Source: Cellulomonas wangsupingiae
Lineage (GTDB): Bacteria; Actinomycetota; Actinomycetes; Actinomycetales; Cellulomonadaceae
Assembly (NCBI RefSeq): GCF_024508275.1
Contig: NZ_CP101989.1
Coordinates: 1,674,001-1,738,000, forward strand
DNA length: 64,000 bases
Direction of reading: 5' to 3'
Positions 1 through 64,000 of this stretch are shown here, one piece after another. Numbering within the stretch: the stretch's first letter is position 1; each line of letters starts with the position of its first letter. The notes beneath the pieces are model-generated. The model was given only the letters and a program-made list of their open reading frames with translations, was not told the DNA's origin and searched no databases. The position numbers were made by a program, and so were the translations under genes.

Positions 1-686
1 CGCCCGGCACGGGACGCGCGGGGCGTGGTGACCAGCCCCACGACGATCGCCACCAGCGCCGCGAGCAGCACCGGCACGCCCGTCGGCAGCAGGGGCGTGG
101 TGACGAGCGCGACGACGACGGCCGCGGCGGCGACGCCCTGGGCCGCCCGGCCGGCGAGCCGCGGCCACACGAGCGCCAGGAACGCGGCCGCGGCGGCCGC
201 GTCCAGGCCGTACGCGCGCGGGTCGCCCAGGCGGTCGCCCGCCAGCGCGCCGAGCAGCGTGAACAGGTTCCACAGCACGAAGACGCCCGCGCCCGTCCAC
301 CAGAACCCGGTGCGGGCCGCGGACCGCGTCGGCTGGGCCGTCGCGACAGCCGTCGACTCGTCGATCGTCAGCTGTGCCGCGGGCACGCGCAGGCGCCACG
401 GCAGGTCGAGCAGCGGTGTGAGCTGCGCGCCGTACAACCCGTTGCGTGCGCCGAGGAGGGTCGCCGACGCGACGGCGGCACCGAGGGCGCCACCGGAGCC
501 CACGACGCCGATGAAGGCGAACTGCGACCCGCCGGAGAACATCAGCAGGCTCAACGCCATCGTCTGGGGGAGGGACAGCCCGGCGGCGACGGACAGCGCG
601 CCGAACGACACCCCGTACAGTCCGGTGGCCAACGAGACCGAGACCGCCTGCCGACGGGCGGCGGTCGAGGGGTCGTGCGGCGTCAC
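1..686 (-). CDS. AzlC family permease, C-terminus cut off by window edge
   Basis: Reading the minus strand from a GTG at 686 gives an open frame that leaves the window without a stop. About 228 residues are visible. Near the start it reads ARRQAVSVSLATGLYGVSFGALS, then a run of hydrophobic segments with SGGSQFAF and GARNGLYG. This pattern is typical of AzlC, the large subunit of AzlCD-type exporters of branched-chain amino acids (family knowledge). The usual length is about 230 to 250 residues, so only a short tail is missing. A second in-frame GTG lies at 710; neither start has a convincing ribosome-binding site. An AzlD partner would be expected just outside the window. Substrate is inferred from the family only. 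Confidence 0.8.
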   Translation of the reverse strand, partial: MTPHDPSTAARRQAVSVSLATGLYGVSFGALSVAAGLSLPQTMALSLLMFSGGSQFAFIGVVGSGGALGAAVASATLLGARNGLYGAQLTPLLDLPWRLRVPAAQLTIDESTAVATAQPTRSAARTGFWWTGAGVFVLWNLFTLLGALAGDRLGDPRAYGLDAAAAAAFLALVWPRLAGRAAQGVAAAAVVVALVTTPLLPTGVPVLLAALVAIVVGLVTTPRASRAG

Positions 687-741
687 GACGCCACTGTCGC
701 ACAGGACCACCGGGCCGCCGTCACCCGGCCTGCGCAGGGCG

Positions 742-2211
742 TCAGAGGGCGACGTACACGGGCTCCAGGTACTCCTCGAGACCCAGCTCGCCGCCCTCGC
801 GCCCCAGCCCGGAGGTCTTGACGCCGCCGAACGGTGCGCTCGCGTCCGACACCATGCCCCGGTTGATGCCGACCATGCCGGCCTCGAGCTCCTCGGCCAG
901 CCGCATCGCGCGTCCGACGTCGCGCGTGTACGCGTAGGCGACGAGCCCGAAGGGCGTCCCGTTGGCCAGGCGCAGCGCCTCGTCCTCGTCATCGAACGTC
1001 ACGATCGGCGCCACCGGCCCGAACGTCTCCTCGGTGACGACCCGGGCGTCCGGGTCGACCTCCGTGAGCACGGTGGGCGCGTAGAAGTACCCCGCGCGTC
1101 GTGGTGCGTGCCCCCCGGTGCGGACGCGCGCCCCGCCGTCGGTGGCCTGCGCGACCACCTCGGCCACCCGCTCCACCGCGGACCGCTGGATCAGCGGGCC
1201 CACGGTGACGCCGTCGTCCGCGCCGTGCCCGACCACGAGGCCGTCGAAGGCGGCCGTGAGGCGGCGCGCGAACTCCTCGGCCACGGAGCCGTGGACGAGG
1301 AACCGGTTGGCGGCCACGCACGTCTGCCCGGAGTTGCGCATCTTGGCCTGCACGGCGCCCTCGACCGCGGCGTCGAGGTCCGCGTCGGGGAACACGAGGA
1401 ACGGCGCGTTGCCGCCCAGCTCCATCGAGGTGCGCAGGACCGACGGCGCCGCGGCCGCCAGCAGCGTCGCACCGACCTCGGTGGACCCCGTGAACGACAG
1501 CTTGCGCAGGCGGGGGTCGGCCAGCAGCGGCTCGCTGATGCGACGCGCCGAGGACGACGGCACCACGTTGACGACGCCCGTCGGCAGGTCCCGCGCCTCG
1601 AGCTCGGCACGGATGACCTCGGCCACGTACGCGGTCGTCAGGGGCGTGAGCTGGGCGGGCTTGACCACGCACGTGCACCCGGCCGCGAGCGCGGGGGCGA
1701 CCTTGCGCGCGATCATCGCGATCGGGAAGTTCCACGGAGCGATGAGCAGCGCGGGCCCGACCGGCCGGCGCAGGACGAGCTGGTGGTGCGTACCCGCGGG
1801 CGCGCGCCGGGCGAGCCCGTCGACCCGCACCGCCTGCTCGCCGTACCAGCGGACGTACTCGGCGGCGTACGCCACCTCGGCGCGCGACTCGGCCAGCGGC
1901 TTGCCACCCTCGGCGGTGACGAGCGCCGCGATGTCGTCGGCGCGCGCGGTGAGCGCGTCGAACACCGCGCGCAGCAGGTCGGCGCGCACGCGCGGGGCCG
2001 TGCGTCGCCAGGGGTCGAACGCCTCGACGGCGGCGTCGAGCGCGTCGCGGGCGTCCTGCTCGTCGCCGTCGGCGACCTCGAAGATCGTCCGCGCGGTCCC
2101 CGGGTCCTCCACGTCGAACGTCGCCCCGGACCGCGCGGGTCGCCACCGGCCCCCGACCAGCATGCCGGTGGGCAGGTGCGCGGCGACGGTCGGGGGCAGC
2201 GTCGTGGTCAT
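742..2211 (-). CDS. NAD(P)-dependent succinate-semialdehyde-type aldehyde dehydrogenase
   Basis: A 489-residue protein covering the full aldehyde dehydrogenase fold. Visible motifs are the cofactor-binding stretch [13 protein letters not shown], the glutamate motif ELGGNAPF and the nucleophile motif [11 protein letters not shown] with Cys about residue 298. Length and motif spelling best match GabD-like succinate-semialdehyde dehydrogenases, which oxidise succinate semialdehyde to succinate in the GABA shunt; other aldehydes are possible. A GTG at 2226 would add five residues, but the ATG at 2211 has a GAGGA sequence at suitable distance and is preferred. It is divergent from thyA, only 35 bp away. 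No GABA transaminase is visible nearby, so the pathway role is inferred. Confidence 0.85.
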
Positions 2212-2234
2212 GCCGACCATCCTCACCCCCCGCC

Positions 2235-2240
2235 TACGAT
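2235..2240 (+). promoter_or_regulatory. -10 element of thyA (leaderless type)
   Basis: TACGAT ends 6 nt before the thyA ATG, so transcription is predicted to start at or next to the start codon. No Shine-Dalgarno sequence fits in the gap. Confidence 0.55.
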
Positions 2241-2246
2241 GTCGCC

Positions 2247-3083
2247 ATGACGCAGACGGCAGACGGGGCGCCCGCCCGCACGACGGACGTCCCGACGCCC
2301 TACGAGGACCTGCTGCAGCTCGTGCTCACCACGGGGACTCCCAAGGCGGACCGCACCGGCACCGGCACCCGCTCGGTCTTCGGCCACCAGCTGCGGTACG
2401 ACCTGCGCGCCGGGTTCCCGCTCGTGACGACCAAGCGGGTGTTCTTCCGTGGCGTCGCCGAGGAGCTGTTCTGGTTCCTGCGCGGGGAGTCGAACATCGC
2501 CTCGCTCGTCGCGAAGGACGTGCACATCTGGGACGAGTGGGCCGACGCCGACGGCGAGCTCGGGCCCGTCTACGGCGTGCAGTGGCGGTCGTGGCCGACG
2601 CCCGACGGCGGGCACGTCGACCAGCTCGAGCGGCTGCTGGCCGAGCTGCGCGCGAACCCGGACTCGCGCCGGCACGTCGTCTCGGCGTGGAACGTCGCCG
2701 AGCTCGACCGCATGGCGCTCGTGCCGTGCCACGCGTTCTTCCAGCTGTACGTCGCCGACGGGCGGCTGTCGTGCCAGGTGTACCAGCGCTCGGCCGACCT
2801 GTTCCTCGGGGTGCCGTTCAACATCGCGTCGTACGCGCTGCTCACGCACATGATCGCCCAGCAGGTCGACCTCGAGGTCGGCGACCTGGTGTGGACCGGC
2901 GGCGACTGCCACGTCTACGACAACCACGTCGAGCAGGTGCGCGAGCAGCTGACGCGCGAGGCGTACCCGTACCCGACGCTGCGCCTGCGCCGCGCCGCGT
3001 CGCTGTTCGACTACACGTGGGCCGACGTCGAGGTGGACGGCTACCGGCACCACCCCGCGATCGCCGCGCCCGTCGCGGTCTGA
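2247..3083 (+). CDS. thyA: thymidylate synthase ThyA
   Basis: A 278-residue classical thymidylate synthase, close to the usual 264 to 280. It makes dTMP from dUMP using methylene-tetrahydrofolate. The nucleophile motif [11 protein letters not shown] places the catalytic Cys at residue 161, and [22 protein letters not shown] is the nucleotide and folate-site block. The N-terminal phosphate-binding Arg region ([14 protein letters not shown]) is intact. The ATG follows a TACGAT hexamer by 6 nt, which suggests a leaderless mRNA. folA starts 5 nt after its stop. The pair forms the standard thymidylate cycle, in which the dihydrofolate made here is reduced by the next gene product. Confidence 0.97.
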
Positions 3084-3088
3084 CGCGC

Positions 3089-3571
3089 GTGATCGGTCTG
3101 GTCTGGGCGCAGACGCCCGACGGCGTCATCGGCGACGCCGGCACGATCCCGTGGCACGTGCCGGAGGACCTGGCGCACTTCCGCGAGGTCACGTCCGGCG
3201 GCACGGTCGTCATGGGCCGTGCCACCTGGCTGTCGCTGCCCGAGCGGTTCCGGCCGCTGCCGGGGCGCCGCAACGTCGTGCTCTCCCGCGACCCGCGGTT
3301 CGAGGCGGCGGGTGCCACGGTGCTCGCCGACCTCGACGCCGCGCTGGCGAGCGCGCCCGACGTCTGGGTCGTCGGCGGGGGAGCGGTGTACGCCGCGACG
3401 CTGGACCGCGCCGACCGGCTCGAGGTGACCGTGGTGGACCTCGACGTCCCCGGTGACACGCGCGCCCCGCGGATCGGCGACGGGTGGCGGCTCGTGTCGG
3501 GCGGCCCCGACGCGCCGTGGCGCGTGTCACGGACCGGGACGCGATACCGGTTCGACGCCTGGCAGCGCTGA
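3089..3571 (+). CDS. folA: dihydrofolate reductase
   Basis: A 160-residue protein starting at a GTG 5 nt after thyA: MIGLVWAQTPDGVIGDAGTI is the canonical N-terminus. The PWHVPEDLAHF block carries the active-site acidic residue and substrate-binding helix, VVMGRATWLSLP is the NADPH-binding segment, and VWVVGGGAVYAATL is the conserved Gly-rich motif. It reduces dihydrofolate to tetrahydrofolate with NADPH. Length matches the family. The tight spacing to thyA and the lack of its own promoter indicate co-transcription. Confidence 0.95.
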   Translation: MIGLVWAQTPDGVIGDAGTIPWHVPEDLAHFREVTSGGTVVMGRATWLSLPERFRPLPGRRNVVLSRDPRFEAAGATVLADLDAALASAPDVWVVGGGAVYAATLDRADRLEVTVVDLDVPGDTRAPRIGDGWRLVSGGPDAPWRVSRTGTRYRFDAWQR

Positions 3572-3624
3572 GCACCCGCGTGTCGAGCGGTGGAAGGCCG
3601 CGACGCGCACCGCGGTCCGAGCGG

Positions 3625-3630
3625 TAACCT
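3625..3630 (+). promoter_or_regulatory. -10 element of dapA (leaderless type)
   Basis: TAACCT lies exactly 6 nt upstream of the dapA ATG at 3637. An in-frame GTG at 3631 falls inside that spacer and would be upstream of the predicted transcript start. Confidence 0.5.
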
Positions 3631-3636
3631 GTGCGC

Positions 3637-4566
3637 ATGCCTGCCGTGACCTCCGCCACCCACCCGTTCGGGTCGCTGCTGTCCGCCATGGTCACCCCGA
3701 TGACGGCGGACGGCGCGGTCGACCTCGAGGCCACGGTCCGGCTCGCGAAGCACCTCGTCGACTCCGGCCACGACGGGCTGGTGCTCAACGGCACGACCGG
3801 CGAGGCCCCCACGACCCACGCGCCAGAGAAGGCCGAGATCGTCGCCGCCGTCGTCGAGGCCGTGGGCGACCGGGCGTACGTCGTCGCCGGTGCGGGGTCC
3901 AACGACACCGCGCACGCCGTCCGGATGGGCGAGCAGGCCGCGGAGGCCGGCGCCCACGGGCTGCTCGTCGTGACGCCGTACTACTCCCGTCCGTCGCAGG
4001 ACGGCATCGTCGCGCACGTCGCGGCGGTCGCCGACGCGACCGGCCTGCCCGTGATGCTCTACGACGTCCCCGGCCGCGCCGGGGTGCGCCTGACGCCGGC
4101 CACGATCGACCGCCTCGCCGCGCACGAGCGCGTCGTGGCCATGAAGGACGCGACCGGTGACGTCGTCGCCGCGGCGCAGTCCGTCACCCGGACCGGGCTC
4201 GCCTGGTACAGCGGCGACGACGGTCTCGCGCTCGCGTTCCTCGCGCACGGCGCGGTCGGGCTGGTCGGCGTCACGACGCAGGCGGCCCCCCGGGCGTTCG
4301 CGCAGCTGTTCGCCGCGTGGCGCGACGGCGACGCCGCGACCGCCCTCGACGTCTACCGCGGCCTGCTGCCCGCGATCACGGCCCTCAACGGTGCCGGGTT
4401 CCAGGCGGTGGCCGCGAAGGCCGCGCTCGTGGAGCTCGGCGTGCTCGACAGCCGGGCCACCCGGCTGCCCCTCGTCCCCTTCACCGACGACGAGGCCGCC
4501 GCCGTGCGTGCCGGTCTGGCCGCCTCCGGGCTGCTCGACGTCGTCGCGGGTGCCGACCGCGCGTGA
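3637..4566 (+). CDS. dapA: 4-hydroxy-tetrahydrodipicolinate synthase
   Basis: A 309-residue TIM-barrel lyase that condenses pyruvate with aspartate semialdehyde, the first step of the lysine/diaminopimelate branch. The Schiff-base lysine sits in VVAMKDATGD (Lys about 170), and the catalytic tyrosine in MLYDVPGRAG (about 142). TTGEAPT and VTPYYSRPSQDG complete the active site. Length agrees with actinobacterial DapA (about 300). The ATG at 3637 is chosen over the GTG six bases earlier because of the -10 position. rnj follows after 33 bp, an arrangement also seen in M. tuberculosis. dapF lies 36 kb downstream. Confidence 0.96.
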   Translation: MPAVTSATHPFGSLLSAMVTPMTADGAVDLEATVRLAKHLVDSGHDGLVLNGTTGEAPTTHAPEKAEIVAAVVEAVGDRAYVVAGAGSNDTAHAVRMGEQAAEAGAHGLLVVTPYYSRPSQDGIVAHVAAVADATGLPVMLYDVPGRAGVRLTPATIDRLAAHERVVAMKDATGDVVAAAQSVTRTGLAWYSGDDGLALAFLAHGAVGLVGVTTQAAPRAFAQLFAAWRDGDAATALDVYRGLLPAITALNGAGFQAVAAKAALVELGVLDSRATRLPLVPFTDDEAAAVRAGLAASGLLDVVAGADRA

Positions 4567-4599
4567 GACGCGGGCACCCACCGACCACCCAGGAGCTCC

Positions 4600-6285
4600 A
4601 TGAGTCACCCGCACCCTGACCTGACCCTGCCGCCGCCGCTCCCGGAGGGCGCCCTGCGGATCGTCCCGCTCGGCGGGCTGGGCGAGGTCGGACGCAACAT
4701 GGCCGTGCTCGAGTACAACGGGCGCCTGCTCGTCATCGACTGCGGCGTGCTCTTCCCCGAGGACCACCAGCCGGGCGTCGACCTCATCCTCCCGGACTTC
4801 GACTACATCCGGGACCGGCTCGACGACATCGACGCCATCGTCCTGACGCACGGCCACGAGGACCACATCGGTGCCGTGCCGTACCTGCTGCGGCTGCGTC
4901 GCGACATCCCGCTCGTCGGCTCCCAGCTCACGCTCGCGTTCGTCGAGGCGAAGCTCAAGGAGCACCGCATCGCCCCGCTGACGCTCACGGTCCGTGAGGA
5001 CCAGGTCGAGCAGCTCGGTGCGTTCGAGTGCGAGTTCGTCGCGGTGAACCACTCGATCCCCGACGCGCTCGCCGTCGCCGTGCGCACGCCCGCCGGCACG
5101 GTGCTGCACACCGGTGACTTCAAGATGGACCAGCTCCCGCTGGACGGGCGCATCACCGACCTGCGGGCCTTCGCACGCCTCGGCGAGCGGGGCGTCGACC
5201 TGTTCATGGTCGACTCCACCAACGCCGAGGTGCCGGGCTTCGTGACGCCCGAGCGCGAGATCGGCCCCGTCCTGGACCAGGTGTTCGCCGAGTCCACCGG
5301 CCGCGTCGTCGTCGCGTCGTTCGCGTCCCACGTCCACCGCGTGCAGCAGGTGATCGACGCGGCCGTCGCCAACGAGCGCAAAGTCGCCCTGGTGGGCCGC
5401 TCGATGGTCCGCAACATGGGCATCGCCGCCGAGCTCGGCTACCTGCGCGTGCCCGACGGCGTGCTGGTCGACCAGAAGCAGATCGAGAGGCTGCCCGACG
5501 ACCGCGTGGTGCTCATGTGCACCGGGTCGCAGGGCGAGCCCATGGCCGCGCTGTCGCGCATCGCCAACGGCGACCACAAGGTCTCGGTCGGCCCCGGCGA
5601 CACCGTCGTGCTCGCGTCGAGCCTCATCCCCGGCAACGAGAACGCGGTGTTCCGCGTGATCAACGGCCTCATGCGGCTGGGCGCCCGCGTCGTGCACTCG
5701 GGCAACGCCAAGGTGCACGTCTCGGGCCACGCGAGCGCCGGTGAGCTCCTGTACTGCTACAACATCCTGCGCCCGCGCAACGTCATGCCCGTGCACGGCG
5801 AGGTGCGACACCTCATCGCGAACGCCGGGCTCGCCGTCAAGGCGGGGGTGCCCGCGGACCGCGTGGTGCTCGCGGAGGACGGCGTCGTCGTCGACCTGAT
5901 CGACGGGCGCGCGCGCGTCGTCGGCGCCGTGCCGTGCGGCTACGTGTACGTCGACGGGTCGAGCGTCGGGGAGCTGACGGAGGCCGAGCTCAAGGACCGC
6001 CGGATCCTCGGCGACGAGGGCTTCATCACGATCTTCGCGGTCGTGTCGTCGGCCGACGGGAAGGTGCTCGCCGGCCCGCAGATCCACGCGCGCGGCGTCG
6101 CCGAGCAGGACGACGTCTTCGACGAGATCCTCCCGGTGCTGACCACCGCGCTGGAGGACGCCGCCCGTGCGGGCGCGACCGACACGCACCAGCTGCAGCA
6201 GGTGATGCGGCGCGTCGTCGGCCGCTGGGTGTCGAACAGGCTCCGTCGCCGGCCGATGATCATCCCGGTCGTCGTCGAGGCGTAG
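4600..6285 (+). CDS. rnj: ribonuclease J
   Basis: A 561-residue metallo-beta-lactamase/beta-CASP ribonuclease. The zinc ligands are in VLTHGHEDHIGA (His84, His86, Asp88, His89), further ligands in TGDFKMD, and the beta-CASP region has CTGSQGEPMAAL and SGHASAGELL. The start is well supported by AGGAGC about 5 nt before the ATG. RNase J combines endonuclease with 5'-to-3' exonuclease activity in mRNA decay and rRNA maturation (family knowledge). It follows dapA, as in mycobacteria. A second decay nuclease, RNase Y, is encoded at 29072. Confidence 0.95.
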   Translation: MSHPHPDLTLPPPLPEGALRIVPLGGLGEVGRNMAVLEYNGRLLVIDCGVLFPEDHQPGVDLILPDFDYIRDRLDDIDAIVLTHGHEDHIGAVPYLLRLRRDIPLVGSQLTLAFVEAKLKEHRIAPLTLTVREDQVEQLGAFECEFVAVNHSIPDALAVAVRTPAGTVLHTGDFKMDQLPLDGRITDLRAFARLGERGVDLFMVDSTNAEVPGFVTPEREIGPVLDQVFAESTGRVVVASFASHVHRVQQVIDAAVANERKVALVGRSMVRNMGIAAELGYLRVPDGVLVDQKQIERLPDDRVVLMCTGSQGEPMAALSRIANGDHKVSVGPGDTVVLASSLIPGNENAVFRVINGLMRLGARVVHSGNAKVHVSGHASAGELLYCYNILRPRNVMPVHGEVRHLIANAGLAVKAGVPADRVVLAEDGVVVDLIDGRARVVGAVPCGYVYVDGSSVGELTEAELKDRRILGDEGFITIFAVVSSADGKVLAGPQIHARGVAEQDDVFDEILPVLTTALEDAARAGATDTHQLQQVMRRVVGRWVSNRLRRRPMIIPVVVEA

Positions 6286-6318
6286 TCCCGACGGGGCGTG
6301 GCGCGAGCGCGCCGGTGA

Positions 6319-6352
6319 CGTGAGGCGCGGGTCGGTCGACCCGCGCCTCACG
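6319..6352. terminator. perfect hairpin between convergent rnj and tetR
   Basis: A perfect 16-bp inverted repeat (CGTGAGGCGCGGGTCG and its complement) with a 2-nt centre. It lies between the stops of rnj and the convergent TetR gene, so it can serve both strands. There is no clear U-tract, as is common in high-GC actinobacteria. Confidence 0.75.
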
Positions 6353-6387
6353 CGTCCCTCCGGGCGGCCGAGGCGCGGGGTGGTGGG

Positions 6388-7017
6388 TCAGGCCGGCGGG
6401 GGACCGAGCAGGCCCGGCCCCGCGGCGCGCAGCGCGGCCACGTAGCGCTCGTCGCGCTCGCTCGCGGGCCAGGGCAGCAGCCCGTCGAGCTCGAGGGTCA
6501 CCCAGCCGTGCGCGAACGCCCAGACGTGCGTGGCGCCCCGGGTGACGTCGTCCGGCCGGGCGCCGCCGGGGTAGGCGGCCGCGGCGGGCTGTGCCCGGAG
6601 CGTGTCGCGGACCGCGTCGAGCAGCACGAGGAACGGCGGTGCACCGGACACCGGTCCGCTGTCCGGATGGGCCGCCCCGGCGCCGGGGCGGGTGAACATG
6701 ACGAGGTACGTCTGCGGCTCGTCGAGCGCGAACCGCCGGTAGGCGACGCCGAGCGCGAGCAGGTCGGCGGCGGGTGCTCCGGTGCGCGGGCTCGACCGCA
6801 GGTGCCGGGCGAAGCGGTCGGACGCGCGCTCGCCGACCGCACGCAGCAGCGCGTCGCGGCTGCCGAAGAGCGAGTACACGGCGCTGGACGACGTCCCGGC
6901 GCGGGTGGCCGCGTCGCGGACGGTGAGCGCGTCGGCGCCGCTGTCGGCGACGACGCGGGTCGACTCGACGAGGAGGCGCTCGCGTACGGCCTCGTCGTGG
7001 ACGCGGGGTCGGGGCAC
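6388..7017 (-). CDS. TetR-family transcriptional regulator
   Basis: A 209-residue protein with an N-terminal helix-turn-helix, LTVRDAATRAGTSSSAVYSLFGSRDALLRAV, the usual TetR N-terminal arrangement. The C-terminal part, with the block DEPQTYLVMFTRP, resembles the TetR C-terminal WHG-type ligand domain. The GTG at 7017 is chosen because TACGCT stands 6 nt upstream and the protein then begins at the expected distance from the HTH. It is divergent from a small membrane protein; an inverted repeat in the shared region is a likely operator. Its ligand cannot be read from the sequence. Confidence 0.85.
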   Translation of the reverse strand: MPRPRVHDEAVRERLLVESTRVVADSGADALTVRDAATRAGTSSSAVYSLFGSRDALLRAVGERASDRFARHLRSSPRTGAPAADLLALGVAYRRFALDEPQTYLVMFTRPGAGAAHPDSGPVSGAPPFLVLLDAVRDTLRAQPAAAAYPGGARPDDVTRGATHVWAFAHGWVTLELDGLLPWPASERDERYVAALRAAGPGLLGPPPA

Positions 7018-7023
7018 GACCTG

Positions 7024-7029
7024 AGCGTA
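7024..7029 (-). promoter_or_regulatory. -10 element of the TetR gene
   Basis: On the minus strand TACGCT is followed after 6 nt by the GTG start. This supports the choice of that start codon. Confidence 0.5.
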
Positions 7030-7052
7030 CGTCTTGACGGGAGGTTCCAGGA

Positions 7053-7083
7053 CGTTGTTCCATAACGTTGTTACCGAACAACG
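7053..7083. promoter_or_regulatory. probable TetR operator
   Basis: A perfect 7-bp inverted repeat, CGTTGTT-ACCG-AACAACG, spans 7066-7083. A further copy of the left arm, CGTTGTTC, sits at 7053-7060, so two overlapping dyads can form. The element lies between the divergent TetR gene and the membrane protein gene and ends next to the latter's ribosome-binding site. Autoregulation plus repression of the neighbour is inferred from this geometry. Confidence 0.55.
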
Positions 7084-7092
7084 GAGGCCATC

Positions 7093-7503
7093 GTGCTCGA
7101 GCTCACCGAGGCGGCCCGCGCGACCGCCGGCGTCGTCGCCCTGACCGTGGTCGCCATCGAGTCGGGCGGCTGGTTCCTCCTGCGGGTCGCCACGGGCCGC
7201 CAGCAGGCCACCGACTTCCAGCGGTCCTTCTTCCGTGCCGGGCACGCGCACGCCGGCGTCCTGGTGACGCTCGGGCTGGTGTGCCTCCTGCTGGGCGAGG
7301 CGACGAGCCTGTCCGGCGCCTGGCGCTGGCTCGCCCAGACCGGCGTGCTCGTGGCCGCCGTCCTGCTGCCGGCAGGGTTCTTCCTGTCCGCCGTCGGCAC
7401 GGGCCGCACACGCCCCAACCGCCTCGTGGTCCTGCTGCCGCTCGGGGCGCTGTCGCTGGCGGCGGGGGTGGCCACGCTCGGTGTCGGGCTGCTGCAGGCC
7501 TGA
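7093..7503 (+). CDS. small four-helix membrane protein, function unknown
   Basis: A 136-residue protein with four hydrophobic segments (about residues 9-30, 50-70, 78-100 and 108-134) and few charged residues. A GGAGG sequence 6 nt before the GTG supports the start. I do not recognise a characterised family. Similar small integral membrane proteins are often paired with TetR regulators in actinobacteria. The divergent regulator and shared operator suggest controlled expression, perhaps in response to a membrane-active compound, but that is a guess. Confidence 0.75.
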   Translation: MLELTEAARATAGVVALTVVAIESGGWFLLRVATGRQQATDFQRSFFRAGHAHAGVLVTLGLVCLLLGEATSLSGAWRWLAQTGVLVAAVLLPAGFFLSAVGTGRTRPNRLVVLLPLGALSLAAGVATLGVGLLQA

Positions 7504-7593
7504 CCCCTCGACGTGGGCCTGGCGACGCGCGTCACCCGCGACACGGCGCGGGACAGCCGCGGGAGCGGGGCCAGGGCGGCTACCGTGAGGACC

Positions 7594-10209
7594 ATGGCGA
7601 CCCGTACGACCCCGAACCCCGCGCGCTCGTCGCGTGCCGGCGGCTCGACGTCGTCGCGGGGCAGCGCGCGCGGCGGTTCCGCGCGACCCGCCGGCCGTGC
7701 GCCCGTCCCGCCGCGGCAGCCCGCCCTCCCGCTGCGCATCGTGCGCGGGATCTGGATGGGCGGCGCCCACCTCGTCGGCGGCGCCGCGCGGCACGTCGGA
7801 CGCGGCGCCCGCGAGCTCGACCCCGCGCACCGCCGCGACGGCATCGCCTTCACGCTGCTCGCGCTGGCGATCGTCGTCGCGGCCCGCGAGTGGTGGGACC
7901 TGTCGGGGACCGCGGGTGACGTCGTGCACAACGTGGTCGCCGGCACGTTCGGCGTCGTGGGTGTCGTCGTGCCCGTCGTGCTGCTGGGCGTCGCCGTGCG
8001 GCTCATGCGGCACCCCGAGCGTGCGCAGGCGAACTCCCGCATCGGCATCGGCCTCACGGCCATCACGGTCGCGGCCTGCTCGATCGTGCACATCGCCCAA
8101 GGCCGTCCGGGGACGGACCAGATGCCCGCGCTGCGGGAGGCCGGCGGCATCATCGGCTTCGGCGTCGGCACGCCGCTCGCGTCCCTCCTGACGCCGGTCG
8201 TGGCGGGCGTCCTGCTGGGGATCCTCGCGTTCTTCGGGGTGCTCGTGGTCACGGCGACGCCGGTGCACCAGATCGGCCCCCGCCTGTCGGCGCTCTACCG
8301 GCGGCTCACGGGGCAGCACGAGGCCGCCGAGCAGGACGAGGACGCGCCGCTCGTCATCGAGGCGCTGCACAGCGCCCGGCCGGAGCCGCCGACCAAGCCG
8401 CGTCGCAAACCGCGGCTGCTGGGGCGCAAGCCCCGCGCCGACGACCCCGCGGAGCCCGACGCCGACCGCCTCGACGAGTACGTGGGCGACGAGGCCTTCG
8501 AGCGCGCGGCCGTCGTCGACCGGACCGTCGGCATCCCCGACGAGTCCGCGGGCGACGCGCCGACCGCACGCCTCGACCCCGCGCCCCCGACGGCGCCCAC
8601 CGCGGCGGTCGCCGCCGTGGGCACCGAGCTCGAGGCCCCGCGACCCACCGGGGTCCCGCGGGGCGAGCAGCCGATGCTCGAGGGCGACGTCGTGTACATC
8701 CTGCCGAGCGAGGACGTGCTGGCGAAGGGTGCCCCGCACAAGGTGCGCTCGGCCGCGAACGACCGCGTCGTGGAGTCCCTGACCTCCGTGCTCGAGCAGT
8801 TCGAGATCGACGCGCAGGTCACGGGCTTCACCCGGGGCCCCACCGTGACGCGCTACGAGGTCGAGCTCGGCCAGGCGGTCAAGGTCGAGCGCGTCACCGC
8901 GCTGAGCAAGAACATCGCGTATGCCGTGGCCAGCGCCGACGTGCGCATCCTGTCGCCGATCCCCGGCAAGTCCGCGATCGGCATCGAGATCCCCAACACC
9001 GACCGCGAGACGGTCGCGCTGGGTGACGTGCTGCGCTCGTCGGCGGCCAAGCGCACCGAGCACCCGATGGTCATCGGTGTCGGGAAGGACGTCGAGGGCG
9101 GCTACGTCGTGGCGAACCTCGCCAAGATGCCCCACCTGCTGGTCGCGGGCGCGACCGGCGCGGGCAAGTCGTCGTTCGTCAACTCGATGATCGTGTCGAT
9201 CCTCATGCGGTCCACCCCCGACGAGGTGCGCATGATCCTGGTCGACCCCAAGCGCGTCGAGCTCACGCTCTACGAGGGCATCCCGCACCTCATCACCCCG
9301 ATCATCACGAACCCGAAGAAGGCCGCCGAGGCCCTCGAGTGGGTGGTGCGCGAGATGGAGGCGCGCTACGACGACCTCGCGAACTTCGGGTACAAGCACA
9401 TCGACGACTTCAACGCCGCCGTGCGCGCCGGCAAGGTCAAGCCCCTGCCGGGCTCGGAGCGCAAGATCGCGACGTACCCGTACCTGCTGGTCATCGTCGA
9501 CGAGCTCGCCGACCTCATGATGGTCGCCCCGCGCGACGTCGAGGCGTCGATCCAGCGCATCACGCAGCTGGCGCGTGCCGCCGGCATCCACCTGGTCCTG
9601 GCGACGCAGCGGCCGTCGGTCGACGTCGTCACCGGTCTGATCAAGGCCAACGTGCCGTCCCGACTCGCGTTCGCGACGAGCTCCCTGACCGACTCCCGCG
9701 TCGTGCTCGACCAGCCCGGCGCCGAGAAGCTCATCGGGCAGGGTGACGCGCTCTTCCTGCCGATGGGCGCGGCCAAGCCGATGCGCACCCAGGGCGCCTG
9801 GGTCTCGGAGTCCGAGATCCACGCCGTCGTCGAGCACGTCAAGACGCAGCTCAAGCCGGTGTACCGCGAGGACGTCGCGGTCCAGGCCGTCAAGAAGCAG
9901 GTCGACGAGGACATCGGCGACGACCTGGACCTGCTGCTGCAGGCGGCCGAGCTCGTCGTCACCACCCAGTTCGGCTCCACGTCGATGCTGCAGCGCAAGC
10001 TGCGCGTGGGCTTCGCCAAGGCGGGGCGCCTCATGGACCTCCTGGAGTCCCGCGAGATCGTGGGCCCGTCCGAGGGCTCGAAGGCGCGCGAGGTGCTGCT
10101 GCAGCCCGACGACCTGCCGGCGACGCTCGCGATGCTGCGCGGCGACCCGGGGCCCGCGTCGCCGGACCTGGAGGACGACGGCGGGCCGACGCCCGCCGAC
10201 GTCGACTGA
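7594..10209 (+). CDS. ftsK: FtsK/SpoIIIE DNA translocase
   Basis: An 871-residue protein. A basic, Ser/Arg-rich N-terminus is followed by four membrane helices (about residues 83-100, 112-137, 148-167 and 200-225), then a charged linker and the motor. Walker A is [11 protein letters not shown] at about 520 and Walker B is [12 protein letters not shown] at about 630. The C-terminus has the winged-helix gamma domain ([23 protein letters not shown]) that reads KOPS-type sequences in the family. It pumps chromosomal DNA through the closing septum. The ATG at 7594 is preferred to an upstream GTG since TACCGT and GAGGACC immediately precede it. The next gene starts 11 nt after the stop. Confidence 0.95.
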
Positions 10210-10220
10210 GCGGCGGCGGC

Positions 10221-12392
10221 GTGGACGCAGGTCTGCTCGGGCCGTACAACGTCATCACCACCGCCATCGCCGTGGTCGCCGTGGCCGCACTCGGCACCGT
10301 GCTGGTGCTGCTGCGCCGGGAGCGTGCCCAGGCCCGGCGGAACGCCGAGCTGGTGCGTCTCGCGCGTCAGCTCAACCGGCGGTACGACGCGCTGCAGAGG
10401 GTCACGAGCGAGGGCGTCGTCGTGCAGACGCGCGACGGGCACGTGCTCGACATGTCCGAACGGGCCGCGCAGGTCCTCGGCGTCGCCCGGGGGGACGCGG
10501 TCGGGATGCACGTCTCCCGCCTGCCCGTCGTCCTGCTCGACGACCGCGGTCTCGCCGTGAACCCCGGGCTCGTGCTGGGGCACCGGGAGGGCGACGACGA
10601 GCGCACGACCGTCGTCACGCTCGTGCCGCCGGGGCCCGGGGCCCGGCCGTCGGTCGTCCAGGTGACCAGCCGGAGGATGTCCGCCGACGAGGGCGGGGAG
10701 GCCGGCGTGCTGACGACGGTCGTGGACGTCACCGCACGTCACGACGTCGAGGTCGCGCTCTCGCGCAGCGAGACGCAGTTCCGCGTCGCGATGGAGAACG
10801 CGCCGATCGGCATGGCGCTCGTCGACCTCGAGGGGCGCATCGCGGAGGCGAACGTCGCGCTCGCCGAGCTCCTGGGCACCCACGCGTCCGCGCTGCGGGG
10901 GTACCGGGTCGACGAGCTGTGCGCGCCGGAGGACCGCGCCGCGCAGCGCATGGAGATGGACAAGCTGCTCGGCGGCGGCCAGCAGCGGTTCTCCCTGGAG
11001 ATGCGGTGCCGACGTGCCGACGACCAGCTCGTGTGGGTCGTGTTCGACGCGGCGCTCGTGCGTGCCGCCGACGGCCGGCCCGACCACTTCGTCGTCCAGG
11101 TGCGTGACGCGACCGAGTCGAAGATGCAGGCCGAGATGCTGACCCACCGGGCCATGCACGACCCCCTGACGGGCCTGGCGAACCGCACGCTGCTGCAGGA
11201 GGTGCTGCAGACGGCGCTCGCGCAGCCGGGCGCGGTCGACCGCATCGCCGTGCTCGCGTGCGACCTCGACGGCTTCAAGGCGATCAACGACCGGTACGGG
11301 CACGCGGCCGGCGACGACATCCTCGTGCACGTCGCGGGCGTGCTGCGGGCCGCGACGTCCGGCGGGGGCACCGTGGCCCGCCTCGGTGGCGACGAGTTCG
11401 TCGTCGTGCTGCAGGAGCTGCACGCGGCCAAGGCGGTCTTCGAGGTCGCCAACGAGATCCACACCGGGCTCGCCGAGCCCGTGCGCGTGGGGCGGCGCCG
11501 CCTCGGGGTGGGCGCGAGCATCGGCATCGCGCTCGCCGAGCCGCACCTCGTCGAGGCGGGCGCCCCGACGCTGCTCGCCGCCGCCGACGCGGCGCTGTAC
11601 CGGGCCAAGCAGTCCGGCCGGGGGCGCACCGAGGTCTACGACACGTCGATGGAGCTCGCTGCGCCGTCGAACCTGCACCGCGAGCTGGTGCACGCGATGG
11701 AGGCCGGCGAGCTGGTCGTGCACTACCAGCCGATCGTCGACCTGTCGGACGCGCGCGTCGTCGGGTACGAGGCGCTCGTCCGCTGGCAGCACCCGCATCG
11801 CGGGCTGCTGCTGCCCGGGGCGTTCCTGCCGCAGATCCAGGAGGCCGGCGTCTCGGTGATGCTGGGTCAGCTCGTCGCCGCGCGCGTCGTGGAGTTCCTG
11901 GCGAGCCACACCGACGACGGCCGGTGGGTGTCGGTCAACGTCTCCGCCGACCAGCTGGGGGACTCGGAGCTCGCGACCCGGCTCCTGCAGGACCTGTCCC
12001 GGCACCGGGTCACCGCGGGCCGCCTCGTCCTCGAGCTGACGGAGTCGTCGCTCGTCGCCTCGGGGACCCGGATCCGGCACGAGCTCACCCAGCTGTCCGC
12101 TGCGGGCGTCCCGATCCTGCTGGACGACTTCGGCACCGGCGTCTCGCCCCTGTCGTACCTGCGCGACCTGCCGGTGGCCGGCGTGAAGCTCGACATGTCC
12201 TTCACGTCCGGGATCCCGCACGACCCGACGGCGGGCAAGGTCGTGCGGGCCCTCGGGGCGCTCGCGCGCGAGCTGGCGATGGTGACCATCGCCGAGGGCA
12301 TCGAGAACGAGGAGCAGGCCGACTTCCTGCGCCGCAACGGCTGGCGGTACGGGCAGGGCTGGCTCTACGGGGGCGCGCGCCCCCTGGACTGA
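10221..12392 (+). CDS. membrane PAS-GGDEF-EAL cyclic-di-GMP enzyme
   Basis: A 723-residue protein. One N-terminal membrane helix (about residues 10-30) precedes two PAS-like domains (about 45-150 and 180-300), a GGDEF domain and an EAL domain. The cyclase signature LGGDEF is intact at about 387. The phosphodiesterase signature GYEALVRW is intact at about 516, with DDFGTG and IAEGIE following. Both halves may therefore be active: the first makes cyclic di-GMP and the second degrades it. It starts 11 nt after ftsK, so joint transcription is likely. This neighbour is not part of the mycobacterial order and may be a lineage addition. Confidence 0.93.
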   Translation: MDAGLLGPYNVITTAIAVVAVAALGTVLVLLRRERAQARRNAELVRLARQLNRRYDALQRVTSEGVVVQTRDGHVLDMSERAAQVLGVARGDAVGMHVSRLPVVLLDDRGLAVNPGLVLGHREGDDERTTVVTLVPPGPGARPSVVQVTSRRMSADEGGEAGVLTTVVDVTARHDVEVALSRSETQFRVAMENAPIGMALVDLEGRIAEANVALAELLGTHASALRGYRVDELCAPEDRAAQRMEMDKLLGGGQQRFSLEMRCRRADDQLVWVVFDAALVRAADGRPDHFVVQVRDATESKMQAEMLTHRAMHDPLTGLANRTLLQEVLQTALAQPGAVDRIAVLACDLDGFKAINDRYGHAAGDDILVHVAGVLRAATSGGGTVARLGGDEFVVVLQELHAAKAVFEVANEIHTGLAEPVRVGRRRLGVGASIGIALAEPHLVEAGAPTLLAAADAALYRAKQSGRGRTEVYDTSMELAAPSNLHRELVHAMEAGELVVHYQPIVDLSDARVVGYEALVRWQHPHRGLLLPGAFLPQIQEAGVSVMLGQLVAARVVEFLASHTDDGRWVSVNVSADQLGDSELATRLLQDLSRHRVTAGRLVLELTESSLVASGTRIRHELTQLSAAGVPILLDDFGTGVSPLSYLRDLPVAGVKLDMSFTSGIPHDPTAGKVVRALGALARELAMVTIAEGIENEEQADFLRRNGWRYGQGWLYGGARPLD

Positions 12393-12411
12393 CTGCGGGG
12401 CGCGACGGCGG

Positions 12412-13728
12412 TCAGCGCGCGCGGGGCAGCACGACGGGGCCGGGCCCGGTGGGGACCGCCGGCACCGAGCGCTCGGGCGCGTCGGGGCCGGCTGCGGCCC
12501 GGACGAGCTCGAGCCGGGCGGCGACCTGTGCCGCCGAGAGGGCTCCCGCACCCGCCGGCACGTCCGTCAGCGCGTGGACGCGGTGCCCGCCACGACGGTC
12601 GACGGTCACCGGCGTCCACTGCACGCCCGCGACGTGCGGCCGACCCGCCGGCGTGCCCGCCGCCGGGTCGGCACCGGTCGCGAGCACCTCGGCCGTGAGG
12701 AGCAGCCCCGACGCCGTCCCGGCGGCGCAGCACGCCTCGTCCTGGTTGGAGACGTAGTTGCCGAGGCCGTAGGCGACCCACATCCCCGTGCCGTCGGGGC
12801 CGCCGGCGAGGTGCTCGACGGACTGCGGCACGTGCGCGTGGTGGCCGATGACCAGGTCGACCAGCCCTGACTCCGCGAGCGTCGCGGCGAGCGAGCGCTG
12901 GGCGTCGGTGGGCACGGTCCGGTACTCGGTGCCCCAGTGCAGCGACACCAGCACGAGGTCGGCGCCGTCGTTCCGCACCGCCGCCGCCCGACGCACGAGG
13001 TCGTCCGCGTCGATGAGGTGCACCGACCAGGGCTTGCCGGCTTCCACGGGCATCCCGTTGGTGCCGTACGTGGCCGCCAGGTGCGCGACCGTGACGGTGC
13101 GGCCGCCGCGCTCCAGGCGGTAGGTCTGCGGCTGCGCGCCCTCGAGCGCCGAGCGCGCCGTGCCGACGTGGCCGAGCCCCGCGGCGTCGAGCGCGTCGAG
13201 GGTCGCGACCACGCCCGCGAACCCCCGGTCCACGGAGTGGTTGGACGCCGTGGAGCAGCCGTCCCAGCCCTGGTCCGCCAGCCCCGCGGCGAGCTGCACC
13301 GGCGCACCGAAGACCGGGTAGCCCGACGGGGCGGACCCCGGCGGGACGATCGGCACCTCCAGGTGGCACAGCGCGAGGTCCGCCCCCGACACCCACGGGT
13401 CGAGGGGGTCGAGGAGGCGCCCGAAGTCGTAGCCGTCGCCGTCACGGGCGGAGCGCAGCACGGGCATGTGCGGCAGCACGTCGCCCGCGGCGACGACGGT
13501 GAACCCGATGTCGGGGTCGCGCGTCGGCACGGGAGCGGGCGTCGGGGAGGGCGTCGGCGACTCGAGGTGCGCCCCGGCGACCGTCGGGACGGGCGCCGGC
13601 AGCGCGCGCACGGCGCCCGCGCCTCCCGCGGCCAGTGTCGCCGCCACGGCCAGGACCACGGCCGTCATGGTGCAGCCGACCACGAGCGGCAGGACCGGCG
13701 GACGCAGGTCCCGGGCATGGCGTGGCAC
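12412..13728 (-). CDS. CapA-family secreted/membrane-anchored metallophosphatase-like protein
   Basis: A 438-residue protein with an N-terminal membrane anchor (PVLPLVVGCTMTAVVLAVAATLA) and a low-complexity Pro/Thr stretch. The PGA-cap domain follows: FTVVAAGDVLPH, STASNHSVDRG, SLHWGTEY and IGHHAHVPQ, the metal-ligand motifs of this calcineurin-like family. CapA relatives take part in poly-gamma-glutamate capsule synthesis in Bacillus, but actinobacterial members are mostly uncharacterised, so the substrate is unknown. The GTG at 13728 is 6 nt downstream of TAGCCT on the minus strand. It converges on the GGDEF-EAL gene with 19 bp between stops. Confidence 0.85.
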   Translation of the reverse strand: MPRHARDLRPPVLPLVVGCTMTAVVLAVAATLAAGGAGAVRALPAPVPTVAGAHLESPTPSPTPAPVPTRDPDIGFTVVAAGDVLPHMPVLRSARDGDGYDFGRLLDPLDPWVSGADLALCHLEVPIVPPGSAPSGYPVFGAPVQLAAGLADQGWDGCSTASNHSVDRGFAGVVATLDALDAAGLGHVGTARSALEGAQPQTYRLERGGRTVTVAHLAATYGTNGMPVEAGKPWSVHLIDADDLVRRAAAVRNDGADLVLVSLHWGTEYRTVPTDAQRSLAATLAESGLVDLVIGHHAHVPQSVEHLAGGPDGTGMWVAYGLGNYVSNQDEACCAAGTASGLLLTAEVLATGADPAAGTPAGRPHVAGVQWTPVTVDRRGGHRVHALTDVPAGAGALSAAQVAARLELVRAAAGPDAPERSVPAVPTGPGPVVLPRAR

Positions 13729-13734
13729 GCCGGG

Positions 13735-13740
13735 AGGCTA
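13735..13740 (-). promoter_or_regulatory. -10 element of the CapA-like gene
   Basis: TAGCCT on the minus strand, then 6 nt, then the GTG start at 13728. Confidence 0.5.
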
Positions 13741-13825
13741 GTGGGTCGTCCGTCCAGGTGGGTGCCGCCGGACGGGTGACGTCGCGGGCGAAACCCACCG
13801 GTTCGGCGGGCGCCGGTCGGGCCCG

Positions 13826-13831
13826 TAGGCT
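13826..13831 (+). promoter_or_regulatory. -10 element of pgsA
   Basis: TAGGCT, spacer GGGGCC of 6 nt, then the GTG of pgsA. Confidence 0.5.
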
Positions 13832-13837
13832 GGGGCC

Positions 13838-14431
13838 GTGGTCCACGACGCTCCTTCTGTGTGGAACCCGGCCAACGTCGTCACGATGCTGCGCATCGCC
13901 GTCGTGCCCGTGTTCGCGATGGCACTGCTGGCCGACGGCGGCCACACGGTCGGCGGGCGCGTCCTCGCGACCGGCCTCTTCGTCCTCGCGGCGGCGTCCG
14001 ACCGGCTCGACGGCTGGCTCGCACGGCGGTCCGGGCAGGTCACGGACCTCGGCAAGATGCTCGACCCGATCGCCGACAAGCTGCTCGTCGGCAGCGCGCT
14101 GGTGCTGCTCTCGTGGCTCGGCGACCTCTGGTGGGCCGTCACGGTGCTCGTGCTGCTGCGCGAGGTGGGCATCACCGTCATGCGGTTCTTCCTCCTGCGG
14201 TACGTCGTGCTGCCGGCGTCGCGCGGCGGCAAGCTCAAGACCGTCCTGCAGGCCGTCGCCATCTCGCTGTACCTGCTGCCGCTGGACCACCTGCCCGCGT
14301 TCGTCGGCTGGCTCGCCGCCGCGGCCATGGGGGTGGCGGTCCTGGTGACGGTCCTGACGGGTCTCGACTACGTGCGCGACGCCGTGCGCATCCGCCGCGC
14401 CGCCGGCGTCCCGCCCGCCGCGGGGCTGTGA
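13838..14431 (+). CDS. pgsA: CDP-diacylglycerol-glycerol-3-phosphate 3-phosphatidyltransferase
   Basis: A 197-residue integral membrane enzyme. It has the complete CDP-alcohol phosphotransferase signature D-x2-DG-x2-AR-x8-G-x3-D-x3-D (visible as SDRLDGWLARRSG and LGKMLDPIADK). The N-terminal NVVTMLRI and four to six hydrophobic segments match PgsA, which makes phosphatidylglycerophosphate on the inner membrane face. The order pgsA-(cinA)-clgR is shared with mycobacteria and Streptomyces. Its stop overlaps the GTG of cinA by 4 nt, so the two are translationally coupled. Confidence 0.92.
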   Translation: MVHDAPSVWNPANVVTMLRIAVVPVFAMALLADGGHTVGGRVLATGLFVLAAASDRLDGWLARRSGQVTDLGKMLDPIADKLLVGSALVLLSWLGDLWWAVTVLVLLREVGITVMRFFLLRYVVLPASRGGKLKTVLQAVAISLYLLPLDHLPAFVGWLAAAAMGVAVLVTVLTGLDYVRDAVRIRRAAGVPPAAGL

Positions 14432-14913
14432 GCGCGTCCCCCGAGGTCGCGGCCCGGGTGCTGGACGCCCTGGCGCGTCGCGGGCGCTCGCTCGCCGTCG
14501 CCGAGTCGCTCACCGGCGGGCTCGTGACCGCGACGTTCGTCGAGGTCCCCGGCGCGTCCGCCGTGCTGCGCGGCGGCGTCGTCGCCTACGCCACCGACCT
14601 CAAGGCGGCGCTGCTGGGCGTCGACCGCGTCCTGCTCGCCGCACGGGGTGCGGTCGATCCCGACGTCGCCGTGGCCATGGCCCGGGGCGTGCGGGAGCGG
14701 CTCACGGCGGACGTCGGCCTCGCGACCACGGGCGTCGCCGGTCCCGACCCGCAGGACGGGCAGCCCGTCGGGACCGTGCACGTCGCGGTCGTGACCGGCG
14801 ACGTGTGCGAGGTGCGCAGCCTCGAGCTGCCGGGCGACCGTGGAGCCGTCCGTGCCGCCGCGTGCGCGGCCGTGCTCGCGCTGGCGTCCGAGGTGCTCGG
14901 CGCCGAGCCGTGA
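14428..14913 (+). CDS. cinA: CinA C-terminal-domain protein (nicotinamide-nucleotide amidase type)
   Basis: A 161-residue protein consisting only of the CinA C-terminal (PncC-like) domain. It shows the nucleophile region [40 protein letters not shown] and [22 protein letters not shown]. PncC-type enzymes hydrolyse NMN to nicotinate mononucleotide in NAD salvage; the domain name comes from competence/damage-inducible CinA. It lacks the N-terminal COG1058 domain of long CinA. The GTG start overlaps the pgsA stop (GTGA). Confidence 0.9.
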
Positions 14914-14935
14914 CGAAGGTCCCGGGCCCGGGAAC

Positions 14936-14955
14936 ACGCGGCGCAGCCGCCGCGT
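14936..14955 (+). terminator. hairpin after pgsA-cinA
   Basis: ACGCGGCG-CAGC-CGCCGCGT forms an 8-bp stem with a 4-nt loop, 22 nt after the cinA stop. It is a plausible end for the pgsA-cinA transcript ahead of the clgR promoter. Confidence 0.5.
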
Positions 14956-15022
14956 TGGGGGTGGTGTGACCAGCACCCGACCGCCAGCGCGCGGCACAGG
15001 CGCACGCGTGGGCGGTGCGCGG

Positions 15023-15087
15023 TACGGTGGACGTCTCCCGGCCCTGCGGCCGGGAGCAGCAAGTACGACGGTTCCGCCGGCCGGCGG
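15023..15087 (+). promoter_or_regulatory. clgR promoter and structured leader
   Basis: A TACGGT hexamer at 15023-15028 could be the -10. The predicted transcript would then open with CTCCCGGCC-CTGC-GGCCGGGAG (15035-15056), a perfect 9-bp hairpin. A 14-bp perfect palindrome, CCGCCGGCCGGCGG, follows at 15074-15087. AGGAGG stands just before the clgR ATG. No convincing ClgR operator was found by eye. Confidence 0.45.
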
Positions 15088-15130
15088 TCCGTCAGTGGAC
15101 CGAGGACACGACGTGAGGGGAGGAGGCCAG

Positions 15131-15490
15131 ATGGTCGTTCTGCGACGAGAGATCGGCGACGTCCTGCGGGACGCGCGCCAGCGCCAGGGCCGTACCCTGC
15201 GTGAGGTCTCCTCGGCCGCCCGCGTGTCGCTGGGCTACCTCAGCGAGGTCGAGCGCGGGCAGAAGGAGGCGTCGTCGGAGCTGCTGAGCAGCATCTGCGA
15301 CGCGCTGGACGTCCCGCTGTCCCTGGTGCTGCGCGAGGTGAGCGATCGCGTCGCCGTGGCCGAGGGCCTGCTGATCCCGGACACCGTCCCGGCGGACCTG
15401 ACGGCCTCGGCCGGCCTGGGTGTCGACCGCAACCTCGGCGGCGACGCCGGCTGGGCGATGCCCCGCTCGGAGCTCACGCCCGTCGGCTGA
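15131..15490 (+). CDS. clgR: ClgR-like XRE-family regulator
   Basis: A 119-residue protein with a helix-turn-helix of the Cro/C1 type: [20 protein letters not shown], then [20 protein letters not shown]. It closely resembles ClgR, which activates clp protease and repair genes in Streptomyces, corynebacteria and mycobacteria (family knowledge). Position after pgsA supports the assignment. The ATG at 15131 has a strong AGGAGG 4 nt upstream. Clp-sensitive ClgR proteins have an unstructured C-terminus; here the last 35 residues look unstructured and end in Val-Gly. Confidence 0.88.
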
Positions 15491-15497
15491 GCCCACC

Positions 15498-15519
15498 CGC
15501 GGCCGGACGCCCGGCCGCG
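15498..15519. terminator. hairpin between convergent clgR and nei
   Basis: CGCGGCCGG-ACGC-CCGGCCGCG, a 9-bp stem with a 4-nt loop, starts 8 nt after the clgR stop. It may serve both strands, as nei ends at 15571. Confidence 0.65.
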
Positions 15520-15570
15520 CGTCGTGGTGCCGGTGGCCGGACGGTCGCGGACCGCCGCCAGGGCACGACC

Positions 15571-16392
15571 TCACCGTCGGCCACGTACCTGGCACCCCGG
15601 GCACCAGTAGAGCCGGCGCTGCAGGGGCGGCTCGCCGACGTCGCCGCGTGCGACACGGGCGCCGCACCGCGTGCACGGGCGCCCTTCGCGGCCGTAGACG
15701 GCCGCGGTCGGCCGTCCGGAGGCGACCGACGACCGCAGCAGCGCGCGGGCCGCCCGCAGCACCTCGGCGGGATCGGTGACCGCGTCGGCGGGCGTCCACG
15801 GCCACCAGCCGCACGCGAACAGCGACTCGGCGGTGAAGATCGTGCCGATCCCGGCCACGACCCGCTGGTCGAGCAGCACCTCGGCGACCGGGCGTCCGCC
15901 CTGCGCCGCCCAGCGACGCACGGCCTCGGCGATGCCCGGCGTCGGCAGCTCCAGCACCGGGGGACCCGCCCACGGCACTCCCGGCGTCGTGTCGAAGTCG
16001 CCGTCCAGCACGTCGGGACCGAGGTGGGCGAGCAGGGTCGGCTCGGTACCCGTGGGCACCACGTCCAGCATGCCGAGCAGGTACCCGACGGCCGTCCACC
16101 GCTCGGTGCCCAGCACGGCGCGCACGTCGGGCGACCGCGCCCCTGCGCGCCGGTCCGCGCTCGGGACGATGCGCCACGACCCGTCCATGCGCAGGTGCGT
16201 GTGCAGGGTGCGGCCGTCGTCGAACCGGGTGAGCAGGTGCTTGCCGTACGGGCGCGTCCCCAGGACCGTGCGCCCCGTGAGGTCGACGGTGGCAGCCGTC
16301 GGCCAGCGCAGGTCGGCGCGCACGAGTCGGTGCCCCGCGAGGGCACGGTCGAGGTGCGCCGCCGCGCGTCGCAGCACGTCACCCTCGGGCAC
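15571..16392 (-). CDS. nei: Fpg/Nei-family DNA glycosylase/AP lyase (endonuclease VIII)
   Basis: A 273-residue repair enzyme. The N-terminus MPEGDVLRRAA carries the catalytic Pro2-Glu3 pair and is Nei-like rather than MutM-like. HLRMDGSWRI is the beta-strand DNA-binding region, and QRVVAGIGTIFTAESLF is the helix-two-turn-helix motif. A C-terminal zinc finger (CTRCGARV ... YWCPGCQ) is complete. It removes oxidised pyrimidines from DNA. The GTG start has GGGAG upstream. It lies 18 nt downstream of the lhr stop, so it is probably expressed with lhr, as in the M. tuberculosis lhr-nei pair. Confidence 0.93.
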   Translation of the reverse strand: MPEGDVLRRAAAHLDRALAGHRLVRADLRWPTAATVDLTGRTVLGTRPYGKHLLTRFDDGRTLHTHLRMDGSWRIVPSADRRAGARSPDVRAVLGTERWTAVGYLLGMLDVVPTGTEPTLLAHLGPDVLDGDFDTTPGVPWAGPPVLELPTPGIAEAVRRWAAQGGRPVAEVLLDQRVVAGIGTIFTAESLFACGWWPWTPADAVTDPAEVLRAARALLRSSVASGRPTAAVYGREGRPCTRCGARVARGDVGEPPLQRRLYWCPGCQVRGRR

Positions 16393-16410
16393 GCCGGCTC
16401 CCGTCCGTCG

Positions 16411-19400
16411 TCACGACGCCTGCAGCCGCAGGCCGCGCGGGGTCGTCAGGAAGCCGGCCGCGGCCAGCGCGACCGCCGCCGGCGAGCCGAGCACGTCGGC
16501 CGAGAGGACCTGCGCGCCGTCGATCCGCTCGACCGTGAGCCTGCCCGTGCGCCGCGCGCGCGCCGTCACGGCGAGCGCCTCGGCGGCGACCGCGAGCGTC
16601 GTCGTGTCGTCGGTGAACGTCAGGAGCGTGCGCCCGCCGCGCTCGAGGTAGAGCACCAGGGCACCGTCGACGAGCGTCACGAGCGCGCCGGCCTTGCGCC
16701 CCGGGCGGTGCCGGGCGCCGTCCCGCCCGTCCGGTGCGTCGGGCCACGCGAGCGCCGCACCGTACGGGTTGGCGGGGTCCGTGGCGGCCAGGACGACGGC
16801 CCACGGTGCGTCCTCCCGCGACGCGCGCGGCTCCGGTGCGCCGGGCGTCCACGCGCGCGGCCCGGACGGAGCGCCCCAGGCGGGTGGCGGTACGTCCTGC
16901 CACGGGAGCCGGGGACCGCTCGCAGGGGCGGCGTCCCGCCGGTCGGCGGCGCGCTGCCGGGCGCGCTCGACGACCTCCGCGTCGGTGCGGAGCCGGTCGA
17001 CGGCACCGGGCAGCGCGAACTGCGAGCCGCCCAGTCGCTCGACGAAGTAGCCGCGGCGCACCTGCCCCGACTGCTCGAGCGCGGTCAGCACGCGGTACAC
17101 GGCGGCGAACCGGCCGGCGACCCCCTCGGCGGGCGCCACCGCGCGCGTCAGCACGCCGTGCCGGTCGAGCAGCTGCGCCGCCAGGGCGTGCGCGCGCACG
17201 GTCACGTCCGGCTCACGTGCCGGCAGCAGGGACCAGCGCCCGGCCCCCGCGCCGGCCGCGGAGCCGGTCGCCCTGGCCCCGGCACCGTCCCGGACTCCGA
17301 CGGTCGGGCCGACCCGCGTGCCGGCCCGCAGACCCAGGCGGGGACGCAACGGGCGGCCGCGGGCGGGTGCGCTGCGCGTGCGGTGCGCGGTGGAGCCTCC
17401 CGCGAGCCACGTCCGCAGCGGGCCGAGGCCGTCGTTCGTCACCCGGCCCGCCCACACCAGGTCCCACAGCGCGGCGAGCACGGCGGGGGCGTCGGGCGGC
17501 GCGTCGTCGTCGAGCCACACGGCGGCCACGCGCTCGACGAGTGCGGGCAGGAACCAGGCCCCGCCCCCCTCGAGGGCACCGAGGACCGCGCGGTGCGTCC
17601 GGTCGCTCGCGGGGGCGTCGGGCTCGTCGAGGTCCGGCACCGGCGCGAGCGTGAGGTCCGCGACGGCTGTCGGGTGCAGGGACACCAGGCCGTCGTGCCC
17701 GGCGAGCGGCGCGTGACCCGCCCACAGCACCTCGCCCGCGGCGGTCAGCTCGTCGAGCATCGCCGGCACGTAGTCGGGCACGCGTGCGGGCAGCACGTGC
17801 GTCTCGAGCGCCGACGCCGGGACCGCGAAGCCCGCGAGCTGCTCGACGGCGCGTGCCACCGCGTCGACCCCGCGCAGGCCGGTGGGCCGCCTGCCCACCG
17901 GCTGCACGCCCTGCCACTGCGGCAGGAAGACGCCGAGGGACTGCGGGTCGACCGGCTCGACCTGGGCGCGCAGCGCCGCCAGGGAGCGCTGGCGCAGGCG
18001 GCGCAGCACGTCGGCGTCGCAGAACTCGTCGCCCGTTCCGCCCAGCACGTCCGGACGCAACCGGCCCTGCACGAGCACGCCCGAGGCCTCGAGCCGCCGC
18101 AGCACCTCGGTGACGACCGCGATCCCGAGGCCGAACCGCGCCGCGGCGCGGGCCGCCGGGAACGGGCCGTGCGTGCGCGCGTGGCGTCGCAGCAGGTCGG
18201 CCAGGGGATCCGGCAGGACCTCGGTGAAGACCTCCGGCACGCCGACGGGCAGCGCGACCCCGAGGGCGTCGCGCAGGCGTCCGGCGTCCTCGACGGCCGC
18301 CCACTGCTCGGCGCGGTCGGCCGGCAGACCGCTGATCCGGACGCGGATCGCGCGGCGCGCGGCCGCGAGCTCGTCGAGCCAGGCGGGCACGTCGTCCCGG
18401 ACCTCGGGACGTGTGCGCGCCGCGACCTCGTCGGCCGTCAGCGGCCCCTGGCGGCGCAGCACGTCGGCGACCTGCTCGATCGAGCCGGCCTGCCGGTCGG
18501 GCGCCGTGCCGGCCAGCTCGGCCTCCGTGCGCTCCACCGCCTCGGGGTCCAGCAGGTCGGCCAGCTGCGACTCCCCGCCGGTGCCCAGCAGCTCGGCGAG
18601 GAGGGTCGGGTCGAGCGTCAGGGCGGCGGCACGGCGCTCGGCCAGCGGCGCGTCACCCTCGTAGAGGAACTGCGCGGTGTAGCCGAACAGCAGGGACTGG
18701 GCGAAGGGTGACGGGTGCGGGGTGGTGACCTCGACGACGCGCACGCGGCCCGTGCCGACGTCGCGCATGAGCCCGACGAGCGCCTCGGTGTCGAAGTCGT
18801 CCTGCAGGCACTCGCGCACGGCCTCCAGCAGGATCGGGAAGTCCGGGTAGCGCGCCGCGACCTCGAGCAGCTGGGCCGCGCGCTGGCGCTGCTGCCACAG
18901 CGGCTGGCGGCGGTCCGGGCGGCGGCGCGGGAGCAGCAGCGCGCGCCCCGCCGCCTCGCGGAACCGTGCCGCGAACATCGCCGAGCTCCCGAGCTCGTCG
19001 CGGACCGACGCCAGCACCTCGTCCGGGTCGAGCAGGAGGTCCTCCAGCGTCAGCCGCGGCCCGCCGTCACCGTGACCGGCGTCGTCGCCCCACGCCTCGT
19101 CGGCGGCGCCGTCGAGGACGTCGGGGAGCCGCAGCACGATGCCGTCGTCGGCGTGCATCGCCGCGGCGTCGACCCCGTACCGCTCCCGCAGGCGCGCCGC
19201 CAGCACGAGCGCCCACGGCGCGTGGACGCGGGCGCCGTACGGCGAGTGCAGCACGATGCGCCAGTCACCCAGCTCGTCCCGGAACCGCTCGACCACCACC
19301 ACCGTGTCGCTCGGCAGCTGACCGGTGGCCTCCAGCTGCTCGCGCAGGTACGCCAGGAGGTTGTCGGCCGCCCACGCGTCGAGCCCGGCCGCCTCGACGC

Positions 19401-21501
19401 GTGCGCGCGCCGCGGCGTCCGGCAGCGCGCCGACCTCCCGCACCCAGGCGCCCACGGCACGGCCCAGCTCGGCGGGCCGCCCCGGCGCGTCGCCCTTCCA
19501 GAACGGCAGTCGCCCGGGCACACCCGGCGCCGGGGTCACCAGCACGCGGTCCGGCGTGATGTCCTGGATGCGCCACGTGCTCGACCCCAGGGTGAACGTG
19601 TCACCGACACGCGACTCGTAGACCATCTCCTCGTCGAGCTCGCCGACCCGCTTGCCCCCGCGCACCCGGCCGCCGGTGCGCTCGGCGTCGGCGGCCACGT
19701 CGCTCGTCTCCCCGCCGCCCGCCAGGAACACGCCGAACAGCCCGCGGTCGGGGATGGTGCCGCCGCTCGTCACGGCCAGCCGCAGCGCGCCCGGTCGACC
19801 CGACAGGACGTCGGTGACGCGGTCCCACACCACCCGCGGACGCAGCTCGGCGAAGTCCTCCGACGGGTAGCGGCCGGCGAGCATGTCGAGGACGGCGCGC
19901 AGGGTCCCGTCGCCGAGCGTCGCGAACGGTGCCGACCGGCGCACGACGCGCGCGAGGTCGTCGACCTGCCAGTCGTCGACCGCCACCATGGCGACGACCT
20001 GCTGCGCGAGCACGTCCAGCGGGTTGGACGGGACCGCCAGGGCCTCGAGCTCGCCCGTGCGCATGCGCTGCGCCGTCACGGCGGCGGGCACGAGCTCGCC
20101 GCGGTACGTGGGGAACACCACCCCGCGCGAGACGGCACCGACCTGGTGCCCGGCCCGCCCGACGCGCTGCAGGCCGCTCGCGACCGACGGCGGGGCACCC
20201 ACCTGGACGACGAGGTCGAGCGCGCCCATGTCGATGCCGAGCTCCAGCGAGCTCGTCGCGACCACCGCGGGCAGGCGGCCCGCCTTGAGCTCGGACTCGG
20301 TGCGCGTGCGCTCCGCGCGGCTCATGGACCCGTGGTGCGCGCGGGCCACGATGGTCCCGGCGTCACGCGTGTCGACGCCCGCCGACGTCCCGGACTGCCC
20401 GGGTGCCGCCGCAGCGCGCACCGCGCCCGGGTCGGGCACGTCCTCGCCCTGCCTCTCGGCCCACACCTCGTTGATGCGGGCCGTCAGGCGCTCGGCGCCG
20501 CGGCGGGAGTTGGTGAAGACCAGCGTCGAGCGGTGGGCGGCGACGAGGTCGACGACCCGCTCCTCGACGTGCGGCCAGATCGACGCGCGCGGCGGTGCGT
20601 CGCCCGGTGCGGCCGGTGCGGTCCCGGGCGCGGGTGCGCCGAACCCCGCGAGGTCCGGGTCGATCCCGGGCCCGCCGTACCGGCCGGCGGCCCCCGGCCC
20701 GGCGTCGGCACCCGCGCGTGCCGCCGACGCCAGGTCCCCGAGGTCCGGCACCGGCACGACGACCTCGACCTCGATGACCTTCTGCGACGGCGGCTGCACG
20801 ACGACCACGGGCCGGCCGCCGTCCTCGCGTGCGCGAGCACCGCCCAGGAAGCCCGCGACCGCGTCGACGGGACGGACGGTCGCCGAGAGCCCGATGCGCT
20901 GCGCCGGTCCCGGACCGCCCTGCGCCTCCAGGAGCGCGTCGAGCCGCTCGAGGCTGACGGCGAGGTGCGCGCCGCGCTTCGTGCCCGCCACGGCGTGGAT
21001 CTCGTCGACGATCACCGTGCGCACGCCCGCCAGGCCACGGCGCGCGCCGGACGTCAGGACGAGGTAGAGCGACTCGGGCGTCGTGATGAGGACGTCGGGC
21101 GGCGTCGTGGCGAAGGCGCGCCGCTCGGCGGGCGGCGTGTCGCCCGTCCGGATGCCGACGGTCACGTCCGGCAGGGTCCTGCGCAGGCGCGTCGCCGCCT
21201 GCCGGATCCCCACGAGCGGCGAGCGGAGGTTGCGCTCCACGTCGGTGGCGAGCGCCTTGAGCGGGGACACGTACAGGACGCGGCAGCGTTGCGCGCGGTC
21301 GGCCGGCTGCTCGCCCGTCAGCAGCCCGTCCAGCGCCCACAGGAAGGCCGCCAGGGTCTTGCCGGACCCCGTGGGTGCCACCACCAGGGCGTGGTCACCG
21401 CCCGCGACCGCCTCCCACGCGCCGGTCTGCGCCGCCGTGGGCGCGTCGAAGGCGCCCGTGAACCACGTACGGGTCGGCTCCGAGAACCGGTCGAGCACCA
21501 C
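16411..21501 (-). CDS. lhr: Lhr-family large ATP-dependent DNA helicase
   Basis: A 1696-residue protein, the usual size for bacterial Lhr (about 1500 to 1600 or more). The helicase core has Walker A APTGSGKTLAAF at about 43, VIVDEIHAV (a DEIH box) at about 168, then LVFTNSRRGAERL, GAPPSVASGLQRVGRAGHQ and the arginine finger region. The long C-terminal part is the Lhr-CTD with winged-helix repeats. Lhr is a 3'-to-5' translocase linked to DNA repair. The start is the first GTG of a GTG-GTG pair, 6 nt after CACAAT. Earlier in-frame codons belong to the opposite strand's intergenic space. nei follows directly. Confidence 0.93.
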   Translation of the reverse strand: MVLDRFSEPTRTWFTGAFDAPTAAQTGAWEAVAGGDHALVVAPTGSGKTLAAFLWALDGLLTGEQPADRAQRCRVLYVSPLKALATDVERNLRSPLVGIRQAATRLRRTLPDVTVGIRTGDTPPAERRAFATTPPDVLITTPESLYLVLTSGARRGLAGVRTVIVDEIHAVAGTKRGAHLAVSLERLDALLEAQGGPGPAQRIGLSATVRPVDAVAGFLGGARAREDGGRPVVVVQPPSQKVIEVEVVVPVPDLGDLASAARAGADAGPGAAGRYGGPGIDPDLAGFGAPAPGTAPAAPGDAPPRASIWPHVEERVVDLVAAHRSTLVFTNSRRGAERLTARINEVWAERQGEDVPDPGAVRAAAAPGQSGTSAGVDTRDAGTIVARAHHGSMSRAERTRTESELKAGRLPAVVATSSLELGIDMGALDLVVQVGAPPSVASGLQRVGRAGHQVGAVSRGVVFPTYRGELVPAAVTAQRMRTGELEALAVPSNPLDVLAQQVVAMVAVDDWQVDDLARVVRRSAPFATLGDGTLRAVLDMLAGRYPSEDFAELRPRVVWDRVTDVLSGRPGALRLAVTSGGTIPDRGLFGVFLAGGGETSDVAADAERTGGRVRGGKRVGELDEEMVYESRVGDTFTLGSSTWRIQDITPDRVLVTPAPGVPGRLPFWKGDAPGRPAELGRAVGAWVREVGALPDAAARARVEAAGLDAWAADNLLAYLREQLEATGQLPSDTVVVVERFRDELGDWRIVLHSPYGARVHAPWALVLAARLRERYGVDAAAMHADDGIVLRLPDVLDGAADEAWGDDAGHGDGGPRLTLEDLLLDPDEVLASVRDELGSSAMFAARFREAAGRALLLPRRRPDRRQPLWQQRQRAAQLLEVAARYPDFPILLEAVRECLQDDFDTEALVGLMRDVGTGRVRVVEVTTPHPSPFAQSLLFGYTAQFLYEGDAPLAERRAAALTLDPTLLAELLGTGGESQLADLLDPEAVERTEAELAGTAPDRQAGSIEQVADVLRRQGPLTADEVAARTRPEVRDDVPAWLDELAAARRAIRVRISGLPADRAEQWAAVEDAGRLRDALGVALPVGVPEVFTEVLPDPLADLLRRHARTHGPFPAARAAARFGLGIAVVTEVLRRLEASGVLVQGRLRPDVLGGTGDEFCDADVLRRLRQRSLAALRAQVEPVDPQSLGVFLPQWQGVQPVGRRPTGLRGVDAVARAVEQLAGFAVPASALETHVLPARVPDYVPAMLDELTAAGEVLWAGHAPLAGHDGLVSLHPTAVADLTLAPVPDLDEPDAPASDRTHRAVLGALEGGGAWFLPALVERVAAVWLDDDAPPDAPAVLAALWDLVWAGRVTNDGLGPLRTWLAGGSTAHRTRSAPARGRPLRPRLGLRAGTRVGPTVGVRDGAGARATGSAAGAGAGRWSLLPAREPDVTVRAHALAAQLLDRHGVLTRAVAPAEGVAGRFAAVYRVLTALEQSGQVRRGYFVERLGGSQFALPGAVDRLRTDAEVVERARQRAADRRDAAPASGPRLPWQDVPPPAWGAPSGPRAWTPGAPEPRASREDAPWAVVLAATDPANPYGAALAWPDAPDGRDGARHRPGRKAGALVTLVDGALVLYLERGGRTLLTFTDDTTTLAVAAEALAVTARARRTGRLTVERIDGAQVLSADVLGSPAAVALAAAGFLTTPRGLRLQAS

Positions 21502-21507
21502 CGGGCC

Positions 21508-21529
21508 ATTGTGTCGGCCAGGACCGACA
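21508..21529 (-). promoter_or_regulatory. damage-type (PafBC-like) promoter of lhr-nei
   Basis: On the minus strand TGTCGGTC is followed after exactly 8 nt by CACAAT, then 6 nt to the GTG. The PafBC/RecA-NDp consensus is TGTCRGTG-N8-TANNNT, so two positions differ. The exact spacing and placement at a repair helicase make it worth noting. Confidence 0.4.
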
Positions 21530-21566
21530 GGCGCGCGGTCCGGCCGGCCGGTGGCAGGCTGGGGGT

Positions 21567-21809
21567 GTGAGACACCGTGAGTTGACCCAGGTGGTGGACG
21601 ACGTGCTGGGGCCCGTCGAGGGCAGGCTGCTGCTGTCCGAGCTCGTGCTGGGCGCGCTGGGTGACCGCACCGGTGCGGCGGCGCTCGCGGACGGCGTCGA
21701 GCCGCGCGTCGTGTGGCACGCGCTGTGCGACGCGCTCGGTGTCCCCGAGTCCGCGCGCTGGGGCACCGACGCGCACCGCCAGGCGCCACCGCGGAACGCG
21801 GGGCGCTGA
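21567..21809 (+). CDS. DUF3046 family protein
   Basis: An 80-residue acidic protein beginning MRHRELTQVVDDVLGP and containing the conserved Trp-His (VVWHALCDALGVP). It matches the small DUF3046 family found just upstream of recA in many actinobacteria. No function is established. The GTG start is preceded by CAGGCT at 6 nt. It ends 4 nt before the phosphatase gene and probably leads that transcript. Confidence 0.8.
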   Translation: MRHRELTQVVDDVLGPVEGRLLLSELVLGALGDRTGAAALADGVEPRVVWHALCDALGVPESARWGTDAHRQAPPRNAGR

Positions 21810-21813
21810 CGGG

Positions 21814-23994
21814 GTGACCGGCGGGCGGGGGGGTCCGGGTGCTGCGTCGGTCCCGCCGGCGCGCGCCCGCTGGCTGCCACGCACGGCCGACCTGACCGAC
21901 GCGTTCTTCTCGCTCGTCGTGACGGCCCTCGGGCTGGGGATCGCGATCGCGGTGGTCGACGGCGTGAGCGCGTCCTCGCCGTGGGGCGTGCTGCTGGCGG
22001 CGCTCGCGGTGGGCGTCGGCGACCTCGTGCTGCGCGCCCCGCTGCGGCTGCTCGCCACCGCCGCGGGGGCCGCCGGCGCGCTCGTCGCGGGGCTGGCTGC
22101 GCAGGTCCTCGTCGCCTGGGTGGCGCTGCTCGTCGCGCCCGGCGTGACCGTGGCGTCCGGCTGGTCGGTGCTGTGGGTGCTGCTGCTCACGTCGGCCGTC
22201 ATGGCGGTGGGGCGCTGGCTGTGGGGGTCGAGCGACAACGCGTACGTCGTCGCCGACGTCGTGCGCCGCGCGCGGCGTCACGCGCGCGGCAGCGGTTCAG
22301 CTGCCGGCGGGCCCCGTCCGCCCGGGCTGCTGGTCGTGCAGCTCGACGGGGTCAGCGCGCCCGTGCTCCACCAGGCCGTCGACGCGGGCCTGGTCCCGAC
22401 CATGCAGCGCTGGCTCGAGTCGGGCAGCCACCGTGTCGACACGTGGTGGGCGACGGTCCCGTCGACGACGCCCGCGGCGCAGGCGGGTCTGCTGCACGGC
22501 GCCGCCGACCAGATCCCCGCCTTCCGCTGGTGGGACCGCGGCCTGGGTCGTCTCGTGGTGACGAACCGCCCGGACGACGCGGCGCTGGTCGAGGAGCGCC
22601 TGAGCGACGGCGCCGGGCTGCTGTCCGGGGGCGGGACGGCGGTGGCGACGATCTTCTCCGGCGACGCGGCCGCGTCGTACCTCGTGATGAGCCGGGGGTC
22701 CCGGCACGGCCTGGGTCCCGGCCCTGCCTACGCGCGGTTCTTCGCCCGGCCGTTCGTGCTCGCGCGCGCCGTGACGGTCACGGCCGGGGAGATCCTCAAG
22801 GAGCTGTACCAGGCGCGCCGCCAGGTCGTGTACGACGTGCAGCCGCGCGTGTCCCGCGGCGGGTGGTACGTCGTGCTGCGAGCGGTGACCAACGTGCTGC
22901 TGCGGGACCTGGCGACGGCGCTCGTGGCCGACGCGCTCGTCCGGGGCGACCCCACGGTGTTCGTCGACCTCGTCGACTACGACGAGGTCGCGCACCACGC
23001 CGGGCCGACCCGGCCCGAGGCGCTGCGCTCGCTCGAGGGGCTGGACCAGGTGCTGCGCATCCTCGAGGAGGTCGCCCGGGGTGCGCCGCGCCGGTACGAC
23101 CTCGTGGTGCTCTCCGACCACGGCCAGACGCTCGGTGCCACGTTCGAGCAGGTGGAGGGTCGGTCGCTGCTGGAGACCGTGCGGGCGCTCATGGCCGAGC
23201 CGGGCGTGGCAGGGCTCGAGAGCTCGGACGGGGAGGCGTGGGGACCGGTCAACGCGCTGCTCGCCGGTGTGCTGGGCCGCGGCGGCGACCCCGTCGTGCT
23301 CGGGCCCGACGCCGGTGCGGGGGACCGCCGCCACGGACGCGGACGGCGTGAGGACGGCCCGCGGCTCCGCGAGCACGGCCGGGCGGGACGTGCGCCGGAC
23401 GGCGGGCAGGGCGCCCCGGACGTGGTCGTCGTCGGCTCCGGGAACCTGGGCCTGGTGTGGTTCCCGGACGCCGCCGAGCGCCTCGTGCTCGAGGACCTGC
23501 AGGTCAGGTGGCCCGGTCTGGTGTCCGGCCTGGCCGCCCGTCCGGCCGTCGGCGTCGTCGTGGTCGACACCCGCTCACGCGGCCTGGTGGCCGTCGGCGC
23601 GTCGGGGCTGCGGCTGCTGGAGGCCGACGACGACGCCGTCGAGGGCGACGACCCGCTTGCGGCGTACCCGGCGCGCGCCGCGGCGGACCTCGCGCGGGCG
23701 GCACGGCTGCCCCACACGGGCGACCTGCTGCTCGTGTCCGCGGTGGGCCCGCGCGACCAGGTGCACGCGTTCGAGGGGCAGGTCGGGTCGCACGGCGGCC
23801 TGGGCGGCGCGCAGAACCTGGCGTTCCTGCTGCACCCGGCGGACCTGGCGGTGGACGACGCGCGGTGCGAGGACGTCGACGGGCTGCGGCTGCTCGTCGG
23901 CCCGGACGCCGTGCACGCCCAGCTGGTGGCGTGGCAGGTCGAGCGGGGGGTGCGTGCGCCCGCGGCACGCACGTCGGTGCGGGAGGTCGGGTGA
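21814..23994 (+). CDS. membrane protein with holin-like 4-helix region and alkaline-phosphatase-type domain
   Basis: A 726-residue protein. Residues about 20 to 150 contain four hydrophobic helices of the phage-holin-4 superfamily type. A linker follows, then a type I phosphodiesterase/alkaline-phosphatase fold: LLVVQLDGVSAPVLHQAV (metal-binding Asp), PSTTPAAQAGLLHG (nucleophile Thr region), FVDLVDYDEVAHHAGP and YDLVVLSDHGQTLGATF (late metal ligands). The phosphatase domain should face one side of the membrane; the substrate is unknown. The GTG at 21814 begins 4 nt after DUF3046. A low-complexity insertion (about residues 505-535, rich in Gly, Arg and Asp) interrupts the domain. Confidence 0.82.
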   Translation: MTGGRGGPGAASVPPARARWLPRTADLTDAFFSLVVTALGLGIAIAVVDGVSASSPWGVLLAALAVGVGDLVLRAPLRLLATAAGAAGALVAGLAAQVLVAWVALLVAPGVTVASGWSVLWVLLLTSAVMAVGRWLWGSSDNAYVVADVVRRARRHARGSGSAAGGPRPPGLLVVQLDGVSAPVLHQAVDAGLVPTMQRWLESGSHRVDTWWATVPSTTPAAQAGLLHGAADQIPAFRWWDRGLGRLVVTNRPDDAALVEERLSDGAGLLSGGGTAVATIFSGDAAASYLVMSRGSRHGLGPGPAYARFFARPFVLARAVTVTAGEILKELYQARRQVVYDVQPRVSRGGWYVVLRAVTNVLLRDLATALVADALVRGDPTVFVDLVDYDEVAHHAGPTRPEALRSLEGLDQVLRILEEVARGAPRRYDLVVLSDHGQTLGATFEQVEGRSLLETVRALMAEPGVAGLESSDGEAWGPVNALLAGVLGRGGDPVVLGPDAGAGDRRHGRGRREDGPRLREHGRAGRAPDGGQGAPDVVVVGSGNLGLVWFPDAAERLVLEDLQVRWPGLVSGLAARPAVGVVVVDTRSRGLVAVGASGLRLLEADDDAVEGDDPLAAYPARAAADLARAARLPHTGDLLLVSAVGPRDQVHAFEGQVGSHGGLGGAQNLAFLLHPADLAVDDARCEDVDGLRLLVGPDAVHAQLVAWQVERGVRAPAARTSVREVG

Positions 23995-24788
23995 GCGTGC
24001 GCGTGCGGTGGCTGGGCCACGCGACGGTCGTGCTGGACGTGGCCGACGTGCGGCTCGTCACCGACCCGTTGCTCCGCCGCCACGCCGGTCTGCTGCGCCG
24101 GCGGGGCGGGCAGGCGCCGCGGCCCTCGGACTGGCGCGGCGCGGACGCCGCGCTCGTCTCGCACCTGCACCACGACCACGCCGAGCTGGGGTCGCTGCGG
24201 ATGCTCGGGCCGGTGCCGGTGCTCGCCGCGCCGTCGAGCGCGCACTGGCTCACCGCGCACGGGCTGGACGGCGTGGCCCTGGCGGAGGGGCACTGGGGCG
24301 CCGTCGGGCGCGAGGTGCGCGTGCGCACCGTGCCGGCGGTGCACGGGCACCGGCCCATGCCGCACCGCCCGAACGCCGCGACGGGGTTCGTGGTGCGCGG
24401 CGGCGGGCTCACGGTGTGGTTCGCGGGGGACACCGGGCCGTTCCCCGGGCTGGCCCGTGTGCCCGAGCTCGCCGGGGCGCCCGTCGACCTGGCCCTGGTG
24501 CCGGTCGGGGGGTGGGGTCCGCGGCTGTCGGGCGGGCACCTGGACCCTGTCGAGGCGGCGCGCGCGTGCGCGCTGGTCGGGGCGCGTGTCGCCGTGCCGG
24601 TCCACTGGGGCACGCTGCACGCGCCCGCCTCGCGCGGGCTGCCGCCGGGGTGGATGGACCGGGCGGGGCGCGCGTTCGCGGCCGCGGTCCAGCGCGTGGC
24701 ACCGGGCGTGCGGCCCTGCGTCCTGGCGCCGGGGGAGGCGACCGAGGTGAGTCCCGCCGTGCCCGGGCCACGTCCGACCGGGCGGTGA
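23991..24788 (+). CDS. metallo-beta-lactamase-fold hydrolase (UlaG-like)
   Basis: A 265-residue protein starting with [24 protein letters not shown], the typical start of UlaG/NAPE-PLD-like hydrolases. [13 protein letters not shown] is the HxHxDH zinc motif. Further ligands lie in [15 protein letters not shown] and VPVHWGTLH. Its GTG overlaps the stop of the phosphatase gene (GTGA), so translation is coupled. The substrate is unknown; phosphodiester or lactone substrates are both seen in this superfamily. Confidence 0.85.
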
Positions 24789-24816
24789 CGACGCGCGGCG
24801 TGTCGGCGGCCCTCGT

Positions 24817-24838
24817 CGAACACGTGTTCGGGTAACGT
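24817..24838 (+). promoter_or_regulatory. LexA box and first recA promoter
   Basis: CGAACACGTGTTCG at 24817-24830 is a perfect 14-bp palindrome and an exact Gram-positive SOS box. TAACGT at 24833-24838 begins 2 nt later and fits a -10, so bound LexA would cover the promoter. Confidence 0.9.
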
Positions 24839-24919
24839 GGTGCCCGGTGACACGGTCGAGCCGACCACAGCCCGCCCGGCGACGAGCCGGTCCACGGGTG
24901 AGCGGGCGGTCCGGCCGGA

Positions 24920-24941
24920 TGTCGGTGGTCGGGCATAGCGT
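24920..24941 (+). promoter_or_regulatory. second recA promoter, PafBC/RecA-NDp type
   Basis: TGTCGGTG, exactly 8 nt, then TAGCGT: a full match to the LexA-independent damage promoter TGTCRGTG-N8-TANNNT known from mycobacteria. It lies 64 nt before the recA ATG and 90 nt after the LexA box. Confidence 0.75.
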
Positions 24942-25005
24942 CGCCGCGACACGACCAGCCCCCGCAGGAGCAGCACCCACGCTGCACGAGACGACGAGGT
25001 GGACC

Positions 25006-26043
<1,038 letters not shown>

Positions 26044-26048
26044 TCGGC

Positions 26049-26645
26049 GTGGGGGAGCTCACCGGCCGGTCCGCGGGGCGCCGCGGCCGGCCGGCTCCTG
26101 AGCCGCCGGACGTCGGCGCCGCCGCGCAGGACGCCGAACCCGACCCCGAGTCGGTCGCGCGAGCGATCGTGCTCCGGCGTCTGACGGGCGCTCCGCAGTC
26201 GCGTGCGCAGCTCGCGGACGCGCTCGCGCGGCGAGACGTCCCCGACGACGTCTCCACCCGTGTGCTCGACCGCTTCACCGAGGTCGGGCTCGTCGACGAC
26301 CAGGAGTACGCGCGGATCCTCGTGCGGTCGCGTCACGCCGAGCGCGGTCTGTCGCGCCGGGCGCTCGGCGTCGAGCTGCGCCGCAAGGGCATCGACGACG
26401 AGACGGCGGCGGTCGCGCTGGCGGACGTCGACGACGCGGACGAGGAGAAGGCCGCCCGCGAGCTGGTGCGCCGGCGCCTGCGTTCGACGGCCGCCCTCGC
26501 GACCGAGGTGCGCATCCGCAGGACGTACGGGGCGCTCGGACGCAAGGGGTACCCCGCCGGCCTCGTCGCGCGCCTCGTGCGTGAGGAGCTCGCGGCCGAG
26601 GGCGCCGACGCCGACCTGGGCGACGCGGGCGACCTCGACGCGTAG
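26049..26645 (+). CDS. recX: RecA regulator RecX
   Basis: A 198-residue protein with the three-helix repeats of RecX: AIVLRRLTGAPQSRAQLADALARRDV, VGLVDDQEYARILVRSRH and RGLSRRALGVELRRKGIDDE. RecX inhibits RecA filament growth and ATPase. The N-terminal 30 residues are variable. The GTG at 26049 is the first start after the recA stop. The acidic end (EGADADLGDAGDLDA) is unusual but harmless. Coupling to recA is expected. Confidence 0.92.
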   Translation: MGELTGRSAGRRGRPAPEPPDVGAAAQDAEPDPESVARAIVLRRLTGAPQSRAQLADALARRDVPDDVSTRVLDRFTEVGLVDDQEYARILVRSRHAERGLSRRALGVELRRKGIDDETAAVALADVDDADEEKAARELVRRRLRSTAALATEVRIRRTYGALGRKGYPAGLVARLVREELAAEGADADLGDAGDLDA

Positions 26646-26690
26646 GCACGGCGACCCGGCCCCGGTCGACGCGCGTGCGATCATCCCGGC

Positions 26691-28988
26691 GTGGACGAAC
26701 CCCTGGTGCCGCAGGTCGGTGCGCCGGCGCGCGCGCTGCTGGACCGCACCACGGCGCTGGCGCGCACGGCCAGGGACGTCCTGGACCACCTGGACGGCAC
26801 CGTGCTGCGCATCGCCGACACGGTGGCGCGCGACCGCGAGCAGCGCGTGCGCGCCGAGCTCGCGCTCGTCCCCGTCGCCAGGATCGGGGACGCGACGGAC
26901 CGCAACCTGCGCCTCGGCAGGCTCGAGGACGCCGGCTACCGCGTGGCCGCCGACCTCATCGGGGTGCCCGCCGACGCGCTGGAGCAGGTCCCCGGCGTCG
27001 GGCCGCACACGGCCCGGGCCGCGGCGGCCGCCGTCGAGCAGCTCGCGGACGTCGCGCGGGAGGTGACCGCGCCGCGCCTGCGCCTCGACCGGCCCGACGG
27101 CGCACCCGACGTCCTGGCGACCACGCAGCTGCTCGCGCTGCTGGCACGCTCGCTGCGGCTGCACCCGCTGGTCGAGCCCCACCGGCAGGCGCTCGTCGAC
27201 CACGTGCGGACCGTCGAGGCGTTCGCACCGGTCGCCGCGCCCACCCGCCGCCGGTGGCGGCACGTGCTCGCCCGGCCCGCCACCCGGCGCGCCGCGCGGC
27301 ACGCGCTGGGCGTGCTGGCCGAGGCCGATGCCTGGGCGGAGCGCACCGGCCTGGGCGCTGTCGTCGAGCACCTCGCCGCCGCGTGCGCGGAGCCCGACCC
27401 GACGCAGGGCGTCCTGTGGGACGACGTCGAGTCCCGCCCCGCCACGTACACGACCGAGCTCCTGCGCCTCGTGCCCGCCGCGATCGACCTGGTCGTCGAG
27501 CGGGGTCTCCTGGCGGCCGACCTGGCCGCCCAGGTGGCCGACCACCCGCTCGACACCGCTGCGCTGCGGGTGCGCCTGCGCGGCTACCAGGACTTCGGTG
27601 CCCGGTTCCTGCTGCACCAGGGCCGCGCGCTGCTCGGCGACGAGATGGGGCTCGGCAAGACCGTGCAGGCGATCGCCGCGATGGCGCACGTCACCGCGCA
27701 GGGCGCCACCCACCTGCTCGTGGTGTGCCCGGCGAGCGTCCTGGTGACGTGGCAGCGCGAGATCGAGCGCCACTCGACGCTGACGCCGGTCCGCGTGCAC
27801 GGGCCCGACGCGGCCGCCGCGGGGGAGCGGTGGCTGCGGGACGGCGGCGTCGCCGTGGCCACGTACGGGTCGCTGCGCCACGTACCGGCGCTCGAGTGCC
27901 CGGCGTCCGCTCCGGTGTCGTCGGGGCCGGGCGGCGACGCTGTGCCCGGCATCACCGCCGGTGCGCTCGGCATGCTCGTCGTCGACGAGGCGCACCTGGT
28001 GAAGAACCCGCGCACCGCGCGGGCCCGTGAGGTCCGGGCCTGGGCGGCCCGCACCGCGCGCGTGGCGCTGCTGACGGGCACGCCGATGGAGAACCGCGTC
28101 GGCGACTTCGTCGAGCTGGTGCGCCTCGTGCAGCCGGACCTCGCAGCAGGTCTGCCGCGTCATCTCGGGCTGGCCGGCCGTGACGCGTTCCGCCGCGCCG
28201 TGGCGCCGGTGTACCTGCGGCGTGACCGCGACGACGTGCTGGTGGAGCTGCCCGCCCTGACCGTCGTGGACGAGTGGGAGGAGCTGACGGGGGAGGGTCA
28301 GCGGGCCTACCGCGCGGCGGTGTCCACCGGCGACCTCATGACGATGCGCAGGGTCGCGTCGGTGCGCGACGGGCACCCCACCTCGGGCAAGCTCGGCCGG
28401 CTGCTGGAGATCGTCGCCGACGCGCGGGCGCACGGGCGGCGGGTCGTCGTGTTCTCGTGGTTCCGGGACGTGCTGGACGTCGTCGCCGACGCGCTCGTGC
28501 GGCACGGGGGTGCCACGGTCGTCGGCCCTCTGACGGGTGACGTCCCGCCGCAGCGGCGCCAGGAGATGGTCGACGAGCTCGCGGCGCTCGACGCGTCGGT
28601 CGGTGCGGTGCTCGTCGCCCAGGTCCAGGCCGGGGGGGTGGGGCTGAACCTGCAGTGCGCCTCGGTGGCGGTCCTCTGCGAGCCGCAGCTGACCCCCGCG
28701 GCCGAGGCGCAGGCGTTCGCGCGTCTGCACCGCATGGGCCAGCTGCGGCCCGTGACCGCGCACCGCCTCCTCGCCGAGGGCACGGTCGACGAGCGGCTCG
28801 TGGCGCTGCTCGCGGACAAGGCGCTCGAGTTCGACACGTACGTGCGCGACTCGCTGCTCGCGGAGCAGACGGTCCGGGCCGTCGACGTGACGCAGGCGGA
28901 CCTGGCACGGGACGTCGTCGCCTGGGAGCAGGCGCAGTGGGGCCGCGGGCCCCTGTGGGACGCCCCGTCGGAGGTCCTGGAGGCCTGA
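26691..28988 (+). CDS. SNF2-family helicase with N-terminal helix-hairpin-helix
   Basis: A 765-residue protein. Residues about 95-120 (ALEQVPGVGPHTARAAAAA) form a helix-hairpin-helix DNA-binding motif inside a helical N-terminal region of about 300 residues. The SNF2 core follows: RLRGYQDFGARFLL, GDEMGLGKTVQA (Lys about 323), LVVDEAHLVKNPRT (DEAH at about 432), LLTGTPMENRVGDFVEL, VVVFSWFRDVLDVV and ARLHRMGQLRPV. SNF2 proteins are ATP-driven double-stranded-DNA translocases. The GTG at 26691 is preceded by GATCAT at 6 nt. It sits between recX and rny. A role in DNA repair or replication restart is inferred from company and domains. Confidence 0.88.
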   Translation: MDEPLVPQVGAPARALLDRTTALARTARDVLDHLDGTVLRIADTVARDREQRVRAELALVPVARIGDATDRNLRLGRLEDAGYRVAADLIGVPADALEQVPGVGPHTARAAAAAVEQLADVAREVTAPRLRLDRPDGAPDVLATTQLLALLARSLRLHPLVEPHRQALVDHVRTVEAFAPVAAPTRRRWRHVLARPATRRAARHALGVLAEADAWAERTGLGAVVEHLAAACAEPDPTQGVLWDDVESRPATYTTELLRLVPAAIDLVVERGLLAADLAAQVADHPLDTAALRVRLRGYQDFGARFLLHQGRALLGDEMGLGKTVQAIAAMAHVTAQGATHLLVVCPASVLVTWQREIERHSTLTPVRVHGPDAAAAGERWLRDGGVAVATYGSLRHVPALECPASAPVSSGPGGDAVPGITAGALGMLVVDEAHLVKNPRTARAREVRAWAARTARVALLTGTPMENRVGDFVELVRLVQPDLAAGLPRHLGLAGRDAFRRAVAPVYLRRDRDDVLVELPALTVVDEWEELTGEGQRAYRAAVSTGDLMTMRRVASVRDGHPTSGKLGRLLEIVADARAHGRRVVVFSWFRDVLDVVADALVRHGGATVVGPLTGDVPPQRRQEMVDELAALDASVGAVLVAQVQAGGVGLNLQCASVAVLCEPQLTPAAEAQAFARLHRMGQLRPVTAHRLLAEGTVDERLVALLADKALEFDTYVRDSLLAEQTVRAVDVTQADLARDVVAWEQAQWGRGPLWDAPSEVLEA

Positions 28989-29071
28989 CCTGGCGCGGCG
29001 GTGCGGCGCCGGCCCGTCGAGCAGTGACAATGGGCCGGACGCCCGCACGGGCGTCACGTCGAGGAGGTGCC

Positions 29072-30604
29072 GTGGAGCCGGCTGCGTTCGCTACGGTCGT
29101 CGGGCTGCTCGGTGCATGCCTGGTCGCCCTCATCCTGGTGCTGACCGCACGCCGTGAGGCCGACCAGCATCGCCGTCGGGCCAGCGAGGACGTCGCGCGG
29201 ATCCGGGACGAGGCGCGCGCGATGCTGGCCGACGCCGAGCGCCGCGAGCGCCGCGTCGCCGACCGGGAGCGCGAGCTCGCCGCCGAGCGTGCCGCGACGG
29301 CCGACCTCGAACGGCGCGCCCGCGCCGAGGCCGAGGCGCTCGCGGAGGCCCGCCGGGTCGCGGCCCGCGAGCTCGACAAGGCCGAGCGCGTCGCGGCGCG
29401 CACGGTCGCGGACGCCGACCGCGCGGCCAACGAACGGCTCGCCGACGCCCGGGCCCAGGCGCGCGCCGAGCTGGAGTCCGTCAGCGGCATCACGCAGGAC
29501 GAGGCGCTGGCGGAGCTGACGCGCCGCATCGGCGACGAGGCCGCCGCCGCCGCCGCGGCGCAGGTGCGTCGCGTCGAGGCCCAGGCCCGTCGGACGGCGG
29601 AGGCCCGTGCGCGGCGGATCGTGTCCACCGCGGTGCAGCGCGTCGCGGTGCCGACCAGCGCCCAGGCCGCCGTCACGATCCTGCCGCTGCCGTCGGACGA
29701 GATGAAGGGCCGCATCATCGGCAAGGAGGGGCGCAACATCCGGCACTTCGAGGCGCTCACCGGCGTCAACGTGCTCGTCGACGAGACGCCCGACACCGTC
29801 GTCCTGTCGTGCTTCGACGCCGAGCGGCGCGAGCTCGCCGAGGTGACGCTCGAGACCCTGATGTCGGACGGGCGCATCCACCCCCAGCGCATCGAGGCGG
29901 CGTACGCCGAAGCGGTTGCCGGCGCGGACGACCGCCACGACGCGGCCGGGCACGACGCGGCCGAGCGTGCGGGCGTCGACCGCCTGCACCCGGACCTCGT
30001 GCGCACGATGGGCCGGTTGCGGCTGCGGTCGTCGTACGGCCAGAACGTCCTGGAGCACCTCGTCGAGAGCGCGCAGATCGCCGCAGCGATCGCGAGCGAG
30101 GTGGGCGCCGACGTCGCCGTGGCCCGCCGCGGGGCGTTCCTGCACGACCTCGGCAAGGCCCTCACCGGGCAGGTCGCCGGCCCTCACGCGGCCGTGGGTG
30201 CGGATCTCGCGCGCCGGGCGGGGGAGTCGGACGCGGTCGTCAACGCCATCGCCGCCCACCACGACGAGGTGCCGGCCGAGACGGTGGAGGCGGTCCTGGT
30301 GCAGGCCGCGGACGCCGTGTCCGCGGCCCGGCCGGGTGCCCGCCGCCAGGAGATCGACCAGTACGTCGAGCGCATGGGTGAGCTCGAGGCCCTCGTCACG
30401 GGCTTCCGCGGTGTCCGTCGCGCCCTCGCGATGGCCGCCGGCAGGGAGGTCCGCGTCGTGGTCGAGCCGGACGAGGTCGACGACCACGCGCTGCCCCAGC
30501 TGGCGTCGGCGATCGCCAAGCACATCGAGGCGGACCTGACGTACCCCGGTGAGATCCGCGTGACCGTGGTGCGCGAGCTGCGGGCGAGCGCGACCGCGGG
30601 CTGA
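29072..30604 (+). CDS. rny: ribonuclease Y
   Basis: A 510-residue protein of the expected RNase Y length. An N-terminal membrane helix (ATVVGLLGACLVALILVLTA) precedes a long charged coiled coil (about residues 27-185), a KH domain (MKGRIIGKEGRNIRHFEALTGV) and an HD domain with the metal pair in RRGAFLHDLGKAL and AAHHDEVP. It is a membrane-anchored endonuclease of mRNA turnover. A GAGGAGG sequence precedes the GTG at 29072. GACAAT at 29026 could be a -10. Frame and coiled-coil composition are clean, with no sign of decay. Confidence 0.92.
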   Translation: MEPAAFATVVGLLGACLVALILVLTARREADQHRRRASEDVARIRDEARAMLADAERRERRVADRERELAAERAATADLERRARAEAEALAEARRVAARELDKAERVAARTVADADRAANERLADARAQARAELESVSGITQDEALAELTRRIGDEAAAAAAAQVRRVEAQARRTAEARARRIVSTAVQRVAVPTSAQAAVTILPLPSDEMKGRIIGKEGRNIRHFEALTGVNVLVDETPDTVVLSCFDAERRELAEVTLETLMSDGRIHPQRIEAAYAEAVAGADDRHDAAGHDAAERAGVDRLHPDLVRTMGRLRLRSSYGQNVLEHLVESAQIAAAIASEVGADVAVARRGAFLHDLGKALTGQVAGPHAAVGADLARRAGESDAVVNAIAAHHDEVPAETVEAVLVQAADAVSAARPGARRQEIDQYVERMGELEALVTGFRGVRRALAMAAGREVRVVVEPDEVDDHALPQLASAIAKHIEADLTYPGEIRVTVVRELRASATAG

Positions 30605-30624
30605 CGGCCGCGCTCGCCGGGCCG

Positions 30625-31488
30625 CTACTGGTCGATCGTCGCCGCCAGCGCCGGTGCCTCGGCCTTCGCCGTCCCGGCGGTCAGCCGGCCGACGCGGGAC
30701 GCGAGGCGCTCGGCCAGCGCCGTGAGCGCGTAGTTGATGACGATGAAGACCACGGCGGCCACGAGCAGCGCCTGCAGGATGTTGCCGTTCCCGGAGCCGA
30801 ACCGGCGTGCCGCGTCGAGCAGCTCGGGGTAGGTGATGATCGCGCCGAGGGCGGTGTCCTTGAGGATCACGACGAGCTGGCTGGCGATCGCGGGGAGCAT
30901 CGCGATCAGGGCCTGGGGGATCTCGACGATCCGCAGCGACTGCGCCGGCCGCAGACCGACCGCGAGGGCGGCCTCGCGCTGCCCGCGGGGGAGGTTGTGG
31001 ACGCCCGACCGCACCAGCTCGGCGAACACCGACCCGTTGTAGAGCGTCAGGCCGAGCACGACGGCCAGCAGCGGCACGTCGCGCGGCTCGACGACGCGCA
31101 GCTGCGAGATGCCCGCGTAGAAGAAGATCATCATCAGCAGCACGGGCACCGCGCGGAAGAACTCGACGACGGTCCCCGCCAGCCACCTCACGACCCGGGA
31201 GCCGGACAGCCGGCCGAGGCCCAGCACGAGGCCGAGCACGGCCGATGCGACGATCGCCAGCCCGGCGGCCCGCAGGGTGTCCCGCAGCCCCGGCAGCAGG
31301 TAGTCCGTCCACGTGCCGGGCTGGAGGAACGGCCGCCACAGGGCCGCGTCGAGCTGGCCCTTGCGGTCGAGCAGCACGAGGACCCAGGCCCCGATGCCGG
31401 CGACGACGACGGCGGCCACGATGTTGACCACCATCATCCGTCGCCGCGTGCGAGGGCCGGGGACGTCGAACAGGACGGACTGGGTCAT
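30625..31488 (-). CDS. gluD: glutamate/polar amino acid ABC importer, permease (GluD type)
   Basis: A 287-residue permease with about five to six membrane helices and the EAA loop SGVHNLPRGQREAALAVGLRPAQSLRIVEIPQA. It reads as the second HisM-type permease of a polar amino acid importer. Its ATG at 31488 overlaps the end of the previous permease by 4 nt (ATGA). The C-terminal tail is polar and about 30 residues longer than in minimal homologues, as in corynebacterial GluD. It converges on rny with 20 bp between stops and no obvious terminator. Confidence 0.88.
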   Translation of the reverse strand: MTQSVLFDVPGPRTRRRMMVVNIVAAVVVAGIGAWVLVLLDRKGQLDAALWRPFLQPGTWTDYLLPGLRDTLRAAGLAIVASAVLGLVLGLGRLSGSRVVRWLAGTVVEFFRAVPVLLMMIFFYAGISQLRVVEPRDVPLLAVVLGLTLYNGSVFAELVRSGVHNLPRGQREAALAVGLRPAQSLRIVEIPQALIAMLPAIASQLVVILKDTALGAIITYPELLDAARRFGSGNGNILQALLVAAVVFIVINYALTALAERLASRVGRLTAGTAKAEAPALAATIDQ

Positions 31489-32174
31489 CGGGCCACCGCC
31501 AGCCGCCGCGAGAGCGAGGTCGTCGCGATCCCGACGGGGACGACGATGATCACGTAGCCGAGCGCGAACGTCAGGAAGATCGCGAAGATGACGTCGGGGC
31601 GGAACTCGATCATGGTCCTCATCAGTCCGGACGTCTCGGCCACCGAGCCGGCCGCGGCCACGGTGGAGTTCTTGATGAGGGCGATGAGCACGTTCCCCAG
31701 CGGCGCGACCGCGCCGCGGAACGCCTGCGGCAGGATGATCAGCCGTGCTGCCGGCCAGAAGCCCAGTCCGATCGCCCGGGCGGCCTCCGACTGCCCGACC
31801 GGCACGGTGTTGACGCCGGAGCGCAGCGCCTCGCAGACGAACGCCGCGTGGTACGCCGCGAGTCCCAGGACGGCGAGCCGGAAGAAGTTGGTCTGGAAGT
31901 CGCTCGAGAGCGTGATGCCCAGCTGGCCCCACAGGCCGAGCACGCAGAACACGATGATGATCGTCAGGGGCGTGTTGCGCAGCAGCGTCACGTACGTCGT
32001 GCCGGCCCAGCGCAGGCTCGGTACCGGCGAGATCCGCATGACGGCGAGCACGGTGCCGACGACGAGCGCGATGACGCCGGCGTACAGCGTCAGCTGGATG
32101 TTCACCCAGAACGCCGCGAGCACGTCGAACTCGTCGAACAGGGACACGAACTGGTCGAGGTAGCCCTCGTCCAC
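31485..32174 (-). CDS. gluC: glutamate/polar amino acid ABC importer, permease (GluC type)
   Basis: A 229-residue permease. WVNIQLTLYAGVIALVVGTVLAVMR is the first helix pair, followed by LRNTPLTIIIVF and the EAA loop SGVNTVPVGQSEAARAIGLGFWPAARLIILPQA. It should pair with the next gene product to form the channel. It is separated from gluB by a 77-nt gap that holds a strong hairpin. Confidence 0.9.
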   Translation of the reverse strand: MDEGYLDQFVSLFDEFDVLAAFWVNIQLTLYAGVIALVVGTVLAVMRISPVPSLRWAGTTYVTLLRNTPLTIIIVFCVLGLWGQLGITLSSDFQTNFFRLAVLGLAAYHAAFVCEALRSGVNTVPVGQSEAARAIGLGFWPAARLIILPQAFRGAVAPLGNVLIALIKNSTVAAAGSVAETSGLMRTMIEFRPDVIFAIFLTFALGYVIIVVPVGIATTSLSRRLAVAR

Positions 32175-32198
32175 CGGACCTCCCGGGAGGTGAGCGGG

Positions 32199-32234
32199 CC
32201 CGGGGCCGGACCGCTGCGGCGGGCCGGCCCCGGG
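32199..32234 (-). terminator. hairpin between gluB and gluC
   Basis: CCCGGGGCCGG and its exact complement form an 11-bp stem around a 14-nt loop in the gluB-gluC gap. It sits just after the binding-protein gene on the transcribed strand, so it may act as a partial terminator or as an mRNA 3' stabiliser. Confidence 0.6.
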
Positions 32235-32251
32235 ATGGCGTCAGACGAAGG

Positions 32252-33124
32252 TCAGGCGCACGCCTCGACGGTCGGCGGGTTCAGCTCCTCGTTGGGCTGG
32301 TAGCCCGACGCGCCCACGTTGTCGTCCAGGGCGGACTGCCACGAGCCGTCCTCGATCATCTCGGTGATCGCGGCGTTCACGTCCTCGCAGAAGTCGCTGT
32401 CCTTGGCCAGGCCGACACCGTAGTTCTCCTCCGAGAACGGGTTGCCGACGACCTTCACCTTGCCCTCGTTGGCGGCGACGGACGCCAGGCCGGCGAGGAT
32501 GATGTCGTCGGTCGTCACGGCGTCCACGGTGCCGGCGACGAGCGCGGTGACGCACTCGGCGTAGCCCGGCTGCTCCAGCAGCTCGGTGCCCGCGGCGTAC
32601 TCGTCCTTGATCCGCTGCGCGGACGTCGAGCCGGTCACCGAGCACAGGTTCTTGCCCTCGAGGTCCTCGGGGCCGGAGATCGAGTCGTCGTCGGCCGCGA
32701 CGAGCAGGTCCTGCCCGGCGACGAAGTACGGGCCGGCGAAGGCCACGACCTCCTTGCGCTTGTCGGTGATCGAGTAGGTCGCGAAGATCATGTCGACCTG
32801 GCCGTTCTGCAGCATCGTCTCGCGCTGCGCGGACGGGGCCTGCACCCACTCGATCTGCTCCTCGCCGTACCCGAGCTTGTCCGCGACGTAGGTCGCGACG
32901 GCGACGTCGAAGCCGGTGTAGTCGCTGCCGTCCTGGTACCCCAGGCCGGGCTGGTCGAACTTGATGCCGATCCGCAGGGTGCCCTCGGCCCCGGCCGTCT
33001 CGTCACCGGTGGCCGCGCCGCCGGCGCCGGCGGTCTCCTCGGGCTCGTCACCCCCGCCTGCGCAGGCGCCGAGCGTGAGCGCGGCCACCGCCGTGAGGGC
33101 GATCGCCAGTCGTGGTGCACGCAT
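32252..33124 (-). CDS. gluB: glutamate/polar amino acid ABC importer, lipoprotein binding protein (GluB type)
   Basis: A 290-residue family 3 solute-binding protein. The signal peptide [21 protein letters not shown] ends in a lipobox with Cys21 as the lipid anchor, followed by a flexible Gly/Glu/Thr linker. [26 protein letters not shown] and [23 protein letters not shown] are signature blocks of glutamate/glutamine binding proteins. A GAAGGGAAG sequence precedes the ATG. It captures the amino acid outside the membrane and delivers it to GluCD. Confidence 0.92.
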
Positions 33125-33173
33125 GTGTGCTTCCCTTCGTCGTGCTTCGTGGGATCAGTCCGGGGTGCTGCCG

Positions 33174-33968
<795 letters not shown>

Positions 33969-33974
33969 TGCTCG

Positions 33975-33980
33975 AACCTA
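33975..33980 (-). promoter_or_regulatory. -10 element of gluABCD
   Basis: TAGGTT on the minus strand, 6 nt before the gluA ATG. The 144-bp gluA-miaB gap must also hold the miaB promoter. Confidence 0.5.
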
Positions 33981-34098
33981 CGGGTGGGATGTTGCGGACG
34001 CCATCGATGCACGTCACGGTCCAGTAACAGCCTGTTCACACGGATCGTCCCGGGCTCCGCGCGCGGACGGCCGGGCCGGGGCGCCGCGGACGGCGTCG

Positions 34099-34104
34099 TA
34101 CGCT
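34099..34104 (+). promoter_or_regulatory. -10 element of miaB
   Basis: TACGCT stands 8 nt before the miaB ATG, giving a leader of at most a few bases. Confidence 0.45.
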
Positions 34105-34112
34105 GGGGAACG

Positions 34113-35726
34113 ATGTCCACGACCCTGCCCGCCCCGGCACGCACGCACGTCCCGGGCCCCGCGACCGACACCGACCTCCTCGAGGGCGGGCGCGCGCGCA
34201 CGTACCTGGTCAAGACGCTCGGGTGCCAGATGAACGTGCACGACTCGGAGCACATGGCCGGCATGCTCGAGCAGGCCGGCTACGTGCCGGCCGCGCCGGC
34301 GCAGGCGGCGGCGGAGGACGTCGACGTCCTCGTCATCAACACGTGCGCGGTGCGGGAGAACGCCGCCGACAAGCTCTACGGCAACCTGGGCCGGCTCGCG
34401 AGCACCAAGCGGTCGCGGCCGGGGGGCATGCAGATCGCCGTCGGCGGCTGCCTGGCCCAGAAGGACCGTGCCGGGATCGTCGAGCGGGCACCGTGGGTCG
34501 ACGTCGTCTTCGGCACCCACAACCTCGACGTGCTGCCGACGCTCCTGGAGCGTGCACGGCACAACGCCGCCGCCCAGGTCGAGATCGCGGAGTCGCTGCA
34601 GGTCTTCCCGAGCACGCTGCCGACCCGCCGCGAGTCGGTGTACGCCGGCTGGGTGTCGATCTCGGTGGGGTGCAACAACACCTGCACGTTCTGCATCGTG
34701 CCCCACCTGCGCGGCAAGGAGCGCGACCGGCGGCCGGGCGAGATCCTGGCCGAGGTCGAGGCGCTCGTCGCGACGGGTGCGATCGAGGTCACGCTGCTCG
34801 GGCAGAACGTCAACTCCTACGGCGTGGGCTTCGGCGACCGCCACGCGTTCGGCAAGCTGCTGCGTGCGGTCGGCGCGGTCCCCGGGCTCGAGCGCGTGCG
34901 CTTCACGTCGCCCCACCCGGCGGCGTTCACGGACGACGTCATCGCCGCCATGGCCGAGACGCCGACGGTGATGCCGCAGCTGCACATGCCGCTGCAGTCG
35001 GGGTCCGACCGGGTGCTGCGCGCCATGCGCCGGTCGTACCGCGCCGAGCGGTTCCTCGGGATCCTCGACCGCGTGCGCGCCGCGATCCCGCACGCCGCCA
35101 TCACGACGGACGTCATCGTGGGGTTCCCGGGCGAGACGGAGGAGGACTTCGCGCAGACGCTCGACGTCGTCGAGCGCTCGCGGTTCTCGTCGGCGTTCAC
35201 CTTCCAGTACTCGCCCCGTCCCGGGACGCCGGCCGCCGACCTGCCCGACCAGCTGCCCAAGGCCGTCGTGCAGGAGCGCTACGAGCGCCTGGTGGCGCTG
35301 CAGGAGCGCATCTCCGCGGAGGAGAACGCGGCACAGGTCGGCCGGACGGTCGACGTGCTCGTCGCGCAGGGCGAGGGCCGCAAGGACGGCGCGACGGCCC
35401 GCATCTCGGGTCGCGCGCAGGACAACCGCCTGGTGCACCTGTCGCTGCCGGCAGGCCTCGGCGCCGACGGCGCGCCCCGGCCCGGCGACCTCGTCACGGT
35501 GGAGGTCACGCACGGGGCGCCGCACCACCTCGTCGCCGACTCGGCGCTGGCGCCCGGCGGGACGTTCCGGGTGCGACGCACCCGCGCGGGCGACGCCTGG
35601 CAGGCGCGCGCGGAGGGCCGCGAGGAGCACACGCACGGCACCGGCGGCGGCTGCGGCACGGCCGCGCCCGCCCCCGCCGGCCCGGTGGTGCTCGGCCTGC
35701 CGACCCTCGGCCGCCCGTCGGTCTGA
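34113..35726 (+). CDS. miaB: tRNA 2-methylthioadenosine synthase MiaB
   Basis: A 537-residue radical-SAM methylthiotransferase. The N-terminal UPF0004 domain ([22 protein letters not shown] ... [10 protein letters not shown] ... GGCLAQKD) supplies three Cys for the auxiliary cluster. The radical-SAM motif is [20 protein letters not shown], and a TRAM domain follows near the end. It adds methylthio to isopentenyladenosine-37 of tRNAs; the isopentenyl group is added by MiaA, encoded at 39398. The C-terminal 50 residues are a variable tail with [10 protein letters not shown]. Gene order miaB-miaA-dapF-hflX is conserved across actinobacteria. Confidence 0.95.
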
Positions 35727-35775
35727 CGGCTCCCGCCGGTGCCCGCCCGGGCCACGACGTAGCGTGGTGGTGGGC

Positions 35776-35815
35776 ACCCGGGCCCTAGGGACCACGTCGC
35801 ACGGCGGGCCCGGGT
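35776..35815 (+). terminator. long-loop hairpin between miaB and the AAE transporter gene
   Basis: ACCCGGGCCC and GGGCCCGGGT, a perfect 10-bp inverted repeat, enclose a 20-nt loop. The stem could end miaB transcription or form part of the next gene's leader, since it ends 51 nt before that ATG. No U-tract follows. Confidence 0.5.
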
Positions 35816-35866
35816 CTTCAATGAGCGCGGCACCGTCGCCGTCTCGCACCCTTCGTGGAGTCCGCC

Positions 35867-37456
35867 ATGTCCGAGGTCTTCCTGTTCCTCGCCCAGCAGC
35901 CCGTGCTGCTGCTGTTCGTCGTCATCGGCGTCGGCTCCCTCGTCGGGCACGTCAAGGTCCGCGGCGTCGGGCTCGGGGCCGCGGCCGTGCTGTTCCTCGC
36001 GATCGCGCTGTCCGCGTGGGCCGCGTCCTACGGGATCGACCTCGAGATCACCGAGGCCCTGGGCACCCTCGGCCTGACGCTGTTCACGTTCTGCGTCGGC
36101 CTCGTGTCGGGGGCGACGTTCTTCTCCTCGCTGCGCCGCAGCCTGGCGCCGATCCTGGCCGTGGCGGGCGTCCTGCTGGTCAGCGCGCTCGTGGCCGTCG
36201 GCGCGGGGCGCCTGCTGGGCCTCGACGCGCCCGTCGTCGCGGGTGCGTGGGCCGGCGCGGTGACGAACACGCCGGCGCTGGCCGCCGCGCGCGACGCGGC
36301 GGGCGACGCGACCGCCCCGACCATCGGGTACGCGGTGACGTACCTGTTCGGGGTCGTCGGGATGCTCGTCGCCGTCTCGGCCGCGCTGCGCCACCGGGAC
36401 AGCGACACCGACGCGCCGCCGACCCTCGTCACGCGGACGGTGCGTGTGGAGGCGGCCGACACGCCCAGCATCCGCCACCTCGAGGAGCGCCACGGCGACC
36501 GCATCAAGTTCTCCCGCGTCCGGCACGGCGAGGAGTCACCGATCCGCACGGCCGACGACACCGACCTGCTCGTGCTCGACGACCTCGTCACCGTCGTCGG
36601 GCCCTCGGAGGACGTCGAGGCCGTCACGCGCGAGCTCGGGCACACGTCGTCGCACCGGCTCGAGGCCGACCGGATGTACCTCGACATGCGCCGGGTGACG
36701 GTGTCGGCCGAGCGCGCGGCCGGGCACACGATCGCGGAGCTCGACCTGCTGCACCGGTTCGGCGCGACGATCTCGCGCGTGCGGCGCGGGGACGTGGACG
36801 TCGTCGCGACGGACGACTTCCAGCTGCAGCTCGGTGACCGCGTGCGCGTCATCGCACCGCGGGAGCGCATGGCGGAGGTGTCGACGTGGTTCGGCGACTC
36901 CTCGCGCGGGCTGTCGAACATCACGCCGATCCTGCTGGGTCTGGGCATGACCGCGGGGATCCTGCTCGGTGCGGTGGCGTTCCCCGTGCCCGGCCGCGTG
37001 TTCTCGATCGGGTCCGCGGCCGGGACGCTCGTGGTGGGCCTCGTGCTCGGGCGGCTGGGGCGCATCGGGCCGATCGTCACGGCGATGCCGTACACGGCGG
37101 CGCAGGCGATCGCGGAGCTCGGGCTGCTCATCTTCCTGGCCCAGGCGGGCACGCGCGCGGGCGCGCAGATCGGTGCGGCGTTCACGTCCGGCGCGTGGTT
37201 GCGCATCCTGGTGCTGGGTGTGCTGGTGACGACCGTGGTCGCCGTGGGCCTGTACGTCGTGATGCGGCGCGTCTTCCGCATCGGGGGGACGAGGCTGTCC
37301 GGCATCATCGGCGGCACGCAGACGCAGCCGGCCGTCCTGGCGTTCGCCAACGGCCGCACCGGCTACGACGCGCGCGTCGCCCTCGGCTACGCGCTGGTCT
37401 ACCCGGCGGCCATGATCACCAAGATCGTCCTCGGGCAGGTGCTCGGCGGCTTGTGA
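35867..37456 (+). CDS. aspartate:alanine-exchanger-family transporter with two RCK-C domains
   Basis: A 529-residue protein with the AspT layout. An N-terminal half of five hydrophobic segments ends in GVVGMLVAVSAAL. The middle is soluble with two TrkA-C (RCK-C) domains, DTDLLVLDDLVTVVGP and DDFQLQLGDRVRVIAP. A C-terminal half of five to six segments includes GGTQTQPAVLAFANG. AAE family members exchange aspartate for alanine or export other dicarboxylates; the substrate here is unknown. The ATG has GGAG 8 nt upstream. It converges on the YbjN pair with 3 bp between stops. Confidence 0.87.
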   Translation: MSEVFLFLAQQPVLLLFVVIGVGSLVGHVKVRGVGLGAAAVLFLAIALSAWAASYGIDLEITEALGTLGLTLFTFCVGLVSGATFFSSLRRSLAPILAVAGVLLVSALVAVGAGRLLGLDAPVVAGAWAGAVTNTPALAAARDAAGDATAPTIGYAVTYLFGVVGMLVAVSAALRHRDSDTDAPPTLVTRTVRVEAADTPSIRHLEERHGDRIKFSRVRHGEESPIRTADDTDLLVLDDLVTVVGPSEDVEAVTRELGHTSSHRLEADRMYLDMRRVTVSAERAAGHTIAELDLLHRFGATISRVRRGDVDVVATDDFQLQLGDRVRVIAPRERMAEVSTWFGDSSRGLSNITPILLGLGMTAGILLGAVAFPVPGRVFSIGSAAGTLVVGLVLGRLGRIGPIVTAMPYTAAQAIAELGLLIFLAQAGTRAGAQIGAAFTSGAWLRILVLGVLVTTVVAVGLYVVMRRVFRIGGTRLSGIIGGTQTQPAVLAFANGRTGYDARVALGYALVYPAAMITKIVLGQVLGGL

Positions 37457-37459
37457 CCC

Positions 37460-37981
37460 TCAGTTGTCGGGGACGTCGGGGGGCGGCGTGCCCTCGGCGG
37501 GGACGACCGGGTCGAGGGCGGAGAACAGCTGCACGCCCGTCCCCAGGCCGCACGCGAGGAGCTGCGCGAGCTGCACGTCGGTGACCCCCGGCTCGAGGTC
37601 CGCCGAGACCTCCGAGTAGACGGCGAGCACGCCCTCCTCCTCGCGCACGTACGCCTTGGGCCAGATCCGCTCGCGGTTCCAGTCGTTGATCGCCAGGGCC
37701 AGCGAGCGACGCTGCTCCAGCGGCAGGGACCGGTGCCAGCGGCCGCGGACCTGCAGGATCTCCTGCTGGTCGCCCAGGAGCAGGAACCAGAAGCGGCTGC
37801 CGTCCCACGTGCCGGTGAGGTCGCCGTCGTCGTCCACGACGAACCGGTACCCCCGCCCGAGCAGGTAGTCCGCGACGCGGTCGCGCGTCAGGGGGCGCGG
37901 CGGCTCGTCGTCCAGCGGTCGGGTCTTGGTCGGCTTGGGGAGCCCGCCGAGCACACGCAGGAGCCACCCGGGCGCGCTCAC
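37460..37981 (-). CDS. YbjN domain protein (second of pair)
   Basis: A 173-residue protein. The YbjN fold covers about residues 30-150: LTRDRVADYLLGRGYRFVVDDDGDLTGTWDG, EILQVRGRWHRSLPLEQR, and NRERIWPKAYVREEEGVLAVYSEVSADLEPGVTDVQLAQLL. The family resembles type III secretion chaperones in fold and has no settled role in actinobacteria. It shares the IWPKAY block with the upstream gene. The GTG at 37981 overlaps that gene's stop (GTGA). Confidence 0.85.
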   Translation of the reverse strand: MSAPGWLLRVLGGLPKPTKTRPLDDEPPRPLTRDRVADYLLGRGYRFVVDDDGDLTGTWDGSRFWFLLLGDQQEILQVRGRWHRSLPLEQRRSLALAINDWNRERIWPKAYVREEEGVLAVYSEVSADLEPGVTDVQLAQLLACGLGTGVQLFSALDPVVPAEGTPPPDVPDN

Positions 37982-38562
37982 GGTGCGGCTCCCGCCGGGT
38001 CGGGGTAGCGCTCGTCCAGCGCGTCGAACAGCATGCTGCCGGTCGACAGGCCGCAGAACAGGATCTGGCTGAGCTGGGCGTCGGTGGCCCCGTGCTCGAG
38101 GTCGGTCGCCACCTCGGCGACGACGTGCACGCGCCCGTTGTCACGCACGCGTGCGTACGCCTTGGGCCAGATGCGCTCGGCGTTCCACTCGTTGCACAGG
38201 TCGAGCACCTCCTCGAGCCGTTCGATGGCCAGCTCGCGGTGCCACTGGCCGCGCACCTGCAGGATCTCCGCCTGCTCGCCGAACAGGAAGAAGTAGAAGA
38301 GCCGGCCGCGCCACAGGCCGCCGAGGTCGCCGTCGTTGTCGATGAAGTACGAGAACTGGTTCTCGGACATCCACGACGCGATCCGGGCCGGTGACACCGC
38401 GGTCGGGAAGGTGTTGGCCTGCTCGGCCGTGCCGAGCTCACGGACCAGCAGCTCGGCGACCCGGTCGTGCAGCTCGACGTCGTCGACCGAGGTGACGGTG
38501 GCGTCGGGCTCCTGGCGTGCGCTGGACCACCACCGGCGTGCGCGTTGACGGAACCACCCCAT
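37978..38562 (-). CDS. YbjN domain protein (first of pair)
   Basis: A 194-residue protein, paralogous to the next gene: the blocks DNDGDLGGLWRGRLFYFFLFGEQAEILQVRGQWHREL and WNAERIWPKAYARV line up with it. It opens with a short basic segment, MGWFRQRARRWWSSARQ, which may be amphipathic. TAGGGT stands 6 nt before the ATG. Overlapping stop and start couple it to its paralogue, so a heterodimer is a reasonable guess. Confidence 0.87.
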   Translation of the reverse strand: MGWFRQRARRWWSSARQEPDATVTSVDDVELHDRVAELLVRELGTAEQANTFPTAVSPARIASWMSENQFSYFIDNDGDLGGLWRGRLFYFFLFGEQAEILQVRGQWHRELAIERLEEVLDLCNEWNAERIWPKAYARVRDNGRVHVVAEVATDLEHGATDAQLSQILFCGLSTGSMLFDALDERYPDPAGAAP

Positions 38563-38568
38563 GCGCCG

Positions 38569-38574
38569 ACCCTA
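38569..38574 (-). promoter_or_regulatory. -10 element of the YbjN pair
   Basis: TAGGGT on the minus strand, spacer CGGCGC, then the ATG at 38562. Confidence 0.5.
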
Positions 38575-38627
38575 CCTGGCGGTCCCGACGCCGTGCCCGC
38601 GCGGGCGGGCGTCGCGCCCGGGGGCGT

Positions 38628-38633
38628 TACCGT
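38628..38633 (+). promoter_or_regulatory. -10 element of the dioxygenase-like gene
   Basis: TACCGT with a 6-nt spacer to the GTG at 38640. Together with the preceding element this divergent region holds two back-to-back leaderless promoters within 65 bp. Confidence 0.5.
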
Positions 38634-38639
38634 CGTGCC

Positions 38640-39401
38640 GTGCTCGTCGCCGCCGCCCTCGTCCCGGACACCGTGCTCCTGCTGCCCGGGGCCGGGGGCC
38701 GTGGACCGGACGACGCCGCGCTCGCGACGCTGCGGGCGTCCGCGGCGGCCGCCGTGGCCGGGGCCGTGACGCGTGTCGCCCGGGTGGTGGTGGTCGCGCC
38801 CGGCCCGGCCGACAGGTCGCCGGCCGGCGTCCTGCACCTGGGCGCCGCGGCCGCGGGCGTCCCGGACCGGCTGCTGGCCGACCCCGTGCCGGACGTGCGG
38901 GTGACTGCGGTGCCCGGCGGACCACCCGCGGCCGCCGGCGGTCCGGGCACCTCGGCCGTCGTGGGGGCGCGACTCGCGCTCGCGGCGGGCGTGGCGCCCG
39001 TCGGTCTGCACGTGGTCGAGGTCGCACCCGGGCCGGCCGCCGCCCTGCGCGCGACGGGTGCGGCGCTGGCCGGTGGGCCGCCGACGGCGTTCGTCGTGGT
39101 CGGCTCGGGATCGGCACGCCACGGCGAGGGCGCGCCGCTGGCCGCGGACGAGCGCGCGGAGGAGTTCGACGACGCGTGGGTCGCGGCGCTGCGCACCGGT
39201 GGTGCCGTCGCGCGGGACGCGCTGGCGGGGGTCGACCGCTCGCGGGCCGCCGAGCTCGGCGTGACGGGGTGGGCGCCCTGGCAGGTCCTCGTCGGGGCGC
39301 TCGACGCGGGCGGGTCGGTGGGCAGCAGTGCGACCCAGGTGTCCGCGACGGTGTGGCGGGGCGCGGCGCACGCCGCCGTGACCTGGGTGGTCGCGCCGTG
39401 A
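38640..39401 (+). CDS. class III extradiol dioxygenase subunit B-like protein
   Basis: A 253-residue, Ala/Gly-rich protein. VLVAAALVPDTVLLLPGAGG, FVVVGSGSARHGEGAP and WAPWQVLVGALDAGG resemble the LigB-like proteins encoded between miaB and miaA in many actinobacteria. Real LigB enzymes bind iron through two His and a Glu. His residues are scarce here (HLG, RHGEG), so catalytic activity is doubtful. Its stop overlaps the miaA start by 4 nt. Confidence 0.72.
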   Translation: MLVAAALVPDTVLLLPGAGGRGPDDAALATLRASAAAAVAGAVTRVARVVVVAPGPADRSPAGVLHLGAAAAGVPDRLLADPVPDVRVTAVPGGPPAAAGGPGTSAVVGARLALAAGVAPVGLHVVEVAPGPAAALRATGAALAGGPPTAFVVVGSGSARHGEGAPLAADERAEEFDDAWVAALRTGGAVARDALAGVDRSRAAELGVTGWAPWQVLVGALDAGGSVGSSATQVSATVWRGAAHAAVTWVVAP

Positions 39402-40354
39402 GCCTCGTCGTCGCCGTCGTCGGGCCCACCGCGACGGGCAAGTCGGACCTCGCGCTCGACCTGGCGCAGGCCCTCGGCGCGGAGATCGTCAACACCGACG
39501 CGATGCAGCTCTACCGCGGTATGGACGTGGGGACCGCGAAGCTCGCGCCTGCGGAGCGTCGCGGCGTGCCGCACCACCTGCTCGACGTGCTCGACCCGCG
39601 GGAGGACGCGTCGGTCGCGGACTACCAGGTGCTCGCGCGCGCCGTCCTGGCCGATCTGGCGCGCCGTGCGGTGCGCGCCGTCGCGGTCGGTGGCTCGGGA
39701 CTGTACGTGCGTGCGCTGCTCGACCACATGGAGTTCCCCGGCACCGACCCCGACGTGCGCGCACGGCTGGAGGAGCGCGTCGAGTCCCAGGGTGCCCGTG
39801 CGCTGCACGCCGAGCTCGCCGCCGTCGACCCCGCCGCGGCGGAGAGCATCGGGCCGCGTAACGCCCGCCGCATCGTGCGTGCGCTGGAGGTGGTGGCCCT
39901 CACCGGGCGCCCGTACTCCGCGAGCCTGCCGCGGCACGAGTACGAGGTGCCCGCGGTGCAGATCGGGCTCGACTGCGACCGTGGCGTCCTGGACCGGAGG
40001 ATCGAGGCCCGCGTGGCGCGGATGTGGGACGGCGGATTGCTCGAGGAGGTCCGCGGGCTCGCGGCGCACGGCCTGGGCCGCACCGCGTCGCGCGCCGTCG
40101 GCTACGCGCAGGCGCTGGCGCAGCTGCACGGTGAGCTCGACGAGGCGGCGGCCCGCGCGGCGACGGCCGCCGGGACGCGCCGCCTCGCGCGCAAGCAGAT
40201 GGGCTGGTTCGGGCGTGACCCCCGCGTGCACTGGCTCGACGCGCAGGACCCGGACCTCGTCGCCCGTGCGCTCGACCTCGTGGCCGCGGCCGACGAGGGC
40301 CGGCTCCCGGCGCCCGACGTCGCCGGGCCGGTGCGCCGTACCCTGGGGTCGTGA
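39398..40354 (+). CDS. miaA: tRNA dimethylallyltransferase
   Basis: A 318-residue enzyme with Walker A GPTATGKSD at residues 9-17 and VNTDAMQLYRGMDVGTAK. DVLDPREDASVADYQ and the late block QMGWFGRDPRVHWLD are also conserved. It transfers dimethylallyl to A37 of tRNAs reading codons that begin with U, before MiaB adds methylthio. The GTG overlaps the previous stop, and its own stop overlaps the dapF start. Confidence 0.95.
   Translation: MSLVVAVVGPTATGKSDLALDLAQALGAEIVNTDAMQLYRGMDVGTAKLAPAERRGVPHHLLDVLDPREDASVADYQVLARAVLADLARRAVRAVAVGGSGLYVRALLDHMEFPGTDPDVRARLEERVESQGARALHAELAAVDPAAAESIGPRNARRIVRALEVVALTGRPYSASLPRHEYEVPAVQIGLDCDRGVLDRRIEARVARMWDGGLLEEVRGLAAHGLGRTASRAVGYAQALAQLHGELDEAAARAATAAGTRRLARKQMGWFGRDPRVHWLDAQDPDLVARALDLVAAADEGRLPAPDVAGPVRRTLGS
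40339..40344 (+). promoter_or_regulatory. internal -10 element for dapF inside miaA
   Basis: TACCCT lies within the last codons of miaA, 6 nt before the dapF GTG. dapF could therefore be made both from the miaA message and as a leaderless transcript. Confidence 0.4.
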
Positions 40355-41328
40355 GCGCACCGAGCATCCCGTCCACCCTCGCGCCCCCGGCGGACGCCGC
40401 GGCGGGTGCCGTCACGCTCGCGGTGACCAAGGGCCACGGCACGCAGAACGACTTCGTGCTCGTGGACGACCGTGCCGGGGCGCTCGACGTGACGCCCGCG
40501 CTGGTGGAGCGGCTGTGCGACCGGCGCGCGGGCGTGGGTGGCGACGGGCTGGTCCGGCTGGTCGCGACGCAGCACGTGGCGGACGCCCCCGACGCCACCC
40601 GCGGCACCACGTGGTTCATGGACTACCGCAACGCCGACGGCTCGGTGGCGCAGATGTGCGGCAACGGCGTGCGCGTGTTCGCGCGCTACGCCCAGAGGCT
40701 CGGGCTGTGGGACCCGGCCGACGGCCCGCTCGCCGTCGGCACCCGCGCGGGCGTGCGCACCGTCACGACCACGGCACCCGCCGTCGGCGACGGTTCCTGG
40801 TACTCGGTCGACATGGGACCGGTCGCCCTGCCCGGCGGCGACGCGGCGCTCGCGGCCGGCGGTGACGCCGAGGTCGACGTCCCGGGGCTCTCCGTCACCC
40901 GGCCCGGCCTGTCCGTCGACGTCGGCAACCCGCACACCGTCGTGGTGCTGGCGCAGGAGGCGGACCTGGAGCGTGTCGACCTGACGCACGCCCCCGGCGT
41001 GCGGCCCGTCCCGCAGGACGGCACCAACGTCGAGCTCGTGGTGCCGCTCGGCGAGGTGACCGGACCGGACGGCGCCCCGGTCGGCCGGATCCGCATGCGC
41101 GTGCACGAGCGGGGAGTCGGCGAGACGCGGTCGTGCGGCACCGGTGCCGTTGCCGCGGCCGCGGCCGTGCGCGCCTGGGGCGGTCCGGGGGCGCCCGACG
41201 TGTGGCTCGTCGACGTGCCGGGCGGCGCCCTGCGCGTGACGCTGCGCGCCGACGGGCACGCCGACCTGGCGGGACCGGCGCTGCTGGTCGCGGACGCGAC
41301 CGTCGACCTCGGCGCGCTGCCCGCGTGA
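40351..41328 (+). CDS. dapF: diaminopimelate epimerase
   Basis: A 325-residue enzyme with the two catalytic cysteines in NADGSVAQMCGNGVRVFA (Cys103) and GETRSCGTGAVAAAAA (Cys262). KGHGTQNDFVLVDD is the conserved N-terminal block after a 25-residue variable leader. It converts LL- to meso-diaminopimelate for peptidoglycan and lysine, thus completing the route begun by dapA. It overlaps both neighbours by 4 nt. Confidence 0.95.
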   Translation: MSAPSIPSTLAPPADAAAGAVTLAVTKGHGTQNDFVLVDDRAGALDVTPALVERLCDRRAGVGGDGLVRLVATQHVADAPDATRGTTWFMDYRNADGSVAQMCGNGVRVFARYAQRLGLWDPADGPLAVGTRAGVRTVTTTAPAVGDGSWYSVDMGPVALPGGDAALAAGGDAEVDVPGLSVTRPGLSVDVGNPHTVVVLAQEADLERVDLTHAPGVRPVPQDGTNVELVVPLGEVTGPDGAPVGRIRMRVHERGVGETRSCGTGAVAAAAAVRAWGGPGAPDVWLVDVPGGALRVTLRADGHADLAGPALLVADATVDLGALPA

Positions 41329-41822
41329 GCCCGGTGCTCTCGCCCGCGGACGTCGGCGAGCCCCTGGGGGAGCGCGCGACCCTCCTGCAGGTCTCGACCG
41401 CGTTCTGCGCGCCGTGCCGTGCCGCCCGCCGCGTCCTGGCCCGCGTCGCCGGCGCGGTGCCGGGGGTGCGCCACGTCGAGGTCGACGTCGCGGACGCGCC
41501 CGCGCTGGCCGCGGCGCTCGAGGTCACCGCGACGCCGACGGTCGTGGTGCTCGACGCGAGCGGCGCCGTCGTGCTGCGAGCCGAGGGGGTGCCGACGGTG
41601 CGTCAGGTGGTCGCCGCGCTGGCGTCGGCGCTGCCGGACGACCCGGGCGTCGACGGTGCCGGGCCGGAGGGCGTCGCGCCGGGTGCCTCGTCCTCGCGGG
41701 CCACCGCGCCGCGCCCGCGCTCCGTGGGGGGCACGCCCACGCGGGACGAGACGAGCGTGGCGGCCAGGGCGAGGACGGCCGTGAGCGCGAACGCCGCCGC
41801 GAACGGCCCGGGGTCCGTGTAG
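41325..41822 (+). CDS. thioredoxin-fold protein with long tail
   Basis: A 165-residue protein. Residues 15-105 form a thioredoxin domain: LLQVSTAFCAPCRAARRVL with a CAPC redox pair (Cys28, Cys31), and the cis-Pro in VTATPTVVVLDASG. A tail of about 60 residues, rich in Ala, Pro, Arg and Ser, overlaps the 3' end of the convergent MFS gene by 220 bp. The tail looks unstructured and could be an accident of the overlap. The GTG start overlaps the dapF stop. Confidence 0.8.
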   Translation: MSPVLSPADVGEPLGERATLLQVSTAFCAPCRAARRVLARVAGAVPGVRHVEVDVADAPALAAALEVTATPTVVVLDASGAVVLRAEGVPTVRQVVAALASALPDDPGVDGAGPEGVAPGASSSRATAPRPRSVGGTPTRDETSVAARARTAVSANAAANGPGSV

Positions 41823-43117
41823 CCGCGGTCGCCGCCCGCTGCCACGAACACCACGCCCGTCATCGCGAGCGCGAGCGAGGCGCCGACCGAGTCGGCGATC
41901 GAGTTCGCCGCGCTGTTGCGGCCCTGGTCCTGGGGCGTCGACCACCCCAGCAGCAGCACGTTGAGCCGTGAGGACCCCAGCCCCATCCCGGCGCCCGCGG
42001 CCGTCCACACGGCCACCACGACCCAGGCCGGCAGGTCGAGGGCGGTGGCGACGGTCGCGCCGCCGACCCCGCCGAGGACGAGCGCCGTGCCGAGCCGCGC
42101 GGCGGTCCGGCTGGGCAGCCGCAGGCCGAGGCGCCCCTGGACGACCGAGGCGGCGGACCACGCGAGCGCCGCGGTGGACAGCCCGAGACCGCTCGCGGTC
42201 GTGCCCCACCCGTCCCGGTCGACCAGGAGGTAGGGCACGTAGACCTGCGCGCCGAAGAACGCCCCCGACAGCAGCAGGCGCGTGGTCACGACGCTCGGGA
42301 GGCCCGGGCGGGCGCGCAGCGAGCCGCGCGGCACCAGGGGTCGCGTCGCGGCGACGGCGCCGACGGCGGCGGTCGCGGCGACGACGTGCGACCACGGCTG
42401 CGGCAGCTGCGCCGAGACGTTGAGGGCCAGCACGGCGCCGGCGACGACGACCGACCAGCCGACCCGGCGTCCTGCGTCGTCGCGACGTGCCCCGGGCGCG
42501 AGCGCGGGGGTGCCGCCGGCCGGTCCGAGGCCCCGCACCGCGCCGAGCAGCGGCAGCGTCGCCGGCACCACGAGCACCGCGACGCCGAGGAACACCCATC
42601 GCCAGCCCGCGAGCTCGGCGACGAGACCGGCCACCGCGGGGCCGACGATCGAGGGCAGGACCCAGGCGGTCGAGAACCACGCGAACACCCGCGGGTGGAG
42701 CACGGCCGGGTACGCCCGCGCCACGGCCACGAGCAGCGTCACGTTGACGACCCCGCCGCCGAGGCCCTGCGCGAGGCGTCCGGTGACGAGCACGGGCATG
42801 GTCGTCGCGGCGCCGGCCACGACGAGTCCCACCACGAACAGCGCGGTGCCCGCCGCGAACGGTGCCGCGGGGCCCCGGCGGTCCGACCACGCACCGGCCA
42901 CGACCATCCCGACGACGCCCGTCGCCAGCGGACCGGCGAACGCGAAGGCGTACAGGGCGCGCCCGTCCAGCACGTCGGCCACCTGGGGCATGACCGTCGT
43001 CACCGCGAAGGACTCGAACGCCACCAGCACGACGAGGGCGAACATCGCGGACGCCGTCGTGCGGCGCGCCCGCCACATCGCCTCCGGCGACGCGTCCCGC
43101 TCGGCGTCGGGCGTCAC
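41603..43117 (-). CDS. MFS multidrug-type exporter
   Basis: A 504-residue protein with 12 to 14 predicted helices. It begins MFALVVLVAFESFAVTTVMPQVADVLDG and has the loop AGAWSDRRGPAAPF between helices 2 and 3, as in drug/proton antiporters. VTGRLAQGLGGGVVNV and STAWVLPSIVGPAVAGL are typical of motif C regions. The tail after the last helix (REDEAPGATPSGP...) is antisense to the thioredoxin gene. The GTG at 43117 overlaps the methyltransferase stop by 4 nt. Substrate unknown. Confidence 0.87.
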   Translation of the reverse strand: MTPDAERDASPEAMWRARRTTASAMFALVVLVAFESFAVTTVMPQVADVLDGRALYAFAFAGPLATGVVGMVVAGAWSDRRGPAAPFAAGTALFVVGLVVAGAATTMPVLVTGRLAQGLGGGVVNVTLLVAVARAYPAVLHPRVFAWFSTAWVLPSIVGPAVAGLVAELAGWRWVFLGVAVLVVPATLPLLGAVRGLGPAGGTPALAPGARRDDAGRRVGWSVVVAGAVLALNVSAQLPQPWSHVVAATAAVGAVAATRPLVPRGSLRARPGLPSVVTTRLLLSGAFFGAQVYVPYLLVDRDGWGTTASGLGLSTAALAWSAASVVQGRLGLRLPSRTAARLGTALVLGGVGGATVATALDLPAWVVVAVWTAAGAGMGLGSSRLNVLLLGWSTPQDQGRNSAANSIADSVGASLALAMTGVVFVAAGGDRGYTDPGPFAAAFALTAVLALAATLVSSRVGVPPTERGRGAVAREDEAPGATPSGPAPSTPGSSGSADASAATT

Positions 43118-43731
43118 GGTGCCACGCGCAGCACGCGGAAGCCCTTCGCGCTCGCCTCGCGGGTCGTGGGCAGGCCGGCCTCGTCGGTCAGCCAGCGCTG
43201 CAGCGGGTCGGCACCCAGGTTGCGGCCCACGACGAGCCAGGCCTCGCCCCCGGGGGCCAGCCGGGGCAGCCACCGCGCGAGCAGGTCGTGCAGCGCCGGC
43301 TTGCCGATGCGCACGGGCGGGTTGGACCACACGGTCGCGAACCGCACGTCGTCGGGGACGTCGTCCGGCGCGACCGCGACCACGTTGGACAGCCCGAGCC
43401 GGGCGGCGTTGCGACGCACCAGGTCCAGCGCCCGCTCGTTGACGTCGACGGCCCACACGCGCGCCTCGGGGGCGAGCAGCGCCAGCGTGAGCGCCACCGG
43501 CCCCCACCCGCAGCCGAGGTCGAGCAGGTCACCGCGCGGGGGCGGTGCCGGGACGGTGCGCAGCAGCACCTGCGTGCCGAGGTCCACGTGGTCGGGGGAG
43601 AAGACGCCGCCGGCCGTCTCCACGTCGACGTCGCGCCCGGCGAGGTGGACGTGCCGCGTGCGGCGCTGCTCCGCCGACGCCGGCCGTGCCGTGAAGTAGT
43701 GCTCGCCGAGGTCGTCGTCGCTGCTGCTCAC
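43114..43731 (-). CDS. RsmC/RlmG-type SAM-dependent methyltransferase
   Basis: A 205-residue methyltransferase. The SAM motif is LLDLGCGWGPVALTLAL, then VWAVDVNERALDLVRRNA. The catalytic motif SNPPVRIGKPALHDLL (NPP) is that of guanine-N2 rRNA methylases. GGVFSPDHVDLGTQVLL matches the RsmC C-terminal domain. It probably modifies rRNA, but which base is not readable. The GTG at 43731 is 6 nt from TAGCCT. Confidence 0.87.
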   Translation of the reverse strand: MSSSDDDLGEHYFTARPASAEQRRTRHVHLAGRDVDVETAGGVFSPDHVDLGTQVLLRTVPAPPPRGDLLDLGCGWGPVALTLALLAPEARVWAVDVNERALDLVRRNAARLGLSNVVAVAPDDVPDDVRFATVWSNPPVRIGKPALHDLLARWLPRLAPGGEAWLVVGRNLGADPLQRWLTDEAGLPTTREASAKGFRVLRVAP

Positions 43732-43737
43732 TGCCAG

Positions 43738-43743
43738 AGGCTA
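43738..43743 (-). promoter_or_regulatory. -10 element of the methyltransferase-MFS unit
   Basis: TAGCCT on the minus strand, spacer CTGGCA, then the GTG at 43731. Confidence 0.5.
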
Positions 43744-43841
43744 ACGCCGCGAGGGCCGTGTGCCGGCAGCGAAATCCCGTCGCGTCCCTCGTACGTGCGT
43801 GCGATCCTGGGGGCACCCCAGCTCGTGACGAGAGGACCCGC

Positions 43842-45359
43842 GTGAACGACCGAGAGCACACCACCGACGAGGCGCAGCAGGCGCCGGTGCGCAGCGCGCA
43901 GGAGGTGGCCGACGACGTCGTCGCGCGGGTGCTGGCACGGGCCGGGACCGCGGTGCAGGACGGCGGCACCACGCACACCTCGTACGACGGTGCGCAGCTC
44001 GACCTCGAGGAGCGGACGTCGCTGCGCCGGGTCACCGGGCTGTCCACCGAGCTGCAGGACGTCTCGGAGGTCGAGTACCGGCAGCTGCGGCTCGAGAGGG
44101 TCGTGCTCGTGGGTGTGTGGGGCTCGGGTACCGCCGAGGAGGCGGAGATCTCGCTGCGCGAGCTGGCCGCGCTGGCGGAGACGGCCGGGTCCGAGGTCCT
44201 CGACGGCCTGCTGCAGCGTCGGCGCACCCCGGACCCCGGCACGTTCCTCGGCTCGGGCAAGGCGGCCGAGCTCGCGACCGTCGTCGCCGCGGTCGGCGCC
44301 GACACCGTCGTGGTCGACGGCGAGCTGGCACCGTCGCAGCGCCGCGCGCTGGAGGACATCGTCAAGGTCAAGGTCGTCGACCGGACCGCGCTGATCCTCG
44401 ACATCTTCGCGCAGCACGCGAAGTCCCGGGAGGGCAAGGCGCAGGTCGAGCTCGCGCAGCTCGAGTACCTCCTGCCGCGTCTGCGCGGCTGGGGCGAGTC
44501 GATGAGCCGTCAGGCGGGTGGCCAGGTCGGCGGCGCAGGCGCGGGCATGGGCTCGCGCGGACCCGGTGAGACGAAGATCGAGCTGGACCGGCGACGCATC
44601 CGCAACCGCATGGCCAAGCTGCGTCGGGAGATCGCCGCGATGGCGCCGGCGCGCGAGACCAAGCGGGCCTCGCGCAAGCGCAACGCGATCCCGTCCGTCG
44701 CGATCGCCGGCTACACCAACGCCGGCAAGTCCTCGCTGCTCAACCGCCTGACGCACGCCGGTGTGCTGGTCGAGAACGCGCTGTTCGCGACCCTGGACCC
44801 CACGGTGCGTCGCGCCGAGGCGGCGGACGGGCGCGTGTACACGCTCGCGGACACCGTCGGGTTCGTGCGGGACCTGCCGCACCAGCTCGTGGAGGCCTTC
44901 CGGTCGACGCTCGAGGAGGTCGCGGACGCGGACCTCATCCTGCACGTCGTGGACGCCGCGCACCCGGACCCCGAGGGGCAGATCGCGGCGGTGCGGCACG
45001 TGTTCGCCGACATCCCCGGTGCGATGGACGTCCCCGAGATCATCGTGCTCAACAAGGCCGACCTCGCCAGCCCGGAGGCGGTCGCCCGGCTCCGCTCGCG
45101 CGAGGTGCACTCGATCGTCGTCTCCGCGCACACCGGGGAGGGCATCGCCGAGCTCAGCGAGCTCATCGCCGACCAGCTCCCGCGCCCCGGCGTCCACGTG
45201 GACGTCGTCGTGCCGTACTCGCGCGGGGACCTCGTCAGCCGCGTGCACGAGCACGGCGACATCGACCACGAGGAGCACACGGCGGCGGGCACGCTGCTGC
45301 GCGCGCGGGTCGACGCCGGGCTGGCGGCCGAGCTCGAGGCGGCGTCCGCCGGCTCCTGA
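43842..45359 (+). CDS. hflX: GTPase HflX
   Basis: A 505-residue ribosome-associated GTPase. The HflX N-terminal domain contains RRTPDPGTFLGSGKAAEL and DGELAPSQRRALED. It is followed by the glycine-rich SRQAGGQVGGAGAGMGSRGPGE and the G domain: G1 AGYTNAGKSSLLN at about 288, G3 DTVGFVRDLP, G4 NKAD. HflX splits stalled ribosomes under stress. The GTG has AGAGGA 6 nt upstream and replaces an earlier, weaker GTG. Position after dapF matches M. tuberculosis order, with the methyltransferase-MFS pair inserted. Confidence 0.95.
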   Translation: MNDREHTTDEAQQAPVRSAQEVADDVVARVLARAGTAVQDGGTTHTSYDGAQLDLEERTSLRRVTGLSTELQDVSEVEYRQLRLERVVLVGVWGSGTAEEAEISLRELAALAETAGSEVLDGLLQRRRTPDPGTFLGSGKAAELATVVAAVGADTVVVDGELAPSQRRALEDIVKVKVVDRTALILDIFAQHAKSREGKAQVELAQLEYLLPRLRGWGESMSRQAGGQVGGAGAGMGSRGPGETKIELDRRRIRNRMAKLRREIAAMAPARETKRASRKRNAIPSVAIAGYTNAGKSSLLNRLTHAGVLVENALFATLDPTVRRAEAADGRVYTLADTVGFVRDLPHQLVEAFRSTLEEVADADLILHVVDAAHPDPEGQIAAVRHVFADIPGAMDVPEIIVLNKADLASPEAVARLRSREVHSIVVSAHTGEGIAELSELIADQLPRPGVHVDVVVPYSRGDLVSRVHEHGDIDHEEHTAAGTLLRARVDAGLAAELEAASAGS

Positions 45360-45381
45360 CGGCCGGGTGCCCAGGTTCGCC

Positions 45382-45387
45382 TAGGGT
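45382..45387 (+). promoter_or_regulatory. -10 element of the S9 peptidase gene
   Basis: TAGGGT, spacer CGTGGG, then the GTG at 45394. Confidence 0.5.
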
Positions 45388-45393
45388 CGTGGG

Positions 45394-47412
45394 GTGCTTC
45401 CCACCGACCTGGACCTGCTGCGCACCCCGGGTGCGCCGACGCTGCTGCCCGACGCGACCGCGGCGGTCGTCGCCGTCACGCGCACCGACCTCGAGGCGGA
45501 CGCCTACCGGGGCGAGCTGTGGCTCGTGCCGCTCGACGGCAGCGGTGAGGGCACCGGCCGCGCGCGCCGGCTGACCCACGGCCACCGGGACAGCGCGCCC
45601 GAGGTGTCGCCGGACGGCCGCCTCGTCGCGTTCTGCCGGGCGCCGCTGACGGGCGGCCCGCCGCAGGTGCACGTGATGCCGCTGACGGGTGGTGAGCCGG
45701 TACGGCTGACCGACGCGCCGCTCGGTGCGGGCGACCCCCGGTGGTCGCCCGACGGGACGCGTCTCGCGTTCGTCGCGCGCGTCCCGCAGCACGGGCGGTA
45801 CGTCCGCGACGCGGACCCCTCGGCCGAGGCCCCCCGGCACATCACGACGTTCGCCTACCGGTCCGACGGCGTGGGCTTCGTGCACGACCGCCCGCAGCAC
45901 GTCCACGTCGTCGAGGTCCCCGCCGATCCCGCCGAGCTCACGTCGCCGCCCGCCGCGGTGGCGCTGACCTCCGGGGACGCCGAGGTCACAGGGCCGCGCT
46001 GGACCGCCGACGGCCTCGCCCTCGTCGCGCGGAGCACGCGCCACGCGGCCCGCGAGCACGACGTCCGGCGCGACGCCGTCCTCGTCGCCGCACCGCGCGA
46101 CGCGGCGGGGCCCGCACCCGTCGTGGCGCTGACGGACGCCGACGCGGGCAGCACCCTGGCGGTCGACGCCGTGCTGCCGACGACGGACGTCCTGTGGCTG
46201 CTCGCGTCCGACCTGGGCCCGGACGGCACCGACACCGTCGCGAGCCTCACCGGGCTGTACCGCGTGCCGCTGACCGGCGCGGGGCACGCGACCCGCACCG
46301 CCGGCGTGCCGCAGCGCCTCACCGACGCCGAGCGCGTCGGGCTGGGCGGCGTGCTCGTGGCGTCCGGCGACGACGTGCTCGTCACGGTGGAGGACCGCGG
46401 CGCCGTCACGCTGGCACGCGTCGCACCCGACGGGACGACGACCGTCCTGCTGGAGGCGCCGCACGTCGTGCTCGGTGCCGCCGCGGTCGACGGCGACGGC
46501 GGGCCGCACGTCGTCGCCACCGCCGCGACGCCGACCTCCGCGGGGTCGGTGCTGGCCCTGGACGGCGGCCCGCGGGTCGTCGCGGACTGGTCCGCGCCGC
46601 TGCGCGCGACCGGCCGCACCGTCCTGCCGTCCGAGCTGACGGCGACCGCACCCGACGGGTACCCGGTGCACGGATGGCTGGCGCTGCCGGACGCCGCGCG
46701 GCACCCCGGCCCGCACCCCACGCTCCTGATGATCCACGGCGGCCCGTTCGCGCAGTACACGCACGCCCTGTTCGACGAGGTGCAGGTGCTCACGGACGCC
46801 GGGTACGCGGTGGTGCTCGGCAACCCCCGCGGCTCGTCGGGGTACGGCCGCTCGCACGGCCGGGCCATCCGGCGGGCCATGGGCACCGTCGACACCGACG
46901 ACGTCCTCGCGCTGCTGGACGCGGCGCTCGACGGCCACGGCGACGTCCTCGACGCCGGCCGCGTGGGCGTCCTCGGCGGGTCCTACGGCGGCTACCTCAC
47001 CGCGTGGCTCACGACGCGCACGGACCGGTTCGCCGCCGCCGTCGTCGAGCGCGGCTTCCTCGACCCGGTGAGCTTCACGGGGTCGTCCGACATCGGCTGG
47101 TGGTTCGGGCTGCAGTACGTCGGCGACCACGGCGTCGACGCGGACCTCGTGGCCGCGCAGTCGCCGATGGCGCACGTGGGCGCGGTGACGACACCGACGC
47201 TCGTGGTGCACTCCGAGCAGGACTGGCGCTGCCCGGTCGAGCAGGGCCAGCGCTGGTACGTCGAGCTGCGGCGGCGCGGCGTCCCCGCCGAGCTGCTCCT
47301 CTTCCCCGGCGAGGGGCACGAGCTGTCCCGCTCGGGACGGCCCTCGCACCGCCGTGCGCGGTTCGAGCACCTGCTGGCCTGGTGGGCGCGGCACCTGCCG
47401 GTCACCGTCTGA
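45394..47412 (+). CDS. S9 family prolyl-oligopeptidase-type peptidase
   Basis: A 672-residue cytoplasmic serine peptidase. A beta-propeller of about 400 residues has TolB/WD-like repeats such as RRLTHGHRDSAPEVSPDGRLVAF and DPRWSPDGTRLAFVA. The alpha/beta hydrolase domain has the nucleophile in GVLGGSYGGYLTAW (Ser530), Asp610 in HSEQDWRCP and His642 in GEGHELSR. It resembles acylaminoacyl- and dipeptidyl-peptidases of subfamily S9C. No signal peptide is visible. Substrate specificity is unknown. Confidence 0.9.
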   Translation: MLPTDLDLLRTPGAPTLLPDATAAVVAVTRTDLEADAYRGELWLVPLDGSGEGTGRARRLTHGHRDSAPEVSPDGRLVAFCRAPLTGGPPQVHVMPLTGGEPVRLTDAPLGAGDPRWSPDGTRLAFVARVPQHGRYVRDADPSAEAPRHITTFAYRSDGVGFVHDRPQHVHVVEVPADPAELTSPPAAVALTSGDAEVTGPRWTADGLALVARSTRHAAREHDVRRDAVLVAAPRDAAGPAPVVALTDADAGSTLAVDAVLPTTDVLWLLASDLGPDGTDTVASLTGLYRVPLTGAGHATRTAGVPQRLTDAERVGLGGVLVASGDDVLVTVEDRGAVTLARVAPDGTTTVLLEAPHVVLGAAAVDGDGGPHVVATAATPTSAGSVLALDGGPRVVADWSAPLRATGRTVLPSELTATAPDGYPVHGWLALPDAARHPGPHPTLLMIHGGPFAQYTHALFDEVQVLTDAGYAVVLGNPRGSSGYGRSHGRAIRRAMGTVDTDDVLALLDAALDGHGDVLDAGRVGVLGGSYGGYLTAWLTTRTDRFAAAVVERGFLDPVSFTGSSDIGWWFGLQYVGDHGVDADLVAAQSPMAHVGAVTTPTLVVHSEQDWRCPVEQGQRWYVELRRRGVPAELLLFPGEGHELSRSGRPSHRRARFEHLLAWWARHLPVTV

Positions 47413-47420
47413 CCGACGCG

Positions 47421-47446
47421 TCCCGGCCGCCGGGCGGCGGCCGGGA
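47421..47446 (+). terminator. hairpin after the S9 peptidase gene
   Basis: TCCCGGCCGCC and its exact complement form an 11-bp stem with the loop GGGC, 8 nt after the stop codon. Confidence 0.7.
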
Positions 47447-47463
47447 CTCTCAGCGGGCGCGGC

Positions 47464-47469
47464 TACGCT
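47464..47469 (+). promoter_or_regulatory. -10 element of the DinG-like helicase gene
   Basis: TACGCT, spacer GTCGCG, then the GTG at 47476. Eight nt further upstream stands TCTCAGCG (47448-47455), which agrees with the damage-promoter box TGTCRGTG in 6 of 8 positions. Confidence 0.5.
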
Positions 47470-47475
47470 GTCGCG

Positions 47476-49617
47476 GTGCCCGAGCCAGATCCGACGTCCG
47501 CCACCGACGTCGACGACGACGGGGCACGCCTCGCGCACGCGGCCGCCGAGGTCGACGAGCTGCTCGACCTGGCCGTCGGTGCGCTCGGCGGTGGGCGGCG
47601 CGACGGTCAGCACGCGATGGCCCAGGCCGTCGCGGACGCGCTGCGCACCGGCGAGCACCTGCTGGTGCAGGCCGGCACCGGGACGGGCAAGTCGCTCGGG
47701 TACCTGGTCCCGGCCGTGCGGCACGCCGTGCAGAACGACGAGCGCGTCGTCGTGTCCACCGCCACGCTCGCGCTGCAGCGCCAGGTGCTCACGCGCGACC
47801 TGCCGCTGGTCACCACGGCGCTCGGGTCACGCCTGCCGCGGCAGGCACAGATCGCCCTGCTCAAGGGCTGGCACAACTACCTCTGCGTGCACAAGGTCGC
47901 GGGCGGCTACCCCGAGGAGCAGGCCACGCTGTTCGACGTCCCCGAGCGCGCCGGGGCGGCGGACCACCCGCCGGTCGTCGAGGACGGGGACACGGTCCGC
48001 GAGACGCTCGGCGAGCAGGTCGTCCGGGCGCGGGAGTGGGCCGAGGAGACGGCGACGGGTGACCGCGACGAGCTGGTGCCCGGGGTCTCCGACCGCGCCT
48101 GGCGCCAGGTGTCGGTCACCGCGATGGAGTGCCTCGGCGGCGTGTGCCCGATGCTCGCCGAGTGCTTCCCCGAGGCCGCGCGGGCCCGGGCCCGCGCGGC
48201 GGACGTCGTCGTCACCAACCACGCGATGCTCGGCATCGCCGCCTCCGGCTCGCCCAACGTGCTGCCGGAGCACCAGGTGCTCGTCGTGGACGAGGCGCAC
48301 GAGCTCGCCGACCGCGTCACCGCCCAGGCGACGGCGGAGCTGTCCCTGCCGACCGTCGAGCAGGCCGCGCGCCTCGCGCGGCGGCACGGCGGCGTGCCGA
48401 CGACCGACCTCGACACGGCCGGCCAGCACCTCGCCTCGGTGATCGTGCCGCTGCCGGAGGGGCGGTTCCCCCGTGGCATGCCGGAGGACGTCCGCCTCGC
48501 GGTCGCCGCGGTCCGGGACGCCGCGCGCACGCTGCTGACGGCCCTCAAGCCCGAGGCCGGGTCCCGCGACGCGGGCGACGGCGGCCGCAAGATGGCGGCG
48601 TCCGCGATGCTCGCGCTGTTCGAGGTCGCCGAGCGCATGGCCGCCGACCCGGAGCAGAACGCGTCGACCGTCCTGTGGTGCGCACGGAGCGAGGACCGCC
48701 GCGGCATGACGACGACCCGCCTGCACGCGGCACCGCTCGCGGTGGCGGGCCTGGTGCGGACGAACCTGCTGACCGGGCGCACCGGGGTGCTCACGTCGGC
48801 GACGCTCACGCTCGGGGGGTCGTTCGACGCGGCGGCACGCTCGGTGGGTCTCGCGCTCAGGCCGGACGCCGCTCCCGTCGGGCCGGTGGCGATCGCCACG
48901 TCCGACACCGCCGCCCCGGCCGCGACGCCGCGCGGCGACGACGTGCTGCGGTGGCGCGGCCTCGACGTCGGCAGCCCGTTCGACTACCCCCGGCAGGGGA
49001 TCTGCTACGTCGCGCGCCGCCTGCCGCCGCCGGGACGCGAGCCGGCCACCGACGCGCAGCTCGACGAGATCGCCACGCTGGTCGAGGCCGCGGGCGGCCG
49101 GACGCTCGGCCTGTTCACGTCCCGCCGGGCGGCGACCGTGGCGGCCGAGGCGATGCGGGAGCGGCTCGACGTCCCCGTCCTCCTGCAGGGTGACGACCAG
49201 CTCCCGTCCCTCGTCGAGCGCTTCGCGGCCGACGAGCCCACGTGCCTGTTCGGGACGCTGTCGCTCTGGCAGGGCGTGGACGTGCCCGGGCCGGCCTGCC
49301 GGCTCGTGATCATCGACCGCATCCCGTTCCCGCGTCCCGACGACCCGGTGCGCTCGGCGCGGTCCGACGCCGTCGCCGCGGCCGGGGGCAACGGCTTCAT
49401 GTCGGTGGCGGCCACCCACGCGGCGTTGCTCCTCGCGCAGGGGGCGGGACGTCTCGTGCGCTCGGGGAAGGACCGTGGCGTCGTCGCCGTGCTGGACCCG
49501 CGCCTCGCGACCGCCCGGTACGGCGAGTACCTGCAGCGGTCCATGCCGCCGTTCTGGCGGACCACGGACCGTGACGCCGTCCTCGCCGCGCTGCGCCGCC
49601 TGGCGGGTTCGGACTAG
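47476..49617 (+). CDS. DinG-like ATP-dependent helicase with Fe-S cluster
   Basis: A 713-residue superfamily 2 helicase of the DinG/XPD group. Walker A is VQAGTGTGKSLGYLVPA at about 66 and the DEAH box is VVDEAHELADRV at about 272. Four cysteines of an iron-sulfur domain are visible: one in HNYLCVHK and three in ECLGGVCPMLAECF. The late motif GTLSLWQGVDVPG is typical. DinG proteins unwind 5'-to-3' and resolve R-loops and G-quadruplexes. Position between hflX and lexA is shared with Streptomyces. No exonuclease domain is present. Confidence 0.9.
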   Translation: MPEPDPTSATDVDDDGARLAHAAAEVDELLDLAVGALGGGRRDGQHAMAQAVADALRTGEHLLVQAGTGTGKSLGYLVPAVRHAVQNDERVVVSTATLALQRQVLTRDLPLVTTALGSRLPRQAQIALLKGWHNYLCVHKVAGGYPEEQATLFDVPERAGAADHPPVVEDGDTVRETLGEQVVRAREWAEETATGDRDELVPGVSDRAWRQVSVTAMECLGGVCPMLAECFPEAARARARAADVVVTNHAMLGIAASGSPNVLPEHQVLVVDEAHELADRVTAQATAELSLPTVEQAARLARRHGGVPTTDLDTAGQHLASVIVPLPEGRFPRGMPEDVRLAVAAVRDAARTLLTALKPEAGSRDAGDGGRKMAASAMLALFEVAERMAADPEQNASTVLWCARSEDRRGMTTTRLHAAPLAVAGLVRTNLLTGRTGVLTSATLTLGGSFDAAARSVGLALRPDAAPVGPVAIATSDTAAPAATPRGDDVLRWRGLDVGSPFDYPRQGICYVARRLPPPGREPATDAQLDEIATLVEAAGGRTLGLFTSRRAATVAAEAMRERLDVPVLLQGDDQLPSLVERFAADEPTCLFGTLSLWQGVDVPGPACRLVIIDRIPFPRPDDPVRSARSDAVAAAGGNGFMSVAATHAALLLAQGAGRLVRSGKDRGVVAVLDPRLATARYGEYLQRSMPPFWRTTDRDAVLAALRRLAGSD

Positions 49618-49695
49618 CCTCGTGATCGGGGCGTGCCGGACCGGGCGGGTCTGCCTCGGTTCCGCGTTCGACGCCCGTGACGAGGGGAAACGACC

Positions 49696-50700
49696 ATGGC
49701 CGAAGCCATCGAGGGCGACGAGCTCGCCCTCAGCCCGTCGCCGTCCGTGCCACGGCGCACGTCCAAGCTCGGCATCGTCGGCGCCGGGGCGGTGGGTTCG
49801 ACGATGGCCTACGCCGCGCTCATGCGCGGTGCGGCCCGCACGGTCGCCCTGCTCGACGTCAACCGCGCGAAGGTCGACGCCGAGGTGCTCGACCTCTCGC
49901 ACGGGATCCAGTTCACGTCGATGGCGGAGGTCATCGGCTCGGACGACGCGGCGGTGATGGCCGACTGCGACGTCATCATGTTCACGGCCGGTGCCAAGCA
50001 GAAGCCCGGGCAGTCGCGCCTCGACCTCGCCGAGGCCACCATCTCGCTCGTCCGCAAGGTGCTGCCGGGCCTCGTGGAGGTCGCACCGAACGCGGTGTAC
50101 GTCATGGTGACCAACCCGGTGGACGTCGTGACGTACGCCGCGCTGCAGATCTCCGGGCTGCCCCCCTCGCAGCTGTTCGGCTCGGGCACCGTGCTCGACT
50201 CCTCGCGCCTGCGCTACCTCATCGCACGCCACACGGGGGTCGCGGTGCAGAACGTGCACGCGTACGTGGCCGGCGAGCACGGCGACACCGAGCTGCCCCT
50301 GTGGAGCTCGGCGACGATCGGCGCGGTCCCGATCCTCGAGTGGGAGGGGACCGGCGGCAACGGGCCCCTGACCCGCGAGGTGCGCGACTCCATCGCCCGC
50401 GAGGTGGTCGAGTCGGCCTACCGCATCATCGAGGGCAAGGGGGCGACGAACTACGCGATCGCACTGGCGGGGTCCCGCATCATCGAGGCGGTGCTCAAGG
50501 ACGAGCGCCGGATCCTCCCGGTCTCCTCGCTGCTGGACAACTACCTCGGCATCTCGGACGTGTGCCTGAGCGTGCCGTCGATCGTCGGGTCCTCGGGCGT
50601 GCTCGAGCGCCTGGAGGTGCCGATGTCGTCCGACGAGATCACGGGCATGCGTCGTTCGGCGCAGGCGGTGCGCTCGGTCGCCCGGCGCTTCGGCTTCTGA
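49696..50700 (+). CDS. ldh: L-lactate dehydrogenase
   Basis: A 334-residue enzyme with the NAD motif GIVGAGAVGSTMAY, the substrate-specificity loop AGAKQKPGQSRLDL (Gln of the KQKPG motif marks lactate rather than malate), MVTNPVD, the substrate Arg in LDSSRLRYLI and the proton-relay His in AGEHGDTELPLW. It interconverts pyruvate and lactate and suits fermentative growth known in Cellulomonas. GAGGGGAAA precedes the ATG. About 20 variable residues extend the N-terminus. Confidence 0.95.
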   Translation: MAEAIEGDELALSPSPSVPRRTSKLGIVGAGAVGSTMAYAALMRGAARTVALLDVNRAKVDAEVLDLSHGIQFTSMAEVIGSDDAAVMADCDVIMFTAGAKQKPGQSRLDLAEATISLVRKVLPGLVEVAPNAVYVMVTNPVDVVTYAALQISGLPPSQLFGSGTVLDSSRLRYLIARHTGVAVQNVHAYVAGEHGDTELPLWSSATIGAVPILEWEGTGGNGPLTREVRDSIAREVVESAYRIIEGKGATNYAIALAGSRIIEAVLKDERRILPVSSLLDNYLGISDVCLSVPSIVGSSGVLERLEVPMSSDEITGMRRSAQAVRSVARRFGF

Positions 50701-50712
50701 CCGCGGCGGTGC

Positions 50713-50746
50713 ACGGGGGCGGTGCGGTGCGACCGCCCGCCCCCGT
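50713..50746 (+). terminator. hairpin after ldh
   Basis: ACGGGGGCGGT and ACCGCCCGCCCCCGT can pair with one bulge, 12 nt after the ldh stop. Confidence 0.6.
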
Positions 50747-50800
50747 TCCCGTGGTGGACCGTCCGTCAGCGGCGCCGCCGCGCCTCGACGAGTCCGCCGT

Positions 50801-50830
50801 GCAGGGTGGTCGCCCTGCAGGGTGCTCGCC
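50801..50830. repeat. short tandem direct repeat
   Basis: GCAGGGTGGTCGCC and GCAGGGTGCTCGCC, two 14-bp copies with one difference, at a period of 16 bp in the ldh-lexA gap. Confidence 0.5.
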
Positions 50831-50853
50831 GGGGGCGCCGTGCGCCGACCGGG

Positions 50854-51615
50854 TCACAGGCTGCGCAGCACGCTCACGACCCGGCCCAGGACCGTGGCGC
50901 CGTCGCCGTCGATGGGCGCGTACGCCGGGTTGTGGGGCAGCAGCCAGACGTGCCCGTCGGCGCGCTTGAAGGTCTTGACCGTCGCCTCGCCGTCGATCAT
51001 GGCGGCGACGATCTCACCGTTCTCGGCCACGGGCTGGCGGCGCACCACGACCCAGTCGCCGTCGCAGATGGCGGCGTCGATCATCGAGTCCCCGGCCACC
51101 TTGAGCAGGAAGAGGTCGCCCTCGCCGACGAGCTGGCGCGGCAGGGGGAAGACGTCCTCCACGACCTGCTCGGCGAGGATCGGCCCGCCCGCGGCGATGC
51201 GACCGACCACGGGGACGTACGACGGGGCGGGGGAGTTGTCCCGCTCCGGGGCGTCCGGGTCGAGCAGCGGCGCGCCGGACCGCGACGCCCACGGCGCGAC
51301 CGAGCGCGCGTCGTCGGGCTGCACGACCTCGATGGCGCGCGGCCGGTTCGGGTCCCGGCGCAGGTAGCCCTTGCGCTCGAGCGACGTCAGCTGGTGCTTG
51401 ACGCTGGACGGGCTGGTGAGACCGACGGCGTCACCGATCTCCCGCATGCTCGGCGGGTAGCCGCGCTGCTCCACGGAGGCGCGCACGGTCTCCAGCACGA
51501 GCCGCTGGCGCGTCGTCAGGCCGTCGCCGGGGACCTCCTCGACCTCCGCGGGCGCGCCCGCGGGCGCCCCGTGCGGTCTGCGTGCCTGCATCGTCGAGCC
51601 GTCCTGCACGTCCAC
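50854..51615 (-). CDS. lexA: SOS repressor LexA
   Basis: A 253-residue repressor. An N-terminal winged helix ([53 protein letters not shown]) precedes the Ala-Gly cleavage site in [11 protein letters not shown]. The catalytic dyad is Ser177 in [11 protein letters not shown] and Lys214 in EATVKTFKR. RecA filaments provoke self-cleavage and so release the SOS genes. The GTG at 51615 is preceded by AGGAGG; a second GTG six bases on is also possible. Divergent from the LysM gene. Confidence 0.95.
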
Positions 51616-51757
51616 TGCGCCTCCTGCCGTCGGTCCGTCGCGAAGCCCGTCGGGGACCCGCGCGTCGTGGAGCACCCTGCGCCGCCCGTCCCGGCCGGCC
51701 GGTGACCGGTCGGGCGGCTCGCCGCCGGGTCGGCCGCGGACGGCCTCGTCGGAGCGA

Positions 51758-51779
51758 TGTCGGTGGTCGGTGGTGCACT
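51758..51779 (+). promoter_or_regulatory. possible PafBC-type promoter towards the LysM gene
   Basis: TGTCGGTG, exactly 8 nt, then TGCACT. The upstream box is a full match to TGTCRGTG; the -10 deviates at its second base. Confidence 0.4.
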
Positions 51780-51818
51780 CGTCGCAGCACTCACCCTAGG
51801 GGTGCGGGGTGGGCGGAT

Positions 51819-51832
51819 CAAACACCTGTTCG
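51819..51832. promoter_or_regulatory. LexA box 1 (lexA proximal)
   Basis: CAAACACCTGTTCG, an SOS box with one imperfect half. It lies 20 bp upstream of the lexA -10 and would cover the -35, so it fits autoregulation. Confidence 0.8.
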
Positions 51833-51871
51833 AGCGTGTCTCGACGGATGTCGGCCGGCTCTGGTAGACAT

Positions 51872-51885
51872 CGTACAGATGTTCG
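51872..51885. promoter_or_regulatory. LexA box 2 (degenerate)
   Basis: CGTACAGATGTTCG keeps the right half GTTCG and most of the left. It is next to box 3 (centres 15 bp apart) and overlaps the predicted LysM transcript start. Confidence 0.5.
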
Positions 51886-51886
51886 A

Positions 51887-51900
51887 CGAACATGTGTTCG
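51887..51900. promoter_or_regulatory. LexA box 3 (LysM proximal)
   Basis: CGAACATGTGTTCG, with both SOS half-sites CGAAC and GTTCG intact and ACATGT at the centre. It lies 77 bp before the LysM ATG. Confidence 0.9.
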
Positions 51901-51977
51901 ACGGGCGAGGCTTCGGAAGGTGCTGGTGGTCGCCGCGGCGACAGCGGCGGCCGGACGGGCGAGGAGAGGAGCACGAC

Positions 51978-52367
51978 ATGAGCGCGACTTCGATCGCACC
52001 GCGGGTGCACGGAACGGGCCGTACTGCCGCTGCACCTTCTGGCGTGGCGCGCGGTGCTCGTGCGGTGCCGGCCGCGGGCCCGCTGCGGCTCACCGCCCGT
52101 GGTCGCGCCGTCGTGTGGCTGCTCGGGCTGGTGCTCGCCGGTGGCGTCGGGGGAGCGGCCGCGTCCGCGTACGCCGACGGGCCGACCGCGGCGACCGAGG
52201 TGCGACGCGTGGTCGTCGCGCCGGGTGACACGCTGTGGGCGATCGCCGCGGACGTGGCGGCCCCGGGCGAGGACGTGCGCGACGTCGTGCTGGAGCTCAT
52301 GGCGCTCAACGAGCTGCCGTCGGGCGGCCTCCAGGCCGGCGCGACGATCGTGGTGCCCGTCGCCTGA
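51978..52367 (+). CDS. LysM-domain membrane protein, probable SOS division inhibitor (Rv2719c/DivS-like)
   Basis: A 129-residue protein: about 45 polar residues, one membrane helix ([22 protein letters not shown]), then an external LysM domain ([35 protein letters not shown] ... [12 protein letters not shown]). Divergence from lexA and the shared SOS boxes match M. tuberculosis Rv2719c and C. glutamicum DivS, small proteins that block division after DNA damage (family knowledge). There is no catalytic domain, so peptidoglycan binding rather than hydrolysis is expected. GAGAGGAG lies upstream of the ATG. Confidence 0.85.
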
Positions 52368-52439
52368 GGCCCCGTCGTCCGGTGGGCGGCCCGGCCCGGA
52401 GGCGCGGACGTCCCAGACGCGACGTCGCCGGGGTGCGTG

Positions 52440-52468
52440 TTGCGGCGGCGCGCGCGACGGCCTAGCGT
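52440..52468 (+). promoter_or_regulatory. nrdR promoter candidate
   Basis: TTGCGG, 17 nt, TAGCGT, ending 62 nt before the nrdR GTG. No NrdR-box-like sequence was found next to it. Confidence 0.45.
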
Positions 52469-52530
52469 CGCCTGCGTCCGCGCGTCCACGACGTGCGGCC
52501 GCCGTCCGACGCCATGCCGAGAGGTCCGTT

Positions 52531-53034
52531 GTGCACTGTCCGTTCTGCCGGCACCCGGACTCCCGTGTCGTCGACTCCCGCACGTCCGACGATGGGTCGT
52601 CGATCCGCCGACGCCGGCAGTGCCCGAGCTGCCACCGTCGCTTCACCACCATCGAGACGGCGAGCCTGTCGGTCGTGAAGCGGTCCGGTGCGACCGAGCC
52701 GTTCAGCCGCGAGAAGATCGCCAACGGCGTCCGCAAGGCCTGCCAGGGTCGGCCCGTGAGCGAGGACGACCTCGCGCTGCTGGCCCAGAAGGTCGAGGAG
52801 ACGCTGCGGACCGCGGGCTCCGCCGAGATCGACGCGTACGAGATCGGCTTGGCGATCCTGGGCCCGCTGCGCGACCTCGACGAGGTCGCCTACCTGCGGT
52901 TCGCGAGCGTCTACCAGGCCTTCGACTCGCTGGAGGACTTCGAGACCGCGATCTCCGGCCTCCGGGCCGAGCACGGCGACGAGCCGGCCACCGACGCCGA
53001 GGGTGCCGGCGCGGGTCCGACCGCCGCGTCCTGA
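52531..53034 (+). CDS. nrdR: ribonucleotide reductase repressor NrdR
   Basis: A 167-residue regulator. The zinc ribbon is HCPFC ... QCPSCHRRF, and the ATP-cone domain runs through [24 protein letters not shown] to [10 protein letters not shown]. NrdR senses ATP/dATP and represses ribonucleotide reductase genes. None of those genes lies in the window. A GAGAGG precedes the GTG. The acidic C-terminal tail of about 20 residues is common in actinobacteria. In mycobacteria nrdR also sits beside the Rv2719c-lexA pair. Confidence 0.95.
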
Positions 53035-53136
53035 CGCCGCCGCGACGCGCAGGGCGCGAATGGGCTGGCGTCCGCGGCCCGCGTCGACCAGGCTGGGACG
53101 GCCGGTGACCACGCCGGCGAGCGGAGGACGGATCAC

Positions 53137-53325
53137 ATGACTCAGGACGACCAGCCCTCGGCGGTCAGCGACGACACCAAGGAGAGGTTCCGGGCGGCGC
53201 TCGAGCGCAAGAAGACCCAGGGCCACCCCACCGCGGACGGCAGCCGCAACACCGGAGCGGTGCACGGCGCGGAGACCGCGGGGCCGACCCAGCGCCGGTT
53301 CCAGCGCAAGTCCGGCTCGGCCTGA
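53137..53325 (+). CDS. DUF5302 small protein
   Basis: A 62-residue hydrophilic protein: SDDTKERFRAALERKKTQGHP and an end rich in Arg, Lys and Gly (QRRFQRKSGSA). It matches the short DUF5302 family of actinobacteria, which has no known role. GGAGG before the ATG at 9 nt supports translation. Probably largely disordered. Confidence 0.8.
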   Translation: MTQDDQPSAVSDDTKERFRAALERKKTQGHPTADGSRNTGAVHGAETAGPTQRRFQRKSGSA

Positions 53326-53348
53326 CGCGCCCGGCTCACCCGGCCGCA

Positions 53349-53394
53349 CGACGACGGGGCCGCGCAGCACACGTGCTGCGCGGCCCCGTCGTCG
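53349..53394. terminator. 22-bp perfect inverted repeat, bidirectional terminator
   Basis: The arms (53349-53370 and 53373-53394) are exact complements around a 2-bp centre, with the core GGGGCCGCGCAGCAC. It lies between the convergent DUF5302 and serA genes. Confidence 0.85.
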
Positions 53395-53406
53395 CAGGTG
53401 GGCCCG

Positions 53407-54606
53407 TCAGTCGAGCAGGCGCAGCCGCAGGGACTCCGGACGCCCGGCGAGCACGTCCACGACCTCGCGCGCGACCGGCGACGCGACGTCCGTGACCACG
53501 TAGCCGAGCTCGCCGCGGGTCGCGAGCAGCTGCCCCTCGATGTTGACTCCGTGCTCCGCGAGCGTGGCGTTGATGGTCGCGAGGACGCCCGGGACGTTGC
53601 GGTGCAGGTACGCGATGCGGTGCGCGTCGGGGCGCTGGTCCAGCGCCAGGTTCGGCAGGTTCACCGACAGGTTCGTCGACCCGGTCGCCAGGTAGTCGCG
53701 GACCTTGTTCGCCACGAACTGGCCGATGGCCGCCTGGGCCTCCTCGGTGGACCCGCCGGTGTGCGGCGTGAGGATGACGTTCGGGAGGCCGCGCAGCTCG
53801 GACTCGAACGGGTCGCCCTTGCGCTTCGGCTCCACCGGGAACACGTCGACGGCCGCGCCCGCGATGTGGCCCGACAGCACCGCGTCACGCAGCGCCGCGT
53901 AGTCGACGACGAACCCGCGCGACAGGTTGAGGAAGATCGAGCCGGGCCGCATCCGGGCGATCTGCTTGGCCCCGAACATGCCGGCGTTCCCCGCGCGGCC
54001 GTCGACGTGCAGCGTGACGACGTCGGACGCCTCCAGCAGCTCGTCCAGCGTGCTCATCCGGCGGGCGTTGCCCAGGGCGAGCTTCTCGGCCGTGTCGTAG
54101 AACACGACGGACATGCCCAGGTTCTCGGCGAGCACCGACAGCTGCGTGCCGATGTTGCCGTAGCCGATGATGCCCAGGGTGCGGCCCCGCACCTCGTGGG
54201 CACCCGTGGCGGACTTGTTCCAGACGCCCGCGTGCATCTCCTTGTCGAACACCGTCTGGCGGCGCGTCAGCGAGATGATGTCGGCGATCGCGACCTCGAC
54301 GACGGACCGCGTGTTGGAGAACGGCGCGTTGAACACCGCGATGCCGTGGCCGGCGGCCGCCTGCAGGTCGACCTGGTTGGTGCCGATGCAGAAGGCCCCG
54401 ACGACCTCGAGGTCGGGGGCGGCGGCCAGCACCTCGGCCGGCACGTCCGTCTTGGACCGGATGCCCAGCACCTGGACCCCGGACAGCGCGTCGACGAGCT
54501 CGTTCTCGTCCAGCGCGCCGGTACGCGTCACGACGTCGAAGCCCGCGGACTCCAGGATCGTGCGGGCGTGGGGGTGCAGGTTCTCGAGCAGCAGGGCGGT
54601 GGGCAC
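53407..54606 (-). CDS. serA: D-3-phosphoglycerate dehydrogenase
   Basis: A 399-residue enzyme of the shorter, E. coli-like class. The substrate domain has LGIRSKTDVPAEVL and GAFCIGTNQVDL, the NAD domain has LGIIGYGNIGTQLSVLAENLGM, and the catalytic His is in ILTPHTGGSTEEAQ. A C-terminal ACT domain (YLHRNVPGVLATINATLAEHGVNI) is the usual serine sensor. It starts serine synthesis from 3-phosphoglycerate. The long form with an intervening domain, common in mycobacteria, is not what is seen here. The GTG at 54606 fits the family start. Confidence 0.93.
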   Translation of the reverse strand: MPTALLLENLHPHARTILESAGFDVVTRTGALDENELVDALSGVQVLGIRSKTDVPAEVLAAAPDLEVVGAFCIGTNQVDLQAAAGHGIAVFNAPFSNTRSVVEVAIADIISLTRRQTVFDKEMHAGVWNKSATGAHEVRGRTLGIIGYGNIGTQLSVLAENLGMSVVFYDTAEKLALGNARRMSTLDELLEASDVVTLHVDGRAGNAGMFGAKQIARMRPGSIFLNLSRGFVVDYAALRDAVLSGHIAGAAVDVFPVEPKRKGDPFESELRGLPNVILTPHTGGSTEEAQAAIGQFVANKVRDYLATGSTNLSVNLPNLALDQRPDAHRIAYLHRNVPGVLATINATLAEHGVNIEGQLLATRGELGYVVTDVASPVAREVVDVLAGRPESLRLRLLD

Positions 54607-54658
54607 GCCCCATGGTGGCCCCGGGCGCGGCCGCCGACCAAAGTCGTCCCGAAGGACG

Positions 54659-54704
54659 GACGAGGCCGTCCGGCCCGCACGGCGGCGGTCCGGACGGCCT
54701 CGTC
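54659..54704 (-). terminator. terminator hairpin of the CotH operon
   Basis: GACGAGGCCGTCCGG and its exact complement form a 15-bp stem with a 16-nt loop, 13 nt after the cotH stop on the minus strand and before serA. Confidence 0.75.
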
Positions 54705-54716
54705 GGAGCGGACCTG

Positions 54717-56801
54717 TCAGCCGGCCGCGCACGTCGGCGTCGGGGTGCCGAGGGTCCCCGACGCCGAGCCGATGAACCCGAACGTCGTGGTGGCGCCGGC
54801 CGCCAGCGCGCCGTTCCACGCGACGTTGCGGGCGGTGAGGCCCGGACCCGAGCCGGTCAGCGTGGCGTTCCACGCCTGGTTGACGCCGACGCCGGCGGGC
54901 AGCCCCAGCGTGACGGACCAGCCCGTGAGCGCACGCGCCCCCGCGGTGACGGTCACCTCGCCCTGGAACCCGCCCGGCCACGTCGAGACCGCCCGGAACG
55001 CCGCCGTGCACGCCTGGCCGCCGGGGGTCGGCGAGGGGCTCGGCGTCACGGACGGCGTCGGTGAGGCGGTGGGGGTGGGTGAGGTGGTGGGCGTGGGTGA
55101 GGCGGTGGGCGTGGGGCTCGGCGTGGGCGACGCGGTCGGCGTGGGCAGGGGCGTCACGGGTCCGCCCCACGCCGCCGTGGTGTCCAGCCAGGCGGCCCGG
55201 CGCAGCATCCAGTCCCGGAGCTGGTCGACCTGGCCGGTCCACGTCCCGGCGGTCGGGGTGATGAAGGGCCCGATCATCTGCGTCGACAGGTTCGGCCAGC
55301 GCTGGAAGTTCCGGGCCGCCGCGCCGCCGAGCGGTGCGGTCAGGGTGGACAGGTGCGAGCGCAGGGACGCGTCGGCCAGGGTCCCGCGGCGCAGCTCCTG
55401 CCAGCGGGTCCTGACGCGGTTGACGAACGCGGGGTCGTTCATGAGGACGGTGAACCAGTCGGTCGGGGGGTTCTGCCGGCTCTGCTGGTACTGCCAGCCG
55501 GACACCTGCTCGTTCTGGAAGTACCCGCCGACCCCGAACGTGAGGTCGAAGTCCCACAGCGGGCCGGCCGTGAGCAACCCGCCGCGGTCCTTGTAGAAGT
55601 ACTGGCTGCGGTAGTACGCGTCCATGTCGCGGCTGAGCTCGTTGACGATCACCAGGTCCACGAACGAGCCGACGTCGATGAGGGACGGGTAGCCGGTCGC
55701 GGGGTCCGCGCGGTTCGCGGAGTGGATCGCGTCGTTGACGCGGCCCACGTAGCCGGCGATGTAGTCGAGCTGGGCGGGCACGAGGTCGTCCGGGTCGTGG
55801 ACCTCGAGGTCGGACCAGCACGCCGACGCTCCCGTGCATGGCACCAGCGGCTGCTCGGCCGCCAGCCACTCGAACTTGACGATGTAGCCGCCCTCGACCT
55901 TCGGCGGGGTCACGTCCTGCGGGTCCAGCTTCTTCAGGTCGAGGCGGTTCTTCTGGTTCTTGATGGTCTCCTCGAGCATGTAGACGCCGCGGTAGTCGTT
56001 CGCCGCGACGGGCTGCGCGTCGTCGTTCACGTACACCTCGACGAGCCGGTAGCGGGGGGTGTGCAGACCCATCTCGCGGCCCAGGTCGTAGACCAGGGCC
56101 TCGCGCACCAGGGACTTGTCGGCGAACGGCCCGCGCAGGACCCAGTCGGACTCCGCGGGCATGCCGAAGAACGGCAGGTCCGCGTCGTCGCCGGCGTCGT
56201 CCCACAGCTCCAGGCGGTACGGCTTCTTGTCGAACATGCGGCTCGACTGCCCGCGGAGGCGGTACCCCGCTCGCGTCACCAGGGCGGGGGTCGCGGTCAG
56301 CGACGTGGTGCCGCCCGACGGCTGCAGCTCGACGACGGCCGACGCGTGGTAGTCGTCGCCGACGGCGCCCTTGCCGAACGAGTCCAGCACGAGCACCGGC
56401 AGGTCGTGCGTCGTCGTGACGGACGTCGCGACGTACTGCGCCGACGCGGGCTCGCCGCTGGCCGTGCCGTCGACGAAGGCCTGCGCGCGGACCTCCGTGC
56501 TGCGCGTCAGGCTCAGCGGCCCGGACGCGACGGGGGAGGAGGCCGTGGGCGCCGAGCCGTCGGTCGTGTAGCGCACCTGGGCGCCGCTCACCGACGTGCC
56601 GAGCGTGACCTGCAGCGTCCCGGTGAACGCGCGGCTGCTCACGGAGAACGTCACGTCCGCCGTGGGCTCGGCGTCGGTGGCCGCCGCCACGGCGGTGGTC
56701 GGTGTGGGTGCGCCGGCGGCGGCCGCCGGTGCGGCCAGGGGCACGGCCAGCGCGCAGGCCAGCACCGCCGCCCCGAGCATGCGGGTGTTCCGTCGTGACA
56801 T
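54717..56801 (-). CDS. secreted CotH-kinase-family protein with C-terminal cellulose-binding module (CBM2)
   Basis: A 694-residue exported protein. A signal peptide of about 30 residues (RMLGAAVLACALAVPLAAPAAAA) precedes a chitobiase-like beta domain (about 45-125, VRYTTDGSAPTASSPVASGP). The CotH domain follows (about 135-540) with RLRGQSSRMFDKKPYRLEL and the metal motif GPLWDFDLTFG. A Pro/Thr/Ser linker (about 548-592) leads to a CBM2 with paired cysteines at about 597 and 692. CotH is a secreted protein kinase in Bacillus spores; targets here are unknown. The CBM2 should tether it to cellulose or chitin-like glycans. GAGGAG precedes the ATG; VTC and DUF4956 genes lie just upstream. Confidence 0.88.
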   Translation of the reverse strand: MSRRNTRMLGAAVLACALAVPLAAPAAAAGAPTPTTAVAAATDAEPTADVTFSVSSRAFTGTLQVTLGTSVSGAQVRYTTDGSAPTASSPVASGPLSLTRSTEVRAQAFVDGTASGEPASAQYVATSVTTTHDLPVLVLDSFGKGAVGDDYHASAVVELQPSGGTTSLTATPALVTRAGYRLRGQSSRMFDKKPYRLELWDDAGDDADLPFFGMPAESDWVLRGPFADKSLVREALVYDLGREMGLHTPRYRLVEVYVNDDAQPVAANDYRGVYMLEETIKNQKNRLDLKKLDPQDVTPPKVEGGYIVKFEWLAAEQPLVPCTGASACWSDLEVHDPDDLVPAQLDYIAGYVGRVNDAIHSANRADPATGYPSLIDVGSFVDLVIVNELSRDMDAYYRSQYFYKDRGGLLTAGPLWDFDLTFGVGGYFQNEQVSGWQYQQSRQNPPTDWFTVLMNDPAFVNRVRTRWQELRRGTLADASLRSHLSTLTAPLGGAAARNFQRWPNLSTQMIGPFITPTAGTWTGQVDQLRDWMLRRAAWLDTTAAWGGPVTPLPTPTASPTPSPTPTASPTPTTSPTPTASPTPSVTPSPSPTPGGQACTAAFRAVSTWPGGFQGEVTVTAGARALTGWSVTLGLPAGVGVNQAWNATLTGSGPGLTARNVAWNGALAAGATTTFGFIGSASGTLGTPTPTCAAG
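55025..55155 (-). repeat. Pro-Thr-Ser linker repeat in cotH
   Basis: Tandem units of TASPTP and TPSPTP type are encoded by near-identical 12 to 18 bp repeats. Such linkers join catalytic and binding modules in Cellulomonas cellulases. Length is likely to vary between strains. Confidence 0.75.
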
Positions 56802-56829
56802 CGTCGTCTCCTCGGGTGCTCGTGCTCGG

Positions 56830-57636
56830 TCAGCCGTGCGCGTACGCCTCGGCGGCGGTCGCGCCGTGCGGCAGGAGGTGGCGGCGCAGGGTGCGGCGCC
56901 ACCGGGTCGCGGGCAGCTCCGGCTGCAGCGCCGCGAGACCCGTCGCGTACTTCGAGATCCGCAGCGGACGGTGCCCGTGCGCCCACAGCAGGCGGTCGGC
57001 GACCGAGGCCGTGGACCCCGTCTTCGTCTCGACGACCGCCAGGTGCCGCAGCTGCAGGGGACGACGGCCGTCGTGCCACGTCAGGTCGACGTCGACGGTC
57101 AGCCGGCTGTCGGTGTCCGGCAGCAGGACCGTGGCGCGGCGGTACCGCGTCACGAGGGTCGGGCCCCACCGCATCTCGTCGGCGGCCGTGATGCCGTGCG
57201 CGGTCAGGGTGGCCGTGACGAACGGGAGCGCGGGCGCGACGGTGGCGCGGTCGTCGAGCAGGTGCGGGACGCGGTCCTTGACCGTCGTGCCGCGCGCGCC
57301 GCGCGTCTTGACCTCGATCCAGCACTGCGCGGAGTCGAGGTAGGTGCGGGTCCGGACCTTGAACCGGCGCCGGCGCCGGTGGGCCGCGAGGTGGTAGGCG
57401 AGCAGGTCCGGGGTGTCGAAGTAGACGGACTCGTACTCGAACAGGCGCCGCGCGCCGATCTCGAGGACCTGCGCCCCGTGCGGCAGCGACGCGACGAGCG
57501 TGCCGACGTCCTCGACGGGCACCAGGTACTTGCGGTCCACGCGTGTCAGCAGACCGGCGCGCTCCACGAGCTCCTCGAGCCCGACGGGGACGAGCCGGGC
57601 GACGGGCTCCGCGAGCAGGTCGGCGCCCGGCGTCAC
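56830..57636 (-). CDS. VTC-type polyphosphate polymerase domain protein
   Basis: A 268-residue protein of the VTC/CYTH triphosphate-tunnel fold. The basic and acidic tunnel residues are visible in LLTRVDRKYLVP, FEYESVYFDTPDLLAYHLAAH, RRRFKVRTRTYLD, CWIEVKTRGARG, LAVVETKTGS and RISKYATGL. In yeast, Vtc4 makes polyphosphate from ATP with such a domain; bacterial stand-alone members are not well studied. The GTG at 57636 overlaps the DUF4956 stop by 4 nt (GTGA). It is cytoplasmic by sequence and would rely on the DUF4956 partner for membrane contact. Confidence 0.85.
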   Translation of the reverse strand: MTPGADLLAEPVARLVPVGLEELVERAGLLTRVDRKYLVPVEDVGTLVASLPHGAQVLEIGARRLFEYESVYFDTPDLLAYHLAAHRRRRRFKVRTRTYLDSAQCWIEVKTRGARGTTVKDRVPHLLDDRATVAPALPFVTATLTAHGITAADEMRWGPTLVTRYRRATVLLPDTDSRLTVDVDLTWHDGRRPLQLRHLAVVETKTGSTASVADRLLWAHGHRPLRISKYATGLAALQPELPATRWRRTLRRHLLPHGATAAEAYAHG

Positions 57637-58247
57637 GATCCCGTGCCCGTCGTCGTCGTGCGCGCGGCCTCGCGTCCCGCCTGCACGTGCCCCCGACGCC
57701 GGGCCGGGGGCACCGTCTCGTACCGCACGTCGACCCAGGTGGTGTCGTTGACCAGGTCGACGCGCTGGACGGCGACCTGGTGGACGCGGGCACCGAGCAT
57801 GCCCTCGAGCCGGGCCACGAGCGCCACCCGGTCGAGCACGGCGCCGTCGAGCACGAGCTCCTGGCGCTGGTGGCGGCGCAGCACGCGCGGGTGGTCGCCG
57901 ACGAGCACGGCCAGGAGCAGCAGCGCCATGAAGGCGATCGAGTGCCACAGGATCTCACCGGGAAGCGCTCCCAGGATGCCCAGCGCGAGCGCGGCGAAGT
58001 AGTACGCCACCTCGCGCTGGTCGACCTCCGTCGACCGCAGCCGGATGATCGAGAGCACGCCGAACAGGCCGAGCCCGAGGCCCGCGCCGATGGTCGCCGA
58101 GGCCAGCGTCGAGGCGACGGCGAGCACGCCGACGTTCATGCCGAGGAACGCGACCACGAGGTCGCGGCGGCGGTGCCGGCGGAAGTACGTCCACGTGAGC
58201 ACTCCCACGGCGACGAGGTCGGTGCCGATGAGGACGAGCTGATCCAT
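57633..58247 (-). CDS. DUF4956 membrane protein
   Basis: A 204-residue protein. About four hydrophobic helices in the first 120 residues include the family's LGLFGVLSIIRLRSTEVDQREVAYYFAALALGILGA. A soluble C-terminal domain of about 85 residues follows (RLEGMLGARVHQVAVQRVDLVNDTTWVDVRYE). The family is known mainly through its linkage to VTC-domain proteins; it may be a channel or membrane scaffold for polyphosphate. GGGGGAG precedes the ATG. First gene of the operon. Confidence 0.85.
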   Translation of the reverse strand: MDQLVLIGTDLVAVGVLTWTYFRRHRRRDLVVAFLGMNVGVLAVASTLASATIGAGLGLGLFGVLSIIRLRSTEVDQREVAYYFAALALGILGALPGEILWHSIAFMALLLLAVLVGDHPRVLRRHQRQELVLDGAVLDRVALVARLEGMLGARVHQVAVQRVDLVNDTTWVDVRYETVPPARRRGHVQAGREAARTTTTGTGS

Positions 58248-58329
58248 GCGCCGTGCTCCCCCTGGTGGTCCTCCTGCGGTGCGGACGACGTCCGGGTGAA
58301 CGGGCGGTGAACACCGACGGACTGGCAGG

Positions 58330-58359
58330 ACGATGCGGGCGGGGGCGCGGCCCGGTCAA
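58330..58359 (-). promoter_or_regulatory. promoter of the DUF4956-VTC-CotH operon
   Basis: On the minus strand TTGACC (58354-58359), 18 nt, CATCGT (58330-58335), giving a leader of about 75 nt before the ATG at 58247. The -10 is imperfect. Confidence 0.45.
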
Positions 58360-58365
58360 CGTGCT

Positions 58366-58373
58366 AAACGTTT
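58366..58373. promoter_or_regulatory. LacI-type operator-like palindrome
   Basis: AAACGTTT within CTAAACGTTTG. A central CG between A/T arms is the usual form of LacI-family operators. It lies 6 nt upstream of the -35 of the CotH operon. Confidence 0.4.
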
Positions 58374-58379
58374 GCCATC

Positions 58380-58395
58380 TCGATATCGATATCGA
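58380..58395. promoter_or_regulatory. 16-bp AT-rich perfect palindrome
   Basis: TCGATATCGATATCGA, standing out sharply in DNA of more than 70 percent GC. Together with the neighbouring AAACGTTT it forms an AT-rich patch between the HelD stop and the CotH operon promoter. Confidence 0.6.
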
Positions 58396-58419
58396 ACACG
58401 CCGCGGGGCGCCGCCCGGG

Positions 58420-60672
58420 TCAGTCCGGCGCGGTGAACCCGTCCGGCAGGTCGCGCGCGTGGAGCACGTGCAGGGCGTGCGTCGGCCGCGTCATCGCCAC
58501 GTACAGGTCACCGGGTGAGACCGCCAGGACCTCGGCGGGCTCCACCAGCACCACGACGTCGAACTCGAGCCCCTTCGCCTGCGTGGGCGTCAGCACCACG
58601 AGCGGCGCGTGCAGGTCGACGGCGTCGCCGGCCGGCACCGAGCGCCCCCGGGCGGCCAGCGCGGCGCGCACCTGCGCCGCGCGGTCCGCCGTCGCGAGGA
58701 CCGCGACGCGCCCGGCGCCCGCGGCGTCCTGGATCCGACCGGCGAGGTCGTCGGCCCGGGCGGCCGCCGCGCCCGCCAGGGCGGCGTCGTCGGCCACGTG
58801 CGCGAGCACCAGGGCGTCGGGCACGTCTCGGGCCGAGGTCTGCGGGCTGACGGGCAGGCCGGCCGCGACCGCGACGCGCTGCGCGGCCCGGGCGACGACC
58901 GCGGGGGTGCGGTAGTTGACGGTCAGCTCCGTGAGTCGCCACGAGCCGCGCAGCAGGGGGTCGAGCATCGCCGCCCAGTCGTGGGTGCCGCCCGCCGCCG
59001 AGGTCTGGGCGACGTCGCCCACGATCGTCAGCGACCGCGTCGGGACGCGTCGCAGCAGCGCGCGCCAGGCCATGGCGGACAGCTCCTGCGCCTCGTCGAC
59101 GACGACGTGGCCGTACGTCCACGTGCGGTCGGCCGCCGCGCGCTCCGCGGTCGTCAGCGACGGCCCGCTGCTCGCGAACCGCCCCGCCAGCGTCTCGGCG
59201 GACACGAGGTCGCCCGCGCCCGTGCTCTGCAGCACCTGGCGGGCGTACTCGACGTCGGCCGCGCGCCGCTCGGCGTCGGCACGCGCCTGTGCGCGCGCGG
59301 CCTGGTCGTCCTCGCCGAGCAGCTCGGCGGCCTCGTCGAGCAGGGGCACGTCCGCCGGCGTCCACGGCGCGTCGGCCGGGCGCGCGAGCAGGGCACGCTC
59401 GCGCGCCGTCAGCTCCGGTGCCGCGGCCTCGAGGCGGTGCGGCTTCGTCCAGAGGTCCCGCAGGAGCCCCTGGGGCGTCAGCGGCATCCAGGCGAGGTTC
59501 AGCGCGACGCGGATCTCGCGCGTGGTGCGCAGGTCCTCGACGATCTCGGCGCGGTCCTCGGGTGCGACGTCCCACCCCAGCTGCTGGACGTACTGCTCGG
59601 CGAGGCGGCCGAGCATGTCACGGACGAACGACACGCGCGCCTGGTTGTGCGGACGGTGCAGACGCCGGGCGCGGCCGATCGCCGAGGCCACGTCCTGCGG
59701 CCGCACGACGACCGTGCGCCCGTCGACACGCACGCGCGTGGCCTGGGCCGGCACCCGCTGACGCTGCCGGACCGCGCGCGCGACGACGTGCGCCATGACC
59801 GCGCGCCCCTTGACCTCCGCGACCTCGTCGGGCTCGGACCCGCGGGCCTCGACGCCCGGGTACAGGTCCGCGAGCGTGGCGGTCACGACGCCGGTCTCGC
59901 CCAGCGAGGGCAGCACCTGGTCGATGTAGCGCAGGAAGGTGCGCGAGGGGCCGACGAGGAGCACGCCGGAGCGCTCGAGCAGCCGCCGGTGGGCGTACAG
60001 CAGGTAGGCCGCACGGTGCAGCGCCACCGCGGTCTTGCCCGTGCCGGGCCCGCCCTGCACCACCAGCGCGCCGACGAGCTCCGAGCGGATGACGGCGTCC
60101 TGCTCCGCCTGGATCGTCGCGACGATGTCCCCCATGCGGCCGGTGCGGGCGGCCCCCAGCGCGGCGAGGAGAGCACCCTCCCCGGACACGCCGGCCAGCG
60201 TGGCGGGGTCCACCCCCGCCGAGGCCAGGCCGTCGAGGTCCAGGACGTCGTCCTCGAGGCCCGTCACGCGCCGCCCCGCGGTGACCAGGTGGCGGCGTCG
60301 GGCGACGCCGTCGGGGTGCGCCGCCGTCGCGCGGTAGAACGCCTGCGCCGCGGGCGCCCGCCAGTCCGTGAGCATCGGCGTCTGGTCGGGGTCGGTCAGG
60401 CCGATGCGTCCGATGTACCGCCGCTCGCCGTCCCGCAGGTCGAGACGGCCGAACGCCAGACGGTCCTCGACGGCCTCCAGCTGGGCGACGCGGTCCTCGT
60501 AGAGCGTCGCGAACGCGTCGCGCTCGGACCGGTTCTGCGGCGAACCCGACGGCCCCGCCCGTCGCACGGACGCCAGGCGCCGCCGCGACTGCGCCCGCAG
60601 CTCGTCGAGGCGCGCGTACAGCCCGTCGACGACCCGCTGCTCGTCGCTCAGCTCGTTGTCGATCGCCGCCAC
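58420..60672 (-). CDS. HelD/HelR-family RNA-polymerase-associated helicase-like ATPase
   Basis: A 750-residue UvrD-like protein of the HelD group. The N-terminal coiled coil (ELSDEQRVVDGLYARLDELRAQSRRRL) is the arm that enters the polymerase secondary channel in known HelD. YIGRIGLTDPDQTPMLTDWRAP is a family signature. ATPase motifs are QGGPGTGKTAVALHRAAYLLY at about 212, HVVVDEAQELSAM and VNYRTPAVV, ending with LTPTQAKGLEFDVVV and YVAMTRPTHALHVL. Such proteins recycle stalled RNA polymerase, and some confer rifamycin tolerance. No rifamycin-associated element was seen upstream. The GTG at 60672 has GGGAG upstream. Confidence 0.88.
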   Translation of the reverse strand: MAAIDNELSDEQRVVDGLYARLDELRAQSRRRLASVRRAGPSGSPQNRSERDAFATLYEDRVAQLEAVEDRLAFGRLDLRDGERRYIGRIGLTDPDQTPMLTDWRAPAAQAFYRATAAHPDGVARRRHLVTAGRRVTGLEDDVLDLDGLASAGVDPATLAGVSGEGALLAALGAARTGRMGDIVATIQAEQDAVIRSELVGALVVQGGPGTGKTAVALHRAAYLLYAHRRLLERSGVLLVGPSRTFLRYIDQVLPSLGETGVVTATLADLYPGVEARGSEPDEVAEVKGRAVMAHVVARAVRQRQRVPAQATRVRVDGRTVVVRPQDVASAIGRARRLHRPHNQARVSFVRDMLGRLAEQYVQQLGWDVAPEDRAEIVEDLRTTREIRVALNLAWMPLTPQGLLRDLWTKPHRLEAAAPELTARERALLARPADAPWTPADVPLLDEAAELLGEDDQAARAQARADAERRAADVEYARQVLQSTGAGDLVSAETLAGRFASSGPSLTTAERAAADRTWTYGHVVVDEAQELSAMAWRALLRRVPTRSLTIVGDVAQTSAAGGTHDWAAMLDPLLRGSWRLTELTVNYRTPAVVARAAQRVAVAAGLPVSPQTSARDVPDALVLAHVADDAALAGAAAARADDLAGRIQDAAGAGRVAVLATADRAAQVRAALAARGRSVPAGDAVDLHAPLVVLTPTQAKGLEFDVVVLVEPAEVLAVSPGDLYVAMTRPTHALHVLHARDLPDGFTAPD

Positions 60673-60850
60673 CCGCCCGCACGCTCCCGTCGCGCCGGGT
60701 CGGTCGCCCGGTCGCCGCGCACCCGCAGGGACGGGGCGCGCCGCCCTCGTGGGCGGCCGTCCATTATCCGCTCCCGACGCCCTCGGCGTGCACCCCGACG
60801 CGCTGCACGCCCGGTCGGTCCGCGACTCCGCACGCGCGGCCGTCCTGGCT

Positions 60851-60856
60851 TACAGT
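60851..60856 (+). promoter_or_regulatory. -10 element of the signalling cassette
   Basis: TACAGT, 26 nt before the start of the receiver-phosphatase gene, leaving room for a short leader with GGAAGG. Confidence 0.4.
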
Positions 60857-60882
60857 TCCTGCACATCGACGGAAGGATGCCA

Positions 60883-62100
60883 GTGCACGGCTCTGCGGCC
60901 AGCGAGGACGACGTGCACTCCGGCGCACCCGGGGACGAGGACTCACCCCTGCGGATCCTGGTCGTGGAGGACGACGAGGGGGACGCGCTCCTCGTCCGCG
61001 AGCACCTGCAGGACGGCGGGCTCGCGCACGAGACGGTCTGGGTGCGCACGGTGGACGACGCGCTCCTGCACCTCGACGCCGACTGCGTGCTGCTCGACCT
61101 CGGGCTGCCGGACGCGATGGGGCTCAGCGCGCTGCAGCGCGTCCTCGAGGCGGGCGCGCCCCCGGTCGTGGTGCTCACCGGTCTGACGGACACCGACGCG
61201 GGGGTCGAGGCCGTCGCCGCCGGCGCCCAGGACTTCCTCGCCAAGGGCGACGTCGACCCGGACCTGCTGGCACGGGCCGTGCGGTACGCCGTGCAGCGCC
61301 GCCGCCTGGAGGACACCGGGCGCGCCCTGTACCGCAGCCTGGTGCGCGCCGCGGAGACGACGCGCCTCGAGCGTGCGCTGCTGCCGACGCCGGCCGTCAC
61401 GGACACCCGCATGGAGGTCCGGGTGGGGTACCGGGCGGGTCGCGACGGCCTGCTGGGCGGCGACTTCTACGACGTCGTCGAGCGGCCGGACGGCACCGTC
61501 CTCGCGATGGTGGGGGACGTGTGCGGCCACGGCCCCGACGAGGCGGCGCTGGGCGCGACGCTGCGCACGGCGTGGCGCACCCTGGTGCTCGCGGGCATCC
61601 CGGCCGACGAGATCCTCGGGCTGCTGGAGCGCGTGCTGGCCGCCGAGCGCGCGCGCCCCGAGATCTTCACCACGGTCTCGATGCTGGCCGTCCTGCCCGA
61701 CCGCCGCACCGCCGACCTGTACCTCGCGGGGCACCCCGTCCCGCTGCTGCTGGGCTCGCCGTCGGTGCTGCTGCCCTCCGGCCGTCGTGGGCGGGCCCTG
61801 GGCGTGCCCGTGGGCGGTGGCTGGCCGGCGCAGCGCCTCGACCTCGGTCCGTCGTGGCGGGTCCTGCTCTACACCGACGGGCTGCTCGAGGCGACGGTCG
61901 GCGACGGCTCGCAGCGTCTGGGCAAGGCGGGCCTGCTCGACGTCGCCCACCGCACGATGCTCGGCACGGCCGAGACCGACGGTGCCGTGCGCCCCGACGA
62001 GGACCCCGTGCTCGGGCGGATGCTCTCGGCCGTGCGCGCGCGCCACGGCGGGGACCTCGTGGACGACGCGGCCGTCGTGCTCATCGGGTGCGACGCGTGA
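60883..62100 (+). CDS. response-regulator receiver fused to PP2C/SpoIIE phosphatase
   Basis: A 405-residue two-domain protein. The receiver domain (about 20-145) has LRILVVEDDEGDALLV, the phospho-acceptor Asp72 in VLLDLGLP and the late FLAKGDVD. The SpoIIE/RsbU phosphatase domain (about 170-405) has GGDFYDVVERPDG, VGDVCGHGPDEAAL and DDAAVVLIG with metal-binding Asp residues. It should dephosphorylate a Ser/Thr anti-sigma antagonist under control of the receiver. A GTG at 60883 is preferred: GGAAGG lies 6 nt before it, but directly abuts an in-frame ATG at 60877. Confidence 0.88.
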   Translation: MHGSAASEDDVHSGAPGDEDSPLRILVVEDDEGDALLVREHLQDGGLAHETVWVRTVDDALLHLDADCVLLDLGLPDAMGLSALQRVLEAGAPPVVVLTGLTDTDAGVEAVAAGAQDFLAKGDVDPDLLARAVRYAVQRRRLEDTGRALYRSLVRAAETTRLERALLPTPAVTDTRMEVRVGYRAGRDGLLGGDFYDVVERPDGTVLAMVGDVCGHGPDEAALGATLRTAWRTLVLAGIPADEILGLLERVLAAERARPEIFTTVSMLAVLPDRRTADLYLAGHPVPLLLGSPSVLLPSGRRGRALGVPVGGGWPAQRLDLGPSWRVLLYTDGLLEATVGDGSQRLGKAGLLDVAHRTMLGTAETDGAVRPDEDPVLGRMLSAVRARHGGDLVDDAAVVLIGCDA

Positions 62101-63701
62101 GCGCACCGACGACGGCCGCGCGCCCGCGCCGCGCGACGACCCTGCGGCAGCGCCTGACGGCGCTGCTCGTCGCGGCCGGTGCGCTGCTGGGCGTCGTGCT
62201 CGTGCTCGCCGGGTTCGTGCTGTCGCGCGCGCTGGCGTCCCAGCACGAGGTGACGGAGGTGTACTTCGACGCCGTCACGATGGCCGACGCCGCCTACGTG
62301 CGGCTCGTGGACGCCGAGACGTCGGTCCGCGGCTACGCGCTCACGGGCAACGAGATCACCCTGGAGCTGTACGACCGGTCGGTCGAGGACGAGGTGACGT
62401 TCACCTCGCTGGCCGAGGAGCTCGCGGCCATCGCGCCGCAGGCGGACCTCGTCGAGCAGGCGCGGACCGCGGCCGAGGCGGCCGAGCGGTGGCAGGACGA
62501 GTTCGCGGCCCCGACGGTGGCCGAGGTCCGGGCGGGCGGCCCGGGGGCCGTGTCGCCGGAGGAGGTCGAGGCCGGCCTGCTGCTGTTCGACGAGGCGCGC
62601 GTCGCGATCGAGGCGTACATGGCCGAGCTGCGCGAGGCGCGCGCGAACGCGGTCGACGAGCTCGAGACCTGGACCACGGCGACCGGCGCGCTGGTGCTGG
62701 TGCTGGTCGTCGCCGCGGTCGTGGCCGGCGTCTCGCTGTGGTTCGCGCTGCGCCGGTGGGTGCTGGGCCCGGTCACCGCGCTCGGTCAGGCGACCCGCGC
62801 GGTCACGCAGGGCGAGCTCGGTCACGTCGTGCGCGTCGAGGGCCCGGGCGAGATCGAGGCGCTCGCGGCCGACGTCGAGCGGATGCGGCTGGGCCTGGTG
62901 ACGCAGCTCGCCGAGCTGCGGACCTCGCGCGAGGAGATCTCCGAGGCGCACCAGCGGCTGACCGAGCAGGCCGAGGAGCTGCGCAGGTCCAACCGGGACC
63001 TCGAGCAGTTCGCCTACGTCGCGTCGCACGACCTGCAGGAGCCCTTGCGCAAGGTCGCGAGCTTCACCCAGCTCCTGCAGAAGCGCTACGGCGGTCAGCT
63101 CGACGAGCGTGCGGACCAGTACATCGACTTCGCGGTCGACGGGGCCAAGCGCATGCAGCGGCTCATCCAGGACCTGCTCGGGTTCTCCCGGGTCGGACGC
63201 GTGGGCGGCGAGGTCACCGACGTCGACCTCGCGGCCGCGCTCGGACGCGCCCAGGACCAGCTCTCCGAGCGCATCGAGGAGGCGGGGGCCGTCGTCACGC
63301 ACGACGACCTGCCCGTGGTGCGCGGCGAGGAGCCGCTGCTCGTGCAGCTGTTCCAGAACCTCATCGGCAACGCCGTGAAGTTCGGGCACCCCGACCGGCC
63401 CCCGCAGGTGCACGTGAGCGCACGCCGGGTGGAGGGCGCCTGGGAGCTCGAGGTCCGCGACAACGGGATCGGCATCGAGCCCCAGTACGTCGACCGCGTG
63501 TTCGTCATCTTCCAGCGGCTGCACGCCAAGGACCTCTACGAGGGCACCGGGATCGGGCTGGCACTGTGCAAGAAGATCGTCGAGTTCCACGGCGGTCGCA
63601 TCTGGATCCCGGAGACCGACGGGGAGGGGACCACCATCCGCTGGACCCTGCCGGTCGCCGAGGACGAGACCCCCGGCGACGGGGACGAAGGACGGAGCTG
63701 A
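62097..63701 (+). CDS. CHASE3-HAMP sensor histidine kinase
   Basis: A 534-residue kinase. The first membrane helix (LTALLVAAGALLGVVLVLAGFVL) and second (GALVLVLVVAAVVAGVSLWFAL) frame an extracellular CHASE3 domain with DAETSVRGYALTGNE. HAMP and a coiled coil follow, then the H-box YVASHDLQEPLRKVASF with His311. The ATPase motifs are NLIGNAVKFG, DNGIGI and GTGIGLALCKKIVEF. The kinase core is of the phytochrome/HWE-neighbour type that often partners small receiver proteins. The GTG start overlaps the previous stop (GTGA). Confidence 0.92.
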   Translation: MSAPTTAARPRRATTLRQRLTALLVAAGALLGVVLVLAGFVLSRALASQHEVTEVYFDAVTMADAAYVRLVDAETSVRGYALTGNEITLELYDRSVEDEVTFTSLAEELAAIAPQADLVEQARTAAEAAERWQDEFAAPTVAEVRAGGPGAVSPEEVEAGLLLFDEARVAIEAYMAELREARANAVDELETWTTATGALVLVLVVAAVVAGVSLWFALRRWVLGPVTALGQATRAVTQGELGHVVRVEGPGEIEALAADVERMRLGLVTQLAELRTSREEISEAHQRLTEQAEELRRSNRDLEQFAYVASHDLQEPLRKVASFTQLLQKRYGGQLDERADQYIDFAVDGAKRMQRLIQDLLGFSRVGRVGGEVTDVDLAAALGRAQDQLSERIEEAGAVVTHDDLPVVRGEEPLLVQLFQNLIGNAVKFGHPDRPPQVHVSARRVEGAWELEVRDNGIGIEPQYVDRVFVIFQRLHAKDLYEGTGIGLALCKKIVEFHGGRIWIPETDGEGTTIRWTLPVAEDETPGDGDEGRS

Positions 63702-63702
63702 C

Positions 63703-64000
63703 ATGTCCGAGCAGAAGGTGATCGACGTCCTGCTGGTCGAGGACGACCCGGGCGACATCCTCATGACACGTGAGGCGTTCGAGCACAACAAGGTCCGCAA
63801 CCGCCTGTCGGTCGTGGCCGACGGGGTGAGTGCGCTGGAGTTCCTGCGCAAGGAGGGCGAGCACGTCGACGCCCCGACGCCGGACCTCGTGCTCCTGGAC
63901 CTCAACCTGCCCCGCATGGACGGGCGCGAGGTGCTCGAGGCGATGAAGTCGGACGAGAAGCTGCGCGCCATCCCGGTCGTGGTCCTCACGACGTCGGAGG
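63703..64000 (+). CDS. Rcp1-like response regulator, cut by window edge
   Basis: Ninety-nine residues are visible: IDVLLVEDDPGDILMTREAF, phospho-acceptor Asp66 in LVLLDLNLPRMDG, and the Thr in VVLTTSE at the edge. It is a single-domain receiver of the Rcp1 type, which usually totals about 145 residues. GGACGGAG precedes the ATG, which follows the kinase stop at once. It is the likely phosphate acceptor of the upstream kinase. Confidence 0.9.
   Translation, partial: MSEQKVIDVLLVEDDPGDILMTREAFEHNKVRNRLSVVADGVSALEFLRKEGEHVDAPTPDLVLLDLNLPRMDGREVLEAMKSDEKLRAIPVVVLTTSE

Follow-up and report, generated by a model that had tools for sequence, protein, structure and literature searches.

What is a bacterial protein of the VTC type for, when its gene stands between one for a DUF4956 membrane protein and one for an exported CotH kinase-like protein that ends in a cellulose-binding domain? 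Three such genes are present in the window, by which we mean the whole 64,000-nucleotide stretch of the Cellulomonas wangsupingiae genome that was analysed. They are arranged as follows:

57633-58247, minus strand: DUF4956 gene, encoding a membrane protein of 204 aa (PF16316, 195 bits, cut-off 30.6)
56830-57636, minus strand: VTC gene, 268 aa, GTG start (PF09359, 85.3 bits, cut-off 23)
56802-56829, minus strand: 28-nt gap between VTC and CotH, with a GAGGAG ribosome-binding site ahead of the CotH ATG
54717-56801, minus strand: CotH gene, encoding an exported protein of 694 aa (PF08757, 215.7 bits; PF00553 (CBM_2), 73.8 bits; PF13290, 54.1 bits)
54659-54704, minus strand: hairpin 3′ of cotH with a 15-bp outer stem, a terminator candidate without a T-tract

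The reading frames of DUF4956 and VTC share 4 nt (GTGA). This layout had been proposed in the initial annotation, and the three minus-strand genes, their coordinates, the 4-nt overlap, the 28-nt gap with its own ribosome-binding site and the domains are all borne out by the sequence and by Pfam, which identifies DUF4956, a VTC-type polymerase and CotH as neighbours in the window, flanked by genes for a UvrD-type helicase and a 2-hydroxyacid dehydrogenase. Where the same annotation placed a terminator after cotH, the hairpin is strong (−64.1 kcal/mol for a 96-nt stretch containing it; z −4.1 against shuffles, of which 1 in 200 was equally good), but it has no T-tract and is absent from the output of a consensus terminator scan. 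At both ends of the operon, a scan for consensus promoters and terminators gave no match.

What is truly conserved as a unit is the DUF4956-VTC pair: the two families are present in the same 20 of 198 Actinomycetota genomes, and all 23 DUF4956 matches in this sample have VTC on the same strand less than 1 kb away (four fragmentary VTC matches, two from genome G174 and two from G186, are included in this count). Identical genome sets and complete adjacency exceed chance, and the conserved co-occurrence expected for these two families was found in every genome of the sample having either. The pair is retained in 78 of 80 named loci, for which the final counts come from a six-frame profile search, and the 4-nt overlap recurs in 66 of 72 measured pairs. 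DUF4956 is present in 38 of 61 genomes of the family to which the window belongs. In a control set, Corynebacterium glutamicum gave matches to all three families, DUF4956, VTC and CotH, and Bacteroides ihuae and Methanosarcina acetivorans to DUF4956 and VTC. PPK1 is also encoded in 16 of the 20 DUF4956-VTC genomes, including that of the window, so VTC is not the sole enzyme of the polyphosphate (polyP) type there. Low-GC loci were re-called, and some VTC genes were still missed by gene calling (none was called in L040).

Searched against solved structures, the VTC profile scores highest with catalytic Vtc4 (77.9 bits), followed by Vtc2 (40.5 bits) and Vtc3 (28.5-29.2 bits); an inorganic triphosphatase scores 14.5 bits. 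In the profile alignment, R95, R97 and E203 of the window protein correspond to R264, R266 and E426 of Vtc4, replacement of which is described as inactivating that enzyme (PMC9911596). R95 and R97 occur in all 74 loci compared; E203 occurs in 73, the remaining one having a gap. Each of the 18 tunnel positions examined is kept in at least 73 of the 74 loci, in agreement with the intact VTC motifs read originally. A basic tunnel is largely common to tunnel enzymes, so these residues alone cannot separate a polymerase from a triphosphatase. The protein has no hydrophobic segment by hydropathy, and VTC is its sole Pfam domain above cut-off, with no SPX or transmembrane domain in the chain. Annotation calls bacterial VTC-like proteins 'polyphosphate polymerase'.

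In the yeast VTC complex, cytosolic synthesis is reported to be coupled to translocation via a basic transmembrane channel (PMC9911596). The window system is similar in having a tunnel domain with the residues at which Vtc4 is inactivated and a membrane partner; it differs in lacking SPX, in having its tunnel and membrane parts on separate proteins, and in having DUF4956 as the membrane part; its polymerase activity is putative. Hydropathy divides the DUF4956 protein into a hydrophobic N-terminal part (about residues 1-123) and a polar C-terminal part. It has a basic RRHRRR loop (residues 23-28), and R69 and R71 do not vary among the 17 relatives aligned. Among solved structures, its best matches are two designed proteins (E 0.13 and 0.64). 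One DUF4956 paralogue of this genome scores 31.6 and 30.3 bits for MgtC, around the cut-off of 31.4, and Pfam lists no MgtC match for the window protein. Against an alignment of three MgtC sequences, hhalign gives DUF4956 a weak match of 0.6% (window type) or 12% (broad set), and DUF4956 is thus not established as an MgtC relative.

The third protein combines an export signal, a kinase-like fold and a glycan-binding end:

56718-56801, minus strand: putative Sec signal peptide, about residues 1-28, ending in ...APAAAA (read from the sequence); in the 687-aa gene call, hydropathy gives a single hydrophobic segment, which is N-terminal
56451-56630, minus strand: CHB_HEX_C_1/Fn3_assoc domain, residues 58-117 (54.1 and 39.1 bits)
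55185-56261, minus strand: CotH kinase-like domain, residues 181-539 (profile match to B. cereus CotH, 5jd9/5jda)
55620-55622, minus strand: Asp394, equivalent of the Bacillus CotH catalytic Asp (profile alignments to 5jd9)
55605-55607, minus strand: Ser399, replacing the catalytic-loop Asn of B. cereus CotH (profile alignment to 5jd9)
55551-55553, minus strand: Asp417, within WDFD, which corresponds to the second, metal-site Asp (alignment)
55020-55151, minus strand: Pro/Thr/Ser-rich linker, about residues 551-594, ahead of CBM2 (read from the sequence)
54735-55010, minus strand: CBM2 cellulose-binding domain, residues 598-689 (CBM_2, 73.8 bits), which aligns with the exoglycanase CBM2 1exg

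The CHB_HEX_C_1/Fn3_assoc domain, unmentioned in the initial annotation, is present in 37 of the 40 CotH proteins scanned. The window protein shares its kinase-like domain and both Asp positions with the Bacillus CotH spore-coat kinase (5jd9/5jda; 89.3 bits with a profile from a broad set, 19.2 bits with CBM2-type domains alone), whereas it is exported, carries CBM2 and chitobiase C-terminal domains, and has Ser for the loop Asn. Residue conservation was followed in CotH homologues (120 listed of 481, from a scoring that covered the 8000 candidates sharing most words) and in the 40 locus proteins. K192, D394, D417 and D419 are kept in all 120 homologues listed; in the locus proteins, Asp is present at position 394 in 38 and at position 417 in all 40. 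Position 399, five residues past the catalytic Asp, is where the catalytic-loop Asn of a CotH kinase would stand; it is Ser in all 120 homologues listed (the window protein included) and in 37 of the 40 locus proteins, the other three having Asn. The CotH motifs first described as intact are therefore kept at both Asp and altered in the loop. The catalytic Asp corresponds to D228 of B. subtilis CotH, and the D228Q protein is reported to be inactive (PMC7821199). CotH could be a working kinase supplied by the membrane part, but the Asn-to-Ser change cautions against it. The CBM2 keeps three surface Trp (in STW, QAW and VAW) aligned with 1exg. CBM_2 is present in 32 of the 40 CotH proteins of the loci and in all 120 homologues listed of the 481, ruling out a one-off fusion.

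How firmly CotH belongs to the pair depends on the sample. Among the 198 genomes of the phylum, 16 of the 23 DUF4956 matches have a CotH less than 5 kb away (12 of those 16 on the same strand), 18 of 24 CotH matches are within 5 kb of DUF4956 and 6 are not, and 16 of the 17 CotH genomes fall within the 20 that have DUF4956. CotH is rarer in the window's own family: it is found in 11 of 61 genomes, all of them among the 38 with DUF4956, and is absent from the other 27. Of the 12 CotH matches in this family sample, 5 have a DUF4956 less than 5 kb away and 7 do not; the two that exceed 200 bits both have DUF4956 nearby. Among the 78 pair-keeping loci, the nearby third gene is CotH in 40, Cthe_2159 in 32, both in 2 and neither in 4, so the pair takes either of two exported, glycan-linked partners, of which CotH is one. 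CotH as the defining third gene is ruled out, Cthe_2159 taking its place in 32 of the 80 loci, and the co-occurrence claimed for all three families applies to CotH only in part. Frequent swapping of partners is also ruled out: the tree needs three CotH/Cthe_2159 changes and its starred branches force only one or two per label, so swaps have been few. The Cthe_2159 set omits 4 of 36 collected rows (L126 twice and L129 twice, split calls) and includes an added copy from the window's own genome. Binding to cellulose and to polygalacturonate has been reported for Cthe_2159 (PMC6712302).

The system had also been called undescribed, which does not hold for the triad itself. CotH-PPP-DUF4956(-DUF4832) is described as an accessory group in Gram-positive Pel operons of streptococci, clostridia and bifidobacteria (PMC7112168), and triad mutants of Streptococcus have been made by authors who found the triad only beside Pel (PMC12345266). 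In S. intermedius, they describe more Pel in a DUF4956-like mutant, less in a CotH mutant and reduced aggregation in both, whereas no change is reported for deletion of the polyP-polymerase gene SIR_1593 (PMC12345266). The Pel group and the window operon have the same three neighbouring families, with an exported CotH, a multispan DUF4956-like protein and a VTC-type polymerase. The former is contiguous with pelDEADAFG, whereas a search of the window's genome for PelG gave no match and none of the neighbours scanned with Pfam is a Pel gene, which rules out Pel membership for this copy and shows that the triad also occurs away from Pel. Moreover, the S. intermedius CotH ends in FN3 and that of the window in CBM2, and in the present loci Cthe_2159 is an alternative third gene. 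In the literature searched, we found no match for the stand-alone DUF4956-VTC-CotH form or for its alternation with Cthe_2159. The VTC/'tubulin'/CotH/chitin synthase cluster of C. perfringens NELoc-2 likewise has VTC and CotH in one locus, but with two VTC copies and a glycosyltransferase (PMC2879425); its 'tubulin' genes may be DUF4956.

We tentatively favour, with a probability of about 0.38, a module in which a VTC polymerase is coupled to the membrane and its phosphate polymer is met by an exported protein anchored on glycan. In this reading VTC, soluble and on the cytoplasmic side, would extend a polyP-like chain from a nucleoside triphosphate. DUF4956 would provide the docking site for VTC in the membrane and would pass on or control the VTC product, a role proposed from the transmembrane part of the yeast VTC complex. 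The exported protein of the third gene would hold glycan and meet this product outside, as CotH-CBM2 here and as Cthe_2159 elsewhere. The product would then be polyP that crosses the membrane, and CotH might transfer phosphate beyond merely binding. The basic loop and the invariant R69 and R71 of DUF4956, set beside the yeast basic channel, argue for this mechanism, as do the strict pairing, the Vtc4-like tunnel and third partners that are exported or glycan-linked. Against it stand the SIR_1593 deletion, for which no change is reported although mutants of the DUF4956-like and CotH neighbours changed (PMC12345266), solved DUF4956 relatives limited to two designed proteins, the weak link of DUF4956 to MgtC, a CotH active site without the loop Asn, the many family genomes that have DUF4956 without CotH, and the 7 of 12 CotH matches of the family that have no DUF4956 nearby. 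What survives of the earlier interpretation is the DUF4956-VTC co-occurrence and the VTC residues; the linkage of CotH is partial, and 'undescribed' was partly wrong. A bolder version of this mechanism, which we consider very improbable, has VTC making and DUF4956 exporting polyP, and a CotH anchored by CBM2 to cellulose or the cell's own beta-glucan using polyP as donor rather than ATP, which is scarce outside; its Asp/Ser site would be adapted to this use, and Cthe_2159 would be a calcium-dependent polyanion holder in sister operons.

Alternatively, and with somewhat less likelihood than the mechanism favoured here, the operon might adjust a surface polysaccharide that is made elsewhere, in its quantity, its release or its stickiness, with DUF4956 as a membrane regulator and CotH acting on the polysaccharide or its synthase. 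A gene of the LytR_cpsA_psr family, which is linked to wall-polymer attachment, lies about 3 kb past the third copy in this genome, and phosphodiester-glycosidase and GtrA/glycosyltransferase-like clusters occur together in the same 6 of the 80 loci (Pfam check: L121 only). The adjacency of the same triad to Pel, and the altered Pel and aggregation of S. intermedius mutants, point the same way (PMC7112168, PMC12345266). However, the genome yielded no PelG, the flanking genes encode the helicase and dehydrogenase named above, and Pfam detected no glycan synthase among five genes around the window operon or among 17 called genes (not every one) around the other two copies.

It is unlikely that VTC-DUF4956 is instead a phosphate or triphosphate sensor or hydrolase with an MgtC-like membrane part, and CotH a cellulose-binding pseudokinase adhesin. 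The paralogue near the MgtC cut-off, the replaced loop Asn among the CotH homologues listed, and OmpR-type two-component genes adjoining the pair in several loci (gene clusters; Pfam check: L041) would fit such a role, whereas the VTC profile fits catalytic Vtc4 far better than the triphosphatase, the hhalign comparison with MgtC is weak, and the four CotH residues K192, D394, D417 and D419 are kept in every homologue listed. We regard as quite improbable an operon without functional meaning, in which CotH-CBM2 would act independently on cellulose or chitin and share no more than a transcript with the pair. CotH is missing from many DUF4956-VTC loci, and the matches without a DUF4956 within 5 kb (6 of 24 in the phylum, 7 of 12 in the family, some contigs being short) led us to raise this reading slightly and to lower the favoured one from 0.40 to its present value; on the other hand, three quarters of the phylum matches are linked, 16 of 17 CotH genomes in the phylum and all 11 in the family have DUF4956, and both strong family matches lie near it.

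The locus connects bacterial VTC-like proteins with a single membrane partner and with either of two exported, glycan-linked proteins, and the purpose and possible export of the bacterial VTC product thereby become testable. If polyP is exported, it would be a possible phosphate source for secreted kinase-fold proteins outside the cell.

Within the operon, the three genes described by the initial annotation, with their coordinates, 4-nt overlap and 28-nt gap, are all present:

57633-58247, minus strand: DUF4956 membrane protein gene
56830-57636, minus strand: VTC gene, with a GTG start and a 4-nt GTGA overlap with the DUF4956 gene
54717-56801, minus strand: CotH gene, preceded by a 28-nt gap containing GAGGAG
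54659-54704: hairpin after the CotH stop, with a 15-bp outer stem (z -4.1)

The CotH protein carries an additional, previously unlisted CHB_HEX_C_1/Fn3-associated domain. The terminator proposed after cotH corresponds to a strong stem, but the hairpin lacks a T-tract and was not reported by a consensus terminator scan. On the same strand, the operon is preceded by a UvrD-type helicase gene and followed by a gene for a 2-hydroxyacid dehydrogenase with an ACT domain. Beyond the helicase, at 60883-63701, lie a SpoIIE-type-phosphatase response regulator and then a CHASE3 histidine kinase, with no evidence linking these two genes to the operon.

Among 198 Actinomycetota genomes, DUF4956 and VTC are found in an identical set of 20 (17 of 148 genera for each), and all 23 DUF4956 matches have a VTC gene within 1 kb on the same strand; the hypergeometric figure for this shared set, relatedness ignored, is about 8e-28. 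Among 14 named controls, DUF4956 and VTC again match in the same three genomes, two of which are Bacteroides ihuae and Methanosarcina acetivorans. A scan of a species-genome collection yielded 563 confirmed loci, of which the best 80 were analysed; judged by title, all of these look actinobacterial except one (Sporosarcina). Gene calling on the 80 recovered 75 cores, with VTC adjacent in 72 and the 4-nt overlap in 66 of these 72 pairs, and a six-frame profile search that took in the five uncalled loci placed VTC beside DUF4956 in 78 of the 80.

The co-occurrence of the three families expected from the initial annotation is thus conserved for DUF4956 and VTC but partial for CotH. CotH is present in 17 of the 198 genomes, 16 of them among the 20 with DUF4956; it lies within 5 kb of 16 of the 23 DUF4956 matches (same strand in 12 of the 16), and of the 24 CotH matches, 18 have a DUF4956 nearby. 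Among 61 genomes of the same family as the window, DUF4956 occurs in 38 and CotH in 11, all of them within the 38. Only five of the 12 CotH matches in this family sample are within 5 kb of DUF4956; of the rest, six stand on another contig and one is separated from it by 273 kb. Scores above 200 bits are seen for just two matches, that of the window and one other, both near DUF4956. From these linkage counts, CotH is an optional member of DUF4956-VTC loci, and its low-scoring types are often located elsewhere in this family. The recount of the family sample slightly raises the odds of the alternative that CotH-CBM2 is independent of the pair, an explanation that we still consider improbable.

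Seven sites in the phylum sample have no CotH within 5 kb. Five of them (a second copy in the window's own genome and those in genomes G027, G066, G142 and G174) carry Cthe_2159 (PF14262) beside the pair; at the other two (G108 and G147) neither partner was seen at the site and CotH is on another contig. Within 6 kb on either strand of the 78 paired loci (from the best 80 of 563), the third gene is CotH in 40, Cthe_2159 in 32, both in two and neither in four, one of the latter being a contig of only 3.1 kb; the two VTC-less loci have CotH in one and neither partner in the other. On a 74-row tree built from the joined core proteins, the third gene has to change at least three times between CotH and Cthe_2159, the starred branches forcing only one or two changes per label and some long branches being unsure; this low count indicates that the partner is mostly inherited, with few exchanges. 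Locus L047 (4761-10907) has CotH and two Cthe_2159 proteins around VTC-DUF4956.

The window (1674001-1738000) belongs to a single-contig genome of 4.12 Mb with three DUF4956, three VTC, two CotH and one PPK1 matches, each DUF4956 adjoining a VTC. Besides the window operon, whose partner is CotH-CBM2, the copies are:

L009 5200-8528, at 150 kb: DUF4956-VTC paralogue, then Cthe_2159 in the place of CotH (PF14262, 316 bits)
L010 6962-10188, at 3.73 Mb: divergent copy ordered VTC-DUF4956-CotH, the core order being reversed

The MgtC score of the L010 DUF4956 is near the cut-off, and a TetR gene overlaps the CotH end of this copy. A LytR_cpsA_psr gene (Pfam) lies a few kb away (L010 13496-14695), and the L047 locus has another member of its cluster nearby (15135-16499), a possible link to wall polymers. 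The closest DUF4956 to that of the window among named loci, a comparison that may omit a very near record, is from Cellulomonas avistercoris (90% identity). Elsewhere, response-regulator and histidine-kinase clusters (Pfam for L041 only) are close to and divergent from the pair at loci L033, L035 and L040-L043, and could correspond to its regulator. Phosphodiester glycosidase (NAGPA) and GtrA/glycosyltransferase-like clusters occur together in the same six of the best 80 of 563 loci (L099, L100, L121, L123, L129 and L130; Pfam for L121 only).

CBM_2 is present in 32 and CHB_HEX_C_1 in 37 of 40 CotH proteins (that of the window and 39 from the loci), and CBM_2 is recorded for the 120 of 481 CotH homologues listed. 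PF14262 is matched by all 33 Cthe_2159 rows scanned (four collected rows omitted, one own-genome row added), with CBM_2 in one; these rows are related to the solved structures 4peu/4phb. Reported ligands of Cthe_2159 are cellulose and polygalacturonate (PMC6712302), recognized in a calcium-requiring manner (PMC8746771), and both CotH and Cthe_2159 are reported as Pfam domains that distinguish anaerobic gut fungi (PMC6712302).

The top solved relative of the VTC profile is the catalytic Vtc4 (3g3q, 77.9 bits), with Vtc2 and Vtc3 below; inorganic triphosphatase scores 14.5 bits. At the positions aligned to the reported inactivating mutations R264A/R266A/E426N of Vtc4 (PMC9911596), all 74 loci retain R95 and R97, and 73 retain E203 (one gap), confirming the intact VTC motifs. 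For CotH, the Bacillus subtilis protein is reported to need D228 (PMC7821199). Profile alignment to Bacillus cereus CotH (89.3 bits with a broad set, only 19.2 bits with CBM2-type domains alone) aligns Asp394 and Asp417 with a pair of Asp at a spacing of 23 residues, and Ser399 with an Asn. We take this Asn to be that of the metal-binding loop of kinases. The claim of intact CotH motifs therefore stands for the two Asp but not for the loop Asn: K192, D394, D417 and D419 are kept in all 120 listed homologues, and Ser occupies the Asn position in all 120, including that of the window. That the clade retains both Asp yet replaces Asn argues for an active site changed rather than decayed; a pseudokinase is the less probable alternative.

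The triad, initially considered undescribed, has been published: in Gram-positive Pel operons, DUF4956 and DUF4832 form an accessory group together with CotH and a polyphosphate polymerase (PMC7112168). In Streptococcus intermedius (PMC12345266), deletion of SIR_1592, which has four transmembrane segments plus an ACT domain and is presumably the DUF4956 protein, is reported to increase Pel and reduce aggregation, and deletion of SIR_1594 (CotH with FN3) to reduce both; no change is reported for the polymerase SIR_1593. The authors of that study state that they did not find this arrangement outside Pel; the loci analysed here are such cases. PelG, the only pel gene searched, has no match in the window's genome. 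DUF4956 is also named in expression lists (PMC6848847 and PMC10434189). No paper in the literature searched names both DUF4956 and Cthe_2159, so their link was not found there, most subscription papers lying outside that search.

In yeast, VTC synthesis is reported to be coupled to translocation via a basic membrane channel (PMC9911596). DUF4956 has a basic loop as well as the invariant R69/R71 and, by analogy with the yeast complex, would be the docking and passage partner of a soluble VTC; polyphosphate synthesis, its export and phosphotransfer by CotH are all putative. That deletion of SIR_1593 brought no reported change is evidence against a strong VTC role under the conditions used in S. 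intermedius. The presence of PPK1 in 16 of the 20 DUF4956-VTC genomes points to a specialised purpose for VTC. Our best explanation, tentatively held at a probability of about 0.38 (0.40 before the family recount), is a membrane-coupled VTC phosphate-polymer module with an exported, glycan-anchored partner. Export and glycan linkage of the third protein suggest a role at the cell surface for the VTC product or for its phosphate.
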